This document shows positions 1 to 64,000 of a stretch of 64,000 bases of DNA, in pieces. The translations under genes were made by a program, and so were the position numbers. The notes beneath the pieces are model-generated. The model was given only the letters and a program-made list of their open reading frames with translations, had not been told where the DNA came from and ran no database searches. Position 1 is the stretch's first letter. Every line of letters begins with the position of its first letter. Source of the stretch: Nocardioides pinisoli (GTDB taxonomy: Bacteria > Actinomycetota > Actinomycetes > Propionibacteriales > Nocardioidaceae); contig NZ_JANARS010000003.1 in assembly GCF_024199985.1 (NCBI RefSeq), positions 124,001 to 188,000 of the forward strand, in the 5' to 3' direction.

Positions 1-293
1 AGGTCCGCGCCGTCGTCGGCGTCGGAGGTCTGGAACGTCAACCGGTCGAGCAGGTCGCGCGCGACGGCGTCGTCGAGGTCGTCCACCGACTCCCGAAGTC
101 CGGAGAGGACCTCCTCGCGGAAGTCGTCGTCGGAGCCCGGCGAGTGCCGGCCGCTGCCGACGACGGCGTAGTCGTCCGGCAGCCGCCCGGCCGCCGCGAG
201 CCGGTAGAGGCCCGGGAAGAGCTTGCGCGCCGCGAGGTCGCCGCGAGCGCCGAAGAGGAGGAAGACGCAGGGCGGGAGGGCTGCGGTGGTCAT
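1..293 (-). CDS. zwf: Glucose-6-phosphate dehydrogenase, N-terminal part (cut by window edge)
   Basis: Reading from ATG at 293 leftwards gives a protein beginning with a short hydrophobic strand and the dinucleotide-binding motif [17 protein letters not shown] at about residues 14-30, which matches the GASGDLA-type coenzyme fingerprint of glucose-6-phosphate dehydrogenase. The enzyme oxidises glucose 6-phosphate to 6-phosphogluconolactone in the cytosolic oxidative pentose phosphate route. About 97 residues of the usual 500 or so are visible; the rest lies beyond base 1. The Gly-x-x-Gly fingerprint here reads GARGD rather than the commoner GATGD or GASGD, which is still compatible with the fold. 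The gene ends its 5' side 51 bases from the hmgA stop and is co-oriented with hmgA. Confidence 0.85.
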
Positions 294-344
294 GCCGGCC
301 ACGCTAACGACCACCCGAAGGAGGGGGCGGCCGTGCGGGCGGCC

Positions 345-1565
345 TCAGGAGTTGCTGTAGACCGCCGGTCCGCCGTCCTCGCCCGCTGCGTCCGGGCCGC
401 GCCCGGCCCAGGTCCAGGCATAGGCCGGGTCCTCCACGGCGAGGCCGCCCTCGCCCAGCTCCAGCGGGGCGAACGTGTCGACCATGACGGCCGACTCGTC
501 GAAGTAGGGCACGCCGAGGCTGGCCTCGATGGCGCTGGGCTGGGGGCCGTGCGCGTGGCCGCCGGGGTGCAGGCTGATCGAGCCGAGGTTGATGCCCGAG
601 CCCTTGCGGGCCTCGTAGTCGCCGCCGACGTAGAACATCACCTCGTCGGAGTCGACGTTGGAGTGGTAGTAGGGCACCGGGATCGCGAGGTCGTGGTAGT
701 CGACCTTGCGGGGCAGGAAGTTGCAGATGACGAAGTTCCAGCCCTCGAAGACCTGGTGCACCGGAGGCGGCTGGTGCACCTTGCCGGTGATCGGCATGTA
801 GTCCTCGATGTTGAACGTGTAGGGGTAGAGGCAGCCGTCCCAGCCGACCACGTCGAAGGGGTGCGTGGCATAGGTCAGCCGGGTGCCGACGATCCCCGCG
901 CTGGTGCGGTGCTTGACCAGGACCTCGACGTCGGTGCCGTCGGCCTGGAAGGTCTCGGCCGGGCCGTGGAGGTCGCGCTCGCAGTAGGGCGCGTGCTCGA
1001 GGAACTGACCGAAGCGCGAGAGGTAGCGCTTGGGCGGGTGGATGTGGCTGTTGGCCTCGATGGCGTAGAGGCGCGACGGCTCGGCCGGCACCCAGCGGTG
1101 GTCGGTCGCGCGCGGGACCACGACGTAGTCGCCGGCGCGGTAGGGCACGACGCCGAACACGGTCTCGACCACTCCGCTGCCCGTCTCGACGAAGACGCAC
1201 TCGTCGCCGATGGCGTTGCGGTAGAGCGGGGAGGGGTCGGTGCCGGTGACGACGTAGGTGAGGCGCACGTCGTTGTTGCCGAGGACCGTCCGGCGCCCCT
1301 CGACGGGGCACGTGCCGGTCTCGAGGTCGTGGAGCTCGAGGTGGCGCGGCTTGAGCGGGTGGTTGGGCGTACGCGTCTGGTCGGGCAGCTGCCAGACCTG
1401 GCTGTCGGTGATCGCGCTGGGGACGCCGCGGTGGTAGAGGAGGGAGGAGTCCGAGGAGAAGCCCTCCTCGCCCATCAGCTCCTCGCGGAAGAGGTGGCCG
1501 TCGTCGTCGCGCAGCTGCGTGTGGCGCTGCCGCGGCAGCCGGCCGAGTGCTCGGTAGTGGGCCAT
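345..1565 (-). CDS. hmgA: Homogentisate 1,2-dioxygenase
   Basis: A 406-residue protein with the family start (AHYRALGRLPRQRH), the YYHSNVDSDEV segment and the LHPGGHAHGPQP segment that carry the iron-binding His/Glu residues of homogentisate dioxygenase. It opens the aromatic ring of homogentisate with O2 to give maleylacetoacetate, the central step of tyrosine and phenylalanine breakdown in the cytosol. The ATG at 1565 is chosen because the family begins here; a TTG four codons upstream (1577) is the only in-frame alternative. It is transcribed divergently from the next gene and fahA across a 64-bp gap holding a perfect dyad, so one regulator probably controls both arms. Length is somewhat below the 430-440 of many relatives. 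Confidence 0.95.
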   Translation of the reverse strand: MAHYRALGRLPRQRHTQLRDDDGHLFREELMGEEGFSSDSSLLYHRGVPSAITDSQVWQLPDQTRTPNHPLKPRHLELHDLETGTCPVEGRRTVLGNNDVRLTYVVTGTDPSPLYRNAIGDECVFVETGSGVVETVFGVVPYRAGDYVVVPRATDHRWVPAEPSRLYAIEANSHIHPPKRYLSRFGQFLEHAPYCERDLHGPAETFQADGTDVEVLVKHRTSAGIVGTRLTYATHPFDVVGWDGCLYPYTFNIEDYMPITGKVHQPPPVHQVFEGWNFVICNFLPRKVDYHDLAIPVPYYHSNVDSDEVMFYVGGDYEARKGSGINLGSISLHPGGHAHGPQPSAIEASLGVPYFDESAVMVDTFAPLELGEGGLAVEDPAYAWTWAGRGPDAAGEDGGPAVYSNS

Positions 1566-1589
1566 CGTGCGATCCAATCATCCGACTAT

Positions 1590-1605
1590 CGGACGCAGGC
1601 GTCCG
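1590..1605. promoter_or_regulatory. Perfect 7-bp dyad in the hmgA / fahA-arm divergent promoter
   Basis: CGGACGC, two bases, GCGTCCG: a perfect inverted repeat midway between the two divergent starts (1565 and 1630). The flanks also carry related direct repeats, TCCGACTATC at 1581-1590 and TCCGCTATC at 1602-1610. The position suits an operator for a small dimeric repressor or activator of homogentisate degradation; no regulator gene lies next to it. Confidence 0.5.
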
Positions 1606-1617
1606 CTATCTGGTGGC

Positions 1618-1623
1618 TAGAGT
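1618..1623 (+). promoter_or_regulatory. -10 box TAGAGT for a leaderless transcript
   Basis: TAGAGT sits six bases before the GTG at 1630, the spacing expected when transcription starts on the start codon. No Shine-Dalgarno sequence precedes that GTG. Confidence 0.5.
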
Positions 1624-1629
1624 AGCCCC

Positions 1630-2499
1630 GTGGACCCCCGTGACGCACCTGTCGACCCGACGCCGCCTCGCGCCTGGCCCGAGGAGTGGCGCGGCCTCGT
1701 CGACGACGCCGCGATCTTCCCGCCGGGCGACGTGCCGCTGCACGACGCCACCGCCGCCCACGTCGCGCGCCGGGGCGAGAGGTGGGCCGACCTGGTCGGC
1801 ACCTTCGTGCTCCGCGACACCGACCTCCCCCTCGTCCGCGGGTTCGACGCGCCGTTGTCGGTGGTCGTCACCGGCGGAGCGGGCCAGCTCGCCGGGCCCC
1901 TCGGCGCGGCGGCCCGGCTCGGGCTGCACGTCGCGGCCGTCGAGATCGCCGTGCGTGACGTGGACGACCCGGTGGGCAACGTGCGCCGCATCGACGCCGC
2001 CCTGCGCGCGGCGGACGTCGACGTACCGCTGTTCGTCGAGCTGCCGGGTCCTCCCACGGCCACCTGGCTCGCGGCGGCGGACGAGGTCGCGGCGTGCGAC
2101 CACCGGCTCAAGCTGCGCCTCGGCCACGTCGACCACGACCTCCTGCCCGACTCCGCGACCGTCGCCGCGTGGATCGACGCGGCGCTCGACCGCGAGATCC
2201 GGTTCAAGGCGACCGCCGGCCTGCACCGCGCCGTCCGCCACGACCCGGAGGGCGGCGGCGCCCACGGCTTCGTCAACGTGCTGGTCGCGACGAGGACGCT
2301 GTGGGACGGCGGCACGGTCGCCGACGCGACGGAGGTCCTCGAGCAGCGTGACGGCGCCGCGCTCGCGGCCGCTCTCGCCGACGGCGGCGTCGCGTCGGCC
2401 CGTCGGTGGTTCACCTCCTTCGGCTCGTGCTCGGTCACCGAGCCGCTCGACGACCTGATCACCCTCGGACTCGCTCCCGACGTCAAGGAGGACGCATGA
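1630..2499 (+). CDS. Unknown protein of the homogentisate pathway operon
   Basis: A 289-residue soluble protein with no signal peptide or membrane segment. I do not recognise a named family. Alternating hydrophobic strands and helices with segments such as LSVVVTGG, VPLFVELPG, RFKATAGLH and GFVNVLVA suggest an alpha/beta barrel. The GTG start at 1630 follows a TAGAGT box by six bases (leaderless). Its last codons overlap the ATG of fahA (ATGA), so the two are translationally coupled and very probably work together. The pathway needs a maleylacetoacetate isomerase between HmgA and FahA and no glutathione-transferase-like isomerase gene is visible, so an isomerase role is a reasonable guess but is only inferred from position. 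Confidence 0.8.
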   Translation: MDPRDAPVDPTPPRAWPEEWRGLVDDAAIFPPGDVPLHDATAAHVARRGERWADLVGTFVLRDTDLPLVRGFDAPLSVVVTGGAGQLAGPLGAAARLGLHVAAVEIAVRDVDDPVGNVRRIDAALRAADVDVPLFVELPGPPTATWLAAADEVAACDHRLKLRLGHVDHDLLPDSATVAAWIDAALDREIRFKATAGLHRAVRHDPEGGGAHGFVNVLVATRTLWDGGTVADATEVLEQRDGAALAAALADGGVASARRWFTSFGSCSVTEPLDDLITLGLAPDVKEDA

Positions 2500-3710
2500 C
2501 CGCGCCCAGCTGGGTCGACGGAGCCGCCGGCTCCGGCTTCGACGTCGACCACCTCCCGTTCGGCGTCTTCGCGCGCTCGGGGGAACGCCCGCGGGTGGGG
2601 GTGCGCATCGGCGACCAGGTGCTCGACCTCAGCGTGGTCGCGGCCGCCGACATGGTCGACACCCACGCGCTCTTCGACCAGCCGACCCTCAACCCGTTCA
2701 TGGCGGCCGGACCGGCCGTCTGGGCGTCGACCCGGGCCTGGGTGAGCGGGCTGCTCACCGACCAGACCGAGCGCGACCTCGTCGAGCCGGCGTTGGCACC
2801 GGTCGACTCCGTGCGGATGCTGCTGCCCTTCGCCGTCGGCGACTACGTCGACTTCTACGCCTCCGAGCACCACGCCTCCAACGTCGGTCGGATGTTCCGG
2901 CCCGACGCCGAGCCGCTCCTGCCCAACTGGAAGCACCTGCCCGTCGGCTACCACGGCCGCTCGGGCACGGTCGTCGTGTCGGGCACCGACGTCGTACGCC
3001 CCTGCGGGCAGCGCAAGGCACCCGCGGACGAGCGACCGACCTACGGCCCCTCCGAGCGGCTCGACATCGAGGCGGAGCTCGGGTTCGTCGTGGGCGTGCC
3101 CTCCGCGATGGGCGAGCGGGTCACCACCGCCGACTTCGCGCGGCACACCTTCGGCGTCGTGGGCCTCAACGACTGGTCGGCGCGCGACATCCAGGCCTGG
3201 GAGTACGTCCCGCTCGGGCCGTTCCTCGGCAAGTCGTTCGCGACGTCCGTCAGCGCGTGGGTCACCCCGCTGGCCGCGCTCGACGCCGCCTGGACCGACC
3301 TGCCCGGCCAGGACGACCCGGAGGTCCTCGACTACCTGCGGGTGGAGGGCCCGGCCGGGCTCGACATCGAGGTGGAGGTGGTGCTCGACGGCGAGGTCGT
3401 CGCGCGCCCGCCCTACCGCACCATGTACTGGTCGCCGGCCCAGATGCTGGCGCACACGACGGTCAACGGCGCGAGCGTCCGCACCGGCGACCTGTGGGGC
3501 TCCGGCACCGTGTCGGGCCCCGAGCGCGACCAGCGCGGCTCCCTCCTCGAGCTGAGCTGGGGCGGCAAGGAGCCGTTCACGGCCGGCGGACGCGAGCGCA
3601 CGTTCCTCGAGGACGGCGACGAGGTGACGCTGCGCTACTCCGCGCCCGGCACCGGTGGCGGCCGCATCACCCTCGGCGAGGTCACCGGCCGCATCCTGCC
3701 GGCGCGCTGA
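2496..3710 (+). CDS. fahA: Fumarylacetoacetase
   Basis: A 404-residue protein starting SWVDGAAGSGFDVDHLPFGVF, the typical N-terminal beta domain, followed by the catalytic fold with YVDFYASEHHASNVGRMF (first metal Asp plus the catalytic His), DIEAELGFVVG (two metal Glu) and LNDWSARDIQAWEYVPLGPF (metal Asp). It hydrolyses fumarylacetoacetate to fumarate and acetoacetate, ending tyrosine degradation. The ATG at 2496 overlaps the previous stop and is preceded by AAGGAGG at 2485-2491. Full length for the family and all key residues are present. Confidence 0.95.
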   Translation: MTAPSWVDGAAGSGFDVDHLPFGVFARSGERPRVGVRIGDQVLDLSVVAAADMVDTHALFDQPTLNPFMAAGPAVWASTRAWVSGLLTDQTERDLVEPALAPVDSVRMLLPFAVGDYVDFYASEHHASNVGRMFRPDAEPLLPNWKHLPVGYHGRSGTVVVSGTDVVRPCGQRKAPADERPTYGPSERLDIEAELGFVVGVPSAMGERVTTADFARHTFGVVGLNDWSARDIQAWEYVPLGPFLGKSFATSVSAWVTPLAALDAAWTDLPGQDDPEVLDYLRVEGPAGLDIEVEVVLDGEVVARPPYRTMYWSPAQMLAHTTVNGASVRTGDLWGSGTVSGPERDQRGSLLELSWGGKEPFTAGGRERTFLEDGDEVTLRYSAPGTGGGRITLGEVTGRILPAR

Positions 3711-3729
3711 CGCGCTCCCGGACGGGTCC

Positions 3730-3735
3730 TACTCT
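3730..3735 (+). promoter_or_regulatory. -10 box TACTCT for a leaderless transcript
   Basis: TACTCT lies six bases before the GTG at 3742; no ribosome-binding sequence is present between fahA and this gene. Confidence 0.5.
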
Positions 3736-3741
3736 GGGCGC

Positions 3742-4650
3742 GTGAAGCAGCTCGGCCAGTACGCCGCCCCGCGGCACGTCGTCGCGCACCTCTCCGACCC
3801 GCACCTGATCGGCAGCGGCGGGCTGCACTACGGCGTCATCGACAACGTCGACCACCTCCGACGCGTCCTGGCCCGGCTCGCCGTCGTACGACCCGCGCCG
3901 CAGGCGCTCGTGTTCACGGGCGACCTCGCCGACCGGGCCGAGCCCGACGCCTACGAGACGCTGCGCTCGATCGTCGAGCCCGCGGCCGCCGAGATGGGCG
4001 CGATCGTGGTGTGGACGATGGGCAACCACGACGAGCGCGCCCCCTTCGCCCGCGGGCTCTTCGGGTCCGACGACGACGGCTTCCAGGACCGCGTGCACGA
4101 GGTCGACGGCCTGCGGATCGTCGCGCTCGACACCAGCGTGCCGGGCTACCACCACGGCGACCTCCACGCCGACCAGCTGGCGTGGCTGGCCGACGTCCTC
4201 GCGACGCCCGCGGAGCACGGCACCCTCCTCGCGATGCACCACCCGCCGCTCCCGGTGCCGATGCTGCGTGCCGCCGAGCTCATCGAGCTGCACGACCAGC
4301 AGGCGCTCGCCGACGTCATCACCGGGACGGACGTGCGGGGCATCCTCGCCGGGCACCTGCACCTCTCGTCGTGGTCGACCTTCGCCGGCGTGCCGGTCTC
4401 GGTCGCCTCGGCCAGCTGCTACACGACCGACCCGGCGCCGGTCGACCGCTTCGTCTCCGGGGTCGACGCCAACCAGGCGTTCATGATGGTGCACGCCTAC
4501 GACGACCGGCTGGTGCACACCCTCGTCCCGCTCGAGCGGGGACCGGAGGTGAGCCACATCGGCTCCGACATCGCCGAGGCGCTGGAGGACGTGCCGCTGG
4601 AGCAGGCCCGCGAGCTGGCCTCGTCCAAGACCTCGCAGTTCAACAGCTGA
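3742..4650 (+). CDS. Calcineurin-like phosphoesterase, CpdA / class III cyclic-nucleotide phosphodiesterase type
   Basis: A 302-residue protein with the five metallophosphoesterase blocks in order: HLSDPHL (about residues 17-23), GDLAD (about 65), GNHDER (about 100), MHHPP (about 170) and GHLH (about 207). These bind a two-metal centre and match the CpdA/Rv0805 group, which hydrolyses cyclic nucleotides or other phosphodiesters. The N-terminal GTG at 3742 is set by the leaderless -10 box; longer upstream reading in the same frame has no family similarity. No signal peptide, so it acts in the cytosol. The natural substrate cannot be read from sequence. Confidence 0.85.
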   Translation: MKQLGQYAAPRHVVAHLSDPHLIGSGGLHYGVIDNVDHLRRVLARLAVVRPAPQALVFTGDLADRAEPDAYETLRSIVEPAAAEMGAIVVWTMGNHDERAPFARGLFGSDDDGFQDRVHEVDGLRIVALDTSVPGYHHGDLHADQLAWLADVLATPAEHGTLLAMHHPPLPVPMLRAAELIELHDQQALADVITGTDVRGILAGHLHLSSWSTFAGVPVSVASASCYTTDPAPVDRFVSGVDANQAFMMVHAYDDRLVHTLVPLERGPEVSHIGSDIAEALEDVPLEQARELASSKTSQFNS

Positions 4651-4689
4651 CCCCCACCCCCGCCCCCTCCCTGACCCCGAGGAACCGCC

Positions 4690-5370
4690 TTGAGACTCCT
4701 GCTGATGCGCCACGGCCAGACCCACGCCAACGTCGCCGGCGAGCTCGACACCGCCCACCCCGGGCTCGACCTCACCGACCTCGGCCGGGCCCAGGCCGCG
4801 GCAGCCGCGAAGGCGATCGCCGACGAGCACCTCGACGCGATCTACGTCTCCAGCCGGGTGCGTACGCACCAGACGGCCGCGCCCACCGCCGAGGAGCGCG
4901 GGCTCGAGCCGGTCCAGCTCGACGGGCTGGAGGAGATCGCGGCCGGCGCCTTCGAGATGCGCAGCGACCACGACGCGGTCGCCGGCTACATCGGCTCCGT
5001 CGCGACGTGGCTCGAGGGCGACCTCGACCACCGGATGCCGGGCGGCGAGACCGGCCACGAGTTCCTCGCCCGCTACGACGCGGCCGTCCGCACCATCGTC
5101 GAGACCGGGCACGGCGCCGCGCTCGTCGTCAGCCACGGTGCCGCGCTCCGCACCTGGGTCTCCACGCGGATGGCCCCGCACCCCGACGCGCCGCCCGCGA
5201 CCCAGCCGCTCCACAACACCGCGCTCATCGTGCTCGAGGGCGACCACGACTCCGGCTGGGAGATGGTGTCCTGGCAGGGCCACGCCGTCGGCGGTGAGCT
5301 CCTCGAGGACCCCACCGCCGAGGACCCCACCGGCGACCTCGACCCCGACGACGACGGCGAGATCGGCTGA
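4690..5370 (+). CDS. Histidine phosphatase superfamily protein (phosphoglycerate-mutase-like)
   Basis: A 226-residue protein with the RHG motif (MRHGQT, residues 6-11), the second Arg block (SSRVRTHQTA), the Glu of LEEIAAGAFE and the second catalytic His in VVSHGAALRTW. It should transfer phosphate through His8 in a broad-specificity phosphatase reaction. The start is TTG at 4690, preceded by a weak GAGGA. The C-terminal 15 residues are an acidic tail (many Asp/Glu). It follows the phosphodiesterase by 39 bases and may be read from the same transcript. The exact substrate is unknown; a second member of the family lies at 60962-61639. Confidence 0.85.
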   Translation: MRLLLMRHGQTHANVAGELDTAHPGLDLTDLGRAQAAAAAKAIADEHLDAIYVSSRVRTHQTAAPTAEERGLEPVQLDGLEEIAAGAFEMRSDHDAVAGYIGSVATWLEGDLDHRMPGGETGHEFLARYDAAVRTIVETGHGAALVVSHGAALRTWVSTRMAPHPDAPPATQPLHNTALIVLEGDHDSGWEMVSWQGHAVGGELLEDPTAEDPTGDLDPDDDGEIG

Positions 5371-5395
5371 CGCGCCCGCGGCTGCCCGGGGAGAC

Positions 5396-5472
5396 GGCCG
5401 ACAAGTTCAGCGATCCCCGGCCGCCCGGGGAACCCTGGACATGTCAGGCCTTGCACGGGCCGACAAGTTCAG
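5396..5472 (+). repeat. Pair of direct repeats GGCCGACAAGTTCAG
   Basis: The same 15 bases occur at 5396-5410 and 5458-5472, 62 bp apart, in the gap between two convergent genes. A perfect GACATGTC palindrome lies between them. The gap (5371-5525) holds no convincing gene. Function unknown; it may be a remnant of a dispersed intergenic repeat. Confidence 0.5.
5414..5431 (+). terminator. Possible stem-loop terminator between convergent genes
   Basis: TCCCCGG, loop CCGC, CCGGGGA forms a 7-bp GC stem 43 bases after the phosphatase stop. There is no U-tract, so termination is uncertain. Confidence 0.3.
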
Positions 5473-5525
5473 GAACCGGCCGCTGTCAGTCGGTCGGCGG
5501 TACGACGTACGCCTGGCCTGCGCCC

Positions 5526-6866
5526 CTAGACGCCCTCGGTGCCGATGCCGGGGTGGACGAAGGGCTGGCCGGCCCGCATCTGCTCGACGGAGCCGGGGTG
5601 GACGCGGGCGAGGTGCGCGATGCCGCGCCGGCGGTAGCGGAGCACCTGCACGACGCCGAGGCCCCAGAACAGGTACTGCACCGCCATCGCGAGCTTGAAG
5701 TCGCCGAGCGTGTAGGACTCCATGCCACCGGGGGCCGACAGGTCGAGCACGATGCCGATCAGCGCCATCGTCAGCAGGGAGGCGGTGAAGCCGCCGATGT
5801 TGACCAGCCCGTTGGCGCGGCCGGTCTCGTGGGGAGGCGTGAAGGAGCGGGCCAGGTCGAAGCCCACCATCGACGCGGGGCCTCCGCTTGCCGTGGCGAA
5901 GGCCATCACGACCACCAGCCACGTCGGCGCGACGCCGGGCCACAGCAGCACCGCGGTCCACGGCACCACCATGGTGAGGACGACGCCGACGACGAGCCAC
6001 GAGCGGTAGTAGGGCAGCCGGCCCACCAGTCGCGCCAGCACCAGCCCGCTCACCACCGCCCACGCGGTCATCGCCATCAGCAGGGTGCTCGCCTCCGCGG
6101 AGGACCACCCGAGGCCCTGCACCAGGAACGGGAAGCCCCACAGCAGGGCGAAGACCGTGGCGGAGAACTGCGAGGAGAAGTGCGACCACATGCCCAGCCG
6201 GGTGCCGGGGTTGCCCCACACCGTGCGCACCGACTGTGCCAGCGCCCGCAGCTTGATGGCCACCACGTCGGAGCGCCGGTAGGGCGAGTCCTTGACGAGG
6301 GCGACGACGGCGACCAGCAGCACGACCCCGACGCTGGCGGTGAGTGCGAAGGTGCGGGTCCAGCCCAGCTCGTGCAGGAGGTAGGACAGCGGACCGGCCG
6401 CGGCGATCGCACCGAGCTGGCCGGTGAGGCCGGTGAGCTGGGTGACCATGGGCGCCTGCCGCACGAGGAACCAGATCGTGACGAGCCGGATGACGCTGAC
6501 GAAGACCATCGCGTCGCCCGCCCCCACGACCGCGCGGGAGGCGACCGCCCCGGCGAAGGACGTCGAGAACGCGAAGCCGAGCTGGCCGGCCGTCATCAGC
6601 ACGAGACCGGCCAGCAGCATGGCGCGCGACCCGTAGCGGTCCAGCAGGACCCCGACCGGCACCTGCATGCCGGCGTAGACCACGAGCTGGAGGACGGTGA
6701 ACGTCGCCAGGCTCGTGGCGCTGATGTCGAACCGGTCGGACGCGATGATGCCCGCGACGCCGAGCGAGCTGCGGTGGAACACCGCGAGCACGTAGACGGC
6801 GAGCGAGACCAGCCAGATGACCCAGGCCCGCCGCCTGCCGATGTCGTGGATCTGCTCCGCGCTCAC
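5526..6866 (-). CDS. Major facilitator superfamily transporter
   Basis: A 446-residue membrane protein with about twelve hydrophobic segments and the MFS loop-2/3 motif region PVGVLLDRYGSRAMLL. It begins at GTG 6866, overlapping the stop of the upstream kinase by four bases (GTGA), so it is the third gene of an operon with the isomerase and the kinase. That context suggests import of the sugar they use (mannose or fructose), although MFS specificity cannot be read from sequence and export is possible. The C-terminal tail after the last helix is short and basic. Confidence 0.85.
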   Translation of the reverse strand: MSAEQIHDIGRRRAWVIWLVSLAVYVLAVFHRSSLGVAGIIASDRFDISATSLATFTVLQLVVYAGMQVPVGVLLDRYGSRAMLLAGLVLMTAGQLGFAFSTSFAGAVASRAVVGAGDAMVFVSVIRLVTIWFLVRQAPMVTQLTGLTGQLGAIAAAGPLSYLLHELGWTRTFALTASVGVVLLVAVVALVKDSPYRRSDVVAIKLRALAQSVRTVWGNPGTRLGMWSHFSSQFSATVFALLWGFPFLVQGLGWSSAEASTLLMAMTAWAVVSGLVLARLVGRLPYYRSWLVVGVVLTMVVPWTAVLLWPGVAPTWLVVVMAFATASGGPASMVGFDLARSFTPPHETGRANGLVNIGGFTASLLTMALIGIVLDLSAPGGMESYTLGDFKLAMAVQYLFWGLGVVQVLRYRRRGIAHLARVHPGSVEQMRAGQPFVHPGIGTEGV

Positions 6867-7819
6867 TCCTGTCCGGCTTCGCGGTCCACGCCGAGCGCGG
6901 CGGAGAGCTCCGCCCGCGTCGGCGGGTCGGCGCCGGGGCGGGAGACGTTGATCGCCGCACCCACGGCGGCGGTGGTGACGACCTCGAGCAGGTCGCGGTC
7001 GGTCAGCGCGCGCAGCGCGTCCGCGCCACCCGGTCCGTGGACCCCGTGGGCGAGGAGGGCGTCGATGAGCACGCCGCTGAAGGTGTCGCCCGCGCCGACG
7101 GTGTCGGCCACCGCGACCGGCACGCCGGGCACCTCGAGCACGGTCCCGCCGGGACGTACGGCGACCGCGCCGGCGCCACCGCGCGTCACGACGACCAGCC
7201 CGGGTCCCGCGTCGGCCCACCGGGTGGCGGTCGCGACGGGCTCGTCGTCGGGGTGGAGCCAGTGGAGGTCCTCGTCGCTCACCTTGACCACGTCGGCGAG
7301 CGCGACGAGCTCCTCGACGCGGGCCACGGGCCCGGCGCGGTCCGGGGTGATCGCCGGGCGCGCGTTGGGGTCGAGCGACAGCAGCGCCCGGCCCCGGTGG
7401 GTGCGGAACGCCTCGAGGACCGTGTCGGCGCCGGGGTCGAGGACGGTGGCGATCGAGCCGACGTGGAGCACGTCGCACGCCTCCTCGGGCACCGAGCGCA
7501 GGTCCCAGTCGAGGTCGAAGTCGTAGGTGGCCGCGCCGGACTCGTCCAGGGTCACCGCGGCGCTCGACGTGCGGCCCGACCCGGTCGTACCGGCCAGGAC
7601 GGTGACGTCGCTGGCCTCCAGCCAGGCCCGCACGGCGGCGCCGCGCTCGTCGTCGCCGAGCAGCGTCACCAGGCGCACGTCGCGCTCGAGCCGGCCCAGG
7701 GTGATCGCGACGTTGGCCGGGCTGCCGCCGGGGTGGTCGCGGGTCGTCCCGTCGGGGCCGGGCACCACGTCGACGAGTGCCTCGCCGACGACGAGGATCC
7801 GGGGCTGCTCGTCGGTCAT
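6863..7819 (-). CDS. PfkB-family carbohydrate kinase, probable fructokinase
   Basis: A 318-residue ribokinase-fold protein. Residues 26-40 (TRDHPGGSPANVAI) carry the first PfkB signature with the substrate-binding Gly-Gly; ADTVGAGDTFSGVL near residue 245 is the second signature with the catalytic Asp and anion hole. It phosphorylates a sugar with ATP in the cytosol. Fructose is the likely substrate because the gene lies seven bases downstream of a mannose-isomerase-like gene: mannose to fructose to fructose 6-phosphate would feed glycolysis and zwf's pathway. The ATG at 7819 is the first Met before the fold. Confidence 0.85.
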   Translation of the reverse strand: MTDEQPRILVVGEALVDVVPGPDGTTRDHPGGSPANVAITLGRLERDVRLVTLLGDDERGAAVRAWLEASDVTVLAGTTGSGRTSSAAVTLDESGAATYDFDLDWDLRSVPEEACDVLHVGSIATVLDPGADTVLEAFRTHRGRALLSLDPNARPAITPDRAGPVARVEELVALADVVKVSDEDLHWLHPDDEPVATATRWADAGPGLVVVTRGGAGAVAVRPGGTVLEVPGVPVAVADTVGAGDTFSGVLIDALLAHGVHGPGGADALRALTDRDLLEVVTTAAVGAAINVSRPGADPPTRAELSAALGVDREAGQE

Positions 7820-7826
7820 GCCCCCA

Positions 7827-9056
7827 TCATGCCGGTGCGGGTCGGGCGGCCGACAGCGCCACCGCGCGAGCGAGACTCGGTGCCAGGGGCAGTCGCGGGA
7901 GGAGGGTGGCCTGGACGGCGTGGTAGAGGTCGGGCTTGCCGGGCCACACGTGGGCCTGCGGCCGGTTGGACGGGTCGAGCTCGTGGTGCCACGACCCGCG
8001 CTCGCGGTCGACGAGGTGCTCGCGGGCGTAGGCCCACCACTCGGCGTAGCGCTGGGCACAGCCCTCATCGCCCGTACGCCGGTGCAGCGCCGCGGCGGCC
8101 GCGATCGCCTCGGCGGCCACCCAGTGCATCCGCTCGCGGACGACGGGCCGGCCCTCCCAGTCGGTGGTGTAGACGAAGCCCGGCGCTCCGTCGGCGTGCC
8201 AGCCGTCGGCGACCGCGCGGTCGAAGAGCAGGCGCGAGGTGTCGAGCAGCCCCGCGGGTGCCGTGTCCCCCAGGGTCGCCTCGAGGTGGAGCAGCAGCCG
8301 CGACCACTCCAGGCCGTGGCCGACGGTCGCGCCGTAGGGCTTGAACGGGTCGTCGGGCCGGTCGCGGTTGAGCTCGAGGTCGACCGACCAGTCCGGACCG
8401 AAGTGCTCGGGCAGCCGTCCGTCGTACGACGGTGCCAGCTCGACCACCAGGCCGGCCAGCCGGGCTGCCCTCTCGTGCCAGAAGTGGTCACCGGTCACGT
8501 CGCCGACGGCGAGCATCGCCTCGAGGGAGTGCATGGTCGAGTTGAGGCCTCGGTAGGGCGCGGGTGAGGTCCATCCCCGGTCCCACTCGTCGACCACGCG
8601 GCCGAGGTCCTCGTCCCAGAAGTGCTCCTCGAAGACCCGGGTCGCCTCGGCGAGCAGGTCGTCCGCACCGGCGAGGCCGGCGACGACCGCCGTCGACCCG
8701 GCGAGCATCACGAAGGCGTGGGCGTAGCAGGCCTTGGTGTCGTCGGGCTCGCCGTCCGGGCCGGCCGCGGCGAACCAGCCGCCGTGGTCGTCGTCGCGGA
8801 GCACGCCACGCAGGCCGTCGAGGGCTCCGGTCGCGACCTCGGCGCAGCCCTCGACCCCGAGCAGCGCGCCGATCCCGAAGACGTGGACGGTGCGGCTGGT
8901 GATCCAGGTGTGCACCGGACGAGCGAGGTCGGGGGCACCGTCGTCGTCCAGCCACGCCGCACCGCCGCGGGGGTGCACGACGCGAGTGCCGAAGGCGAGG
9001 AGGCGCCGGCACTCGGCGTCGAGCCAGGCGTCGTCGGGAGGGGCGGGATCGCTCAT
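7827..9056 (-). CDS. AGE-family sugar isomerase (N-acylglucosamine 2-epimerase fold; probable D-mannose isomerase)
   Basis: A 409-residue protein of mostly helical, Trp/His-rich sequence typical of the (alpha/alpha)6 barrel of N-acylglucosamine 2-epimerases and mannose isomerases: HVFGIGALLG, KACYAHAFVMLAG, RGLNSTMHSLEAMLAV, GATVGHGLEWSRLLL and MHWVAAEAIAAA. Conserved His residues in these segments form the active site. Length fits D-mannose/aldose-ketose isomerases rather than the shorter renin-binding proteins. First gene of the isomerase-kinase-MFS operon; starts at ATG 9056, just downstream of the tRNA-Tyr terminator. Confidence 0.8.
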   Translation of the reverse strand: MSDPAPPDDAWLDAECRRLLAFGTRVVHPRGGAAWLDDDGAPDLARPVHTWITSRTVHVFGIGALLGVEGCAEVATGALDGLRGVLRDDDHGGWFAAAGPDGEPDDTKACYAHAFVMLAGSTAVVAGLAGADDLLAEATRVFEEHFWDEDLGRVVDEWDRGWTSPAPYRGLNSTMHSLEAMLAVGDVTGDHFWHERAARLAGLVVELAPSYDGRLPEHFGPDWSVDLELNRDRPDDPFKPYGATVGHGLEWSRLLLHLEATLGDTAPAGLLDTSRLLFDRAVADGWHADGAPGFVYTTDWEGRPVVRERMHWVAAEAIAAAAALHRRTGDEGCAQRYAEWWAYAREHLVDRERGSWHHELDPSNRPQAHVWPGKPDLYHAVQATLLPRLPLAPSLARAVALSAARPAPA

Positions 9057-9073
9057 GTCGGCAGTCAAATGCA

Positions 9074-9103
9074 CGAGACCCCCGCCTGTCGACGGGGGTC
9101 TCG
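9074..9103 (-). terminator. Terminator of tRNA-Tyr
   Basis: An 11-bp perfect stem (CGAGACCCCCG / CGGGGGTCTCG) with an 8-base loop lies 19 bases beyond the tRNA 3' end and just before the isomerase ATG. In the minus direction it is followed by a short T-containing stretch (TGCATTT). Confidence 0.8.
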
Positions 9104-9121
9104 CGACTGGACTACGTCCAG

Positions 9122-9203
9122 TGGCAGGTAGAGGATTCGAACCTCTGTAGGCAATGCCGGCTGATTTACAGTCAGCTCCCTTTGGCCGCTCGGGCAACCT
9201 GCC
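9122..9203 (-). tRNA. tRNA-Tyr (anticodon GTA)
   Basis: On the minus strand the 82-base sequence starts GGCAGGTTGCCCGAGCGG and ends GGTTCGAATCCTCTACC plus TGCCA. It folds as a class II tRNA with a 7-bp acceptor stem, D loop, anticodon loop CTGTAAA (anticodon at 9167-9169), a long variable arm and a T loop TTCGAAT. The CCA end is not encoded. A TATTGT -10 box (ACAATA on the plus strand, 9216-9221) lies 13 bases upstream. Confidence 0.97.
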
Positions 9204-9287
9204 GGGCCGTGCGGAACAATAGCAAGGCACGCACTTCACCACGAATCGCCGGGGCACGCTCCAGGAGGCCCCACAAGGAGGCACAAC

Positions 9288-9779
9288 ATGGCTGACTCGA
9301 GCTTCGACATCGTGAGCAAGCTGGACCGCCAGGAGGTCGACAACGCGCTCAGCCAGGCGGCGCGGGAGATCGCGACTCGCTTCGACTTCAAGGGCACGGG
9401 CGCGTCGATCGAGTGGAAGGGCGAGAAGGCGATCGAGATCACCGCCTCGGCCGACGACCGCGCCAGCGCGGTGCTCAGCGTCTTCCAGGACAAGCTGATC
9501 AAGCGCAACCAGAGCCTCAAGATCCTCGACGCCTCCGAGCCGCGCCAGTCCGGGCAGGTCTCCAAGATCGACATCGCGCTCAAGGAGGGCATCACCTCCG
9601 AGGACGCCAAGAAGATCTCCAAGCTGATCCGCGACGAGGGGCCCAAGGGCGTCAAGGCGCAGGTGCAGGGCGAGGAGCTGCGCGTCTCGTCGAAGAAGCG
9701 TGACGACCTCCAGGCCGTCCAGCAGCTGGTGAAGGCGCAGGACTACGACTTCGCGGTGCAGTTCACCAACTACCGGTGA
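9288..9779 (+). CDS. yajQ: YajQ-family nucleotide (c-di-GMP) binding protein
   Basis: A 163-residue protein that matches YajQ over its full length: [20 protein letters not shown] at the start, [31 protein letters not shown] and the C-terminal VQFTNYR. The family has two RRM-like ferredoxin folds and binds cyclic di-GMP or other nucleotides in the cytosol; proteobacterial members act as transcriptional co-regulators. AAGGAGG seven bases before the ATG fixes the start. It is monocistronic, divergent from tRNA-Tyr. Confidence 0.95.
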
Positions 9780-9780
9780 A

Positions 9781-9800
9781 CCACGCCCTTCTGAGCGTGG
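9781..9800 (+). terminator. Weak stem-loop after yajQ
   Basis: CCACGC, eight bases, GCGTGG begins two bases after the yajQ stop. No T-tract follows, so strength is uncertain. Confidence 0.4.
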
Positions 9801-9921
9801 GGCACGCCACCCCAATTACGTCCTGGTCGCGTTCGTGGCCTCAGCAATCTGACGACCGCACATACCGATGAGCGCGGCAGGCCTCGGGAGGAATGGTCTC
9901 CCCTCCTGGCTGTCTCGAACC

Positions 9922-9927
9922 TAGTCT
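9922..9927 (+). promoter_or_regulatory. -10 box TAGTCT for a leaderless transcript
   Basis: TAGTCT six bases before the ATG at 9934. It supports both the reality and the chosen start of the following unknown gene. Bases 9801-9921 contain nothing else recognisable. Confidence 0.45.
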
Positions 9928-9933
9928 CGAAGC

Positions 9934-10341
9934 ATGAGTACAAGCGGCTGGTTCGCGTGCGCGCCAGAGGGGTCCACCCCAAGACCAGAGTCGACTCCTA
10001 CTCCTGCGCAACGAGCGGTTGCCGCAGCCCAGCGGTCCGTTCCTTCGTCCGGAGTGCGCCGTGTCACTGAAGACATCAGCGACGACGACCTCTATGAAGC
10101 GTTCATCGAGTTCCTCGGGTGCTACGGAGTTGCCCGAGAGGTGGCCCTTGGTGTGATCCGCCTCGACATCGCCGAGGACATGTATCCCACTGGTCGCGAG
10201 GCGGGCCTGCCTCTGATGGTGCACCTCAGCCGGACGCAACTCCGTCGACTGGCTTGGGCTGAGGAAGACATCTTCGACGACACGGACCTCGGTGTGGTGC
10301 CCCGTACGACGCGTCATGTCGAGGTCGGATCGACACGTTGA
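9934..10341 (+). CDS. Unknown small acidic protein, first gene of the accessory island
   Basis: A 135-residue reading frame. The first 45 residues are Pro/Ser/Thr-rich and probably disordered; from about residue 47 an acidic, helical domain begins (DDDLYEAFIEFLGCYG, then REVALGVIRLDIAEDM). I recognise no named family. Size, acidity and its neighbours (ankyrin protein and DUF2185-like gene) are what one sees among immunity proteins of polymorphic toxins, but that is inference. The start is supported by the leaderless -10 box. Codon use is visibly less GC-biased than in the core genes around it. Confidence 0.55.
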   Translation: MSTSGWFACAPEGSTPRPESTPTPAQRAVAAAQRSVPSSGVRRVTEDISDDDLYEAFIEFLGCYGVAREVALGVIRLDIAEDMYPTGREAGLPLMVHLSRTQLRRLAWAEEDIFDDTDLGVVPRTTRHVEVGSTR

Positions 10342-10552
10342 CCTTCGGGCTGGCGGAGGTCTTTGAGTCCGGCCGCACGCTGTCTTGACTGGGCGGATCC
10401 GCGGTCGAGGAGGTGTCCGTACCCGATCTCTTCCTGCGACCCTGGGTCGAGCAGACAACCAGCAGGACGACAGGTAGGCGTGGGACTGTCCAACCGCAAC
10501 GCGCCCCGCGACACGAACGCGCTGCACGCCGCGTTGACCCGAGCCGGCGTGG

Positions 10553-11020
10553 GTGAACCACGACCACGAGTCGGGCACGACCCTCGTCCTGGCACTGACG
10601 AACTCTGACACCACCCAGCGGGTTGCCATCGCTAACCGGCTGCTCGATGACGGTGCCGACGTCAGCCGACGCCATCCCCTGCACGTGTTGCTGGCGCGCA
10701 ACGAGCACGACTTCGCGGCCGAGGCGCCACTCGTCGAACGCCTCCTCGACGCGGGCGTGGACGTGAACGAGGTTCTTCCGAACGACGGGACACCGCTGGA
10801 GACGCTGGCTGCAAGGTTCAAGTTCAGCGACGTCACCCTCACCCCCTTCTACGACGTGCTGCTCGCTCGCCCTGACCTCGATCTACTGCGCCACGGCAAG
10901 AACGGGCGCACCGTGCTGGGAAACCTGCGGAAGTGGTCAGCGAAGCGCGCAGAGCTGGTCATCCGTGCCGAGCAGACCCTCACCGACCGCGGCATTCCCG
11001 TCCCGCCTCCAGGGCAGTAG
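10553..11020 (+). CDS. Ankyrin-repeat protein, probably 5'-frameshifted
   Basis: A 155-residue frame with ankyrin-type repeats: TTLVLALTNSD...IANRLLDDGADV, HPLHVLLARN...LVERLLDAGVDVNE, and a third, looser repeat ending DLDLLRHGKNGRTVL. Such proteins bind partner proteins, and this compact form is common among toxin-immunity genes. The frame opens at GTG 10553 with no ribosome-binding site and directly in the middle of a repeat. The preceding bases in another frame, from GTG 10480, read NALHAALTRAG, a plausible first half-repeat, and removing one base near 10550 would join the two. So the gene either starts internally or has a one-base insertion. Bases 10342-10479 hold no supported gene. Confidence 0.65.
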   Translation: MNHDHESGTTLVLALTNSDTTQRVAIANRLLDDGADVSRRHPLHVLLARNEHDFAAEAPLVERLLDAGVDVNEVLPNDGTPLETLAARFKFSDVTLTPFYDVLLARPDLDLLRHGKNGRTVLGNLRKWSAKRAELVIRAEQTLTDRGIPVPPPGQ

Positions 11021-11052
11021 CACCCAGCCCTCGAGCCAGCCCGGAGGGCCCC

Positions 11053-11347
11053 ATGCCCATAGAGTCCGTCCCCGCAGCTGGCGCGAGGCTGGTGTCGAAG
11101 AACGTGCGCCGGCCGCATCAAGTGGATGGTCCGCGAGGAGTCCCGTGCGGCCGCGGACAACGGGTGGCGCGTAGCTGGGATGTCGACCGACGACCTCGAG
11201 GGCGACACACAGAAGCCGGACCCGTCCCTGTCGTTCACCGGCGACCGGGCCTCCGCAGCTCGCCTCCCGGAATGGTTCTGCTGGGAACGTCGAAGATTCC
11301 TCGAAGCCGAGGACACTCCCTGCCGCACCTGCCAACGTGGGTGCTGA
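11053..11347 (+). pseudogene. DUF2185 / Imm33-like immunity gene with a frameshift
   Basis: ATG 11053, eight bases after GGAGGG, opens a frame reading ARLVSKNV; the reading then continues in the next frame as GRIKWMVREES...DNGWRVAGM up to a stop at 11347. Joined by dropping one C near 11107-11110, the product matches the DUF2185 (Imm33) pattern: I/L-V-S-K, then a MxREE-type strand, then D-x-GWR. That family occurs among immunity proteins. As given, the product would be cut and the downstream half silent. The part after about residue 55 no longer resembles the family. A real decay mutation and a sequencing error cannot be told apart here. Bases 11348-11392 are empty. Confidence 0.5.
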
Positions 11348-11392
11348 GCGACCGGCAACCTCACGGGGGGCTGCCGGCACCGCCATGGACGA

Positions 11393-11430
11393 GAACGCCC
11401 CGCGACCAGGGGGTTGGTCGTGGGGCGTTC
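11393..11430. terminator. Strong bidirectional terminator closing the accessory island
   Basis: A 16-bp stem (GAACGCCCC, G-U wobble, CGACCA against TGGTCG and GGGGCGTTC) around a 6-base loop, followed by TTC on the plus strand and flanked by GA-rich sequence on the other. It separates the plus-strand island from the minus-strand cobalamin-protein gene that ends at 11474. Confidence 0.8.
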
Positions 11431-11473
11431 TTCATGACTCGGGCCGATCAGACCGGGCGGCCGGCGGAGCTGC

Positions 11474-12127
11474 TCACCAGCCGCCGCGGATCTCGGCCAG
11501 TGCGCCGACGAGCGCGACGACGGCGCGTACGGGGTCGGCGGGAAGCGTGAGCGCCCCGATCTCGGCCACGGTCTGATCGTCGGCGCCGCGCCCGGCGGCG
11601 TAGAGCGGGTGGTCGGCGGCGAGCTTGCGCAGCGCCGATGCGTGCGAGGTGAACATCGTCGGCCTCGTCGCCGCCAGCACGACAGCGTCGGCCCCGGTGC
11701 CGCGCGCCGCGGTGAGGATCGCCGGCACCGGGGTGTCGGCCCCCAGGAACCGCACGCGGACGCCTCGCTCGCGCAGCATCAGCGCCACGCACAGCAGGAC
11801 CATGTCGTGCCGCTCCCCCGGCGGGCAGGCGAGCAGGACGACCGGCGCGACCGCCGTGGCGTCCTCGAGCACCGGCATCGGAGGTACGGCGGCCAGCGCG
11901 GTCAGCTTGCGCCGCAGCATGTCGCTGACGAAGTGCTCGTGGGCGACCGAGAGCGTGCCCTCCTCCCACCGGTCGCCGACCTCCTGCAGGAAGGGCAGGA
12001 CGACGCCGGTGACCGCGCCGGACAGCGGCACGTCCCACAGCAGCCTGGCGATGGCGATCTCCGCGGCCTCGGCGTCGAAGGTCTCGACGGCAGCCCAGAG
12101 CTCGTCGGAGGTCGTCGTGAGGGTCAC
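11474..12127 (-). CDS. Stand-alone cobalamin (B12)-binding protein, CarH/LitR-like light-sensor module without DNA-binding domain
   Basis: A 217-residue protein with two parts: a four-helix cap (about residues 8-80) containing W54 and the pair E64-H65, which in CarH-type sensors face the adenosylcobalamin upper ligand, and a Rossmann B12-binding domain (about 95-215) with E105-x-H107, LGADTPV and VVLAATRP. The usual ExHxxG ends in Val here instead of Gly, while the cobalt-ligand His is kept. CarH and LitR regulators carry this module behind a MerR helix-turn-helix, which is absent. It may act as a B12 or light sensor that works through a partner, or in corrinoid chemistry. GTG 12127 has a -10 box six bases upstream, so it is transcribed separately from cysA. 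Confidence 0.75.
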   Translation of the reverse strand: MTLTTTSDELWAAVETFDAEAAEIAIARLLWDVPLSGAVTGVVLPFLQEVGDRWEEGTLSVAHEHFVSDMLRRKLTALAAVPPMPVLEDATAVAPVVLLACPPGERHDMVLLCVALMLRERGVRVRFLGADTPVPAILTAARGTGADAVVLAATRPTMFTSHASALRKLAADHPLYAAGRGADDQTVAEIGALTLPADPVRAVVALVGALAEIRGGW

Positions 12128-12133
12128 AGGCGA

Positions 12134-12139
12134 ACGCTA
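12134..12139 (-). promoter_or_regulatory. -10 box TAGCGT for the B12-protein gene
   Basis: TAGCGT on the minus strand, six bases before GTG 12127; leaderless spacing. Confidence 0.45.
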
Positions 12140-12186
12140 GTCCGTGCCGGGCGCTCGCGTCGCGTCCTGGACCACGCTGTCGGCGC

Positions 12187-13164
12187 TCAGACGGCCGCCG
12201 CCATGCGCGGCACCACCGTGGCACCCGCCGCAGGGGTGAGCCACACGGTGCCCCCCTCGGCGAGCCCGTGGGTGCGCGCGTGGGCCCGGGTGACCACGAC
12301 GGACACCTCGTCGCCGTCCACGGTGAGCACCGTGAGGCGTACCTCGAAGCCGATCCGGACCATCCGCGAGATCGTGCCCTCGACACCACCGGCGAGCCGG
12401 GGTGAGGAGTCGAGCTCGATGTCGTGAGGGCGGAGGGAGACGCCGCCGAGGTGGGTCACCTCGCCGAGGAACGACATCACGAAGTCGTTGGCCGGCTCGT
12501 CGTAGAGCTGGTCGGGGGTGCCGACCTGCTCGACGCGGCCCTCGTTGATGACCACGATCTCGTCGGCGACCTCGAGCGCCTCCTCCTGGTCGTGCGTCAC
12601 GAAGACGGTCGTCACGTGCACGTCGTCGTGGAGCCGGCGCAGCCAGTCGCGCAGCTCCTTGCGGACCTTGGCGTCGAGCGCGCCGAACGGCTCGTCGAGC
12701 AGCAGCACCGACGGCTCCACCGCGAGGGCGCGGGCGAGCGCCATGCGCTGGCGCTGTCCGCCGGAGAGCTGCGACGGGAGCCGGTGCGCGAACTGGGAGA
12801 GGTGCACGAGCTTGAGCAGCTCCTGGACGCGGTGCTCGACCTCGTCCTTGGGACGCTTGCGGATCTCGAGGCCGAACGCGACGTTCTTGGCCACCGTCAT
12901 GTGCTTGAAGACGGCGTAGTGCTGGAAGACGAAGCCGACGTTGCGCTTCTGGGCCGGCAGGTGGGTGGCCTCGACGCCCTCGATGCTGACCGAGCCGGTG
13001 TCGGCCTTCTCGAGGCCCGCGATGATGCGGAGCAAGGTCGACTTTCCGCCGCCACTGGGGCCGAGCAGGGCGGTGAGCTGGCCGGTCGGGATCGTGACGT
13101 TGACGTCCTCGAGCGCCACGAAGTCGCCGAACTTCTTGTTCAGTCCGGTCACGTCGATGCTCAT
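12187..13164 (-). CDS. cysA: Sulfate/thiosulfate ABC importer, ATP-binding subunit
   Basis: A 325-residue ABC ATPase: Walker [10 protein letters not shown] (35-43), Q-loop [13 protein letters not shown], signature [15 protein letters not shown], Walker [13 protein letters not shown] and switch [11 protein letters not shown], followed by a C-terminal TOBE-like beta domain from about residue 235. The LFKHM-type Q-loop and [14 protein letters not shown] stretch are characteristic of CysA rather than sugar or iron ATPases. It powers sulfate uptake with CysT and CysW at the inner face of the membrane. Last gene of the cysP-cysT-cysW-cysA operon, 46 bases after cysW; GAGAGG precedes the ATG. Confidence 0.93.
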
Positions 13165-13210
13165 GGTGGTGCCTCTCTGGTCGAGCTGGTGTGAGGTCAG
13201 GAGATGGGGG

Positions 13211-14083
13211 TCAGGGGTGGTTCTTGGGCCGGATGATCCCGACGATGACGATGCAGGCGACGGAGACCATCGCGAGGAGGAAGGCGGTGGCGTAGGCGCC
13301 CTGCTGGTCGAAGTTGAGGTACTTCTCCTCGACCGCGAGGGTCGCCGTACGCGTCTGGCCGAGCACGTTGCCCGACACGACCTTGACCGCGCCGAACTCG
13401 CCGAGCGAGCGCGCCAGGGTCAGCACGACGCCGTAGGTGATGCCCCACTTGATGGAGGGCAGGGTGATCCGCCAGAAGCGCTGCAGGCCGTTGGCGCCGA
13501 GGCTCTCGGCCGCCTGCTCCTGCTCGATGCCGATCTCCTCGAGCACCGGCACGAGCTCGCGGATCATCAGCGGCAGCGCCACGAAGGTGGTCGCCATGAT
13601 GATGCCCGGCGTCGAGAAGATGACGTCGAGGCCCCAGCCGGCGAGCGTCGGGCCGAACCAGCCGTTGCGGCCGCCGTAGACCAGCACCAGGGCGAGGCCG
13701 ACGACGATCGGCGAGACCGACAGCGGGAGGTCGAGGAGCGCGTTGAGCAGCCGCTTGCCCGGGAACTCGTAGCGGACCAGGAGCAGCGACATCCCCACGC
13801 CGAAGAGCGTGTTGATGACGACCGACCAGACGGCGACGTACGCGCTGAGCTGCAGCGCGACGACCATGTCGGGGTCCTCGAGCAGGGAGCGGATCGACTC
13901 CCACCCGTTGTCGAAGGTGTTGGTGACGACCAGCGACACCGGCCACGCCACGAGGAAGAACAGGTAGGCGGTGACGATGAAGCGGAGAAGGTAGGTGACC
14001 GGAGTCTTGCGCACCCGCGGCGGCCGGCGACGCTCCTCGACGGGCGGCACCTCTGCGGTAGGTCGGACCAGCGTGTCAGCCAC
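13211..14083 (-). CDS. cysW: Sulfate ABC importer permease CysW
   Basis: A 290-residue permease with six predicted membrane segments after a 30-residue basic cytosolic N-terminus. The EAA-type loop that couples to CysA is [23 protein letters not shown] at about residues 187-209, and [16 protein letters not shown] follows. Sequence features such as the [10 protein letters not shown] stretch are those of sulfate permeases. Its start overlaps the cysT stop by eight bases, indicating coupled translation. Confidence 0.92.
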
Positions 14084-14924
14084 GAGCGGCCACCCGCCTC
14101 TGGATCAGGTCCAGGAGCACGATCACCGCGAGCGAGATGGCCAGCAGCACCGTCGCGACGGCAGCGGCGGCCGCGACGTTGTCGTTCTCGATGCTGCTGA
14201 GGATGCGCACGGAGGTGACCTCGGTCTTGAACGGGAGGTTGCCCGACAGCAGGACCAGCGAGCCGTACTCGCTGACGCCGCGGGCGAAGGACAGGGCCGC
14301 GCCGGCGGTGATGGCCGGCGTGAGGCTGGGCAGGATGATGCGGCGGAAGGTGGTCAACCGGCTCGCGCCGAGCGAGGCGGCGGCCTCCTCCACGTCGCGG
14401 TCGAGCTCCTCGAGCACCGGCTGGACCATCCGGACCACGAACGGCAGCGTGACGAAGAGGAACGCGAGGAAGACGGCCGGGCGCTGGTTGGCGATGTCGA
14501 CGCCGATCGGGCTGTCGGTGCCGTAGAGGGAGAGCAGCACCAGGCCGGCGACGATCGTCGGCAGCGCGAAGGGGATGTCGATCATCACCTCGAGCACCGA
14601 CTTGCCCCAGAACCGGTCGCGGACCAGCACCCAGGCGATGAGCGGGCCCATGACGACGTTGACGGCGGTGACACCGAGGGCGGTGAAGACGGTGAGCCTG
14701 ATGGCGGCGGCGGTCTGACCGTTGGTGATGGTCGACCAGAAGACGTCCCAGCCACCGTCGATGGCGGTGACGACGACGGCCGCCAGGGGGATCAGGACCA
14801 GCGCGCTGAACCAGATCATGGCGATGCCGAGCCCGAGCCCCGACGATCGCGTGAGCGTGGAGCGCGGCCCCGACCGGCGAGGAGTCCTCGCCGGTCGGAC
14901 CGCTGCGATCTCAGTTGATGTCAT
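14076..14924 (-). CDS. cysT: Sulfate ABC importer permease CysT (CysU)
   Basis: A 282-residue permease with six membrane segments, the coupling loop EEAAASLGASRLTTFRRIILPSL and the adjoining ARGVSEYGSLVLLSGN motif typical of CysT. It pairs with CysW to form the sulfate channel. ATG 14924 lies 36 bases after the stop of the binding-protein gene. N-terminal 30 residues are basic and cytosolic. Confidence 0.92.
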   Translation of the reverse strand: MTSTEIAAVRPARTPRRSGPRSTLTRSSGLGLGIAMIWFSALVLIPLAAVVVTAIDGGWDVFWSTITNGQTAAAIRLTVFTALGVTAVNVVMGPLIAWVLVRDRFWGKSVLEVMIDIPFALPTIVAGLVLLSLYGTDSPIGVDIANQRPAVFLAFLFVTLPFVVRMVQPVLEELDRDVEEAAASLGASRLTTFRRIILPSLTPAITAGAALSFARGVSEYGSLVLLSGNLPFKTEVTSVRILSSIENDNVAAAAAVATVLLAISLAVIVLLDLIQRRVAARG

Positions 14925-14960
14925 GACAGAGATGGGTGGAGTGATGAGGTGGCCGACAGG

Positions 14961-16010
14961 TCACTCGAGCGAGAGGCCGGCGCCGAGGATGGCCTCGAAG
15001 ATCAGGCCGTTCTCCTCGTCGAAGAACTTCGTCGACACCTCGTCCCAGCCGCCGAAGTCGTCGTCGACGGTCAGCAGCGTCTTGACGTCCGGGAACGGGT
15101 TGGACGGGTCGGCGGCGCCCTCGACGGTGCCGCCGTAGTCGACGTCGTCGCGGATCGGGCGGAAGCCGGTGAGCGCGAACTGCTTCTGGCCCTCGTCGGA
15201 GAGGACGAAGTCCAGCCAGGCCTGCGACGGCTCGGAGGCGTCCTCGAGGATGGCGCCCGCGTTCTCGATGAGGAGCGTGGTGTCGGGGAGGACGTACTCG
15301 AAGCCCTCGTCGTTCTGGGCGGCGAGGATCGCCTCGTTCTCGTAGGCCATCAGGACGTCGCCGGTGCCGCCGAGGAAGGCGGTGGTCGCGTCACGGCCGC
15401 TGCCGGGCAGCGAGACGACGTTCTTGAAGAACTTGTTGACGTAGTCGGTCGCCTCCTCCTCGGTGCCGCCGTCGCTGATCACCTGGCCGTAGGCGGCGAG
15501 GGCGTTCCAGCGCGCGGCGCCGGAGGACGCCGGGTTGGGCGTGACGATCTCGACACCGGGCTTGACCAGGTCGTCCCACGTCCGGATGTTCTTGGGGTTG
15601 CCGTCGCGGACACCGAAGACCACGACCGAGTGCGAGACGACGCCCTTGTTGTCGCCCGCGTCCCAGTCGTCGGCCACCAGGCCCTCGTCGACGAGGCGGG
15701 TGACGTCGGTCGGCACCGAGAAGTGGACGTAGTCGGCCTTGAGCCCGGCGGCGACGGCACGGCTCTGGTCCCCCGAAGGACCGTAGGAGGTCTGGAACTT
15801 CACACCCTCGCCCTCGGGCGTCTTGTCGAACTCGGTGGCGATGTTCTTGTTGGCGGCCTCCGGGACCGCGAAGCCCACGATGTGGATGGTGTTGGAGTCA
15901 TCCTCTTCGCTGCTGCTGGCACCACCGGGGGCGCATGCGGACAGGGCCAGTCCGGACAAGGTGGCCCCGACGAGTGCGGCCGCGAGCGCGGCACGTGAAC
16001 GGATCTGCAT
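14961..16010 (-). CDS. cysP: Sulfate-binding lipoprotein of the ABC importer
   Basis: A 349-residue exported protein. Residues 1-22 form a lipoprotein signal (basic start, hydrophobic core, lipobox ALSAC), so it is anchored outside the membrane. The mature part shows the sulfate-binding-protein pattern: TSYGPSGDQSRAVAAGLKADYVHFS near the ligand, NPASSGAARWNALAAYG, GTGDVLMAYENEAILA, and FVLSDEGQKQFALTGFRPI. It hands sulfate (or thiosulfate) to CysT/CysW. ATG 16010 is chosen because it begins the signal peptide; an upstream in-frame ATG at 16043 falls inside the operator-like dyads. First gene of the operon. Confidence 0.9.
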   Translation of the reverse strand: MQIRSRAALAAALVGATLSGLALSACAPGGASSSEEDDSNTIHIVGFAVPEAANKNIATEFDKTPEGEGVKFQTSYGPSGDQSRAVAAGLKADYVHFSVPTDVTRLVDEGLVADDWDAGDNKGVVSHSVVVFGVRDGNPKNIRTWDDLVKPGVEIVTPNPASSGAARWNALAAYGQVISDGGTEEEATDYVNKFFKNVVSLPGSGRDATTAFLGGTGDVLMAYENEAILAAQNDEGFEYVLPDTTLLIENAGAILEDASEPSQAWLDFVLSDEGQKQFALTGFRPIRDDVDYGGTVEGAADPSNPFPDVKTLLTVDDDFGGWDEVSTKFFDEENGLIFEAILGAGLSLE

Positions 16011-16023
16011 GGGGGATGCTCGA

Positions 16024-16085
16024 CTTTCTCGATCGGTGTGCAATGTCGAGAAAGATACATGAGTTTATTGACGACGCCGACATTG
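16024..16085 (-). promoter_or_regulatory. Two interlocked inverted repeats upstream of the sulfate operon
   Basis: CTTTCTCGA at 16024-16032 pairs perfectly with TCGAGAAAG at 16046-16054; CAATGTCG at 16041-16048 pairs perfectly with CGACATTG at 16078-16085. The two dyads overlap, so they could be operators for a sulfur-responsive regulator or two alternative RNA hairpins in the cysP leader. An AT-rich stretch between them (16051-16070) is the likely promoter. The 16086-16240 stretch up to korA holds only a possible TATCGT -10 at 16188-16193. Confidence 0.55.
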
Positions 16086-16240
16086 TCCGGAGTTCGGGCG
16101 CGTGTCGTGGGTCACGCCCGCGCGGAAGGGGTACGGGAGGAGGCGTCCATCACGTGGGGAGCGGCAGGAATCTGCTGGCGCCGCGACTATCGTGGGGAGC
16201 TGGGAGAGGACTCTCGCGACACGTAGGAAGCAGGGCAGAG

Positions 16241-18166
16241 GTGACCCAGACCGACAAGCAGGTCAAGCAGCTCGACCGCGTCATCATCCGGTTCGCAGGC
16301 GACTCCGGTGACGGCATGCAGCTGACCGGTGACCGGTTCACCCAGGAGACGGCCGCGTTCGGCAACGACCTCGTCACCCTGCCCAACTTCCCGGCGGAGA
16401 TCCGGGCGCCCCAGGGGACGCTGCCGGGCGTCTCGTCGTTCCAGGTGCACTTCGCCGACCACGACATCCTCACCGCGGGCGACGCCCCTGACGTGCTCGT
16501 CGCGATGAACCCGGCCGCGCTGCGCGCCAACCTCGGCGACCTCCACAAGGGCGCCACGATCATCGTCGACACCCACGACTTCACCGCGCGCAACCTCACG
16601 AAGGCCGGCTACACCACCAGCCCGCTCGACGGCGACACCCTCGCCGAGTACGCCGTCCACCCCGTCGACCTGACCGGCATGACGGTCGAGGCGGTCAAGG
16701 AGTTCGGCCTCTCCCGCAAGGACGCCTCGCGCGCGAAGAACATGTTCGCGCTCGGCCTGCTGTCGTGGATGTACGGCCGACCCACCGACCCGACGACGGC
16801 GTTCCTCACCAAGCGCTTCGCCAAGGTGCCCGACATCCGCGACGCCAACCTCGCGGCCTTCAAGGCCGGCTGGAACTTCGGCGAGACCACCGAGACGTTC
16901 GCCGTGCAGTACGAGATCAAGCCGGCCACGCTTCCTCCCGGCACCTACCGCAACATCACCGGCAACCTCGCGCTCGCCTACGGCCTCGTCGCCGGCGGCG
17001 TCCAGGCCGGGCTCCCGCTGTTCCTCGGCACCTACCCGATCACCCCCGCCTCCGACATCCTCCACGAGCTGTCGAAGCACAAGTCCTTCGGCGTGACGAC
17101 GTTCCAGGCCGAGGACGAGATCGCCGGCGTCGGTGCCGCCATCGGGGCGTCGTACGCCGGACACCTCGGCGTGACCTCCACCTCGGGTCCCGGAGTGGCG
17201 CTGAAGTCCGAGGCGATCGGCCTGGCCGTGATGACCGAGCTGCCGCTGGTCGTCGTCGACGTGCAGCGCGGCGGGCCCTCGACCGGCCTGCCCACCAAGA
17301 CCGAGCAGGCCGACCTGCTCCAGGCGATGTTCGGCCGCAACGGCGAGGCGCCGGTGCCGATCGTGGCGCCGCAGTCCCCCGGTGACTGCTTCGCCGCGGC
17401 CGTCGAGGCCACCCGGATCGCCGTCACCTACCGCACCCCGGTGCTGCTGCTCTCCGACGGCTACCTGGCCAACGGCTCCGAGCCCTGGCGCGTGCCGGCC
17501 GTCGACGAGCTCCCCGTCATCGACCCCGCGTTCGCCACGGAGAAGAACCACGGCAGCGGTGACGACGCGGAGTTCTGGCCCTACCTGCGCGACGAGAAGA
17601 CCCTGGCCCGCCCGTGGGCGATCCCCGGCACCGCCGGCCTCGAGCACCGCATCGGCGGCCTCGAGAAGGGCGACGGGCACGGCAACATCTCCTACGACCC
17701 CGCCAACCACGACTTCATGGTCCGCACCCGGCAGGCCAAGGTCGACCGCATCGCCGACTCGATCCCCCCGGTCGAGGTCGACGATCCGTCCGGCGAGGCC
17801 AAGGTGCTGGTCCTCGGGTGGGGATCGACCTACGGTCCGATCGGTGCCGGCGTACGCCGCGTCCGCAAGGCCGGCTACCAGGTCGCCCAGGCCCACCTGC
17901 GCCACCTCAACCCGTTCCCGAGCAACCTCGGCGAGGTCCTCAAGGGCTACGACAAGGTGCTCGTGCCGGAGATGAACCTCGGCCAGCTCTCCCTGCTGCT
18001 GCGCGCGAAGTACCTCGTCGACGCCGTCGGCTACAACCACGTCCGCGGTCTTCCCCTCAAGGCCACCGAGCTCGCCCACGCGATCGGCGAGCTGGTCGGC
18101 CAGGCCGAGGGCATCGACATCGACCTCGGCGTGTGGGGCGAGCCCACCCAGAAGGAGCACATCTGA
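16241..18166 (+). CDS. korA: 2-oxoglutarate:ferredoxin oxidoreductase, fused gamma-alpha subunit
   Basis: A 641-residue protein. Residues 10-190 are the gamma domain (IIRFAGDSGDGMQLTGDRF), and from about 225 the pyrimidine-binding alpha domain follows (TYPITPASDILHELS, EDEIAGVGAAIGASYAG, TSTSGPGVALKSEAIGLA, GGPSTGLPTKTEQADL). This gamma-alpha fusion with a separate beta subunit is the actinobacterial KorAB type, which converts 2-oxoglutarate and CoA to succinyl-CoA with reduction of ferredoxin. GTG 16241 is used because the fold begins six residues later; the only upstream signal is a weak AGGAAG. The stop overlaps the korB ATG by one base. Confidence 0.92.
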   Translation: MTQTDKQVKQLDRVIIRFAGDSGDGMQLTGDRFTQETAAFGNDLVTLPNFPAEIRAPQGTLPGVSSFQVHFADHDILTAGDAPDVLVAMNPAALRANLGDLHKGATIIVDTHDFTARNLTKAGYTTSPLDGDTLAEYAVHPVDLTGMTVEAVKEFGLSRKDASRAKNMFALGLLSWMYGRPTDPTTAFLTKRFAKVPDIRDANLAAFKAGWNFGETTETFAVQYEIKPATLPPGTYRNITGNLALAYGLVAGGVQAGLPLFLGTYPITPASDILHELSKHKSFGVTTFQAEDEIAGVGAAIGASYAGHLGVTSTSGPGVALKSEAIGLAVMTELPLVVVDVQRGGPSTGLPTKTEQADLLQAMFGRNGEAPVPIVAPQSPGDCFAAAVEATRIAVTYRTPVLLLSDGYLANGSEPWRVPAVDELPVIDPAFATEKNHGSGDDAEFWPYLRDEKTLARPWAIPGTAGLEHRIGGLEKGDGHGNISYDPANHDFMVRTRQAKVDRIADSIPPVEVDDPSGEAKVLVLGWGSTYGPIGAGVRRVRKAGYQVAQAHLRHLNPFPSNLGEVLKGYDKVLVPEMNLGQLSLLLRAKYLVDAVGYNHVRGLPLKATELAHAIGELVGQAEGIDIDLGVWGEPTQKEHI

Positions 18167-19299
18167 TGACCGCGCCCATCCAGACCGGCACCTCCACCGA
18201 CCTGCCCCTCCCCGGCCTGCGCTCGGGCACCGAGCAGGTGCCGGCGGCCGACGGGCCGCAGACGGGCAAGGACTTCACCTCCGACCAGGAGGTGCGCTGG
18301 TGCCCCGGCTGCGGCGACTACGCCGTGCTCAAGGCCGTCCAGTCGTTCCTGCCCGACCTCGGGCTGCGCCGCGAGAACATCGTCTTCGTCTCCGGCATCG
18401 GCTGCTCCTCGCGCTTCCCCTACTACCTCGACACCTACGGCATGCACTCGATCCACGGCCGCGCGCCGTCGATCGCGACGGGCATCGCCACGGCGCGCGA
18501 GGACCTGTCGGTGTGGGTCGTCACCGGTGACGGCGACGCGCTGTCGATCGGCGGCAACCACCTGATCCACGCGCTGCGCCGCAACGTCAACATGACGATC
18601 CTGCTGTTCAACAACCGGATCTACGGCCTGACCAAGGGGCAGTACTCCCCCACCTCCGAGACCGGGAAGGTCACCAAGTCGACCCCGATGGGCTCGCTGG
18701 ACCACCCGTTCAACCCGGTCTCGCTGGCCCTGGGCGCCGAGGCGTCCTTCGTCGCCCGCACGATCGACTCCGACCGCAAGCACCTCACCCACGTGCTGGC
18801 CGCGGCCGCCGCCCACCGCGGCACGTCGCTGGTGGAGATCTACCAGAACTGCCCGATCTTCAACGACGGCGCCTTCGACGCGATCAAGTCGCCCGACACC
18901 AAGGCCGACGCGATCATCCCGCTCGTGCACGGCGAGCCGATCACGTTCGGCGCCAGGCTCGAGGACGGGCGTGGGTCCAAGGCGCTGGTCCGCGACACCG
19001 CGAGCGGCGGGGTCACGGTCGTGGCGACCAACGACGTGGACGCCGCGGACATCCTGGTCCACGACGCCCACAACGAGGACCCGTCGACGGCGTTCGCGAT
19101 CTCACGGCTGACTGCCGCGGACTACCTCGACCAGTCGCCCATCGGGATCTTCCGCCAGGTGCAGCGGCCGACGTACGACGACCAGGCGCGCGAGCAGGTC
19201 AGCGCGGCCGTCGAGCAGGCTTCAAATGACGGCACCGCCGACCGCTCCGCCAGGCTGGCGGGGCTGATCGGCGGTGGCGACACCTGGACGATCATCTGA
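18166..19299 (+). CDS. korB: 2-oxoglutarate:ferredoxin oxidoreductase, beta subunit
   Basis: A 377-residue thiamine-diphosphate subunit. WCPGCGDY (C46, C49) supplies iron-sulfur ligands; SGIGCSSRFPYYLDTYGMHSIHGR and the GDGDALSIGGNHLIHALRRN block bind thiamine diphosphate and Mg; YQNCPIFNDGAF carries a further conserved Cys. With KorA it forms the complete enzyme. No ferredoxin gene lies beside it. It is translated from an ATG sharing one base with the korA stop. Confidence 0.93.
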   Translation: MTAPIQTGTSTDLPLPGLRSGTEQVPAADGPQTGKDFTSDQEVRWCPGCGDYAVLKAVQSFLPDLGLRRENIVFVSGIGCSSRFPYYLDTYGMHSIHGRAPSIATGIATAREDLSVWVVTGDGDALSIGGNHLIHALRRNVNMTILLFNNRIYGLTKGQYSPTSETGKVTKSTPMGSLDHPFNPVSLALGAEASFVARTIDSDRKHLTHVLAAAAAHRGTSLVEIYQNCPIFNDGAFDAIKSPDTKADAIIPLVHGEPITFGARLEDGRGSKALVRDTASGGVTVVATNDVDAADILVHDAHNEDPSTAFAISRLTAADYLDQSPIGIFRQVQRPTYDDQAREQVSAAVEQASNDGTADRSARLAGLIGGGDTWTII

Positions 19300-19318
19300 T
19301 CGTCCAGGGGCGGGTGCT

Positions 19319-19335
19319 CCCGGCGCTGAGCCGGG
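19319..19335. terminator. Short stem-loop between korB and the convergent secreted-protein gene
   Basis: CCCGGC, five bases, GCCGGG, 19 bases after the korB stop and directly against the stop of the minus-strand gene. No T-tract. Confidence 0.3.
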
Positions 19336-19336
19336 G

Positions 19337-19747
19337 TCACTCGAAGAACAGGGTCCAGACCTTGCCCTTGGTGTTGCCGTAGCCGTTGGAGTGGTCCACC
19401 TTCGAGCGCCACTTCCAGCGACCCCGGTCCGGGGCGTAGATGCGGGTCTTGAAGACGCCGCTGTCGTTGGTCTTCACCTTCTTGACGGTGCGCCACTTGC
19501 AGCTGCCGCACTTCTTCTTGAGGATCTTCACCTTCTGGTTGGCGTAGGGCAGCAGGGTGCCGTCGACCTGCGGCTCCATCACGGTGCCCTTGAGCTTGAA
19601 GGCGCTGTAGGAGACCTGCTTGGTCTTCGGCGGCACCTCATCGATGATCCGCTTGGGCAGCGACCCGGCGCCGGCGCTCGTGCTGAGCCCCCCGACGACG
19701 AGCAGGGCGGCGACGAGTGCCGCCAGGACAGTGCGGAGAGTCCGCAT
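19337..19747 (-). CDS. Small secreted protein with an Ig-like beta domain
   Basis: A 136-residue protein with a clear signal peptide (MRTLRTVLAALVAALLVVGG, cleavage near SAGA-GS at about 27). The mature part is Lys-rich with alternating strands (QKVKILKKK, CKWRTVKKVKTND, GVFKTRIYAP), the pattern of secreted Ig/carboxypeptidase-regulatory-like modules. A CGSC pair may form a disulfide. The same kind of module occurs at the N-terminus of the GH16 protein at 44740-45942. Function unknown; probably a surface or polymer-binding role. GAGGGGGA precedes the ATG. Confidence 0.75.
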   Translation of the reverse strand: MRTLRTVLAALVAALLVVGGLSTSAGAGSLPKRIIDEVPPKTKQVSYSAFKLKGTVMEPQVDGTLLPYANQKVKILKKKCGSCKWRTVKKVKTNDSGVFKTRIYAPDRGRWKWRSKVDHSNGYGNTKGKVWTLFFE

Positions 19748-19835
19748 GGTGAGTTCCCCCTCAGTGGTGATGACGTGTGTGGCGGTCGGGGTCCCGCCCC
19801 CGAGGCCTCCCCAATCGTAGGCGACAGGCTGCGCC

Positions 19836-19841
19836 TAGACT
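19836..19841 (+). promoter_or_regulatory. -10 box TAGACT for rarD
   Basis: TAGACT six bases before GTG 19848; leaderless spacing, no ribosome-binding sequence. Confidence 0.5.
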
Positions 19842-19847
19842 CCCGGA

Positions 19848-20756
19848 GTGCCAGATAGCCGACGCGGACTGATCTTCGGCGCACTGGCCTACATCCTGTG
19901 GGGCACGTTCCCCCTCTACTGGACGCTGCTCCAGCCGGCCGGTGCGATCGAGATCCTCGCGCACCGCATCGTGTGGTCGGTGCTCACGATGCTCGTCATC
20001 CTGGTGCTGTCGCGACGCGTCGGGCACTTCCGGGCCCTGCTGCGCAATCGGCGTCGGCTCCTCCTGATCAGCTGCGCCGCCGTCGTCATCACGATCAACT
20101 GGGGCGGCTACATCTGGGGTGTCAACAACGACCGCGTCGTCGAGACCTCGCTGGGCTACTTCATCAACCCGCTCGTCACCGTGCAGATGGGCGTGCTCAT
20201 CCTCGGCGAGCACCTCCGCCGCCTCCAGTGGATCGCGATGGCGATCGCCTTCGTCGCGGTCGCCGTGCTCACCGTCGACTACGGCCGGCCGCCCTGGGTC
20301 GCGCTCGTGCTCGCGTTCTCGTTCGGCACCTACGGCCTGCTCAAGAAGCAGGCGGGCGTCGGCGCGGTGGAGAGCATCACGCTGGAGACCATGGTGATCG
20401 CCCCCTTCGCCGCGGCGTACGTCGCCTGGCTCGTGGCGACCGGCGCCTCGAGCTTCGGCAGCCACGGGGTCGGGCACGCGCTGCTCTTCACCACCACCGG
20501 CATCATCACCGCCATCCCCCTCATGCTCTTCGGCGCCGCGGCGATCCGGGTCTCGATGGTGTCCCTCGGCCTGCTGCAATACCTCGCCCCCACCATCCAG
20601 TTCGCCCTCGGCATCCTCGTCTTCCACGAGGACATGCCCCCCAGCCGCTGGATCGGCTTCGGGCTCGTGTGGGTGGCGCTCGCGATCTTCACCGTCGAGG
20701 CGCTCAACCACCGCCGCCGCCAGCTGCGGCTCGTCGCCCAGGCCAGCGCCGTCTGA
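19848..20756 (+). CDS. rarD: RarD-type EamA permease
   Basis: A 302-residue protein with about ten membrane segments arranged as two EamA repeats. The start GLIFGALAYILWGTFPLYW, the INWGGYIWGVNNDRVVETSLGYFINPL block and the SMVSLGLLQYLAPTIQFALG block are diagnostic of RarD (chloramphenicol-sensitivity protein) transporters of the drug/metabolite superfamily. Substrate unknown; relatives are suspected amino-acid or small-metabolite carriers. GTG 19848 follows a leaderless -10 box. Divergent from the secreted-protein gene. Confidence 0.9.
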   Translation: MPDSRRGLIFGALAYILWGTFPLYWTLLQPAGAIEILAHRIVWSVLTMLVILVLSRRVGHFRALLRNRRRLLLISCAAVVITINWGGYIWGVNNDRVVETSLGYFINPLVTVQMGVLILGEHLRRLQWIAMAIAFVAVAVLTVDYGRPPWVALVLAFSFGTYGLLKKQAGVGAVESITLETMVIAPFAAAYVAWLVATGASSFGSHGVGHALLFTTTGIITAIPLMLFGAAAIRVSMVSLGLLQYLAPTIQFALGILVFHEDMPPSRWIGFGLVWVALAIFTVEALNHRRRQLRLVAQASAV

Positions 20757-20838
20757 CTCGAAGTCTGCTCGCACCAGCGACGAGCGATCTGCGAGCTTGC
20801 CCGTCCGCGACCCCGCGCTGGGCGCGGCGTGTTCGGCG

Positions 20839-20844
20839 TACGGT
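20839..20844 (+). promoter_or_regulatory. -10 box TACGGT for the phosphotransferase gene
   Basis: TACGGT seven bases before GTG 20852; leaderless-type spacing. Confidence 0.4.
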
Positions 20845-20851
20845 GGGGTTC

Positions 20852-21796
20852 GTGCTCGACCCCACGCACGCCGGTGTGATCGCCGAGCGGTTCGGGCTGG
20901 GACCGGACGCTCGCCTGCGCGGTCCCGTTGCGTCCGGGCGCCTCGGTGACGTCTGGCAGCTGGTCACGGCGCGGGGCCGGTTCGCGGTCAAGCACGCGCA
21001 CGTCCCGGTCTCGGTCGAGGACGCCGAGCTCGATGCGCGCTACCAGGACGTGGTTCGGGCCGCTGGTGTGCCGATGCCGGCGGTCGTACGCACTGGCGCG
21101 GGCACCGTCCTCGCAGACGTCGGCGGCGCCCACGTGCGGGTCTACGAGTGGGTCGACGTGCTGCCAGCGGACCAGCGGCTCGAACCCGGCCGGGTCGGAC
21201 GCCTGCTGGCGTCCATCCACGCGGCGGCTGTGCCGACCACCAGCCCCGTCGACGGCTGGTACGTCGACCCGGTGGGCGCCGGGGCCTGGCAGGAGCTGCT
21301 GGGGCGCCTGCGGAGCGCGGGTGCCCCCTTCGCCGGTCGCCTCCCGACCCGCCTCCCCGAGGTCCTGGAGGCCGAGGGCATCCTCACCCCGCCGCTCGCG
21401 GCCACGGTCTGTCACCGCGACCTGTGGGCGGACAACGTCCGCCGCACGCCGCGAGGCGGTCTGGTCGTGCTGGACTGGGAGAACAGCGGCCCCGGCGACG
21501 TGAACGGCGAGCTCGGGTGCGCGCTCTTCGAGTACGGGCTGGGTGAGCCCGAGCGGATGCGTTCGTTGTACGACGCCTACGTCGGCGCCGGCGGTCCGGG
21601 TCGACTGACCGACCGTGGAGACCTGACCATGCTGGTGGCCCAGCTCGGCCACATCCTCCAGATCGGCTGCGAACGGTGGCTGGCGTCCTCGACCGACCCG
21701 GATCGCGCACACAACGCCGCCTGGGTGAGGGAGGTCCTCGACGAGCCCGTCACGCTCGAGGTCGTCGATCGCATCGTCCTTGCGATCAACGCGTGA
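20852..21796 (+). CDS. Aminoglycoside-phosphotransferase-like small-molecule kinase
   Basis: A 314-residue protein kinase-like fold enzyme: FAVKHAH gives the ATP-binding Lys, VYEWVDVLP the hinge, VCHRDLWADNV the catalytic loop with Asp and Asn, and VVLDWENSG the metal-binding Asp. This is the APH/choline kinase layout, so it phosphorylates a small molecule rather than protein. The substrate (sugar, homoserine, antibiotic) cannot be determined. GTG 20852 agrees with the leaderless box; an in-frame GTG three codons earlier is possible. No aminoglycoside resistance should be assumed from the fold. Confidence 0.8.
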   Translation: MLDPTHAGVIAERFGLGPDARLRGPVASGRLGDVWQLVTARGRFAVKHAHVPVSVEDAELDARYQDVVRAAGVPMPAVVRTGAGTVLADVGGAHVRVYEWVDVLPADQRLEPGRVGRLLASIHAAAVPTTSPVDGWYVDPVGAGAWQELLGRLRSAGAPFAGRLPTRLPEVLEAEGILTPPLAATVCHRDLWADNVRRTPRGGLVVLDWENSGPGDVNGELGCALFEYGLGEPERMRSLYDAYVGAGGPGRLTDRGDLTMLVAQLGHILQIGCERWLASSTDPDRAHNAAWVREVLDEPVTLEVVDRIVLAINA

Positions 21797-21827
21797 CGGG
21801 GCCCTCCGGCCGCTCGCGGAGCGGCAC

Positions 21828-21833
21828 TAGTCT
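21828..21833 (+). promoter_or_regulatory. -10 box TAGTCT for the DUF6461-like gene
   Basis: TAGTCT six bases before ATG 21840; leaderless spacing. Confidence 0.45.
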
Positions 21834-21839
21834 CCCCGG

Positions 21840-22433
21840 ATGGATCACGACCCCCTGCTCTACGAGGCGATGTTCGAGGACGCGGGTATCGATGGCGAGT
21901 CGCTGACCGTGCTGCTCGTCCGAGGTGGCACACGCGCGGAGGTGCTCCGGCTCCTCGGGGCCGAACCCGAGGCAGGCCGCGAGCCGTACCCGGACCTCGA
22001 GGACATCGACTACTCCGGGTACGCGCTGGCCGAGGTCGACGGCGGCGTGGTCGCTGTCGAGCACACCGGTTACGCAGATCCCAGTCCCCGGGTGCTGGCC
22101 GCGCTCTCGGCGCTCGGGGGCGCAGCAGCGGTCACGCGGAGCAACATCATGGCGCACGAGCGGTTCGGTTGCGCTCGCGACGGAGCCGTCCTGTTCGACG
22201 CGGACGAGTTCATGTACGTCGAGGAGCACGAGAAGGAGTCCGTGCCGCCCGAGCTGCGCCCGATGTTCGACCGGGCCTGCCTCGATCCCGACACCGACGA
22301 CGACGCCGCGACAGGTTTCGTCGGCTACGCGATGGCCGCCATGCACACCGGCCTCGTGGTCACCGGCGACGACCTGGCCCGTGCCGTGCGTCTTGGCTAC
22401 CACCGCGTCCGGACGCTCACCTACCTCGAGTGA
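21840..22433 (+). CDS. DUF6461-like protein of unknown function
   Basis: A 197-residue acidic cytosolic protein. LTVLLVRGGTRAEVLRLLGAE near the start and the following GGVVAVEHTGYADPSPRVLAALS segment resemble the actinobacterial DUF6461 family, in which a short strand-helix unit is followed by a beta sandwich. No catalytic motif is visible. The C-terminal 60 residues (MYVEEHEKESVPPEL onwards) are helical. It ends 13 bases from the convergent polyprenyl synthase gene. The family assignment is from memory and moderate. Confidence 0.6.
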   Translation: MDHDPLLYEAMFEDAGIDGESLTVLLVRGGTRAEVLRLLGAEPEAGREPYPDLEDIDYSGYALAEVDGGVVAVEHTGYADPSPRVLAALSALGGAAAVTRSNIMAHERFGCARDGAVLFDADEFMYVEEHEKESVPPELRPMFDRACLDPDTDDDAATGFVGYAMAAMHTGLVVTGDDLARAVRLGYHRVRTLTYLE

Positions 22434-22446
22434 GGTTCGCGAGGCG

Positions 22447-23445
22447 TCAGGACGTGCGGGTGGCGACGATGTCGGCGAACGACTCGAGGGCCGTGCGCAC
22501 GGGGCCGGGGTCGAGCGCCTCGAGCAGCTTCTTGGCGCGGGCGGCCTCGGCGAGGACGTGGCCGCGGGCCTGGTCGATGGCGGGGTGGCGGCGCAGCAGC
22601 TCGAGCGCCTCGGCGTGCTCGGCGTCGTCGACCAGCGGCCGGCCCAGGAGCGACAGCAGGCGGGCGTCGGCCGGGTCGGTCGAGGCCTGGGCCATCAGGA
22701 CCGGGAGGGTGGGTACGCCCTCGCGCAGGTCGGTGCCGGGGGTCTTGCCCGAGGTGTCGGACTCCGAGGCGATGTCGAGGATGTCGTCGGTGAGCTGGAA
22801 GGCCGAGCCGACGATCTCCCCGTAGGAGCTCAGGGCCTCCACGACCTCGGGGCGCGCCCCGCTGAACATCGCGCCGTAGCGCGCGGACGTGGCGATGAGC
22901 GAGCCCGTCTTGCCGGCGACGACGTCGAGGTAGTGCTCCAGCGGGTCCTCGCCGGGCCCCGGGGGCACCGTCTCCATGATCTGACCCTCGACCAGGCGGG
23001 TGAAGGTGCGCGCCTGGATGAGGACAGCCTCGGGGCCGAGCTCGGCGGTGAGCTCGGAGGAACGCCCGAACAGGAAGTCGCCGGTGAGGATGGCGACGTT
23101 GTTGTCCCACCGCGCGTTGGCCGTGTGCGCCCCGCGGCGCAGCGACGCCTCGTCCATGACGTCGTCGTGGTAGAGCGAGGCGACGTGGGTGAGCTCGACG
23201 ACGCACGCGGCGGTGTCGACCGCGTCGGCGTCGGGGTGGGGACCCGCCTCGGCCGCGAGCAGCACCAGCAGCGGCCGGAAGCGCTTGCCGCCGGCCATCA
23301 TCAGGTGCGTCGCGGCCTCCGAGACGAACTGTGCGCGCCCCTTGCAGTGGTCGGCGAGCATCTCCTCGATGCGCGCCAGCCGCTCGACCAGCCGCTCCTC
23401 CAGAGCGGGGTCGACGACGGGCATGGCGAGGGGCGAGTCGGTCAC
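22447..23445 (-). CDS. Trans-isoprenyl diphosphate synthase (menaquinone side-chain type)
   Basis: A 332-residue all-helical prenyltransferase with GGKRFRPLLV, the first Asp-rich motif DDVMD (94-98), RGAHTANARW, and the second Asp-rich motif DDILD (220-224). It condenses isopentenyl diphosphate onto an allylic primer to make a long-chain polyprenyl diphosphate. The GTG at 23445 overlaps the nuoN stop (GTGA), so it is the last gene of the nuo operon; this coupling points to making the menaquinone tail used by Nuo and by MenA (54355). Small residues ahead of the first motif fit long-chain products, but chain length is not predictable by eye. Confidence 0.9.
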   Translation of the reverse strand: MTDSPLAMPVVDPALEERLVERLARIEEMLADHCKGRAQFVSEAATHLMMAGGKRFRPLLVLLAAEAGPHPDADAVDTAACVVELTHVASLYHDDVMDEASLRRGAHTANARWDNNVAILTGDFLFGRSSELTAELGPEAVLIQARTFTRLVEGQIMETVPPGPGEDPLEHYLDVVAGKTGSLIATSARYGAMFSGARPEVVEALSSYGEIVGSAFQLTDDILDIASESDTSGKTPGTDLREGVPTLPVLMAQASTDPADARLLSLLGRPLVDDAEHAEALELLRRHPAIDQARGHVLAEAARAKKLLEALDPGPVRTALESFADIVATRTS

Positions 23446-25034
23446 CTGATGAATTCTCCCGCAGCCGCCGCCAGGTCGAGCACCGGGCCCGGCAGCACGC
23501 CGAGGACGAGGGTGATCGCGGCCCCGACGGCGATGGTCGTGGCGGTCAGCACCGAGGGGTAGGCCACGCTCGGACCGTCGCCGACGGGCGCGTCGAAGTA
23601 CATGACCTTGATGACCCGGACGTAGAGGAACGCGGCCACGATGCTCGCGAGCACGGCGGCCACCACGACGGGCCACGCGCCCGCCGCGAGCGCCACCGAG
23701 AAGACCGCGAGCTTGCCCACGAAGCCGGAGGTGAGCGGGATGCCCGCCATGGCCAGCAGGAAGAACGCGAAGACCGCGGCCACCACCGGCGACTCCTTGC
23801 CGAGGCCGGCCCACCGGTCGATCGCCGTCGTTTCGCCGCCGCCGTCGCGGACCAGGCTCACGACGGCGAAGGCACCGAGCGTGGCGAAGCCGTAGGTGGC
23901 GAGGTAGAAGAGCACCGCCTGGACCGAGCTGATCTCGCCCACGGCGAGCTGGTCGGAGGCCTGCAGGCCGATCACGCCGGTGAGGATGAAGCCGGTGTGC
24001 GCGACCGAGGAGTAGGCCAGCAGGCGCTTGATGTCGGTCTGCGTGATGGCCAGCGCGGCGCCGACGAACATCGACAGCACGGCGATGATCCACAGCATCG
24101 GCTGCCACGACCAGCGGTCCGCGCCGAGGGCGACGTAGAACAGGCGCATGATCGCGCCGAAGGCGGCGACCTTGGTGCCGGCCGCCATGAACGCGGTGAC
24201 CGGCGTCGGCGCGCCCTGGTAGACGTCGGGCGTCCACGCCTGGAACGGCACGGCGCCGACCTTGAAGAGCAGGCCGACCGACAGCAGGCCCGTGCCGATG
24301 AGCAGCAGGCTCTGGTTGCCGACGTCGTTGCGCACGGCCTCGTTGATCGCGGCGAAGTCCAAGGAGCCGGCGAAGCCGTAGAGCAGCGCCGCACCGTAGA
24401 GGAAGAAGCCGGAGGAGAACGCGCCGAGCAGGAAGTACTTGAGCGCGGCCTCCTGGCTGAGCAGGCGGCGGCGACGCGCCAGGCCGCTGAGCAGGTAGAG
24501 CGGCAGGGAGAGGATCTCGAGGCCGACGAACATCGTCAGCAGGTCGTTGGCCGCCGGGAAGAGCATCATGCCGAAGACCGCGAACATCATCAGCGGGTAG
24601 ACCTCGGTGTGCTCGCGGTTGGCCGCGATCGACGCGGTCTCCGCGTCGGTGCCAGGCACCGCGGCCGCCTGGCCGGCGAACGCCGACACCCCGCCGTCGA
24701 GGTGGCGCTCCGCGAAGAGGAGCACGCCCGCGATGGCCAGCGCGAGGACCAGGCCCCAGATGAAGAGGCTCGGGCCGTCCACCGCGATCGTGCCGCCGAC
24801 GGCGAGCACGCCGCGCGCGGCGCCGTCGTCGTAGGTCTGCACGTCCTGGGCCACCAGCACCACGCCGACCAGGGCGAGCACGAGGCCGCCCAGGGCCAGC
24901 GCGACCTGTGCGGTGTAGCGGACCGAGCGCGGGAGGAACGCCTCGACGACGACGCCGAGGCAGGCCACCCCGAAGACGACCAGCAGCGGCCAGAGCTCGA
25001 AGTACTCGATGCTGGGCTTCACGAACTCGGTCAC
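23442..25034 (-). CDS. nuoN: NADH-quinone oxidoreductase subunit N
   Basis: A 530-residue membrane subunit with about fourteen helices, an antiporter-like proton channel of complex I. VPFQAWTPDVYQGAPTPVTAFMAAGTKVAAF carries the conserved Lys in the broken helix, and LSLPLYLLSGL precedes it with a conserved channel Glu nearby (GLEIL). It overlaps nuoM by four bases at its start and the prenyl synthase by four at its end. Length is typical of actinobacterial NuoN, slightly longer than the E. coli form because of an inserted loop around residues 110-130. Confidence 0.95.
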   Translation of the reverse strand: MTEFVKPSIEYFELWPLLVVFGVACLGVVVEAFLPRSVRYTAQVALALGGLVLALVGVVLVAQDVQTYDDGAARGVLAVGGTIAVDGPSLFIWGLVLALAIAGVLLFAERHLDGGVSAFAGQAAAVPGTDAETASIAANREHTEVYPLMMFAVFGMMLFPAANDLLTMFVGLEILSLPLYLLSGLARRRRLLSQEAALKYFLLGAFSSGFFLYGAALLYGFAGSLDFAAINEAVRNDVGNQSLLLIGTGLLSVGLLFKVGAVPFQAWTPDVYQGAPTPVTAFMAAGTKVAAFGAIMRLFYVALGADRWSWQPMLWIIAVLSMFVGAALAITQTDIKRLLAYSSVAHTGFILTGVIGLQASDQLAVGEISSVQAVLFYLATYGFATLGAFAVVSLVRDGGGETTAIDRWAGLGKESPVVAAVFAFFLLAMAGIPLTSGFVGKLAVFSVALAAGAWPVVVAAVLASIVAAFLYVRVIKVMYFDAPVGDGPSVAYPSVLTATTIAVGAAITLVLGVLPGPVLDLAAAAGEFIR

Positions 25035-26518
25035 TGGGGACCACCCTCCTGGCCGATGCCCACGCTCGCGAGCGACTCGTGGACGAACGGGTTGATGACG
25101 TCGAGCAGCGGCATCGGGTAGAAGCCGAACAGCACGAGCGCGAGCAGCAGCGGGGCGAGGATGCCCACCTCACGCCGGTCGAGGTCGGCCACCGGCGCCA
25201 TGCCCACCCGGTCGGGGCCGGTCATCGTCCGCTGGTACATCCAGAGCGCGTAGAACGCGGCGAGAACGATCGCGAGCACGGCGACCGAGCCGACCAGCCA
25301 GTGGTGGTCGAACGCGCCGATGATGACGAGCATCTCGGAGACGAACGGCGACAGGCCAGGGAGGCCGGCCGCGGCCAGCCCGCCGACGAGGAAGAAGCCG
25401 GCGAGCACCGGGGCCGCCTTCTCGACACCGCCCATCTCGCGGATGGAGGCGGTGCCGGTGCGGTGGATCAGGAACCCGGCGACCAGGAACATCAGCGCCG
25501 TCGCGATGCCGTGGTTGACCATGTAGAGGATCGCGCCGGAGCTGCCGTTGGAGCTGAAGACGAAGATGCCGAGCACGATGAAGCCGAAGTGCGACAGCGA
25601 CGTGAGACCGATCAGGCGCAGCACGTCGTCCTGGCCGATGGCGACCAGGGCGCCGTAGATGATCGAGATCAGCGCGAGCACGACCACGACCGGCGTCGCC
25701 CACTGCGAGGCGTCGGGCAGCAGCCCGAGGCAGAACCGCAGCATGCCGAAGGTGCCGATCTTGTCGAGGATGCAGACCAGCAGCACCGAGGTGCCGGTGG
25801 TCGCCTTCTCCGTGGTGTCGGCCAGCCAGGTGTGCACCGGGAACATCGGCGCCTTGATCGCGAACGCGATGAAGAAGCCGACGAACAGCCAGCGCTGCGT
25901 GGTCTCGTCGATGTCGATCGCGGCCAGGTCGCTGATCAGGAAGCTCGGGTTGCCGGCGTCGGCGGAGACGACGTAGAGCCCGATCACCGACGCGAGCATG
26001 ATGAGCCCGCCCGCGAGCTGGTAGATGAGGAACTTGGTCGCGGCACGCCCCCGACCGGCCCGGCCGAAGCCGCCGATGAGGAAGTAGGCCGGGATCAGCG
26101 TGGCCTCGAAGACGACGTAGAAGAGCAGCACGTCGGTGGCGGTGAACACCGCCAGCGACATGGCCTCGAGCGCAAGGGTCCAGGCGAAGAAGGACCGGGC
26201 GCCGTTGTTGCCGGGAGCCTCCGACTCGTGCCAGCCGGCGAGCAGCACGATCGGCACGAGGACGACCGTGAGCAGGACCATCAGCAAGCCGAGGCCGTCG
26301 ACGCCGAGCGCGTAGTGCACGCCGAGCGACTCGATCCAGGTGTGGGTCTCCTCCAGCTGCATGCCGCCGCCGGTCTCGTACTGCGTCGCGGCGACGATGC
26401 CGGCGACCAGGGTCGCGGCGGCGAAGCCGAGGCCGACCAGCCGGGCGACCGCGGCCGGCACGAAGGCCGTGACGAGCGCGCCGACCAGCGGCAGCAGGAT
26501 CAGGACAGTCAGGGTCAT
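25031..26518 (-). CDS. nuoM: NADH-quinone oxidoreductase subunit M
   Basis: A 495-residue antiporter-like subunit with about fourteen membrane helices. Diagnostic stretches are [21 protein letters not shown] (channel Glu), [22 protein letters not shown] (Lys and the discontinuous helix) and [12 protein letters not shown]. It pumps protons across the cytoplasmic membrane, driven by quinone reduction. ATG 26518 overlaps the nuoL stop by four bases. Confidence 0.95.
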
Positions 26519-28509
26519 CCGAGGTTCACCGCCAGGAGAGCGAGGACGACCAGCAGGGCGCCACCGAGGAGGGACAGGGCGTAGGAGCGGACGAAGCCGT
26601 TCTGGACTCGACGCATCGTGGTGGACAGCCCGCCGACGGCGGACGACCCGCCCTCGACGACACCGTCGACGCCGACGCGGTCGAAGGTGGTCAGGCCACC
26701 GACCAGCCCGGCTCCGGGGCGTACGACGACGGCGTCGTTGATCGCGTCGCCGTAGAGGTCGGCCCGGGCGGCGCGGGTCGCGAACGACACGTCCTGCGGG
26801 GCCTCGCGCGGGACCTCGCGCCTGCCCACCAGGAACCAGGCGGCGGCCACGCCGAGGGCCACGACGGCGGTGATGATCAGCGTGATCACGATCGCCGGCA
26901 GCGGCGGCTCGTGGTGCTCCGCGACACCGGTCACCGGCTCGAGCCAGGTGACGATCCAGTCGCCGAGGAGCAGGGCGCCACCGAGGACGGAGAGCGCGGC
27001 CAGGACGATCAGCGGGACCGTCATCACCTTGGGCGACTCGTGCGGGTGGACGTCGGGCTCCCACCGCTTGGTCGTGAAGAAGGTCATGAGCATCAGGCGG
27101 GTCATGTAGAAGCCGGTGATGCCGGCGCCGAGCAGCGCCAGGAGGCCGATGACCAGGTTGTCGGCCAGGGCCGACTCGATGATCTTGTCCTTGGACCAGA
27201 AGCCGGAGAAGCCCGGGAAGCCGATGATCGCCAGGTAGCCCATCGCGAAGGTCAGGAAGGTGACCGGCATGGCCTTGTTGAGCGCGCCGTAGTGGCGCAT
27301 GTCGACGTCGTCGTTCATCCCGTGCATCACCGAGCCCGCACCGAGGAACATGTTGGCCTTGAAGAAGCCGTGCGTGAGCAGGTGGAAGATCGCGAACGGG
27401 TAGCCGACGGGACCGAGGCCGGCGGCGAGCATCATGTAGCCGATCTGGCTCATCGTCGAGCCGGCCAGCGCCTTCTTGATGTCGTCCTTGGCGCAGCCGA
27501 GGACAGCACCCCAGAGGAGCGTGACGGTGGCGACGATGACGACCGCGGTCTGCGCGACGGGCGTGAGGTCGTAGATGAAGTTGGAGCGGACCACCAGGTA
27601 GACACCGGCGGTGACCATGGTCGCCGCGTGGATCAGGGCCGAGACCGGGGTCGGGCCCTCCATCGCGTCGAGCAGCCACGCCTGCAGCGGCACCTGCGCG
27701 GACTTGCCGCACGCGCCGAGCAGGAGCAGCAGGCCCAGGGCGTTGAGCGTGCCCTGGCTCGCCTCGCCGGCGAGCTCGCTCACGGCGCCGAAGTCGGTGG
27801 TGCCGAAGGTGGCGAACATCAGCGCGATCGCCAGCGACAGGCCGATGTCACCGACCCGGTTGATGACGAAGGCCTTCTTGGCGGCCGCGGCGGCCGACGG
27901 CTTGTGCTGCCAGAAGCCGATGAGCAGGTAGGACGCCAGGCCGACGCCCTCCCAGCCCAGGAAGAGGCCCACGAAGTTGGCCGACAGGATCAGCGTGAGC
28001 ATCGCCGCGACGAAGAGGTTGAGGTAGCCGAAGAACCGGCGACGGCGCGGGTCGTGCTCCATGTAGCCGATGGCGTAGACGTGGATCAGCGAGCCGACAC
28101 CGGTGATGAGGAGCAGGAACAGCGCGGCCAGCGGGTCGTAGAGCAGGTCCATGCCGACCGTCAGCGACCCGGTCTCGAACCACGTCCACAGCTGCTGGCC
28201 GACCTGGCGCGACTCGGCGTCGCGGCCGAGCAGGGCGAAGAACAGGACGAGGCTGAGCACGAAGGACAGGACCGACATCGCGGTGCCGACGAGGTGGCCG
28301 TGCTTGTCGGCGGTCGCCCGGAGCGAGCCCGGCAGGAACGGCGCGACGCCGAGCAGCAGGACCGCGCCGAGCACCGGCAGGGCGATGACCAGCCAGAGCA
28401 GGTCGAAGACGCCGCCCGCGCCCATGTCGGGCGCGACCACGGGTGGGTGGCCACCCTCCTCGGCCATGGGCAGGCCGACCGCGAGTACTGAGTGGGACAA
28501 CAGGTTCAC
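26515..28509 (-). CDS. nuoL: NADH-quinone oxidoreductase subunit L
   Basis: A 664-residue membrane subunit, the distal antiporter-like unit with the long lateral C-terminal helix. [22 protein letters not shown] holds the channel Glu, [37 protein letters not shown] the conserved Lys/His helix, and [10 protein letters not shown] and [16 protein letters not shown] follow. The last 200 residues contain the lateral helix and a final membrane anchor. GTG 28509 starts ten bases after the nuoK stop. Confidence 0.95.
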
Positions 28510-28519
28510 GAGCGCTCCC

Positions 28520-28813
28520 TCAGTACTTCAGCAGGCTGGCGTCGTCGACCGAGGCCGAGCGTCGGGTGCGGAAGATGGTCATGATGATCGCGAGCCCGAT
28601 CACGACCTCGGCAGCAGCCACCACCATCACGAAGAACGCGGTGATCTGGCCGTCGAGGTTGCCGTGCTGGCGGGCGAAGGCGACGAACGCCAGGTTGCAG
28701 GCGTTGAGCATCAGCTCCACGCACATGAACACCACGATGGCGTTGCGGCGCGTGAGGACACCCACGCAGCCGATCGTGAAGAGGATCGCCGACAAGACAA
28801 TGTATTCAGTCAA
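28520..28813 (-). CDS. nuoK: NADH-quinone oxidoreductase subunit K
   Basis: A 97-residue subunit with three membrane helices. [21 protein letters not shown] carries the conserved membrane Glu of helix 2 and [12 protein letters not shown] the second Glu of helix 3, both essential for proton transfer. The start is a TTG at 28813; GGAGAGG lies seven bases upstream, which supports this uncommon codon. The gap to nuoJ contains one copy of the nuo intergenic element. Confidence 0.93.
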
Positions 28814-28833
28814 GGCTCGACCTCTCCGAGCGT

Positions 28834-28897
28834 CGGGGTCCCCGGCGAGTTGTTCGCGGAGGAGCGCAGCGGAGGAGCGAAGAAGTCGTTGGGGTGG
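28834..28897 (-). repeat. Nuo intergenic element, copy 1 (nuoJ/nuoK)
   Basis: A 64-bp element. On the plus strand it runs from CGGGGTCCCC to GGGGTGG with core GCGGAGGAGC-GCA-GCGGAGGAGC. In the nuo mRNA, CCCC pairs with GGGG at its base, GACTTCTTCG pairs with CGAACAACTC (two C-C mismatches), and the loop carries CTCCTCC twice, the complement of a ribosome-binding site. It lies between the nuoJ stop (28913) and the nuoK start (28813). Confidence 0.75.
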
Positions 28898-28912
28898 CGA
28901 CGATGTACTGGG

Positions 28913-29740
28913 TCACTTCTGCACGCCCTTCTCGACGTCCTCTTCGGTGGTCGCGGGCGCGCCGGCCTTGCCCGAGGTCTCGGGCATCGAGGTCGGGTCA
29001 CCGATCTGACGGCGTACGTCGTCGATGTCGTCGGCGAGCGCGGGGGCCGAGCGGACCGTGCCGCGGGCGGCGAGCACCCGGGACACCGACGACTCGGCGG
29101 CGGTGCCGTCGGGCAGCAGGGCCGGGGTGTCGACCGCGTTGTGGCGGGCGTAGACGCCCGGCGAGGGCAGCGGTCCGAGGTGCTTGCCGTGCTCGGCGTA
29201 GTCGCGCAGGCGCTGGGCGGCGAGGTCGGCCTGCGTCGCCTTGGGCGTCAGGCGCTCGCGGTGGGCGAGCACCATCGCGCCGAGCGCGGCGGTGATGAGC
29301 AGGGCGCTGGTCGCCTCGAAGGCGAAGACGTAGCGGGAGAACAGGATGTTGGCGATCGCCGGCACGTTGCCGCCGGCGTTGGCCTCGTCGAGCCCGACCA
29401 CCGCGCCGAGCGTGACCTGGCTGATGCCGAGGACCAGCACGGTGCCGAACAGCAGGCCGAGGACGACGGCCATCACGCGCTGGCCGCGGATGGTCTCCAC
29501 GACCGAGTCGGTCGCGTCGACGCCGATGAGCATCATCACGAAGAGGAACAGCATCAAGATCGCGCCGGTGTAGACGATGATCTGCACCGCGAAGAGGAAC
29601 GGCGCGTCGAGCACGGCGTAGAGGACCGCCAGGCTGATCATTACCACGGCGAGCAGGAGCGCGGCGTGCACGGCCTTGCGGACGAACAGGATGCCCAGCG
29701 CGGCGGCCACCATGATCGGGGCCAGGATCCAGAAGGTCAT
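28913..29740 (-). CDS. nuoJ: NADH-quinone oxidoreductase subunit J
   Basis: A 275-residue subunit. The first 165 residues hold five membrane helices, with the helix-3 region [21 protein letters not shown] that contains the conserved Tyr and pi-bulge Gly of complex I. Residues from about 170 form a long hydrophilic tail ([16 protein letters not shown] to the end), an extension common in actinobacterial NuoJ and absent from E. coli; its role is unknown. ATG 29740 overlaps nuoI by four bases. Confidence 0.95.
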
Positions 29741-30294
29741 CGCGTGGCCCCCCGGTAGTAGTCGCCCTCGTCGTCGCCGAGCCGCATCGCGTGCGGCGGC
29801 TCCTCCATGCCGGGCAGGAGCGGCGCGAGCAGGTCGGACTTCTCGTAGATCAGGTCGGCGCGGTTGTCGTCGGCGAGCTCGTACTCGTTGGTCATCGTCA
29901 GCGCGCGGGTCGGGCACGCCTCGATGCAGAGCCCGCACAGGATGCAGCGCAGGTAGTTGATCTGGTAGACGCGGCCGTAGCGCTCACCGGGGCTGAAGCG
30001 CCCCGAGCCGTCGGGGAGGTCGACGTTGGACGCCCCCTCCACGTAGATCGCGTCGGCCGGGCAGGCCCAGGCGCACAGCTCGCAGCCGATGCACTTCTCC
30101 AGGCCGTCGGGCCAGCGGTTGAGCTGGTGCCGGCCGTGGAAGCGGGGAGCCGTCGGCAGCTTCTCGAACGGGTACTGCTCGGTGACGACCTTCTTGAACA
30201 TCGTCCGGAAGGTGACGCCGAACCCGGCGATCGGGTCCCAGAGGCTCTCCTTGATGCCCTTGGACCCCTGCCCGGACTGAGGGGACTCACTCAT
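29737..30294 (-). CDS. nuoI: NADH-quinone oxidoreductase subunit I (two 4Fe-4S clusters)
   Basis: A 185-residue peripheral subunit with two ferredoxin motifs: [16 protein letters not shown] and [18 protein letters not shown]. They bind clusters N6a and N6b that pass electrons to NuoB. The N-terminal amphipathic helix sits on the membrane. The last 40 residues ([19 protein letters not shown] and following) are an actinobacterial tail. Starts inside the last eight bases of nuoH. Confidence 0.95.
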
Positions 30295-31627
30295 GGTTCT
30301 CCTCCGCTGCAGCGGTGACGGTGGTGCGGCTCTGGGCGAACGACAGCGGCGCGGCGCCTCCGCGTACGGCGCCGCCGGCAGGCATCGGCGGCACGGGGAA
30401 GCCGCCGGCGAACGCGTCGTGGGGCTCCTCGCTCGCCTCGGTCGAGGACTCCTCGCCCGAGCTGTCGGACTTGTCGCCGACGAACATCAGCGCCACGGTG
30501 AGGACGAGCAGGACGGCGATCGCGGCCACGAGGTAGGTGCGGTTGATGTTGCCCTCGAGCGAGATCACCCGGATGGTCGCGACGGCCACGATCCAGGCCA
30601 GCGAGACGGGGATGAGGACCTTCCAGCCCAGCGCCATGAACTGGTCGTAGCGCATGCGGGGCAGAGAGCCGCGCAGCCAGACGAACAGGAAGATGAAGCA
30701 GAAGACCTTGCCGAAGAACCACAGCAGGGGCCAGTAGCCGCTGTTGGCGCCCTCCCACACGTTCTCGATGCCCCACGGCGCGGCCCAGCCGCCGAGGAAC
30801 AGCGTCGTGGCGATGGCCGACACGGTGGCGAGGTTGATGTACTCGGCCAGGAAGAACAGCGCGAACTTGAGGCTGGAGTACTCGGTGTGGAAGCCGCCGA
30901 CCAGCTCGCCCTCGGCCTCGGGGAGGTCGAAGGGCGCGCGGTTGGTCTCGCCGACCATCGAGATGACGTAGATGACGAACGACGGCAGCAGGATCAGCCC
31001 GAACCACAGCCGGTCCTGCGCGGCGACGATCTCCGAGGTCGACATCGACCCGGCGTAGAGGAACACCGCGACGAGGGCGAGGCCCATCGCGACCTCGTAG
31101 GAGATCATCTGCGCGCTGGAGCGCAGGCCGCCCAGCAGGGAGTAGGTCGAGCCGGACGACCAGCCGCCGAGGACGATGCCGTAGATGCCGATCGAGGCGA
31201 TGGCGAGCATGAAGAGGACGGCCACCGGCATGTCGGTCAGCTGCAGCGGCGTCTCGTGGCCGAAGAAGTTGACCACGGGACCGAGCGGGATGACCGCCCA
31301 GGTGACGAAGGCCGGGACGACGGCGATGACCGGCGCGAGCAGGAACACGACCTTGTCGGCCGCCTTGGGGATGATGTCCTCCTTGAGCGCGAGCTTCACG
31401 CCGTCGGCCAGCGACTGCAGGAGCCCGAAGGGTCCGTGCACGTTGGGGCCGACGCGGTGCTGCATCCGGGCCACGACCCGGCGCTCGAACCAGATGTTGA
31501 AGAGCGTCAGCAGCACCAGGATCAGGAAGATGAAGACGGCCTTGAGGGCGATGACCCACCACGGGTCCTGGCCGAAGGCGGCCAGGCCGGGGTCGGGCAG
31601 GTCCGCCGCGAGCGGAGCGAGCATCAT
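30287..31627 (-). CDS. nuoH: NADH-quinone oxidoreductase subunit H
   Basis: A 446-residue membrane subunit with eight to nine helices, forming the quinone chamber. Diagnostic blocks are [64 protein letters not shown] (quinone-site Glu loop) and [19 protein letters not shown]. About 55 extra C-terminal residues rich in Ser, Glu and Pro follow the last helix ([16 protein letters not shown] and on). Two adjacent ATGs (31627 and 31624) are possible starts; both lie directly against copy 2 of the nuo element. Confidence 0.94.
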
Positions 31628-31693
31628 CGGGGTCCCCTCGGAGTTGTCGGGCGGAGGAGCGCAGCGGAGGAGCACGAGAACTTCGTGGGGTGG
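31628..31693 (-). repeat. Nuo intergenic element, copy 2 (nuoG/nuoH)
   Basis: A 66-bp element filling all but four bases of the gap between the nuoG stop and the nuoH ATG. Same CGGGGTCCCC end, same direct-repeat core GCGGAGGAGC-GCA-GCGGAGGAGC and same GGGGTGG end as copy 1. In RNA the stem GTTCTCG pairs with CGACAAC around one C-C mismatch. The GGGGA of its base is the only ribosome-binding-like sequence before nuoH. Confidence 0.75.
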
Positions 31694-31697
31694 TTCA

Positions 31698-34145
31698 TCA
31701 GGAGGCTCCCTTCAGGGTGACCGTGCTGCCGGGCGAGGCGAGCTCGGCGAGGACGCCGCGACCGAACGACCGGGCAGGGACCCAGACGACGCCGTCGGGC
31801 ATGTCGGCGACGACGACCGGCAGTGTCACGCTGCCCCGGTCACCGGTGACCGTGACGAGCCGCTCGCCGGCGGGGTGCGCCTCGAGCATCCCGAGCACCG
31901 ACTCGTAGGACGCGCGGCTCACGCGTGCGACCGGCCGGCGGGCGGTGGCGCGGAGGTGCTCCTCGCCGTCCTGCATCGAGCCGAGGTCGACGAGCTGCTT
32001 CCAGGTCGCCAGCGCGAAGGTGGTGTCGCCCTTCTTCGGGACCTTGGCGGGCTTGGGCGCCTTGCCGGCGTCGAGCGCCGGACGGGCGCCGTCCCACGGG
32101 CCGAGTGCCTGCATCTCGTCGCGGACCTCCGCGACCGTGCGGAAGCCGAGCGGGCGACCGTGCCCGATCGCGGCGAGCTCGTCGGCGATGCCGGACAGGA
32201 CGCGCAGGTCGGGCAGGGACGCCGGGTTGGCGAAGACTGCGTCGAAGGAGCGCGTCCGGCCGTCCCAGGTCACGAAGGTGCCGGCCTTGTCGGCGACCGG
32301 GGCCACCGGCAGGACGACGTCGGCCACACGGGTCACGTCGGTCTCGCGCAGCTCGAGGCTGACCACGAAGCGGGCCGCGTCGAGCGCGGCGCGGAAGGCG
32401 GCCGGGTCGGCGGTGTCGTCGGGGTCGACGCCGCCGACGACGAGGCCGCCGAGGTCGCCCTTGGCCAGCGCCGCCACGATCGCGTTGCCGTCACGGCCGA
32501 CCTTGGCCGGGAGCGACTCCGCGCCCCAGGCGGCGCCCACGTCGACGCGCGCCGAGGCCTCGGTGACCGGACGTCCGCCGGGCAGGAGGGTGGGCAGCGC
32601 GCCGGCCTCGACCGCACCGCGGTCTCCCGCGCGACGCGGCACCCACGCGAGGCGGGCACCGGTGCCGGCGGCGAGGTCGGCGGCGGCGCTGAGGGCGCCG
32701 TGGGTCTGGGCGAGGCGCTCGCCCACGAGGATGACGGCGTCCTTGGTGACGCCGTGCTCGGCGTCCTTGAGCGAGCCGATCACCTCGACCTCGGTGCCCG
32801 GCACGGCCGGCACGAGCCGACCGTTCATCTTCGTCAGGCCGCGCGAGGCGTAGGGCGCGACCGACACCACCTGCGTACGACCGCGCTTGGCGGCCTTGCG
32901 CAGCCTCAGGAAGAGCGTCGCCGCCTCGTCCTCGGGCTCGAGGCCGAGGAGCACCACGACGGGCGCGGCCTCGAGGTCGGCGTAGGTGACGTCACCGGCG
33001 AGCGCGACGTGGCTGGCGAGGAAGCTCGCCTCCTCGGCGCTGTGCGGGCGGGCGCGGAAGTCGATGTCGTTGGTGCCGAGCGAGACGCGGGCGAACTTGG
33101 CGTAGGCGTAGGCGTCCTCGGCGGTCAGCCGGCCTCCGGTGAGCACGGCCGCGGCGCCGGCGTCGCGGAGGCCGCGGGCGGCGACGGCGAAGGCCTCGGT
33201 CCACGACGCGGGGCGCAGCACGCCGTCCTCGCGGACCTGCGGGTAGGTGATGCGGTCATCGACCTGCGCGTAGCGAAAGGCGAAGCGGTCCTTGTCGCTG
33301 ATCCACTCCTCGTTGACCTCGGGGTCGTTTCCGGCGAGGCGTCGCATGACCTTGCCCCGACGGTGGTCGATGCGGATCGCGGCGCCGCAGGCGTCGTGCT
33401 CGGCGACGCCCGGCGTGGAGACCAGGTCGAAGGGCCGCGAGCGGAAGCGGTAGTCGGCCGAGGTGAGCGCGCCCACCGGGCAGATCTGGATGGCGTTGCC
33501 CGAGAAGTAGCTCTCGTAGGGCTCGCGCTCGTAGATGGCGACCTGTTGCAGCGCGCCGCGCTCGGCGAGGGCGATGAAGGGGTCGCCGGCGATCTGCTCG
33601 GAGAACCGGGTGCAGCGGGCGCACAGGACGCAGCGCTCGCGGTCGAGCAGGACCTGCGCGGAGATGTTGATCGGCTTGGGAAAGGTGCGCTTGATGCCAC
33701 CGCGCTCGGCGAAGCGGCTCTCGCCGCGGCCGTTGCTCATCGCCTGGTTCTGCAGGGGGCACTCGCCGCCCTTGTCGCAGACCGGGCAGTCCAGCGGGTG
33801 GTTGATCAGCAGGAACTCCATGATCCCCTGCTGCGCCTTGTCGGCGACCTCGCTGGTCGCCTGGGTGTTGACCACCATCCCATCGGCCACCGGCAGGGTG
33901 CAGGAGGCCTGCGGCTTGGGGAAGCCGCGGCCGTTGCCGGCGTCGGGGATGTCGACCAGGCACTGGCGGCAGGCGCCGACCGGGTCGAGCAGCGGGTGGT
34001 CGCAGAAGCGCGGGATCTGCACGCCCACCTGCTCGGCGGCGCGGATGACCAGGGTGTCCTTGGGGACGCTGACCTGGACGCCGTCGATGGTGAGCGTGAC
34101 GAGGTCGGTGTCGACCCGCTCCGGCGCCTTGTCGGTCGTGCTCAT
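31698..34145 (-). CDS. nuoG: NADH-quinone oxidoreductase subunit G
   Basis: An 815-residue iron-sulfur subunit. The N-terminal 2Fe-2S domain has [18 protein letters not shown] and a later Cys; [17 protein letters not shown] gives the HxxxCxxCxxxxxC 4Fe-4S site; [14 protein letters not shown] plus ICPVGAL gives another 4Fe-4S site. From about residue 240 a molybdopterin-oxidoreductase-like domain follows, which holds no metal cofactor in complex I. No N7-type CxxC cluster is obvious after residue 230. It passes electrons from NuoF to NuoI. ATG 34145 overlaps nuoF by four bases. Confidence 0.95.
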
Positions 34146-35452
34146 GCTGAGGCTCCCGCGGGTGCGAAGGCGGTCGAGGCGGCCGGGTCGAACGGGCAGC
34201 CGCCGTGGGTGAGGTGGGCGAGGTACTCGTCCCGGAAGTACTGGATCGAGCTGGAGATCGGGCTGGTGGCGCCGTCCCCGAGCGCGCAGAACGCCCGCCC
34301 CAGGATGTTGTCACACTGGTCGAGCAGCAGGTCGAGGTCGCCCTCGTCGCCCTGGCCCCTCTCGAGCCGGGCGAGGGTCTGCGCCAGCCACCACGTGCCC
34401 TCGCGGCAGGGGGTGCACTTGCCGCAGGACTCGTGCTTGTAGAACTCGGTCCACCGCAGCACGGCGCGCACCACGCAGGTGGTCTCGTCGAAGATCTGCA
34501 GGGCGCGGGTGCCGAGCATGGACCCGGCAGCGCCCACCGACTCGAAGTCCAGGGGCACGTCGAGGTGCTCGGGCGTGAGGAGCGGCGTGCTGGAGCCGCC
34601 GGGGGTCCAGAACTTCAGCTCGTGGCCCTCACGGACCCCACCGGCCAGCTCGAGCAGCTGGCGCAGCGTGATGCCCAGCGGGGCCTCGTACTGGCCGGGG
34701 TTGGTGACGTGGCCCGACAGGCTGAAGATGCCGAAGCCGTTGGACTTCTCGGTGCCCATGCCGGCGAACCAGGCGGCGCCGTTGGTGATGATGCTCGGCA
34801 CCGAGGCGATCGACTCGACGTTGTTGATCACGGTCGGGCTGGCGTAGAGGCCGGCGACGGCCGGGAACGGCGGGCGCAGACGCGGCTGGCCTCGGCGACC
34901 CTCGAGGCCCTCGAGCAGGGCCGTCTCCTCGCCACAGATGTAGGCGCCCGCACCGGCGTGCACGACGAGGTCGAGGTCGTAGCCCGAGCCGTGGATGTTC
35001 TTGCCGAGGTGGCCGGCCAGGTAGGCCTCCTGCACCGCGCGCTGGAGGCGGCGTACGACGTGGAGGACCTCGCCGCGCACGTAGATGAACGCCGTGTTGG
35101 CACGGATGGCGTAGGAGCTGACGACGACGCCCTCGACCAGCGTGTGCGGGCTGGCCATCATCAGCGGGATGTCCTTGCAGGTGCCCGGCTCGGACTCGTC
35201 GGCGTTGACGACGAGGTACTTCGGCCTCGGGTTGTCCTGCGGGATGAAGCCCCACTTCATGCCCGTCGGGAAGCCGGCGCCGCCGCGCCCGCGCAGCCCG
35301 GAGTCCTTGACGGCGGTGATCACGTCGTCGGGCGTCATCGCGAACGCCTTGTCGAGGGCGGCGTAGCCACCGCGCTCCTCGTAGGACGCGAGCGTCCAGG
35401 CGCGGTCGGCGTCCCAGTTGTCGGTGAGGACCGGGGTCAGCGTGTCGGTCAC
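34142..35452 (-). CDS. nuoF: NADH-quinone oxidoreductase subunit F (NADH and FMN site)
   Basis: A 436-residue subunit with the NADH motif [18 protein letters not shown], the FMN-binding region [12 protein letters not shown] and [19 protein letters not shown], and the C-terminal 4Fe-4S motif [12 protein letters not shown] followed by a distant Cys (RAFCALG). It takes hydride from NADH. GTG 35452 overlaps the nuoE stop (GTGA). Confidence 0.95.
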
Positions 35453-36099
35453 TTGCTCTCTCCCTTCGGAGCGGTCCAGCCCTGCTCGCGGGCGATCGCG
35501 AGACCGGCCAGCGAGGCGGGACCGGCGGCCGGCCCCTCGTCGGCGCGGTCGTCGGGGAAGCCCGCGAGCACGCGCTCCGCCTCGCGCCACGTGCACAGTC
35601 GCGGCCCGCGGGTGGAGTGGACCTCCCGGCCGGCGCGGAGGTCGTCGACGACCTGGACGGCCGACTCCGGCGTCTGGTTGTCCATGAACTCCCAGTTGAC
35701 CATCATCACCGGGGCGTAGTCGCACGCCGCGTTGCACTCGACGTGCTCGAGGGTGATCGAGCCGTCGGCGGTCGTCTCGTCGTTGCCGACGTCGAGGTGC
35801 TCCTTGAGCCGCTCGAAGATCAGGTCGCCCCCCATGACCGCGCACAGCGTGTTGGTGCAGACGCCGACGTGGTAGTCGCCGACCGGCTTGCGCTTGTACA
35901 TGGTGTAGAAGGTCGCGACCCCGTTGACCTCGGCGGCGCTGATCCCCAGCACCTCGGCACACGCCTCGATCCCCTCGGGGGTGACCCGACCCTCGACCGA
36001 CTGCACGAGGTGCAGCATCGGCAGCAGGCCGGAGCGCTTCTCCGGGTAGCGGTCCGCGATCTCGCGCAGCTCGGCCCAGGTCTTCTCGTCGAGACTCAT
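35449..36099 (-). CDS. nuoE: NADH-quinone oxidoreductase subunit E (2Fe-2S)
   Basis: A 216-residue thioredoxin-like 2Fe-2S subunit. Ligands are in [14 protein letters not shown] and [16 protein letters not shown]. The N-terminal helical part ([27 protein letters not shown]) is typical. The C-terminal 45 residues after the fold, ending in [11 protein letters not shown], extend beyond most homologues. GGGAGGAG precedes the ATG, which overlaps nuoD's stop. Confidence 0.94.
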
Positions 36100-37436
36100 C
36101 GGTCGACTCCTCCCATGACGGGGTCGATCGAGGCAATGGCGACGATGACGTCGGCGACCATGCCGCCTTCCGCCATCACGCTCGTCGCCTGCAGGTTGGT
36201 GAAGGACGGGTCGCGGAAGTGGGCGCGGAAGGGGCGCGTGCCGCCGTCGGAGACGACGTGGGCGCCCAGCTCGCCACGGGGCGACTCGATCGGGACGTAG
36301 GCCTGGCCGGTCGGGACCCGGAAACCCTCGGTCACCAGCTTGAAGTGGTGGATCAGCGCCTCCATGGACTCGCCCATGATGTGGCGGATGTGGTCGAGGC
36401 TGTTGCCCATGCCGTCGCTGCCGATGGCGAGCTGGCTGGGCCACGCGATCTTCTTGTCGCCCACCATCACGGGCGCGCCCTCGAGCCCGGCGAGGCGGTC
36501 GGCGCACTGCTCGACGATCTTGAGCGACTCCCACATCTCGTTGAGCCGGATGCGGAAGCGGCCGTAGGAGTCGGCGGTGTCCCAGGTCTGGACCTCGAAG
36601 TCGTAGTCCTCGTAGCCGCAGTAGGGCTGGGTCTTGCGCAGGTCCCAGGCGTAGCCGGTGGAGCGGAGCACCGGACCGGTCAGGCCGAGCGCCATGCAGC
36701 CGGCCAGGTCGAGGTGGCCCACGCCCTCGAGGCGGCCCTTGAAGATCGGGTTGGCGTTGCAGAGAGCGGCGTACTCCGGAAGGCGCTTCTTCATCAGGGC
36801 GATGAAGTCGCGGATCTCGTCGAGCGCACCGGGCGGCAGGTCCTGGGCGACGCCACCGGGACGGATGAACGCGTGGTTCATGCGCAGGCCGGTGATGAGC
36901 TCGAAGAGGTCGAGCACGAGCTCACGCTCGCGGAAGCCGATCGTCATGACCGTGAGGGCGCCGATCTCCATGCCGCCGGTCGCGATGGCGACCAGGTGGG
37001 AGGACATGCGGTTGAGCTCCATGAGGAGCACCCGCATGACCTGCGCCTTCTCGGGGATGTCGTCCTCGATGTCGAGGAGGCGCTCCACGCCCAGGACGTA
37101 GGTGGCCTCGTTGTAGAACGGGGAGAGGTAGTCCATGCGGGTGCAGAACGTCGTGCCCTGCACCCAGGAGCGGTACTCCATGTTCTTCTCGATGCCGGTG
37201 TGGAGGTAGCCGATGCCGCAGCGGGCCTCGGTGACCGTCTCGCCCTCGAGCTCGAGGATGAGCCGGAGCACGCCGTGGGTCGACGGGTGCTGGGGGCCCA
37301 TGTTGACCACGACCCGCTCCTCGGCGGACTCGCCGATGCTCTGCGTGACCGAGTCCCAGTCCTGGCCCGTGACGGTGAAGACGCGGCCCTGGCTGGTCTC
37401 GCCGGGCGCAGCGTAGAAGTCCTGCTCGGTGGTCAT
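36096..37436 (-). CDS. nuoD: NADH-quinone oxidoreductase subunit D
   Basis: A 446-residue quinone-site subunit of hydrogenase-like fold. [23 protein letters not shown] contains the conserved His of the quinone pocket; [15 protein letters not shown] and [12 protein letters not shown] are diagnostic. The last residues ([12 protein letters not shown]) are the usual family C-terminus. ATG 37436 follows copy 3 of the nuo element by two bases and has no other ribosome-binding sequence than the GGGGA within the element. Confidence 0.95.
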
Positions 37437-37438
37437 TC

Positions 37439-37502
37439 CGGGGTCCCCGATCGATTGTTCGTGGAGGAGCGGAGCGGAGGATCGGAGAATCGAGTGGGGT
37501 GG
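37439..37502 (-). repeat. Nuo intergenic element, copy 3 (nuoC/nuoD)
   Basis: A 64-bp element filling the gap between the nuoC stop and the nuoD ATG. Ends CGGGGTCCCC and GGGGTGG as in the other copies, with the core slightly changed (GTGGAGGAGC, GGA, GCGGAGGATC). In RNA the stem TCGATTCTCCG pairs with CGAACAATCGA with two mismatches, one of them the C-C mismatch also seen in copies 1 and 2. Confidence 0.75.
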
Positions 37503-37506
37503 ATCA

Positions 37507-38358
37507 TCAGTTGTAGCTCCTGCGCTGGTCCGGCGGAGGGATGGACCCACCCTTGTACTCGACGGGGATGCCGCCGAGCGGGTAGTCCTTGCGCTGCGGG
37601 TGGCCCGGCCAGTCGTCCGGCATGAGCACCCGGGTCAGAGCGGGGTGACCATCGAAGATCAGCCCGAACATGTCGTAGGTCTCGCGCTCGTGCCAGTCGA
37701 GCGTCGGGTAGATGCTCACCAGGCTCGGCACATGGGGGTCGCTGTCGGGCGCGCTGACCTCGACGCGGATGCGCCGGTTGTGGGTCATCGACGCCAGGTG
37801 GTAGACGGCGTGCAGCTCGCGACCGGTGTCGTCGGGGTAGTGGACGCCGCTGACGCCGGCGCAGAACTCGAAGCGCAGCGCCTCGTCGTCGCGGAGCATC
37901 TGCGCCACGAAGGGCAGGTCCTCGCGGCGCACGTGGAAGGTGATCTCGCCGCGGTGCACCACGACGCTCTCGATGGCCGAGGTGAGCTCGGTGGCCTCGA
38001 GACGCGCCTCGAGCGCGCCCGCGACCTCGTCGAACCAGCCGCCGTAGGGCTTCGCCGACGGCGCCGGGAAGACCGTGGCGCTGACCAGCCCGCCGTAGCC
38101 GGAGGTGTCGCCGGTGCCGGTCACGCCGAACATGCCGCGGCGCTCGCCCACCGCCCGCACCTCGCCGGTGGGGGCCGGGACGTTCTCCGGCGACTGCTCG
38201 GGCGCCGGCTGCTCGACGCCGCTGCCGGTGCCGGTGCCGGACTTGGCCTTCTCGAGGTTGCGCTCCTCGGCCGGTCGCGCGGCCTCGTTGTTGTCCGTCT
38301 TGTCGTCGGACTCGTCCGCGGCCTTGCCGGCCGCCTTCTCGTCGGGCTTGTCGGTCAC
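37507..38358 (-). CDS. nuoC: NADH-quinone oxidoreductase subunit C
   Basis: A 283-residue peripheral-arm subunit. The fold starts near residue 100; [50 protein letters not shown] is recognisable in pieces as the 30-kDa subunit signature. The first 70 residues are Ala/Glu/Lys/Pro-rich and low-complexity, an actinobacterial extension. GTG 38358 overlaps the nuoB stop by four bases. Confidence 0.94.
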
Positions 38359-38909
38359 CGCAGCAGGCCCTTCATCTCCGAGGTGGGCAGGGCGCGCAGC
38401 GCGGCGGTCTCGAGCTCGGCGACCTCGTCACGACGGTTGGCACCCAGCTTGGTCTGCTGGACCTGGTCGTGGAGCTTGAGGATCGCGTCGATGAGCATCT
38501 CCGGGCGCGGCGGGCAGCCGGGGAGGTACATGTCGACCGGCACGACGTGGTCGACGCCCTGGACGATCGCGTAGTTGTTGAACATGCCGCCCGACGAGGC
38601 GCAGACGCCCATCGCGAGGACCCACTTGGGCTCGGGCATCTGGTCGTAGATCTGGCGCAGGACCGGGGCCATCTTCTGGCTGACCCGCCCGGCCACGATC
38701 ATCAGGTCGGCCTGGCGCGGGCTGGCCCGGAAGACCTCCATGCCGAAGCGCGCGAGGTCGTACTTGGGGCCGCCGGTGGTCATCATCTCGATGGCGCAGC
38801 AGGCCAGGCCGAAGGTGGCCGGCCAGAACGACGCCTTGCGCATGTAGCCCGCGACCCCCTCGACGGTGGTCAGCAGGACGCCGCTCGGCAGCTTCTCTTC
38901 CAGTCCCAT
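38355..38909 (-). CDS. nuoB: NADH-quinone oxidoreductase subunit B (cluster N2)
   Basis: A 184-residue 4Fe-4S subunit. [11 protein letters not shown] gives the tandem Cys pair, then [11 protein letters not shown] and [11 protein letters not shown] supply the other ligands of cluster N2, the electron donor to quinone. Regular length. GAGGGAGAG sits six bases upstream of ATG 38909. Confidence 0.95.
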
Positions 38910-38967
38910 CTCAACTCTCCCTCTGAGGGTCGTGAGGCGCGTGCAGTGCCAAGGCGGAGGAGGGAAA

Positions 38968-39000
38968 ACGACCTTCAGCGGAGCGCAGCGGAGCGGTCGT
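38968..39000 (-). repeat. Diverged nuo intergenic element, copy 4 (nuoA/nuoB)
   Basis: In the 132-bp nuoA-nuoB gap, ACGACC and GGTCGT form a perfect 6-bp stem around a loop holding the same GCTCCGCTGCGCTCC core as the other copies. The flanking CCCC/GGGG ends are missing. The rest of the gap (38910-38967, 39001-39041) shows only a GGAGGAGGG-like run at 38956-38964. Confidence 0.5.
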
Positions 39001-39041
39001 CGACCGACGACAACGCGGGCAATGTGCGGGCATCACGGTCC

Positions 39042-39401
39042 TCAGTCCCAATCCAGTCCGCCGCGACGCCAAACGTAGGCGTAGGCCACGAACACAGTCG
39101 CAATGAACAGGACCATCTCGACGAGGCCGAAGAGGGCCATCTGGTCGAAGTGGACGGCCCACGGGTAGAGGAAGATGATCTCGATGTCGAAGACGATGAA
39201 GAGCATCGCGGTGATGAAGTACTTCACCGGGATCCTGCCGCCGCCGACGGGCTGCGGCGTCGGCTCGATGCCGCACTCGTAGGAGTCGAGCTTGGCCCGG
39301 TTGTAGCGCTTGGGACCCACGACGGCGCTCATGATCACGGAGAAGACCGCGAACCCCGTCGCGATGAGTGCCAGCGCCAGGACCGGCGTGTAGAGCTCCA
39401 T
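39042..39401 (-). CDS. nuoA: NADH-quinone oxidoreductase subunit A
   Basis: A 119-residue subunit with three membrane helices. KLDSYECGIEPTPQP is the conserved loop containing the Cys used as an active/deactive marker in other complex I, and FIVFDIEIIFLYPWAV holds the conserved Asp/Glu. First gene of nuoA-N. ATG 39401 has GGGAAGG seven bases upstream; an in-frame extension reading MSRGHRPSRAW is not family-like. Confidence 0.95.
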   Translation of the reverse strand: MELYTPVLALALIATGFAVFSVIMSAVVGPKRYNRAKLDSYECGIEPTPQPVGGGRIPVKYFITAMLFIVFDIEIIFLYPWAVHFDQMALFGLVEMVLFIATVFVAYAYVWRRGGLDWD

Positions 39402-39496
39402 CGCTTCCCTTCCCATGGACCTGCGCCACGCCCTGCTGGGCCTGTGCCCTCGAGACATGTGCCCTTGTGAACGGCTTCACGAGTGGCGCGGGCCAC

Positions 39497-39526
39497 AGTC
39501 TAGGACTCCGGTGCGGCGTGCGTCAC
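39497..39526 (-). promoter_or_regulatory. Candidate nuo operon promoter
   Basis: On the minus strand GTGACG, 18 bases, TAGACT, leaving a leader of about 90 bases before nuoA. The rest of the 39402-39606 gap contains no gene. Confidence 0.4.
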
Positions 39527-39606
39527 GTGGGGGTGCGGACTCGTTCGTACGTCTCTGACGAGCGCAATTCGGTGATGCGAGCGTGTCCTAAATCACCGGC
39601 GGGAGG

Positions 39607-40296
39607 TCACGCAGTGGCGCGGTGCAGGGCGACGATGCCGCCCGTGAGGTTGCGCCACTCGGGCCGCTGCCAGCCGGCCTCGGCGACCATCGCCGCGAGT
39701 CCCTCCTGGTCGGGCCAGGCCCGGATCGACTCGGCGAGGTAGACGTAGGCGTCGGCCGCGCTCGCGGTGAGCGAGGCGATGCGGGGCAGCGCCTGCATGA
39801 AGCCGTCGAGGTAGAGCGTGCGGAGGGCGCCGTTGGTGGGGGTGCTGAACTCGCACACGACGAGGCGGCCCCCGGGCCGGGTGACGCGGAGCATCTCCTT
39901 GAGCCCGGCGACCGGGTCGACGAAGTTGCGCAGGCCGTAGGAGATGGTCACCGCGTCGAAGGTGTCGTCCAGGAACGGCAGGCGGGTGCCGTCGCCCGCG
40001 ACGAAGGGCAGCGAGGGCCGGTCCTTCTTCCCCTGCTGGAGCATGCCGACCGAGAAGTCGCACGGGACGGCGGTGGCCCCGTGGGCGCCGAAGGGCTCGC
40101 TCGAGCACCCCGTGCCAGCGGCGAGGTCGAGCACCAGGTCGCCGCGCTGCGGCGCCACCGCGTCGACCATCGCGCGGCGCCAGGTGCGCTGGATGCCGGC
40201 GGTCATGAGGTCGTTGGTGAGGTCGTAGCGCTTGGCCACGGTGTCGAACATGCGACGTACGTCGGTCGGTTGCTTGTCCAGGTCAGCACGGGCCAC
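39607..40296 (-). CDS. menG: Demethylmenaquinone methyltransferase
   Basis: A 229-residue SAM methyltransferase. [22 protein letters not shown] at the start, VLDLAAGTG as SAM motif [12 protein letters not shown] and [19 protein letters not shown] are all signature stretches of the UbiE/MenG family. It adds the last methyl group to demethylmenaquinone at the membrane surface. Just upstream of the nuo operon in the same direction. GTG 40296 has a leaderless -10 box. Confidence 0.93.
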
Positions 40297-40302
40297 GCCG
40301 CG

Positions 40303-40308
40303 AGCGTA
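40303..40308 (-). promoter_or_regulatory. -10 box TACGCT for menG
   Basis: TACGCT on the minus strand six bases before GTG 40296; leaderless spacing. Confidence 0.5.
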
Positions 40309-40398
40309 GGCGTCCGATCCTCGGGAGGCGCAACGCGGGGGTGTCGTCGTACGTCCCTATGATCACCACGTCTATGGCTTCCCCGGGGGAGGACCCAC

Positions 40399-41394
40399 AT
40401 GTCACGTCACCGCGCTCCTGCGCTCGTCCTGGCGCTGCTCTGCGCCCTGACCGTCCTCAGCGGGGTGTCCGCGAGCGGGTCCGCCTCCGCAGCGCCGGCG
40501 ACGCGCGCCGCCTTCGCCCCGATGCAGCTCGGCGACTCCGGCTGGCGGGTGCGGGTGCTGCAGAGCCGGCTGCACCAGCTCGACCTGCACTCCGAGGTCG
40601 TGACCAGCCGGTTCGACCGGGAGACCCGCGACGGCGTCGCGACCTTCCAGCGCCGCCGCGGCTGGACCGCCGACGGCGTCGTGGACGAGCGCACCTGGCT
40701 CAAGATCGTCAGCCTGACGACCGAGCCGACGACCGAGGCGCTGCACAACGTCTACACCCCCGGCAAGCCCTTGCTGCAGCGCGGCGACACGGGCATGTGG
40801 GTGCGCCAGGTGCAGGCCCGGCTCGTGCAGGTCCGCTGGTACGACGCCCGCGTCACCGGTCGCTACACGCAGGCGACGGTCGAGGCGGTGGAGGGCTTCC
40901 AGGCCAAGCGCCGGATCCCGGTCACCGGCGCGGTCGACCGCCGCACGCTCGAGCGGCTGAAGGCGATGACCCGGACGCCGACGAAGGCCGAGCTCTTCAA
41001 CATCGTGCCCACCGGGCCGGCCCTCGACCCGCGCTGCCTGACGGGGCGGGCCATGTGCGTCGACAAGACGTCGCGCTCGCTGCGCTGGGTGGTCGACGGC
41101 GCGGTGCTCAGGACGGTCGAGGTGCGCTTCGGGTCGGACGAGCTGCCCACGCGTGAGGGGGCCTTCTCGGTCTTCCGCAAGTCGCGCGACCACGTCTCGA
41201 GCCTCTACAACACCCCGATGCCCTACGCCATGTTCTTCTCGGGCGGCCAGGCGGTGCACTACTCCCCCGACTTCGCCGCCAACGGCTACAACGGGGCGTC
41301 GCACGGCTGCGTCAACGTGCGCGACCGCGCCGCCGTCGCCTGGCTGTTCGACCAGGTCAGGCTCGGCGACAAGGTGATCGTCTACCGCTCCTGA
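40399..41394 (+). CDS. Secreted L,D-transpeptidase with two peptidoglycan-binding domains
   Basis: A 331-residue exported protein: signal peptide (residues 1-32, ending ASA-AP), two peptidoglycan-binding type 1 domains (about 43-105 and 122-190, each with a GDSGWRVRVLQ or GDTGMWVRQVQ strand-helix), and a C-terminal YkuD domain with HYSPDF and the active-site SHGCVNV (catalytic Cys304). It forms 3-3 crosslinks in cell-wall peptidoglycan or attaches proteins to it. GGGGGAGGA precedes the ATG. The domain order differs from mycobacterial Ldt enzymes, which carry Ig-like domains instead. Confidence 0.92.
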   Translation: MSRHRAPALVLALLCALTVLSGVSASGSASAAPATRAAFAPMQLGDSGWRVRVLQSRLHQLDLHSEVVTSRFDRETRDGVATFQRRRGWTADGVVDERTWLKIVSLTTEPTTEALHNVYTPGKPLLQRGDTGMWVRQVQARLVQVRWYDARVTGRYTQATVEAVEGFQAKRRIPVTGAVDRRTLERLKAMTRTPTKAELFNIVPTGPALDPRCLTGRAMCVDKTSRSLRWVVDGAVLRTVEVRFGSDELPTREGAFSVFRKSRDHVSSLYNTPMPYAMFFSGGQAVHYSPDFAANGYNGASHGCVNVRDRAAVAWLFDQVRLGDKVIVYRS

Positions 41395-41399
41395 GCGAG

Positions 41400-41415
41400 C
41401 CGGCTCAGGAGCCGG
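41400..41415. terminator. Short hairpin at convergent gene ends
   Basis: CCGGCT, loop CAGG, AGCCGG, lying just past the transpeptidase stop and covering the stop codon of the minus-strand gene. No T-tract. Confidence 0.3.
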
Positions 41416-42592
41416 GGCTGCCGGCGAGCGAGAAGGCCGAGTCCAGCCCGTCGCCCGCCCGGCCGCGCCGCGGGAGGGACACCGAGGCGGTCTCGGGCTG
41501 AGGGGCCGCCGGCACGTCGACCACCGCGTGCTCGCGCGACAGCTCGAGCCGGACGGCGGGGTGGTGCGCGACCCGTCCGAGGCGGAAGCCGAGGGTGGTC
41601 GCCAGCGCACTGACCCGGCGGTGGACGCGGGCGTCCATCACGAGCACGCGCAGCCGGTCGCCCCACCAGGGCTTCAGGGCGGTGACCTCGGCCGCGAGCT
41701 TGCGTTCCTTGGAGCCGAGCCGCGCCTCGGCGACCAGGGCGGACGCGGCGTCGAGGACCTCACGGGGCGTCTCGTGCCACGGCGCGCCGTCGATCGTGCC
41801 CGCCTCGAGCAGGTCCTCCAGCACCCGGGCCGCCACGTGGTCGAGCAGCACGTGGGTCGGCGACACGTGGGCGAGGGCCGCCTCGAGCTGCTCGGGGGTC
41901 TCGACCCAGGCGAGGGTGCACCCCGAGGTGAGGTGGGCGTCGCGCGCCACCGTGGTGAAGCGGTCGGTCGCCTCGCCGGTCAGCAGGACGACGTCGTGGC
42001 CGGTGAGGTCGGAGAGGGCGCCGGAGCACTCGGGGCGGAAGAGCCATGCCTCGCTCTTCTCCCGCGGCAGGCCGAGCACCGGCGCCGAGGAGGACCCGGC
42101 ACGCGCGCCGGCGACCCAGGCCAGCAGGTCGGGCTGGCGCTTGCGACGCTCGAGCCCCATCCCGCGCAGGCGCTCCCAGGAGCGGTCGTCGCACTCGAAC
42201 AGCTGGGCGTCGGCCAGGGCCGCGCGTCGCAGCAGCGACAGGCGGCTCTCGTCGTCGACGACGACGAGTCGCACCTGCACCTCGTCGAGGAGCCGGCCCA
42301 CCTCGCTCGGATCGAGGTGCTCGGGCAGGAGCAGCGGCACGGCGCCGGCGACCCGCGTGGCGAGCTCGAGCTCGAGCTGGCGGACGCCGGTCGGGACCCG
42401 GATGACGACTACCTGGCCCGGGTTGACGCCCGCCTCGATCATGCCGGCGGCGCCGTCGATGACCCGGCGGTAGAGCTCGTTCCACGTCAGCGTGGTCCAC
42501 GACCCGTCGCGCACCTCCGTCACGGCGACCTCGAGAGCACGGTTGCGCGCGTGGCGCTCCAACCGGACGAGAGGAGATTCGTGGGCAGGCAC
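41405..42592 (-). CDS. Degenerate AMP-binding (acyl-CoA synthetase-like) protein
   Basis: A 395-residue protein that follows the N-terminal half of long-chain acyl-CoA synthetases: WTTLTWNELYRRVIDGAAGMIEAGVNPGQVVVIRVPTGVRQLE at the start (usual first subdomain), then HDVVLLTGEATDRF, an ETPEQLEAALAHVSPTHVL segment and a helical KLAAEVTALKPWWGDRLRVLV region. The ATP-binding P-loop (SSGTTGxPKG), the YGxTE motif and the C-terminal lid domain are all missing, so it is unlikely to be catalytic. The frame is intact, arguing for a kept, repurposed function such as regulation or lipid binding. GTG 42592; a TAGGAG box lies seven bases upstream. Confidence 0.7.
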   Translation of the reverse strand: MPAHESPLVRLERHARNRALEVAVTEVRDGSWTTLTWNELYRRVIDGAAGMIEAGVNPGQVVVIRVPTGVRQLELELATRVAGAVPLLLPEHLDPSEVGRLLDEVQVRLVVVDDESRLSLLRRAALADAQLFECDDRSWERLRGMGLERRKRQPDLLAWVAGARAGSSSAPVLGLPREKSEAWLFRPECSGALSDLTGHDVVLLTGEATDRFTTVARDAHLTSGCTLAWVETPEQLEAALAHVSPTHVLLDHVAARVLEDLLEAGTIDGAPWHETPREVLDAASALVAEARLGSKERKLAAEVTALKPWWGDRLRVLVMDARVHRRVSALATTLGFRLGRVAHHPAVRLELSREHAVVDVPAAPQPETASVSLPRRGRAGDGLDSAFSLAGSPGS

Positions 42593-42698
42593 GTGCGGGC
42601 TCCTAGGCTGTGTCGGTTACCGAGGCAACCTAGGTGACGTACGCCTCTCCTGTTCGCCGTTTGGACGATCTGTCGTCCCCGCCCTGCACGTCTCGGCG

Positions 42699-42704
42699 TA
42701 GGCT
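42699..42704 (+). promoter_or_regulatory. -10 box TAGGCT for menF
   Basis: TAGGCT eight bases before GTG 42713, with no ribosome-binding sequence between. Confidence 0.4.
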
Positions 42705-42712
42705 CCCCCCTC

Positions 42713-43954
42713 GTGACGACCCCCGCGTCCGCCTCCACCCCGCCGCTCGTCGTGCGGACCGTCCCGGTGGACCCGGCGGCCCTCTCCCTCCTCGACCTGC
42801 TGCCCCGGCACGAGCCCGTCAGCTGGCTGCGCCGCGGCGAGGGCCTGGTCGGCTGGGGCGTGGCCGCACGCCTGGAGACGTCGGGTCCGACCCGCTTCAG
42901 CGACGCGGTGAAGTGGTGGTCGGAGACCGTCGCGCGCGCCGACGTCGAGGACCAGGTCGTGGAGCCGGGCACGGGACTGGTCTCCTTCGGCGCCTTCGCG
43001 TTCGCCGACGAGCCCGGCGACTCCGTGCTCGTCGTCCCCCAGGTCGTCGTCGGGCGACGCGGCGACCGGGCCTGGCTGACGACCGTCTCGGTCGAGGCGC
43101 CGGCGCTCGAGCCCGCGCCCGCTCCCGAGCCGCCCGTCGGGCTCGTCTTCTCCGACGGCGCCCGCAACGGCGAGGAGTGGATGTCGGTCGTGGCCGAGGC
43201 GGTCCGGCGCATCTCGTCCGGCGACCTGGAGAAGGTCGTCCTCGCCCGCGACCTCATCGCCACCACCGACGAGCCGCTCGACGTCCGCTGGCCGCTGCAC
43301 CGGCTCGCCGCCCAGTACGAGATGTGCTGGACGTTCCACGTCGACGGGCTCTTCGGCGCCACTCCCGAGATGCTCGTGCGCCGCGAGCGCGGCCTGGTGA
43401 CCTCCCGCGTGCTGGCCGGCACGATCCGGCGTACGGGTGACGACGAGCGCGACCTCGCCCTCGCCGCCACCCTGGCCCGCTCGTCGAAGGACCTCGAGGA
43501 GCACGAGTACGCCGTGCGCTCGGTCGCCGACGCCCTGGAGCCGCACTGCTCGTCGATGAACGTGCCGGAGGCGCCGTTCGTCCTCCACCTGCCCAACGTC
43601 ATGCACCTGGCCACCGACGTCAACGGCGTCGTCCACGACGACGCGACGTCGCTGCAGCTCGCCGAGTCGCTGCACCCGTCGGCGGCGGTGGGCGGCACCC
43701 CGACGACCGAGGCGACGCGCCTCATCGACGAGATCGAGGGCATGCCGCGCGACCGCTACGCCGGACCCGTCGGCTGGATGGACGCCTCCGGCGACGGCGA
43801 GTGGGGCATCGCGCTGCGCTCCGCGATGGTCACCGAGGGCGGCGTCCGGCTCTTCGCCGGCTGCGGCATCGTGGCGAGCTCGGACCCCGAGGCGGAGCTC
43901 GCCGAGTCGCAGGCGAAGTTCGTGCCCGTGCGCGACGCGCTCGGCGCCGGCTGA
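42713..43954 (+). CDS. menF: Isochorismate synthase
   Basis: A 413-residue chorismate-binding enzyme. The catalytic C-terminal domain shows DLEKVVLARDL, TPEMLVRRERGLVTSRVLAGTIRR, SSKDLEEHEYAVRSV, LHPSAAVGGTPTTEA and PRDRYAGPVGWMDASGDGEWGIALRSA, the block order of MenF/EntC. It turns chorismate to isochorismate, the first step to menaquinone. Since menD-menC-menE and menA are close by, MenF is preferred over a siderophore or salicylate role. Start at GTG 42713. Confidence 0.92.
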   Translation: MTTPASASTPPLVVRTVPVDPAALSLLDLLPRHEPVSWLRRGEGLVGWGVAARLETSGPTRFSDAVKWWSETVARADVEDQVVEPGTGLVSFGAFAFADEPGDSVLVVPQVVVGRRGDRAWLTTVSVEAPALEPAPAPEPPVGLVFSDGARNGEEWMSVVAEAVRRISSGDLEKVVLARDLIATTDEPLDVRWPLHRLAAQYEMCWTFHVDGLFGATPEMLVRRERGLVTSRVLAGTIRRTGDDERDLALAATLARSSKDLEEHEYAVRSVADALEPHCSSMNVPEAPFVLHLPNVMHLATDVNGVVHDDATSLQLAESLHPSAAVGGTPTTEATRLIDEIEGMPRDRYAGPVGWMDASGDGEWGIALRSAMVTEGGVRLFAGCGIVASSDPEAELAESQAKFVPVRDALGAG

Positions 43955-43965
43955 CCCAGGAGTCG

Positions 43966-44601
43966 CTAGAGGTCCTGCCCGGGCTCGCGACGCTCGAAGG
44001 CCTGGCCCTTCGGCAGCAGGTTGGCCATGTGAGTGGCGACCATGTCGAGGCCGATGTCGCTGTAGACGCGGTCGTGGATCCCCAGCGACCGGGGCGCGCC
44101 GACCTCGCGCACGAAGTCGATCGCCTCGCTGACCTTGAGCCACGGAGCGCTGACCGGCGCGAGGAGCACGTCGACCGCACGGCCGGGCGGCGTCAGGGCG
44201 TCGCCCGGGTGGTAGACGCTCGCTCCCCCGGACTCCAGGACGTAGCCGGAGTTGTCGAAGCGGTCGTAGTCGGGGTGGATCACCGCGTGCTTCTCCCCGA
44301 CGACCTCGACCGCCGTGCCGGCGACCTCGAGCCGGTCGCCCGGCCGCACGACGCTCACCCGGTCGGCCACGTCGGGCGCCTGCTCGCGCAGCAGCCGGTG
44401 GACGGCGGCGATCGTCCAGATCGGGGCGTCGCTGCCGCGGAGGTGGTCGGGATGCACGTGGTCGGGATGCTCGTGGGTGATGAGCACGGCGTCGGCGCCC
44501 TCGAGGGCCGCCGGATCGGTGAACACCCCGGGGTCGAGGACGATGACGCCGCCCTCTCCCTGCACCCGGACGCACGCATGACCGAACTTGGTGATCCGCA
44601 T
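43966..44601 (-). CDS. Metallo-beta-lactamase-fold hydrolase (UlaG-like)
   Basis: A 211-residue cytosolic hydrolase with MRITKFGHACVRVQ at the start, HEHPDHVHPDHL as the metal-binding HxHxDH block, YHPGDAL with the bridging Asp, and a C-terminal LGIHDRVYSDIG His. The pattern is that of short UlaG-like MBL-fold proteins acting on phosphodiester, lactone or related bonds. No substrate can be named. ATG 44601 has a leaderless -10 box; a further in-frame ATG at 44631 is less likely. Confidence 0.8.
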   Translation of the reverse strand: MRITKFGHACVRVQGEGGVIVLDPGVFTDPAALEGADAVLITHEHPDHVHPDHLRGSDAPIWTIAAVHRLLREQAPDVADRVSVVRPGDRLEVAGTAVEVVGEKHAVIHPDYDRFDNSGYVLESGGASVYHPGDALTPPGRAVDVLLAPVSAPWLKVSEAIDFVREVGAPRSLGIHDRVYSDIGLDMVATHMANLLPKGQAFERREPGQDL

Positions 44602-44608
44602 GGCATCC

Positions 44609-44614
44609 ACCATA
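44609..44614 (-). promoter_or_regulatory. -10 box TATGGT for the MBL-fold gene
   Basis: TATGGT on the minus strand seven bases before ATG 44601. Confidence 0.4.
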
Positions 44615-44739
44615 GGCGCGCTCCGGGGCACGCCGAATCGTCGTACCGGTGGGGCTGAAGGTTAAGGTGGGACAGCCTCCGACTGGGTGGAGTGCCCTGG
44701 GGGAACCACCAATCGCACCCGAGACGAAGAGAGTTCTAC

Positions 44740-45942
44740 ATGTCTGCACGCCGCGTGCTCGCAGGCAGCGCCGTCGCGCTGCTCCTGCCCGCGTCCCTGC
44801 TCCTGACGGTCGAGACCGGCTCGGCCACCGACACCATCGAGCGCACCGCGCCGACGTCGTCGCTGACCAAGAAGGCCGGCCAGAAGATCTCGCTGGAGGT
44901 GCTCCCGCAGATCGTCCAGCAGGGCAAGCGCGACGCCAGCGCCGACTCCGCCAAGGGCGCCGTCACCGCGACCATCAAGCCGGTCAAGGTCGGGCGCAAG
45001 GTCGTCCTCGAGCGTCTCGTCGGGACGTCGTGGAAGAAGGTCGGCACCGCCAAGCAGGAGCGGTCCGGCGACGCCAACTTCCGCGCGGCCGTCTCCAGCG
45101 GTGGCGCGGCCGTGACCTACCGCGTGACTGCGCAGAAGTTCAAGGGCCTCAAGAAGGTCTCGAGCTCCGCCGCCGACACGTCGCAGTGGCTGACCCCGAC
45201 CTTCTCCGACGAGTTCTCCGGCGGCTCCCTGAGCCCTGTGTGGAGCATGCGCGGCCAGGACTACGAGCCGTCCAGCAAGCGCAAGTGCTCCAAGGGCGAC
45301 CCGAAGGCCGTCAAGGTCGGCGGCGGCACCCTGCGCCTGAGCGTCATCAAGGACAAGTCGGCCAAGGGCAAGTGCAAGGCCACCTCCCGCAAGCTGAAGA
45401 AGAAGATCTCCTACCGCCTGAACGGCCACGTCGGCACCGAGGGCGCGTTCAGCTTCAAGTACGGCGTCGCCGCCGCGCGCGTGAAGATGCACAAGTCGCA
45501 GGGCCAGCACTCCAGCTTCTGGTCGCAGCCCGTCGGCGGCAACGGCCCGGGCAGCGACGGCCACGAGATCGACATCATCGAGTACTTCGGTGACAAGCAC
45601 CCGCAGGGTGGCCTCACCAGCTTCATCCACTGGTACAAGGGCAAGCGCCTGATCAAGACCGGCTCGTGGATCAAGGACTCGAGGTCGTTCCTGCAGAACA
45701 AGCGCGACGGCTGGTCGAAGAACTACCACGTCTTCTCGGTCCAGTGGACGCCGAAGACGATCATCTTCCGCATCGACGGCAAGGAGACGTGGCGCACGTC
45801 GAAGCGCGTGTCGAAGGCCCAGCAGTACCTCATCCTGAGCCTGCTCGCCTCCGACTACGAGGCGCTGGAGATGAACGACAAGAAGCTCCCGCAGCACATG
45901 TACGTCGACTGGGTCCGCGTGTGGGAGACCCCGCAGGCCTGA
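44740..45942 (+). CDS. Secreted glycoside hydrolase family 16 protein
   Basis: A 400-residue exported protein. Residues 1-29 are a signal peptide; about 45-145 form a Lys-rich Ig-like module (TIKPVKVGRKVVLERLVG); from 152 the GH16 beta-jellyroll follows, with WLTPTFSDEFSG at its start and the catalytic motif E276-I-D-I-I-E281 (nucleophile and acid/base Glu). GH16 enzymes cut beta-1,3 or mixed beta-glucans, laminarin, agars or related polymers outside the cell. Which polymer is unclear. The upstream sequence GACGAAGAGAG may serve as ribosome-binding site. Ends in a strong terminator. Confidence 0.9.
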   Translation: MSARRVLAGSAVALLLPASLLLTVETGSATDTIERTAPTSSLTKKAGQKISLEVLPQIVQQGKRDASADSAKGAVTATIKPVKVGRKVVLERLVGTSWKKVGTAKQERSGDANFRAAVSSGGAAVTYRVTAQKFKGLKKVSSSAADTSQWLTPTFSDEFSGGSLSPVWSMRGQDYEPSSKRKCSKGDPKAVKVGGGTLRLSVIKDKSAKGKCKATSRKLKKKISYRLNGHVGTEGAFSFKYGVAAARVKMHKSQGQHSSFWSQPVGGNGPGSDGHEIDIIEYFGDKHPQGGLTSFIHWYKGKRLIKTGSWIKDSRSFLQNKRDGWSKNYHVFSVQWTPKTIIFRIDGKETWRTSKRVSKAQQYLILSLLASDYEALEMNDKKLPQHMYVDWVRVWETPQA

Positions 45943-45966
45943 GCCACTGACGCACCGCAGCACGAC

Positions 45967-46019
45967 GATCCGCGCGCTGGCCCCCTCCCGTCAGGGAAGG
46001 GTCAGCGCGCGGATCTTTT
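45967..46019 (+). terminator. Strong rho-independent terminator of the GH16 gene
   Basis: A 17-bp stem (GATCCGCGCGCTG plus G-U and CCC against GGG and CAGCGCGCGGATC) followed by TTTT at 46016-46019. The loop contains the stop codon of menD on the opposite strand (45991-45993). Confidence 0.85.
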
Positions 46020-47595
46020 CGTCCAGCTCGCGGCGGTTGTCGCGGCGCACCCGCGCCTCGACGACCTCGATGCCGCCGTTGGGCATGGCGAGCGCCTGCT
46101 CGAGCTCGGGCAGGCTGCCGACCCGCAGGTGCGGGACCCGGGCCGCCGCGCACAGGCTGGCGAGGTCCGCGCCGTGCGGAGTGCCGAAGAGGGTGTCGAA
46201 CCGGTCCGCGTGCTCGGGTGCGCCCTGCTCGAGGGTCGCGAAGATCGACCCTCCGTCGTCGTTGACCACGACGATCGTGAGGTCGGGACGCTCCTCGCGA
46301 GGGCCGAGGAAGAGCCCGGTGGTGTCGTGCAGGAACGTCACGTCACCCATCAGCGCCAGCGCGCGCGACGACTGGGGCCGTCCGAGCGCCGCCCCGATCG
46401 CGCTGCTGACGGTACCGTCGATGCCGGCCAGACCGCGGTTGGCGATCACCTTGCGTCGCCCGCCCACCTCGTAGCGCGCGACCATGAGGTCGAGGTCGCG
46501 GACCGGGTTGGACGCGCCCACGACGAGGAGCCCCCCACGCGGCACCGCCCGGCTGACCGCACCGGCCACCTCGTGGGGCGTGAGGCCGGGCTCGGCGGCC
46601 AGGAGCCGGTCGAGGTCGCGCGAGACGACGCGGTCCGCCGCGCGCCACGCCTCCGCCCACGCGGGGTCGTCGGGCGACGCGACGTCGACCTGGTCGGCCT
46701 CGTGCGCGACGGCGTAGGGCCGGTCGGGCCACCGCCCGCGCGCGCGTGCCGAGACGACCTCGACGTCGGCACGGGCCAGGAGCCGCGCGACCGGCCGTGA
46801 CAGCGTGGGGTGGCCGAGCACCACCGCGCGCTCGACCTGCGCGCCGAGCGCGCCGGACAGCAGCAGCCGGTAGGTGCGGACCACGCTGTCGCCCGTGCGG
46901 CAGCCGCTCGTCGGCTCCGCGAGGAGCGGCCACCCGGCGTTCTCGGCGAGCACGCGTGCGGGCGGTCCGGCGTCGTCGCCGGCCACCACGACGGTGCGGG
47001 GGCCCGGGTCGAGGACGAGCCGCGTCATCGGGGTGCCGCCGGCGGGCACCGCCCACGCGGGCGCCTCTCCCCCGTCCCAGCCGTCGTCGTCGGGCAGGAG
47101 CGGGTCGTCGAGCTGCACGTTGAGGTGCACCGGCCGGTCCCAGCCGTGCTCGCGGACGAAGGCGAGCAGGCGGTCGAGGTCTGCTTCGGCCACGTCGAGG
47201 GTGGGCGCGAACGTGCTGAAGATCCCCACCTGGTCGGCGGTCTGGTTGGCACCCGTGCCACGGAGACGTGCCGGGCGATCGGCGGTCACCACGACGAGGG
47301 GGACCCCGGCGTGGGCGGCCTCCATCACGGCCGGGAGCAGGTGGGCGACGGCGGTGCCCGAGGTGCACGTGACGGCGACGGCGCGGTTGCTCACCTTGGC
47401 GAGGCCGAGGGCGAGGAAGCCCGCCGTGCGCTCGTCCATCCGCGTGTGGAGGCGCAGGCCGCCCGCCTGCGCGACGTCGTACAGCGCGAACGAGAGCGGC
47501 GCGTTGCGCGAGCCGGGAGCGACGACCACCTCCCGCACGCCCGCTCCGCGGAGCGCCGTGACGACGCTCCTGGCCAGCTCGGTCGACGGGTTCAC
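45991..47595 (-). CDS. menD: 2-succinyl-5-enolpyruvyl-6-hydroxy-3-cyclohexene-1-carboxylate synthase
   Basis: A 534-residue thiamine-diphosphate enzyme. APGSRNAPLSFAL and HTRMDERTAGFLALGLAKVSN are the N-terminal MenD signatures, and the GDVTFLHDTTGLF to VVVNDDGGSIFATLEQG region binds Mg-thiamine diphosphate. It adds the succinyl semialdehyde unit from 2-oxoglutarate to isochorismate. GTG 47595 overlaps the menC stop (GTGA), so menE-menC-menD are coupled. Confidence 0.94.
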   Translation of the reverse strand: MNPSTELARSVVTALRGAGVREVVVAPGSRNAPLSFALYDVAQAGGLRLHTRMDERTAGFLALGLAKVSNRAVAVTCTSGTAVAHLLPAVMEAAHAGVPLVVVTADRPARLRGTGANQTADQVGIFSTFAPTLDVAEADLDRLLAFVREHGWDRPVHLNVQLDDPLLPDDDGWDGGEAPAWAVPAGGTPMTRLVLDPGPRTVVVAGDDAGPPARVLAENAGWPLLAEPTSGCRTGDSVVRTYRLLLSGALGAQVERAVVLGHPTLSRPVARLLARADVEVVSARARGRWPDRPYAVAHEADQVDVASPDDPAWAEAWRAADRVVSRDLDRLLAAEPGLTPHEVAGAVSRAVPRGGLLVVGASNPVRDLDLMVARYEVGGRRKVIANRGLAGIDGTVSSAIGAALGRPQSSRALALMGDVTFLHDTTGLFLGPREERPDLTIVVVNDDGGSIFATLEQGAPEHADRFDTLFGTPHGADLASLCAAARVPHLRVGSLPELEQALAMPNGGIEVVEARVRRDNRRELDEKIRALTLP

Positions 47596-48545
47596 GAGGA
47601 CCGATCCTGCCCTACGGACGCGAGGCGGCCGCGCCAGTGGGCGACACGGTCGGCGGCGGCTCCCAGTCGGGCGAGCGCGGCGTCGTCGACCTCCGGCCGG
47701 GTGACCCGCAGCATCCCGTCGACCGGCAGCATCGGCTCGGCGACGACGTCGTCGGTGAGCAGCTGGACCGTCGCGAGACCGCACGCGTGGCGCAGCTCGG
47801 GCAGTGCGGCGGCCAGGGCGACGCCGGCGGCGATGCCGACGCTCGACTCGACCGCGCTGGAGACCACGACCGGCAGGCCGATGTCCTCGGCGATGCGCAG
47901 GCAGGCACGCACCCCGCCGAGGGGCTGCACCTTGAGGACGGCGATGTCGGCCGCCTCGAGGTCGCGGACCCGGTAGGGGTCGTCGGCGCGGCGGATCGAC
48001 TCGTCGGCGGCGATCGGCACCGCCACCCGGCGGCGTACGACCGCGAGGTCCTCCACGGACGCGACCGGCTGCTCGACGTACTCCAGCCCGCCGGCCGCGC
48101 GGTCGAGCGCGGCGATCGCGCGCACCGCCTCGTCGACGTCCCACGCGCCGTTGGCGTCCACCCGCACCAGGCCGTCCGGCCCGAGGGCGTCACGCACCGC
48201 CTCCACGCGGGCCTCGTCCTCGGCCAGCGTCTGGCCGCGCTCGGCGACCTTGACCTTGGCCGTGCGGCAGCCGCCGGCGGTGACGATGGCGTGGGCCCGC
48301 TCGGGGTCGGTGGCCGGGACGGTGACGTTGACCGGTACGACGTCGCGCACCGGCGCCGGCCACCCCAGGTCGGCCGTCTCGCGCGCGCAGGCGAGCCACG
48401 GGCGCGCGGTGGCGTCGTCGTACTCGAGGAAGGGCGACCACTCCCCCCACCCGGCGGCGCCGCGCAGCAGCACCCCCTCGCGCACCGTGATGCCTCGGAA
48501 CCGGGTGCGCAGCGGGATGGCGAAGACGTGCAGGTCGTCCGTCAC
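47592..48545 (-). CDS. menC: o-Succinylbenzoate synthase
   Basis: A 317-residue enolase-superfamily enzyme. KVKVAE contains the first catalytic Lys, VRVDANGAWDVDEA the first metal Asp, LEYVEQPV the metal Glu, IAADESIR the metal Asp, and VLKVQPLGG the second Lys. It dehydrates the MenD product to o-succinylbenzoate. Translationally coupled with menE upstream and menD downstream. Confidence 0.92.
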   Translation of the reverse strand: MTDDLHVFAIPLRTRFRGITVREGVLLRGAAGWGEWSPFLEYDDATARPWLACARETADLGWPAPVRDVVPVNVTVPATDPERAHAIVTAGGCRTAKVKVAERGQTLAEDEARVEAVRDALGPDGLVRVDANGAWDVDEAVRAIAALDRAAGGLEYVEQPVASVEDLAVVRRRVAVPIAADESIRRADDPYRVRDLEAADIAVLKVQPLGGVRACLRIAEDIGLPVVVSSAVESSVGIAAGVALAAALPELRHACGLATVQLLTDDVVAEPMLPVDGMLRVTRPEVDDAALARLGAAADRVAHWRGRLASVGQDRSS

Positions 48546-49561
48546 AGCGCGGCCCGGATGGCCTGCCGGTCGACCTTGCCGTTGGGCAGCAGCGGCAGGC
48601 TGTCGACCCAGCGGAACTCGCGCGGTGCCCACGACCGGGGTTGCTCCAGGCTGACCCAGTCGCGCAGCTCGCCCTCGCGGACGTTGCCGACCACCACGGC
48701 GACGACCCGCTGGCCCCACTCGGGGTCCGGGACCCCGAGGACCTCGGCGTCCTCCACGAGGAGGTGCTGGCGCAGGCGCCGGGCGACGGCGGCCACCGGG
48801 ATCTTGACGCCGCCGCTGACGACGACGTCGTCGATGCGACCGAGGACCTGCAGCCGTCCGTCCTCGTCGATGCGCCCGGCGTCGGAGGTGAGGAACCAGC
48901 CGTCGACGACCGACTCGGCGGTCAGCGAGGGGTCGTCGGCGTAGTGGCTGAAGAGGGTGGGGCCGGCGATCCGGATCCGCCCCTCGGCGCCGATCGTCAC
49001 CGCGACGCCGTCGAGGGGGACGCCGTCGTAGACGCACCCGCCGGAGGTCTCGGAGGAGCCGTAGGTGGCGACGACACGGACGCCGAGGTCCTCGGCCCGC
49101 CTGCGCACCTCCGGGTCCAGCCCGCCGCCGCCGACCAGCACGGCGTGGCAGCGCGCGAGGGCCGCGACCTGCTCGGGGTTGCCGATGATGCGGTGCAGCT
49201 GGGTGGGCACGAGCGACACGAAGGTCGGCACGTCGGTGTGGTCCGTGGCGGCCGCGCGGCCCACGTCGAGGCCGTCCACGACGACGGGCTCGTGACCGGC
49301 CACCAGGGAGCGGACGATGACCTGCACCCCGGCGACGTACGACGACGGCAGCGCCAGCATCCACCGCCCCGAGGCACCCAACCGGCGCGCGGACGCCTCG
49401 ACGCTGGCCAGCACCGCGCGGCGGGGGATGACGACGCCCTTGGGCCTGCCCGTGGAGCCGGAGGTCTCGATGAGCAGCGGCGGCGGGGCGTCGGCCTCGA
49501 GCCACCTCGACAGCTGCCGGATGGCGACGGAGGGCTCGTCCGACGGACGCAGGAAACTCAC
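48542..49561 (-). CDS. menE: o-Succinylbenzoate-CoA ligase (short form)
   Basis: A 339-residue adenylate-forming ligase. IETSGSTGRPKGV is the ATP P-loop, ATYGSSETSGG the aromatic motif, WFLTSDAGRIDEDGRLQVLGRIDDVVVSGG the hinge, and PLLPNGKVDRQAI the catalytic Lys lid motif. The N-terminal 80-100 residues of larger MenE proteins are missing, a short form that is usual in actinobacteria. GTG 49561 has a leaderless -10 box. Confidence 0.9.
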   Translation of the reverse strand: MSFLRPSDEPSVAIRQLSRWLEADAPPPLLIETSGSTGRPKGVVIPRRAVLASVEASARRLGASGRWMLALPSSYVAGVQVIVRSLVAGHEPVVVDGLDVGRAAATDHTDVPTFVSLVPTQLHRIIGNPEQVAALARCHAVLVGGGGLDPEVRRRAEDLGVRVVATYGSSETSGGCVYDGVPLDGVAVTIGAEGRIRIAGPTLFSHYADDPSLTAESVVDGWFLTSDAGRIDEDGRLQVLGRIDDVVVSGGVKIPVAAVARRLRQHLLVEDAEVLGVPDPEWGQRVVAVVVGNVREGELRDWVSLEQPRSWAPREFRWVDSLPLLPNGKVDRQAIRAAL

Positions 49562-49568
49562 ACGACGA

Positions 49569-49574
49569 ACGCTA
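49569..49574 (-). promoter_or_regulatory. -10 box TAGCGT for the menECD operon
   Basis: TAGCGT on the minus strand seven bases before GTG 49561. The 27-bp gap to the divergent MFS gene (ATG 49589) must hold both promoters. Confidence 0.45.
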
Positions 49575-49588
49575 GTGGCTCTGCCACG

Positions 49589-50863
49589 ATGAGCACGATG
49601 GACGACACGGAGACGCGCGACTCGGGCACGCGGTCCTGGTGGCAACGCCAGCTGCCGCCGTCGCCGCTCGCGCGGTCGCTGTCGGTCCAGTCGATCCTCT
49701 TCGCGGTCGGCGAGGGCACCTTCATCACCGGTTCGGCGGTCTTCTTCACCCAGATCGTGGGCCTGTCGGCCGCCCAGGTCGGCATCGGCCTGACCGTCGC
49801 CGGGATCACGTCGTTCTTCTTCGCGGTGCCGGCCGGCAAGCTCGCCGACCGGGTGGGCACGAAGCGGATCTGGGCGGTCAGCGCCGCCCTGACCGCAGGG
49901 CTCTACCTCGTCTGGCCGTTCATCCACGGCTTCGCCGCCTACCTCGTGATGATGGTGGCCCTCGAGGTGGTCAGCCAGGCCGGCTGGAGCGGGCGCGGGG
50001 CCTACACGATCGACATCTTCACCCGCGAGGAGCGGGTCCAGTCGCAGGCCTTCATGCGCGCCGCGCTCAACATCGGGTTCACCGTCGGGGCGCTCATCGG
50101 AGGCCTCGCGCTGGCCACCAACAGCGACGACGTGGTGCGCGCCGTGCCGATCCTCACCGGCGCCATCCTGCTGGGCAACGCCTACTGGATCACCCGGCTG
50201 CCCGAGCCGCCCGCCAAGGCCCCCGCCCACGCCGACGACGAGGTCATCAAGCCCGCGGCCCTCAAGAACCGCGCCTTCCTCGCGCTGATGACCGGCGACG
50301 GCGTGCTCGGCACCAACCAGGTCCTCCTCAACATCGTGATCCCGCTGTGGCTGGTCGAGGAGACCGACGCCCCCCGCGTGCTGCTCGCGTGGCTCTTCGG
50401 CACCAACACGGTGATGGCGGTGCTCCTCCAGGTCGCCGCCGCGCGGGGTGTCGACTCGGTGGCGCGGTCGCTGCGGGCGTCGTACATCTCCGCAGGCTTC
50501 TTCGTGCTGTCGTGCGCGATCGTGCTCGTCACCCACGACACGGTCGGCTGGCTGACGATCGCGCTGGTCTGGCTCGGCCACGTCACCGTGACCGGCGCCG
50601 AGCTCTACCAGTCCGCCGGCCACTGGGGCTTCATGTCCGAGCTGACCGACGCCGACCAGCGCGCGGAGTACCAGGGCGCAGCCCACATCGGGGGCACGCT
50701 CGGGTCGGTCTGGGCGCCGGCGCTCTTCACCTGGCTGGCGATGGAGCACGGGTCGCTCGGCTGGATCACGATCGCCGTCATCGTCGTGGTCCCGACGCTC
50801 ACCATGGGCCCGTCCGCCCGCGCCGCCGAGCGCTACCTCGCCCGCCACGGCTCGGCGACCTGA
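49589..50863 (+). CDS. Major facilitator superfamily transporter, paralogue 1
   Basis: A 424-residue carrier with about twelve membrane helices. LSVQSILFAVGEGTFITGSAVFF at the N-terminus, PAGKLADRVGTKRIW as the loop-2/3 motif. The first 25 residues are hydrophilic. It closely resembles the MFS protein at 53016-54371 throughout (SVQS-LFA-G-G-F--GSAVFF; GSAVFFT-VGLS-A-VGIGLT). Role unknown; its place beside menE and menA suggests a link to quinone or aromatic metabolism only by neighbourhood. A second ATG at 49598 is an alternative start. Confidence 0.85.
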   Translation: MSTMDDTETRDSGTRSWWQRQLPPSPLARSLSVQSILFAVGEGTFITGSAVFFTQIVGLSAAQVGIGLTVAGITSFFFAVPAGKLADRVGTKRIWAVSAALTAGLYLVWPFIHGFAAYLVMMVALEVVSQAGWSGRGAYTIDIFTREERVQSQAFMRAALNIGFTVGALIGGLALATNSDDVVRAVPILTGAILLGNAYWITRLPEPPAKAPAHADDEVIKPAALKNRAFLALMTGDGVLGTNQVLLNIVIPLWLVEETDAPRVLLAWLFGTNTVMAVLLQVAAARGVDSVARSLRASYISAGFFVLSCAIVLVTHDTVGWLTIALVWLGHVTVTGAELYQSAGHWGFMSELTDADQRAEYQGAAHIGGTLGSVWAPALFTWLAMEHGSLGWITIAVIVVVPTLTMGPSARAAERYLARHGSAT

Positions 50864-50880
50864 CCGACTGTCGTACGTCG

Positions 50881-50886
50881 TAGGGT
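50881..50886 (+). promoter_or_regulatory. -10 box TAGGGT for the DUF1330 gene
   Basis: TAGGGT six bases before ATG 50893; leaderless spacing. Confidence 0.45.
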
Positions 50887-50892
50887 CGCGCC

Positions 50893-51180
50893 ATGACCGC
50901 GTACTGGATCACCACCTACAAGGCCGTCCACGACCCCGACAAGGTGGCGGCCTACGCCACGCTCGCCGGTCCGGCGCTGACCGCGGCGGGCGGCCGGTTC
51001 CTGGTGCGCGGCGTGCCGGAGGCGACGTTCGAGAAGGGCGAGGCGACCCGCACGGTCGTGATCGAGTTCGCGTCGGTCGAGGCGGCGGTCGCCGCCCACG
51101 ACAGCGAGGCCTACCAGGAGGCGCTCCGTGCCCTCGACGGCGGCGCCGACCGCGACATGCGGGTGGTCCCCGGCGCGTAG
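50893..51180 (+). CDS. DUF1330 (dimeric alpha-beta barrel) protein
   Basis: A 95-residue protein: AYWITTYKAVHDPDKVAAYATLAGPALTAAGGRFLVRG followed by TRTVVIEFASVEAAVAAHDSEAYQEALRAL. This strand-helix pattern with a conserved GGRFLVRG turn is DUF1330, a small ferredoxin-like dimer related to antibiotic-biosynthesis monooxygenases. No catalytic residues are established. Intracellular. Leaderless start at ATG 50893. Confidence 0.85.
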   Translation: MTAYWITTYKAVHDPDKVAAYATLAGPALTAAGGRFLVRGVPEATFEKGEATRTVVIEFASVEAAVAAHDSEAYQEALRALDGGADRDMRVVPGA

Positions 51181-51226
51181 CGCCCGGGCGCCCGGGCCGG
51201 TTGCCGCTGCGTGCGATGGTGGAGGC

Positions 51227-51394
51227 ATGGACGCCTTCCGGCTCGTCATGACCGTCGTCGTGATGGTCGGCGTGGTCGTGGCCATCCTGCTCTTCGAGCG
51301 CCGCCGGGCCGAGCGCATCAGGCGCGACACCCGACGGATGGCTCAGGGCCGCACCGATCCCGACACCTCCGACGACGACCCCAAGAGGCCGTGA
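51227..51394 (+). CDS. Small single-span membrane protein
   Basis: A 55-residue protein with one transmembrane helix (LVMTVVVMVGVVVAILLF, about 6-23) followed by a basic then acidic cytosolic tail (RRRAERIRRD to DTSDDDPKRP). GGAGG lies directly before ATG 51227. Function unknown; likely co-transcribed with the DUF1330 gene 46 bases upstream. Confidence 0.55.
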   Translation: MDAFRLVMTVVVMVGVVVAILLFERRRAERIRRDTRRMAQGRTDPDTSDDDPKRP

Positions 51395-51463
51395 CAAGGG
51401 CTGTCCAACGACACATTTTCCCCACAACTGGGTAGAGCCGGACCGTCGACGGCGACCTACCGT

Positions 51464-51494
51464 CCAGAGAAGTGCTGATGACTCTTTTCTCTGG
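51464..51494 (+). promoter_or_regulatory. Hairpin overlapping a ribosome-binding site
   Basis: CCAGAGAA at 51464-51471 pairs perfectly with TTCTCTGG at 51487-51494. The last two G bases of the right arm begin the GGAGGA ribosome-binding site of the next gene (ATG 51505), so the fold would shield it. The remaining gap (51395-51463) contains a TTTTCCCCACA stretch but no recognisable gene. Confidence 0.5.
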
Positions 51495-51504
51495 AGGAGA
51501 TGGC

Positions 51505-52245
51505 ATGCAGGGCAACGGGGGAACGACCGCACCGGCCAGGTTGCTGGCCCTGACCTTCCTGGTGGGCACCATGCTGGGCCTGCTGGGTGTGCTCCTGTGG
51601 GTGAGCGTCCTCGACAGCGACGACACACCCTCGGGGACGACAGACAACACCGTCGCATCCGAGCCAGAGCCGGAGCAGCGGAGCAGCCCGAGCGCGGCGC
51701 CGGTGCCGGCGGTGGCGGACACGCGCGCCGAGCGGTGCTCCGAGGCAGCGGCAGGGCTCGAGGCCGCACTCGACGCCGCGCGGCCCGCCCTCCGCCAGTG
51801 GGACGTGCACGTCGAGGCCATGAACCAGCTCGTGGTCGGCGAGATCACGCTCCAGCAGGCGACGCGCTTCTGGGACCGGACGAGGCTGGGGGCCCAGCGC
51901 AACGTCGACCACTTCCGTGAGGCGTGGAAGGCACTCGAGCGATCGGGCGTCGACTGTCCCGCACCTGACCTGCTGGGTCCGGCACCCGCGGAGGTTCGCT
52001 CGTGCTCCCGCATCGTCGATGCGGAGCTCGGCGTCGCCCGGGCGGCCAGGACGTCGATCAGCACCTGGGACATGCACGTGCAACACATGGACATGCTCCG
52101 GATGGGCACGCTGTCGCCCGAGAAGGCGACCGAGATGTGGCTGGACATGTGGCAGCGGGGCATGCGGGACCTGGGGGCCTACCGCGCCGCGGCGCGCAAC
52201 CCCGCACTCGAGGTCAGCTGCCCGGGCTCCCATGCCGCTGACTGA
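51505..52245 (+). CDS. Membrane-anchored extracytoplasmic protein with two related helical repeats
   Basis: A 246-residue protein. One membrane segment (about 14-36) is followed by a Ser/Pro/Glu linker and two similar units of about 45 residues: QWDVHVEAMNQLVVGEITLQQATRFW and TWDMHVQHMDMLRMGTLSPEKATEMW, sharing W-D-x-H-V, an L-x-x-G-x-x-x-x-x-x-A-T-x-x-W core. Each unit is preceded by a Cys (RCSEAAAG; SCSRIVDA). The repeats are His/Met-rich (HVQHMDM), which could suit metal binding but is unproven. No named family. GGAGGA sits seven bases before ATG 51505, partly inside a hairpin. Confidence 0.7.
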   Translation: MQGNGGTTAPARLLALTFLVGTMLGLLGVLLWVSVLDSDDTPSGTTDNTVASEPEPEQRSSPSAAPVPAVADTRAERCSEAAAGLEAALDAARPALRQWDVHVEAMNQLVVGEITLQQATRFWDRTRLGAQRNVDHFREAWKALERSGVDCPAPDLLGPAPAEVRSCSRIVDAELGVARAARTSISTWDMHVQHMDMLRMGTLSPEKATEMWLDMWQRGMRDLGAYRAAARNPALEVSCPGSHAAD

Positions 52246-52265
52246 GGCGCACCTCGCGCCTCTCC

Positions 52266-52742
52266 TCAGGTGCCGACGGCCTCGCGGACCCGATCGAGCA
52301 TCGCCTGCTCACCGGCGCTGACCTGCTCCGCGCCGAAGCCCATGAAGCCGCCCTCCTTGGCGGCCGTGGCCGCGGCCTGGGCGCTCGCCAGCAACCACGC
52401 GCCGTACGCAGCCGTCTCCTCGGCGGATGCCTTGCCGGTCACGATCGCCACCACCTCACGGAGCTCGGCGACGACCTCGTCCCCGACCACCGGCCCCGTG
52501 GGCTTGTAGCCCTTGAGCGGATGACGGTGCTCCTGCGCCATGGCCTGGACGTCGAGCGCCACGTCGGCCAGGAGCTCCTCGCGACTCGGCGGGCTGGTGG
52601 CCGACCTCAACGTGGCCATCGTCTCCTTCGCGGCCTCGATGGGGCCGCCCGGGTCCGCGAGGGAGATCGCCAGCCCGGCCACGAACGGCGCCCGCACGAT
52701 CCGGGCCCATTCCTCCTCGGAGAAGTCGCTCTTCGTCGTCAC
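52266..52742 (-). CDS. Conserved-looking cytosolic protein of unknown function
   Basis: A 158-residue helical, acidic protein: FSEEEWARIVRAPFVAGLAISLADPGGPIEAAKETMATL, then a middle Lys/Pro stretch (HRHPLKGYKPTG), then EVVAELREVVAIVTGKASAEETAAYGAWLLASAQAAATAAKEGGFMGFGAEQVSAGEQ in short motifs. Composition and clean coding suggest a real gene; I recall no named family. GTG 52742 is preceded by GGGAAGGGA. It lies alone between the two MFS genes; the 52743-53015 gap to the divergent MFS gene shows no further gene. Confidence 0.65.
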   Translation of the reverse strand: MTTKSDFSEEEWARIVRAPFVAGLAISLADPGGPIEAAKETMATLRSATSPPSREELLADVALDVQAMAQEHRHPLKGYKPTGPVVGDEVVAELREVVAIVTGKASAEETAAYGAWLLASAQAAATAAKEGGFMGFGAEQVSAGEQAMLDRVREAVGT

Positions 52743-53015
52743 GCCATCGTCCCTTCCCTGCGCGTGGTCGCACCCCGTGCGGGTCGTGACCGGGCTGCCA
52801 GTGTCGGCCGTGTCCGGAGGTCTGTCATCCCACTCCGCGGGGGAGGGCACGGGCGGACGGGCTTCCTGGCGCCGACCGACAGTGGGGAAGGTCGTCCTCG
52901 ACATGTCGGGACGAAGCTCCCCGCTCTGCGCCAAGCCGCGGGTGACCCACGGCACGGGAGCGACGTCCGAAAATGGCAGGACGGCTGTCGGACTGGCGGG
53001 CGAGAATGACCGGCG

Positions 53016-54371
53016 ATGCTCACCGCCCTGAAGAACTACGCCACGCCCCCGTCCCCCCTCGCCCGGAGGCTGTCGGTCCAGTCCCTGCTCTTCGCCTCCG
53101 GCGACGGCGCGTTCCTCGCGGGGTCGGCGGTGTTCTTCACCCTCGTGGTCGGCCTCTCCCTGGCCGAGGTGGGCATCGGGCTCACCATCGCCGCGATCGC
53201 GAGCTTCATCGTCGCCGTGCCGATGGGCAAGCTGGTCGACCACTTCGGCCCCAAGCGGATGTGGACGCTGTCGGCAGCGATGCAGGGCACGTTGTTCCTG
53301 GCGTGGCCGTTCATCGACAGCTTCCCCGAGTACGTCGCGCTCGCCGTCGCCATGGAGGTCGCCGGCACGCTGGGTGGCACGGCGCACGGCGCCTACGTGA
53401 TCGACATCCTGCCGCCCGCGGAGCGCGTCGAGTCGCGCGCCTACCTCTACTCCGCGCTCAACGTCGGCTTCAGCATCGGCGCCTTCCTCGGCGGCGGCGC
53501 GATCGCCTTCGGCACCGACGTGCTCCGCTGGTCGCCGCTGGTGAGCGCCGTGCTGTTCCTGCTCAACAGCGCCGCGATCCCGCGCCTCCCGGACGCCTCC
53601 CACGACGTCCGCAGCTCCGAGCCACGGGTGAAGCCCGAAGGAATCCCCGCCATCCGCAACCGCAACTGGATCGCGGTCACGTTCTTCACCGGCGTCATGT
53701 GGACCAACCAGGTGCTGCTGCACACCGTCATCCCGGTGTGGCTGGTCACCGAGACCGACGCCCCCAAGGTGCTCGTCGCGGTCCTCTTCGGCACCAACAC
53801 GCTCATGTGCATCGTGCTCCCCCGGCTCGCCTCGCGCGGCATCCGCAACGTCGAGACGGCCCTGCGCGCCGTACGACTCTCCACGCTGTTCTTCGTCCTC
53901 ACCTGCCTCGTCACGCTCGCCACGCACGAGACGACCGGCTGGCTCACGATCGTGCTGTTCTTCCTCGGCCACGTCGTCCTCACCTGGGCCGAGCTCTTCC
54001 TCTCCGCTTCGGGCTGGACGCTCGAGGCGGAGCTGATGGACCCCCGTCGTCGCGGTGACTACCAGGGCGTCTCCGAGCTCGGCGGCACGCTCGGGCGGTT
54101 CTGGGCGCCGGCGGCCTACGGCTTCCTCGCGATGGAGTGGGGCGCCCTCGGCTGGCTCACCATCGCGGCGATCGTCGTCGTCGCCGCGGCCGGCCTGCAC
54201 CGGTCCGCGCACGCCGGCCGGCGCTTCCTCGAGCAGCACGTGCCCGCCGACGTCCTGGCCGACGCCCGGGCGAGCGAGCCGGAGCACGTGGACCTCGCGG
54301 TCTCCCAGGAGCCCTTGCCGATGGAGCCGGAGGCACCCCTGCCAGAATCCACCGGTGACCTCCACCGCTGA
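53016..54371 (+). CDS. Major facilitator superfamily transporter, paralogue 2
   Basis: A 451-residue twelve-helix carrier, similar throughout to the one at 49589-50863 (for example LSVQSLLFASGDGAFLAGSAVFF, PMGKLVDHFGPKRMW, LFGTNTLMCIVL). The C-terminal 50 residues form an acidic tail (EHVDLAVSQEPLPMEPEAPLPE) missing in paralogue 1. Its last 17 bases overlap the start of menA in another frame, so it is probably co-expressed with menA. Substrate unknown. Confidence 0.85.
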   Translation: MLTALKNYATPPSPLARRLSVQSLLFASGDGAFLAGSAVFFTLVVGLSLAEVGIGLTIAAIASFIVAVPMGKLVDHFGPKRMWTLSAAMQGTLFLAWPFIDSFPEYVALAVAMEVAGTLGGTAHGAYVIDILPPAERVESRAYLYSALNVGFSIGAFLGGGAIAFGTDVLRWSPLVSAVLFLLNSAAIPRLPDASHDVRSSEPRVKPEGIPAIRNRNWIAVTFFTGVMWTNQVLLHTVIPVWLVTETDAPKVLVAVLFGTNTLMCIVLPRLASRGIRNVETALRAVRLSTLFFVLTCLVTLATHETTGWLTIVLFFLGHVVLTWAELFLSASGWTLEAELMDPRRRGDYQGVSELGGTLGRFWAPAAYGFLAMEWGALGWLTIAAIVVVAAAGLHRSAHAGRRFLEQHVPADVLADARASEPEHVDLAVSQEPLPMEPEAPLPESTGDLHR

Positions 54372-55245
54372 CTGGCTCGCCGGCGCCCGGCCGCGCACCC
54401 TCCCCGCGGCGGTCGCTCCCGTCCTCGCCGGCACCGGTGTCGCGGCCTACGTCGACCGCCTCCCCCTCGGCGACCTCGCGTGGTGGAAGGCCCTGCTCGC
54501 CCTCGTCGTCAGCCTCGCGCTCCAGGTCGGCGTCAACTACGCCAACGACTACTCCGACGGCGTCCGCGGCACCGACGCCGACCGCGTCGGGCCGATGCGG
54601 CTCGTCGGCTCGGGCGCGGCCACGCCGCGTGCGGTGAGGACCGCCGCCTTCGCCGCCTTCGGGGTCGCCGCCGTCGCCGGCCTCGTGCTCGCCGCCACCA
54701 CGGCGTGGTGGCTGGTCGCCGTCGGACTGGTCTGCGTCGTCGCCGCCTGGTTCTACACCGGCGGCGAGAAGCCCTACGGCTACCTCGGCCTCGGCGAGGT
54801 GATGGTCTTCGTCTTCTTCGGCCTGGTCGCGGTGGTCGGTACGACCTACGTGCTGACCGAGACGTGGGAGTGGCCCGCCCTCTACGCCGGCGTCGGCGTC
54901 GGGTCGCTCGCCTGCGCCATCCTCGTCGCCAACAACCTGCGTGACATCCCGACCGACACCGTCGCCGGCAAGAGGACGCTCGCGGTGCGGCTCGGTGACG
55001 AGCGCACCCGCTCGCTCTACGCCTTCCTGGTGCTGGTCGCCGCCGCGGCCGTGGTCGCCGTGGCTGTCGCCACCACCTGGTGGGCGCTCCTCGGCCTGGC
55101 CTTCCTCGCCCGCGCGCTGCCCCCCACCCGAGCCGTCCTCGGCGGTGCCAGCGGCCCGGCCCTCATCCCTGTCCTGGCCGCCACGGGCGCGTCCGAGCTG
55201 CTCTGGTCCGTCCTGATCGCGGCGCCGCTTCTCATCCTCGGATAA
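54355..55245 (+). CDS. menA: 1,4-Dihydroxy-2-naphthoate polyprenyltransferase
   Basis: A 296-residue membrane prenyltransferase of the UbiA family with about nine helices. The Asp-rich prenyl-binding motif is NYANDYSDGVRGTD (61-74) and the second motif is NNLRDIPTDTVAGK. It joins the polyprenyl tail to dihydroxynaphthoate, giving demethylmenaquinone for MenG. GTG 54355 lies inside the end of the MFS gene (17-base overlap); no ATG fits the family start better. Confidence 0.93.
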   Translation: MTSTADWLAGARPRTLPAAVAPVLAGTGVAAYVDRLPLGDLAWWKALLALVVSLALQVGVNYANDYSDGVRGTDADRVGPMRLVGSGAATPRAVRTAAFAAFGVAAVAGLVLAATTAWWLVAVGLVCVVAAWFYTGGEKPYGYLGLGEVMVFVFFGLVAVVGTTYVLTETWEWPALYAGVGVGSLACAILVANNLRDIPTDTVAGKRTLAVRLGDERTRSLYAFLVLVAAAAVVAVAVATTWWALLGLAFLARALPPTRAVLGGASGPALIPVLAATGASELLWSVLIAAPLLILG

Positions 55246-55272
55246 GCCGTGGCCCACCCGGGCCGCGCTCAC

Positions 55273-55278
55273 TAGCGT
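55273..55278 (+). promoter_or_regulatory. -10 box TAGCGT for the Eis-like gene
   Basis: TAGCGT six bases before GTG 55285; leaderless spacing. Confidence 0.5.
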
Positions 55279-55284
55279 GAGCGG

Positions 55285-56541
55285 GTGGACTACGACTTCG
55301 ACATCCTCGACTTCTCCGACGACTCCGACGAGGCGGCTGCCCGGCGCCGCGGCTGGATCGAGGCGGTCCTGCGCGGGTTCCGCGACGACCGCCCCGAGGA
55401 CGACACCGTCGAGCGGTGGGTGAGGCACTACCGCGCCGACGGGGTGACTGTGCGGGGCGCGTGGCTCCCCGAGGGAGAGTTCGGCGCGGGCCCGATGCCC
55501 GTCGCCACCTATGCCAGCCTCGACAAGACGCTCAACGCGGGGCGCGAGCTGCTGCCGCTCCGGATGATCACCGACGTCACCACGAGCGCCACCCATCGCC
55601 GCAAGGGCCTGCTGCGCCGCCTCATCGAGGACGACCTCGCAGACGCCGTCGCCGCGGGCGTGCCGATCGCCGCGCTCACGGCCGCCGAGGCCACCATCTA
55701 CGGCCGCTGGGGCTTCGGGCCCGCGACCTTCCGCGTGGGCGTGGACATCGACACCACGGCCGGCTTCGGGTTCCGCGACTTCGTCGACCCGGGGCGCGTC
55801 GAGCAGGTCGAGCCGGCCGACGCGTGGCCGCACGTCAAGGCGGTCTTCGACACCTTCCACGCACGCCAGCGCGGGTCGGTCGAGTGGCCCTCCCCCTACG
55901 AGGACATGCACACCGCCGCCTGGGACCCCCGCAGCGGCGGCACCAACCGCAAGCTCCGCGCCGCCGTGCACCTCGACGCGAGCGGCGCCGTCGACGGCTT
56001 CGTCCTCTGGACGCCCGGGGAGGACACCACGGTCAAGGTCGACGAGATGGCGGCGCTCACCCCGCAGGCCCAGCTCGCCCTCTGGTCGTTCCTGGGCGGA
56101 ATGGACCGGGTCGCCAAGGTCACCTTCAACCTGTTCCACCCCGAGGACCCGCTGATGTGGGCGCTCACCGACCTCAACCGCGTGAAGACGACCGAGGTCC
56201 AGGAGTTCCTGTGGCTGCGGGTCCTCGACGTCCCCCGGGCGCTCGCCGCGCGGCCGTGGGCGGCGGACGGGACGGTCGTGCTCGAGGTGGACGACCCGCA
56301 GGGCCACGCGGGCGGGCGGTTCGCCGTGAGCTGCACCGACGGCGTCGCCACGCTCACGCCGACCGACGAGGCGGCCGACGTCCGGCTCACGGCCGAGACG
56401 CTCGGCTCGCTCTACCTCGGCAACGTGCCGGTGCTCCAGCTCGCCCGCGCCGGACGCATCGGCGGGACGGACGACGCCGTACGCCGTCTTGCGGCGATGG
56501 CCGACCTCAGCGAGCCGGCGTACTGCCTGACGGGCTTCTAG
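55285..56541 (+). CDS. Eis-like GNAT N-acetyltransferase
   Basis: A 418-residue protein built as in Eis: N-terminal GNAT domain (RMITDVTTSATHRRKGLLRRLIEDDLADA binds acetyl-CoA via the HRRKGLL turn), a second GNAT-like domain (about 170-290), and a C-terminal sterol-carrier-like domain (GTVVLEVDDPQGH onwards) ending in a terminal Phe, the position whose carboxylate acts in Eis catalysis. It should transfer acetyl groups to amines of unknown substrate. Leaderless GTG start. Confidence 0.9.
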   Translation: MDYDFDILDFSDDSDEAAARRRGWIEAVLRGFRDDRPEDDTVERWVRHYRADGVTVRGAWLPEGEFGAGPMPVATYASLDKTLNAGRELLPLRMITDVTTSATHRRKGLLRRLIEDDLADAVAAGVPIAALTAAEATIYGRWGFGPATFRVGVDIDTTAGFGFRDFVDPGRVEQVEPADAWPHVKAVFDTFHARQRGSVEWPSPYEDMHTAAWDPRSGGTNRKLRAAVHLDASGAVDGFVLWTPGEDTTVKVDEMAALTPQAQLALWSFLGGMDRVAKVTFNLFHPEDPLMWALTDLNRVKTTEVQEFLWLRVLDVPRALAARPWAADGTVVLEVDDPQGHAGGRFAVSCTDGVATLTPTDEAADVRLTAETLGSLYLGNVPVLQLARAGRIGGTDDAVRRLAAMADLSEPAYCLTGF

Positions 56542-56544
56542 CCC

Positions 56545-56808
56545 TCAGTCCCGGTCCTCGCGCGCCTTGCGCTCCTCGAAGGCCGCAGCGGCCCGGGAAG
56601 CGCGCGCCTCGACGCGCCGCGCGAAGGCCTCGCGCTGCCGGTCGAGGATGAAGTAGGACGCGATGCCGGAGATCAGGAAGGCCAGGATCACGGCCCAGAA
56701 CAGGTTGTAGCGACCGTCGAAGGCGAGGGCCATCACGCCCACGACGACGCCGAACGACGCCAGGAACAGCAGGACCCGCATGACGGTGTAGACGACGAAC
56801 TCCTTCAC
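56545..56808 (-). CDS. DUF4229 small membrane protein
   Basis: An 87-residue protein with two membrane helices (VYTVMRVLLFLASFGVVVGV and LFWAVILAFLISGIASYFIL) and a basic helical tail (RQREAFARRVEARAS). This matches DUF4229, which is often found next to men and ccs genes in actinobacteria. Function unknown. GTG 56808 has a leaderless -10 box. Confidence 0.8.
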   Translation of the reverse strand: MKEFVVYTVMRVLLFLASFGVVVGVMALAFDGRYNLFWAVILAFLISGIASYFILDRQREAFARRVEARASRAAAAFEERKAREDRD

Positions 56809-56814
56809 GCCACA

Positions 56815-56820
56815 AGACTA
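56815..56820 (-). promoter_or_regulatory. -10 box TAGTCT for the DUF4229 gene
   Basis: TAGTCT on the minus strand six bases before GTG 56808; leaderless spacing. Confidence 0.45.
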
Positions 56821-56832
56821 GGCGGCCCCCAC

Positions 56833-56838
56833 TACATT
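56833..56838 (+). promoter_or_regulatory. -10 box TACATT for the 58-residue membrane protein gene
   Basis: TACATT six bases before ATG 56845. The six bases are GGAGGA, so the gene has both leaderless-type spacing and a ribosome-binding-like sequence. Confidence 0.4.
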
Positions 56839-56844
56839 GGAGGA

Positions 56845-57021
56845 ATGCTGAAGGTCCTGCTCGTCGTCGCCGTCATCGCGGTCGTCGTGTGGTTCCTCGT
56901 CAGGCTGACGCTGCGCCGCCTCGACGGCGGCGGTCCGTCACGCCCGCGGGTGATCGGACCCGACGACGACCCCGACTTCCTGCGTGGCCTCGACGGGCCC
57001 CGCAAGCCGGAGGACGACTGA
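56845..57021 (+). CDS. Small single-span membrane protein
   Basis: A 58-residue protein: one membrane helix (VLLVVAVIAVVVWFLVRLTL, 4-23), then a basic turn and an acidic tail ending GPRKPEDD. The short start MLKVLLVVAVIAVV and clean coding beyond it support a real gene. It runs convergent into ccsB and their coding regions overlap by 84 bases (56938-57021). No family name is known to me. Confidence 0.5.
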   Translation: MLKVLLVVAVIAVVVWFLVRLTLRRLDGGGPSRPRVIGPDDDPDFLRGLDGPRKPEDD

Positions 57022-57999
57022 CCTCTCCGGCCGCGCTCCCTCGGCGTAGGAGTGCTGGCTGGAGGAGCTGAAGAAGTTGATGCCGATGAAGTTGAACCAC
57101 AGCGTCGCGACACCGACCAGCGCCAGCACCGCGGCGTTGCGGCCGCGCCACCCTGCAGTCGCGCGGGCGTGCAGGTAGGCGGCGTAGACCACCCACGTGA
57201 TGAAGGCCCACACCTCCTTGGGGTCCCAGTTCCAGTAGGCCCCCCACGCCTGGTGCGCCCAGATCGGGCCGGTGATGAGGACGGCGAAGGTCCACACCGG
57301 GAAGCCGAAGGCGTGCATCCGGTAGGACAGCCGGTCGAGCACCTTGGGCTCGGGCACCCGGGCGAGGTAGCCGGTGGTCGCCGTCGAGCGCTCCTTGACG
57401 AGGTAGAGCCCCGAGAGCAGGGCCCCGATGGTGAAGGCGCCGGTGGAGATCACGGCCGACACGACGTGGATCACCAGCCAGGGCGAGTTCAGCGCGTCGG
57501 GCAGCGGCAGCACCGCGTCGTCGAGGCCGAGGAACGCCGCCATCAGCGCGGCCACGACGAACGTCGAGACCAGCGGGCCGAGCCACTCGACGTCGAGGCG
57601 CACCGCGGTGAGCACGAAGATCAGGGCCACCACGAAGGTGCCGGAGATCGTGAACTCGTACATGTTGCCCCACGGCACCCGGTTGGGGTCGGCGGCGAGG
57701 CCGCGCGCCACCAGGGCGACGAGGTGGACGACCACGGCGAAGACGGTCAGCACCAGGCCGAGGCGACCCGCCACCTGCGTACGACGGCTGGGCTCGGCTG
57801 GATCGTCACCCGGGTGCGCGGCGCCGGCGGCGCTGCTCGCGCCCGCGGGACGGTCGGCGACGGTGGCGAGCTCCGCCTCCTTGGTCGCCGTCCGCAGGCT
57901 CGCCAGCTCGACGAAGTAGGCCAGCATCGCGAGGAAGTAGAGCACCGCGGCGGCGATCACGCCCTGGTAGCTGAACACCTCCCACTGTGCGTCGGTCAC
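56938..57999 (-). CDS. ccsB: System II cytochrome c biogenesis protein CcsB (CcsA/ResC type)
   Basis: A 353-residue membrane protein with about eight helices. The heme-handling Trp-rich motif is WGAYWNWDPKEVWAFITW (near residue 250), with His residues before and after in the helices. With ResB it exports heme and ligates it to apocytochromes c. The family normally stops after the HSYA residues; here translation runs 32 further polar residues and overlaps the convergent small gene. Overlaps resB by four bases at its start. Confidence 0.93.
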   Translation of the reverse strand: MTDAQWEVFSYQGVIAAAVLYFLAMLAYFVELASLRTATKEAELATVADRPAGASSAAGAAHPGDDPAEPSRRTQVAGRLGLVLTVFAVVVHLVALVARGLAADPNRVPWGNMYEFTISGTFVVALIFVLTAVRLDVEWLGPLVSTFVVAALMAAFLGLDDAVLPLPDALNSPWLVIHVVSAVISTGAFTIGALLSGLYLVKERSTATTGYLARVPEPKVLDRLSYRMHAFGFPVWTFAVLITGPIWAHQAWGAYWNWDPKEVWAFITWVVYAAYLHARATAGWRGRNAAVLALVGVATLWFNFIGINFFSSSSQHSYAEGARPERSVVLRLAGPVEATQEVGVVVGSDHPRA

Positions 58000-59654
58000 G
58001 ACTGCTCCTCCTTGTTGCTGCTCGTCGTCGCAGGGCCCGTCGGGTCCTGGAGTGCTGCCACGACCTCGGCCAGCTCGGCCGCCCCGTCCTCCGGGTCGCC
58101 CCCCGAGGACCGGTCGAGCCGTCCGAGCTCGACCAGGGTGGTGCCGTCGTCCTGGCGCCGCGCGCGGACCCAGAGGCGCCGGGGTCGCACGAAGAGCGAG
58201 CCCAGCAGGCCCAGCAACGCCAGCACGACACCGGCCAGGGCGACCAGCTTGCCCGGGGTGCGGCTGATCTGGATCTTGTTCCAGCGCTGGACGCCCTCGA
58301 AGGTCACCGTGCCCAGGTCGTCGGGCAGGGTGACGCTCTCACCGGGGCGCAGGTCCATCCGGAACGGCTGGCCGTTGGCCTTCGTCACCTGGGTCGCGCC
58401 GGCCTTGTCGAGCACGTAGACCGACGAGGCCGAGCCGTCCTGGAGGCCGAGGTCGCCGGTCCACAGGCTCATCGAGATGAGCGGGTCGCCCAGCGCGCCG
58501 AAGATCGACGACGGCATGGTGAGGTCGCCGTTGGCGTCGCGACCCATCGAGAAGGTCGGGTAGAACGCACCCTCGAGGCCGATCTGCCCGGGGCGGGCGA
58601 AGGGCGCCTTGACCACGCCGAAGGACTCGAAGGTCTGCGCGTTGGTCGGCAGGAAGACGACCGGGCCGCTCTTGGCCACCTCGCCCTCGCCGTCGCGGAT
58701 CGTGATGACCGGTGCGTAGCCGTGCCCGATGAGGAAGACGTCGGTGCCGCCGATGGTCAGCGGGTGGTTGACCTTGAGGTCGTAGGACTTCGTCTCGCCG
58801 CCGGGCTCGGTCTCGTAGTCGAGCGAGGCGACGAACTCGCGGGCCATGCCGGCCCGGCTGCCCTCGGTGAGCCAGTCGACGTCGAAGTCGGTGATGCTGA
58901 AGGAGAACGGCTCCATCACGTCGGGGTCGAAGAGCGCGCCCGGCGCGAAGTCGTCGTACTGGGTCAGGTTGTTGGAGAAGCCGTAGTCGTCGCCGTTGAG
59001 CAGGATGACGCCGCCCTTGTAGCCGAACAGGCTGCCGGCGGCGACCCCCACCAGCACGACGATGACGGCGAGGTGGAAGAGCAGGTTGCCGGCCTCGCGC
59101 AGGTGGCCGCGCTCGGCGGCGACCGCGTCCTCCCCCTCGACGTGATGGACGCGGAAGCGGCGCGCCCTCACGACGCGCGCCGCGCGGGCCAGCACGACGT
59201 CGGGTGCCTCGTCGGTCGTGTAGGACGTGCTCTCAGGCAGGCGCGAGAGGTGGCGGGGCGCCCTCGGGGGCTTGGCGCGCAGGGCGCGCGCGTAGACGAA
59301 CAGGCGCGGGATGATGCAGCCGACCAGCGAGATCATCAGCAGGATGTAGATCGCGGAGAACCACACCGAGCCGTAGACGTCGAACAGGTCGAGCCGGTCC
59401 CAGATCGGGGCGAGCCGCGGGTGGTTGTCGCGCCACTGCGACACCGCGAGGGAGTCGATGTTGTCCTGCGGGATGACCGAGCCCGGGATCGCCGCGAGCG
59501 CGAGGAGCAGGAGCAGCACCAGCGCCGTACGCATCGACGTCACCTGGCGCCACGCCCACCGCCCCAGCTCGCGGGCCGTCAGGTCGGCGGGCAGGGCGGT
59601 CGCCTGGCGGTCGTCGGACGGCCGCTGGCGGAGGTCGGGCTTGAGGTCGGTCAC
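57996..59654 (-). CDS. resB: Cytochrome c biogenesis protein ResB
   Basis: A 552-residue protein: three helices in the N-terminal third (about 40-60, 90-110, 190-215), a large external domain, and a final membrane helix near residue 495 (KLVALAGVVLALLGLLGSLF). SVIPQDNI early in the chain and FHLAVIVVLVGVAAGSLFGYKG are ResB signatures. Partner of CcsB in system II heme ligation. GTG 59654 overlaps ccdA's stop by four bases. Confidence 0.92.
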   Translation of the reverse strand: MTDLKPDLRQRPSDDRQATALPADLTARELGRWAWRQVTSMRTALVLLLLLALAAIPGSVIPQDNIDSLAVSQWRDNHPRLAPIWDRLDLFDVYGSVWFSAIYILLMISLVGCIIPRLFVYARALRAKPPRAPRHLSRLPESTSYTTDEAPDVVLARAARVVRARRFRVHHVEGEDAVAAERGHLREAGNLLFHLAVIVVLVGVAAGSLFGYKGGVILLNGDDYGFSNNLTQYDDFAPGALFDPDVMEPFSFSITDFDVDWLTEGSRAGMAREFVASLDYETEPGGETKSYDLKVNHPLTIGGTDVFLIGHGYAPVITIRDGEGEVAKSGPVVFLPTNAQTFESFGVVKAPFARPGQIGLEGAFYPTFSMGRDANGDLTMPSSIFGALGDPLISMSLWTGDLGLQDGSASSVYVLDKAGATQVTKANGQPFRMDLRPGESVTLPDDLGTVTFEGVQRWNKIQISRTPGKLVALAGVVLALLGLLGSLFVRPRRLWVRARRQDDGTTLVELGRLDRSSGGDPEDGAAELAEVVAALQDPTGPATTSSNKEEQS

Positions 59655-60400
59655 ACCGGCACCGTGAATCCCTGGACGACCTGCAGCTGGAGCCACTGCA
59701 CGATGCGGTCCCACCAGCCCGTGACGAGCAGGACGCCGACGAGGATCATCATCACGCCGCCGAGCCGTACGACGAGCAGCTGGTGCCGGCGGATGACCGC
59801 GAAGGCGCCGAGCATCCGCCGGTAGGCGAACGCGGCGGCGATGAAGGGCAGGCCGAGGCCGAGGGCGAAGACCGCCGACAGCAGCGCCCCGCGGCCGGCG
59901 GTGGCCTCGTTGACCGACAGCACGTTGATCGCCGCGAGCGTGGGGCCGACGCACGGCGTCCAGCCGACGCCGAACAGGAACCCCAGCAGTGGCGCCGCGG
60001 CGAGGCCGACGGCCGGCACCTTGTGGATGCGCCAGTCGCGCTGGAGGAAGCCGAAGGCGCCGAGGAACGCGACGCCGAGCAGGATCGTGATGACGCCGAG
60101 GACGACGTTGAGCTGGCGGGTGTGGGTGAACAGCCACGCCCCGGCCGCGCCGGTGAGGCTGCCGAGCAGCACGAAGACCACCGAGAACCCGAGCACGAAC
60201 AGGGTCGCGCCGAGCACCATCCGGCTGCGGCGCGCCTGGTCGAGGTCGCCGCCGGAGATGCCGGTGGCGTAGGACAGGTAGCCGGGCAGGAGCGGGATGA
60301 CGCAGGGGCTGAAGAACGAGATCAGTCCGGCGGCGAGGGCGACCGGCAGGGCCAACACCATCGAGCCGGACAGAGCCGTCGCCTGGAACCAGTCACTCAT
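59651..60400 (-). CDS. ccdA: Thiol-disulfide electron carrier CcdA
   Basis: A 249-residue six-helix membrane protein. The redox Cys pair is C33 in FFSPCVIPLLPGY and C150 in GVGWTPCVGPTL. It carries reducing power from cytosolic thioredoxin across the membrane to ResA so the CxxCH heme sites stay reduced. ATG 60400 lies in the last eight bases of resA. Confidence 0.93.
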   Translation of the reverse strand: MSDWFQATALSGSMVLALPVALAAGLISFFSPCVIPLLPGYLSYATGISGGDLDQARRSRMVLGATLFVLGFSVVFVLLGSLTGAAGAWLFTHTRQLNVVLGVITILLGVAFLGAFGFLQRDWRIHKVPAVGLAAAPLLGFLFGVGWTPCVGPTLAAINVLSVNEATAGRGALLSAVFALGLGLPFIAAAFAYRRMLGAFAVIRRHQLLVVRLGGVMMILVGVLLVTGWWDRIVQWLQLQVVQGFTVPV

Positions 60401-60965
60401 CGAGCACCGCCTCGACGAGCGAGACCAGTGTCTGCGTGGTCGGGATCCGGCCGTTGACGGACGCGGCGACCCGGCCCTCGGCGTCGAGGACGACGGTGCT
60501 CGGGATCGACCGGGGCGTCAGCGTGCCGGCGAACGGGAGCAGCGCCGAGCCGTCGGCGGAGTAGATCGAGGAGTAGGGGACGTCGAGGTCGCGGACGTAG
60601 GCCGCCGCGTCGGCCTGCGAGGCGTCGCGGATGTTGAGCCCGAGGAACTGCACGTCGTCGCCCAGCAGGGCGGCCGCCTCGTTGAGGTCGGGCTGCTCCT
60701 TGATGCACGGCGGGCACCAGGACGCCCACACGTTGACGACGACCGGCCCGCCGCGGAGGTCGGCGAGGTCCACGTCGCCGCCCTCGAGGTCGGTGCCGGT
60801 GAGGTCGACGGGCTCGCCGCGGTCGGCCGGCGCCACCTCGGTCGGCACGCCGGTGCCGGAGATGTAGCCCTTGTCGCCGGTGCCGGACAGGCTCGAGCAG
60901 CCCACCAGCACGAGCAGGCAGGCGAGACCCAGGACCGGGCCGCGGAGCAGGCGGGCGAGCGTCAG
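60393..60965 (-). CDS. resA: Membrane-anchored thioredoxin-like lipoprotein ResA, probable CTG start
   Basis: A 190-residue exported thiol-disulfide protein. The N-terminus is a lipoprotein signal (LLVLVGC, Cys23) and the active site is WCPPC (84-87), followed by the conserved cis-Pro region RSIPSTVVLD. It reduces apocytochrome c Cys pairs with electrons from CcdA. There is no ATG, GTG or TTG where the signal must begin; the frame offers CTG at 60965, which overlaps the previous stop (CTGA) and has GGGAGGA six bases upstream. That is the best start, an unusual codon. Confidence 0.88.
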   Translation of the reverse strand: MTLARLLRGPVLGLACLLVLVGCSSLSGTGDKGYISGTGVPTEVAPADRGEPVDLTGTDLEGGDVDLADLRGGPVVVNVWASWCPPCIKEQPDLNEAAALLGDDVQFLGLNIRDASQADAAAYVRDLDVPYSSIYSADGSALLPFAGTLTPRSIPSTVVLDAEGRVAASVNGRIPTTQTLVSLVEAVLDE

Positions 60966-61639
60966 GGCCGGTCCTCCCGCGGTGCACCGCCGGCGGAGAA
61001 CGGGGCGGAGCGGTCGGCCACCGGGATCAGGTCGCCGGCCGGCTCGGAGTAGCGGACCTGCACCACGCGGTCGTCGTCGAAGACGATGCTGGTCAGCGAG
61101 CACAGGGTGCACTGGCGGGTCTTGGGGTGGTGGAGATAGCTGCGCCCCTCCAGGAAGAGCCGCGTCGTCCAGATCGGCAGCTGGTGCGACACCACGACGG
61201 CCTCGTGGCCGACCGCGGCGTCACGCGCGTCGTGCACCGCCGCCACCATCCGGCCGGCGATCTCGTCGTAGGGCTCTCCCCACGACGGGCGGAACGGGTT
61301 GTACATGTGGCGCAGCAGGTCGGGACGCTTGAGGAACGTCCTCGCGCCGGCGCCGAAGTTGACGCCCTGGAACTTGTTGCCCGACTCGATCACCCGCGGG
61401 TCGACCTGCGGCGTCATCGCCAGCCGCGCCGCCAGCGGGGCGAGCGTCTCCTGCGCGCGCTCCAGCGGCGACGTACGGAGGTGGGCGATGTCGCGGTCGC
61501 CGATCGTGTCGGCGATCCGCTGGGCCATCTGCTGGCCGAGGTCGGACAGGTGGAAGCCGTCCATCCGCCCGTAGAGCACGCCGTCCGGGTTGTGCACCTC
61601 GCCGTGCCGCAGCAGGTGGACGATGGTCTGGACACCCAT
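60962..61639 (-). CDS. Histidine phosphatase family protein
   Basis: A 225-residue phosphoglycerate-mutase-fold protein: HLLRHGEVHNPDGVLYGRMDG holds the catalytic RHG (11-13), TSPLERAQETLAPLA the second Arg, and VVVSHQLPIWTTRLFLEG the second His (RHG partner VSHQ). The family member next to hemL and resA is widespread in actinobacteria but its substrate is not established. Regularly placed between hemL and resA, 1 bp from hemL. ATG 61639. Confidence 0.88.
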   Translation of the reverse strand: MGVQTIVHLLRHGEVHNPDGVLYGRMDGFHLSDLGQQMAQRIADTIGDRDIAHLRTSPLERAQETLAPLAARLAMTPQVDPRVIESGNKFQGVNFGAGARTFLKRPDLLRHMYNPFRPSWGEPYDEIAGRMVAAVHDARDAAVGHEAVVVSHQLPIWTTRLFLEGRSYLHHPKTRQCTLCSLTSIVFDDDRVVQVRYSEPAGDLIPVADRSAPFSAGGAPREDRP

Positions 61640-61640
61640 G

Positions 61641-62969
61641 TCAGTGACCTCCTGCCGTGGCGGCCGCGACCGAGGCGGCCGGCAGGGCGTCGATGATGGC
61701 GGAGACGGCCCGGTCGTCGTGCGCCGCGGAGACGAACCACGCCTCGTAGGCCGACGGGGGCAGGTAGACACCCTGGTCGAGCATCGAGTGGAAGAACGCG
61801 GCGTAGGCGCCGGTGTCCTGCTGGCTCGCCTCGGCGAAGTCGCGGACCGCGCCGTCGCGGAAGAACACCGAGAACATGGTGCCGGCGGTCTGCACGACGT
61901 GCGGGACGCCGGCCGCCCGGAGGTGCTCGGACACTGCCTCGCGGATGGTGCGGGCGGTCGCGTCGAGCTGTGCGTAGACCGCGGGCGTCGCGAGCCTCAG
62001 GGTGGTGAGGCCGGCGGTCGTGGCCACCGGGTTCCCCGAGAGCGTGCCGGCCTGGTAGACCGGGCCCTCGGGCGCGAGGTGGGCCATCAGGTCGGCGCGG
62101 CCGCCGAACGCCGCGGCCGGGAAGCCGCCGCCCATCACCTTGCCGAAGGTCATCAGGTCGGGCGTCCAGCCCTCGACGGCACCGTCGAGGCCCCAGCCGC
62201 CCTGCTCGGTGGCCCGGAAGCCGGTCATCACCTCGTCGCTGATGAAGAGGGCGCCGTGGGTGCGGCAGGTCTCGGCGAGGAAGGCGTTGAAGCCCGGCGC
62301 CGGGGGCACGACCCCCATGTTGCCCGGGGTGGCCTCGGTGATGAGGCACGCGATGCGCGACCCGTGGGCCTCGAAGGCCGCCTGGACGGCGGCCCGGTCG
62401 TTGTAGGGCAGGACGAGCGTCTCGGCGGCCGACGTCGCGGGCACGCCGCTGGTGCCGGGCACCGCCAGCGTCGCGATCCCGGAGCCGGCCTCGGCCAGCA
62501 GCGGGTCGACGTGGCCGTGGTAGCAGCCGGCGAACTTCACGACGAGGTCGCGGCCGGTCGCGCCGCGCGCGAGGCGGATCGCCGACATGGTCGCCTCGGT
62601 GCCCGAGGAGACGAAGCGGACCCGCTCGACCGGCGTGCGGGCGACGATCTCCTCGGCGAGCTCGACCTCGGGCTCGGTCGGGGTGCCGTACGACGTACCG
62701 CGGGCCACGGCGCCGGCGACGGCCGCCTGCACGTCGGGGTGCGCGTGCCCGAGCAGCATCGGCCCCCACGAGCAGATCAGGTCGACGTAGTCGTTGCCGT
62801 CGACGTCGGTGAGCCAGGCGCCTGAGGCCGAGGCGATGAAGCGCGGCGTGCCGCCGACCGCGGTGAACGCGCGGACGGGCGAGTTCACGCCGCCGGGCGT
62901 CACGGCCCGGGCGCGCTCGAACCAGGCCTCGCTGGCCGCGGTCGTCGTGGGGATGGTCGCGGAGGTCAC
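61641..62969 (-). CDS. hemL: Glutamate-1-semialdehyde 2,1-aminomutase
   Basis: A 442-residue PLP enzyme. [11 protein letters not shown] at the start, [43 protein letters not shown] and the [16 protein letters not shown] motif with the PLP Lys are diagnostic of HemL. It makes 5-aminolevulinate, the first tetrapyrrole precursor, so heme supply sits next to cytochrome c assembly. GTG 62969 is used; a GACAAT -10-like box lies six bases upstream. Confidence 0.94.
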
Positions 62970-62975
62970 CGGGTC

Positions 62976-62981
62976 ATTGTC
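62976..62981 (-). promoter_or_regulatory. -10-like box GACAAT for hemL
   Basis: GACAAT on the minus strand six bases before GTG 62969, leaderless spacing but an imperfect box. Confidence 0.35.
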
Positions 62982-63037
62982 ACGCAGGAGTGCAAAGAGT
63001 CCCCAGTCGGTGCGCGCGCAGCTCCCCCCGTTGTGGG

Positions 63038-63066
63038 TTGGCGCACAGGCGACTCGCGCGTAACTT
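63038..63066 (+). promoter_or_regulatory. Promoter of the lytic transglycosylase gene
   Basis: TTGGCG, 17 bases, TAACTT gives a well-spaced promoter with a leader of about 78 bases. The leader contains a GACGA-A-TCGTC dyad at 63073-63083 and a CCCC/GGGGG hairpin near 63104-63118. Confidence 0.55.
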
Positions 63067-63150
63067 GGGGTGACGAATCGTCGTTGACGAGGTGTGGACG
63101 TGCCCCGAGGGGGTACGAGGACCCCACGCCGACCAAGGGGAGAGCACGAC

Positions 63151-64000
63151 ATGTCGAGTTCCGCGCGACTGCACCGAGCGATCGCCATCATCCCGCTGGC
63201 GGTCCTCTCCGCGGCGTGGACGGCCAACCTCGCAGGCGTGGGCGTCGACCCGGCGAGCGCCGACCCCGACGGCTCGCAGACCCTCCCCGACGGCACCGTC
63301 CTGCCGGCCGCGGCGATCGAGGCACCGGCCACCGTGGGCGACCCGGTCACCCGTGCCGCCGCGCTCACCCCGGGCTCCGCCAGCGACATCCCCCAGGCCG
63401 CGCTGTCGGCCTACCAGCGCGCCGAGGCCGTCATCAACGAGGCCGACAAGGGCTGCAACCTGCCGTGGGAGCTCATCGCCGCCATCGGTCGCGTCGAGTC
63501 CGACCACGGCCGCTTCGGCGGCAACGCCCTCGACGAGCGCGGCGTCGCCCGCCCGGGCATCTTCGGCATCGCGCTCGACGGCAAGAACGACACCCAGCGC
63601 ATCCTCGACACCGACGCCGGCCAGTACGACGACGACACCCGCTTCGACCGGGCCGTCGGACCGATGCAGTTCATCCCCTCGACGTGGTCGGTCGTGGGCG
63701 TCGACGGCGACAGCGACGGCACCCGCGACCCGCAGGACATCGACGACGCGGCCCTCGCGACCGCCGTCTACCTGTGCTCCGGCGACGACGACCTGTCCTC
63801 GGAACAGGGCCAACGGGCGTCGGTCTACCGCTACAACCACTCCAACGCCTACGTCGACCTGGTGCTGGAGATCATGCAGGCCTACCTGGACGGCGACTTC
63901 AGCGCCGTGCCCACCTCGACCCTCACCTCGGGCGTGATCTCCCCCGCACCCACCGGCTCGTCCGGCACCGGCGGCGGGAAGGGCGCAGGCGCCGGCGTGA
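63151..64000 (+). CDS. Secreted lytic transglycosylase (3' end cut by window edge)
   Basis: From ATG 63151, with AAGGGGAGAG upstream, the frame stays open to the window end (283 residues seen). A signal peptide covers about residues 1-36. From about 85 a lysozyme-like fold appears: [23 protein letters not shown] with the catalytic Glu, [55 protein letters not shown] and [14 protein letters not shown]. These are the blocks of soluble MltB-like / SLT domain proteins. It cleaves the glycan chain of peptidoglycan outside the cell. The last visible 20 residues are a Gly/Ser-rich linker. Confidence 0.85.

Follow-up and report, generated by a model that had tools for sequence, protein, structure and literature searches.

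The window, by which we mean the whole 64,000-nucleotide stretch of the Nocardioides pinisoli genome analysed here, contains close to its start a divergent pair of transcription units in which an unnamed gene, here called X, is flanked by genes for two enzymes of homogentisate degradation. The features of this locus are as follows.

345 to 1565, minus strand: hmgA, homogentisate 1,2-dioxygenase of a divergent subfamily (PF20510 and PF04209)
1566 to 1629, no strand: divergent intergenic region of 64 bp between hmgA and X, with inverted repeats and a possible shared operator
1630 to 2499, plus strand: X, predicted TIM-barrel protein of 289 amino acids and candidate glutathione-independent maleylacetoacetate isomerase (open reading frame, AF2 model, conserved hmgA/fahA context)
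2496 to 3710, plus strand: fahA, fumarylacetoacetase (TIGR01266, PF01557 and PF09298)

The open reading frame of X comprises 289 codons from a GTG start at 1630 to a TGA stop at 2497-2499, and the ATG start of fahA at 2496 gives a four-nucleotide overlap, ATGA, between the two genes. The sequence-only reading had described an unknown protein coupled to fahA through ATGA and situated exactly between hmgA and fahA, and had proposed from this position that it performs the isomerase step missing between the two enzymes; both parts of the description are confirmed by the coordinates given above. FahA scores 436.9 bits against the TIGR01266 cut-off of 375.3. HmgA exceeds the gathering scores of both HgmA Pfam domains and reaches just 60 bits on TIGR01015, for which the cut-off is 510, and we therefore assign it to a divergent HmgA subfamily. 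Weak scores on the HgmA Pfam models were also obtained for the HmgA-type open reading frames that adjoin X in Priestia and in a cyanobacterium. The intergenic region between hmgA and X contains the inverted repeat CGGACGC-AG-GCGTCCG (1590-1605) beside another inverted repeat, TCCGACTATCGGA (1581-1593). Among the intergenic stretches of 73 relatives, many have repeats similar to those at 1581-1605 of the window, which suggests a putative operator shared by hmgA and X, although on sequence grounds alone.

Judged by database comparison, X is a conserved family without a name, annotated as 'hypothetical protein' wherever it is present. The X protein of the window has no match in Pfam at E ≤ 1 (including PF11716), no match to TIGR01262 or to the glutathione transferase domains, and only two matches in NCBIfam, both at chance level (E about 0.1). 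A sequence search of the PDB likewise returned chance-level matches alone, and hence no solved relative; phage records gave no match, and none of 31 diverse members of the family matched an NCBIfam model at E ≤ 0.01. CbiZ (PF01955) did appear weakly in 14 of 56 members, with a best E of 2.5e-6, and in four of ten members scanned singly (L064, L065, L070 and L030), at 15-21 bits compared to a cut-off of 27. The matching part is the stretch holding TAGLHH...HGFLN, and we treated it as a local motif resemblance.

The classical isomerase of this pathway, MaiA, employs glutathione as a transient nucleophile. No glutathione-transferase-like isomerase had been noticed in the sequence-only reading, which named a maiA homologue elsewhere in the genome as an observation that would refute the role of X. 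Such a homologue was looked for in the window's genome with TIGR01262 at E ≤ 1e-3 and was not found. None of 246 genomes sampled from the same class contains a MaiA over the TIGR01262 cut-off either; the genome G045, with a match of 61 bits, also has X. In a control set the same model matched in three of 14 known genomes, in one of them over the cut-off, which indicates that the search works.

The association of X with the two flanking genes extends far beyond the window. A scan of GTDB with one genome per species yielded 93 relatives of X, and the best 80 of these loci were kept. Since fahA stands beside X in 78 of these best 80 (with hmgA there too in 75), and since the two genes overlap in 73 of the 77 loci that could be measured among 81 with the window included (by exactly four nucleotides in 61), the X-fahA arrangement is far beyond chance. 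Within the class, X is present in 82 of the 246 sampled genomes, and fahA lies within 3 kb of it in 71 of the 82, always on the same strand; hmgA lies within 3 kb in 71 as well, and both genes do so in 68. The orientation of hmgA relative to X is divergent in most class genomes and co-directional in others, and the pairing with X thus outlasts rearrangement. Co-occurrence points the same way, with X found in 74 of the 106 class genomes that have FahA together with the window's type of HmgA versus eight of the 140 others (Fisher p 7e-28, without correction for relatedness).

Outside the class the linkage persists. A sample of 198 genomes from the phylum contains X in ten, five of them from the window's class and five from other classes; in all of the latter five, fahA is found directly 3' of X, and a classical HgmA is located beside one. 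Sixteen plasmid records match the X protein of the window. Seven of these were inspected: six are annotated and have fahA next to X in every case, and the unannotated seventh has hmgA-X-fahA according to tblastn. Rhodococcus plasmids are among those with X next to fahA. On a Pseudonocardia plasmid (L168 2768-10169), hmgA-X-fahA is flanked by two transposase genes and is possibly a mobile homogentisate-degradation module, and on a Streptomyces plasmid the same three genes are followed by both subunits, A and B, of a CoA transferase. A more distant X used as the query retrieved eight further plasmid records, six from Priestia and one each from Tsukamurella and Kovacikia. The three Priestia records inspected have the operon hppD-X-fahA-aminotransferase-hmgA-permease with a four-nucleotide X/fahA overlap, and an AsnC-type regulator is found by the operon in both stretches that reach that far; in all six Priestia records the X match touches a fahA annotation. 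All enzymes of this operon except X can be assigned, as can all steps except the isomerization. The gene order in Tsukamurella tyrosinosolvens is hppD-hmgA-X-fahA. On the unannotated cyanobacterial plasmid from Kovacikia, open reading frames for X and fahA overlap by four nucleotides and lie opposite an HgmA-type open reading frame (PF20510), an hppD-like one (identified by eye from its translation), and an AMP-binding synthetase.

These neighborhoods also bear on the possibility that the substrate of X is acetoacetate, which FahA likewise releases, as would be the case for a Schiff-base acetoacetate decarboxylase. The lysine-bearing, class I aldolase-like fold predicted for X (see below) would be compatible with such chemistry. 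However, the Streptomyces plasmid operon already has both CoA-transferase subunits with which to use acetoacetate, the AMP-binding acyl-CoA synthetase of the cyanobacterial cluster would already do the same, and X precedes fahA rather than following it, so that we consider a role in acetoacetate metabolism highly improbable.

A search among barrel enzymes had been recommended on the basis of the sequence, and this guess turned out to be right. The AF2 model of X, built from 56 aligned sequences (pLDDT 93.6, pTM 0.90), has eight strands alternating with helices, and X is confidently predicted to be a TIM barrel with a DERA-like fold; the model is a β/α barrel, not the combination of a thioredoxin-like and a helical part that makes up the glutathione transferase fold. 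The nearest solved folds are DERA chains with Z scores of about 13 to 15.4, the best neighbor being 1n7k_A (Z 15.4, rmsd 3.1, 205 aligned), and plain Foldseek on the model returned mixed barrels with weak E-values. Homology to DERA was rejected at the level of sequence, as X has no TIGR00126 match and hhalign gave a probability of 0.1-0.2%. In the absence of any sequence-profile relation between X and DERA, the fold model is the only basis for the mechanism considered below, which does not draw on any inspection of atomic geometry.

In barrels of the TIM type, the active site is located at the C-terminal ends of the strands, and in DERA a lysine on strand 6 forms an imine with the substrate. 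DSSP assigns residues 159-163 of the X model, including K161, to strand 6 and residues 192-195, including K193, to strand 7; we take these to be the positions of the two lysines of DERA, without having superposed the structures residue by residue. D25, E105, E137, K161, R163, T195, H199, and C267 are found in, at, or just past the C-terminal strand ends of the model, and all of these residues, together with K193 and N216, are invariant in 16 X sequences from three phyla. In a wider set, position 193 is occupied by arginine in five linked copies, and K193 is therefore not strictly needed.

The fate of the putative active-site residues differs markedly between X copies that are linked to the pathway genes and those that are not. 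After removal of seven copies with identical cores, the set of E137, K161, H199, and C267 is complete in 124 of 126 distinct linked copies versus three of ten unlinked ones (Fisher p 2.8e-8). Two of the intact unlinked copies (L043 and L048) have fahA elsewhere in their genomes, and the third (L149) comes from a genome that is 80% complete and in which no fahA was found; the linked copies without the key residues are L160, which is a second copy in its genome, and L183. Five genomes (G092, G042, G171, G110, and G202) have no FahA or HmgA by these searches, and their X copies lack K161 and other key residues. The first of these belongs to the same genus as the window, and its X is 42% identical over the match. 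Unlinked copies are more divergent overall than linked ones, and in the X tree the degenerate copies occur in several places on long branches; a group formed by four of these copies may reflect long-branch attraction. The X copy of G092 (L148 3672-4508) adjoins a histidine-phosphatase gene that resembles the gene at 4690-5370 of the window, which is of similar length and lies two genes past fahA, an identity judged by eye.

Taken with the gene overlaps, these observations speak to a second alternative, namely that X acts on another step of the pathway, either as a C–C hydrolase converting maleylacetoacetate into maleate and acetoacetate or on a by-product, of which succinylacetoacetate is an example. 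C–C bond chemistry would be a natural task for a DERA-like barrel that has a lysine on strand 6, and both PMC4457819 and PMC9338888 cite a report of maleylacetoacetate hydrolase activity in Bacillus, with maleate given as the product in PMC9338888. Direct hydrolysis would, however, render FahA superfluous, yet X and fahA overlap in nearly all measurable loci, and for every intact X checked, FahA was found within its genome stretch or next to it, except for the one genome of 80% completeness. We therefore regard action on another step as unlikely.

X is not the only solution to the isomerization problem. The sequence-only reading held that absence of the protein from relatives that degrade homogentisate without MaiA would refute its role, and this applies in part: of the 106 class genomes that combine FahA with the HmgA type of the window, 32 lack X, and in these hmgA and fahA often abut directly. 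Other solutions must therefore exist. Because it is unknown whether, and how, homogentisate is degraded in these genomes, the absence limits the universality of X and does not refute its role. A broader profile (A2), applied to 58 genomes in which FahA is present and X absent, detected nothing real, its three 30-residue matches (E 0.19-0.39) being taken as chance. No common substitute gene emerged when, in search of a displaced gene in genomes without X, the open reading frames within a few kb of fahA in 40 stretches were clustered; the only widespread extra genes are hppD-like (Glyoxalase, PF00903) and an AsnC regulator, and ten further fahA neighbors comprise a CoA transferase and other genes, with no isomerase candidate among them. 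In G228, hmgA-fahA is accompanied by a degenerate X only. The loci L142, L143, and L128-L131 have hmgA and fahA directly abutting with no intact X between them, and the genome of L142 has an intact X elsewhere.

Genomes of this kind lend some weight to a third alternative, in which X has no catalytic function in the main path and instead serves as a regulator, a chaperone, or a repair factor for FahA or HmgA, while the isomerization is left to mycothiol or bacillithiol, or else to a different enzyme, for instance a mycothiol-dependent isomerase of the PF11716 family. Each of the 12 genomes tested does contain PF11716 paralogues, between four and 17 of them and 13 in the genome of the window, but they occur with and without X alike, so that their counts fail to separate the two groups and the family was discarded as a discriminating rival. 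A purely accessory function fits poorly with a barrel that looks catalytic and whose polar residues do not vary over three phyla, and also with the retention of X in Bacillota and a cyanobacterium, groups whose thiols differ. In favor of this alternative, a thiol-dependent, non-enzymatic bypass that uses glutathione is on record for mice (cited in PMC9338888). On balance, a non-catalytic X appears improbable to us.

Our preferred interpretation is that X is the maleylacetoacetate isomerase of the homogentisate pathway and works independently of glutathione, to which we assign a probability of roughly 0.77; the activity is inferred, and there is no assay. The missing-isomerase role proposed from position alone is now supported by the coupling to fahA in three phyla, the lack of MaiA, a predicted barrel with invariant residues, the loss of such residues in copies without the pathway, and operons in which X is the sole unassigned enzyme, while the activity itself remains unproven.

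Maleylacetoacetate contains a cis enone with a further keto group alongside it, and X would convert this product of HmgA into fumarylacetoacetate, the substrate of FahA, without glutathione. In the mechanism that we infer, C267, located past strand 8, would add reversibly to the cis double bond, the bond would rotate, and the thiol would leave, such that the protein's own thiol would stand in for glutathione. K161, R163, H199, and R258 would bind and polarize the diketo acid through its carboxylates and keto oxygens and provide a proton shuttle, and K161 may additionally react with a keto group to give an imine and thereby activate the enone further. Coupled translation through ATGA would match the amounts of isomerase and hydrolase. 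The complete picture, namely a cofactor-free cis-trans isomerase on a class I aldolase-like barrel that combines C267 as internal thiol with an imine at the strand-6 lysine, occurs in at least three phyla, represents the missing gene of the thiol-independent route, and travels on plasmids in hmgA-X-fahA modules, is put forward tentatively, its chances in our estimation falling slightly short of even.

The gap that X may fill is visible in the literature. For Bacillus anthracis, PMC4457819 states that no gene for maleylacetoacetate isomerase can be recognized in the genome and that the fate of maleylacetoacetate calls for more analysis, and genes for this isomerization were not directly identifiable in B. 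thuringiensis (PMC6193087). Rhodococcus ruber Chol-4 grows on homogentisate, and a figure legend names hmgA and hmgB for this pathway without an isomerase (PMC6498646); HmgA and HmgB were detected in Rhodococcus globerulus proteomes (PMC11889516), and general background is given in PMC10950700 and PMC11012174. No gene for a thiol-independent isomerase is named in the open-licence literature searched, to the extent that its text was available, and we do not claim that none is in print. X provides a definite, cloneable candidate for this gap in the catabolism of tyrosine and phenylalanine in glutathione-free bacteria, and brings a long-standing question within reach of a direct test. If our interpretation holds, a family of hypothetical proteins would gain a name, and an unrelated fold would be seen to catalyze what is elsewhere the work of a glutathione transferase.

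Among known systems, DERA (DeoC) resembles X in being the nearest solved fold and in having lysines on strands 6 and 7, but differs in its gene context, in the lack of any TIGR00126 match or profile similarity, and in the C-terminal FGSC motif of X. The mycothiol-dependent maleylpyruvate isomerase (PF11716), likewise from actinobacteria, is comparable in that it performs a thiol-type cis-trans isomerization of a related ring-cleavage product; it belongs to a different family, however, requires mycothiol, and has another fold. MaiA/GSTZ1 (TIGR01262, the zeta glutathione transferase) shares with X the expected reaction and the place in the pathway between HmgA and FahA, whereas X shows no sequence match to it, is predicted to be a TIM barrel instead of a glutathione transferase fold, and, by inference, relies on its own conserved cysteine with no need for glutathione. 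Finally, Hagedorn and Chapman reportedly described a glutathione-independent maleylacetoacetate isomerase of Gram-positive bacteria in 1985. To our knowledge no gene has been connected with that activity, and we infer that X would be its source.
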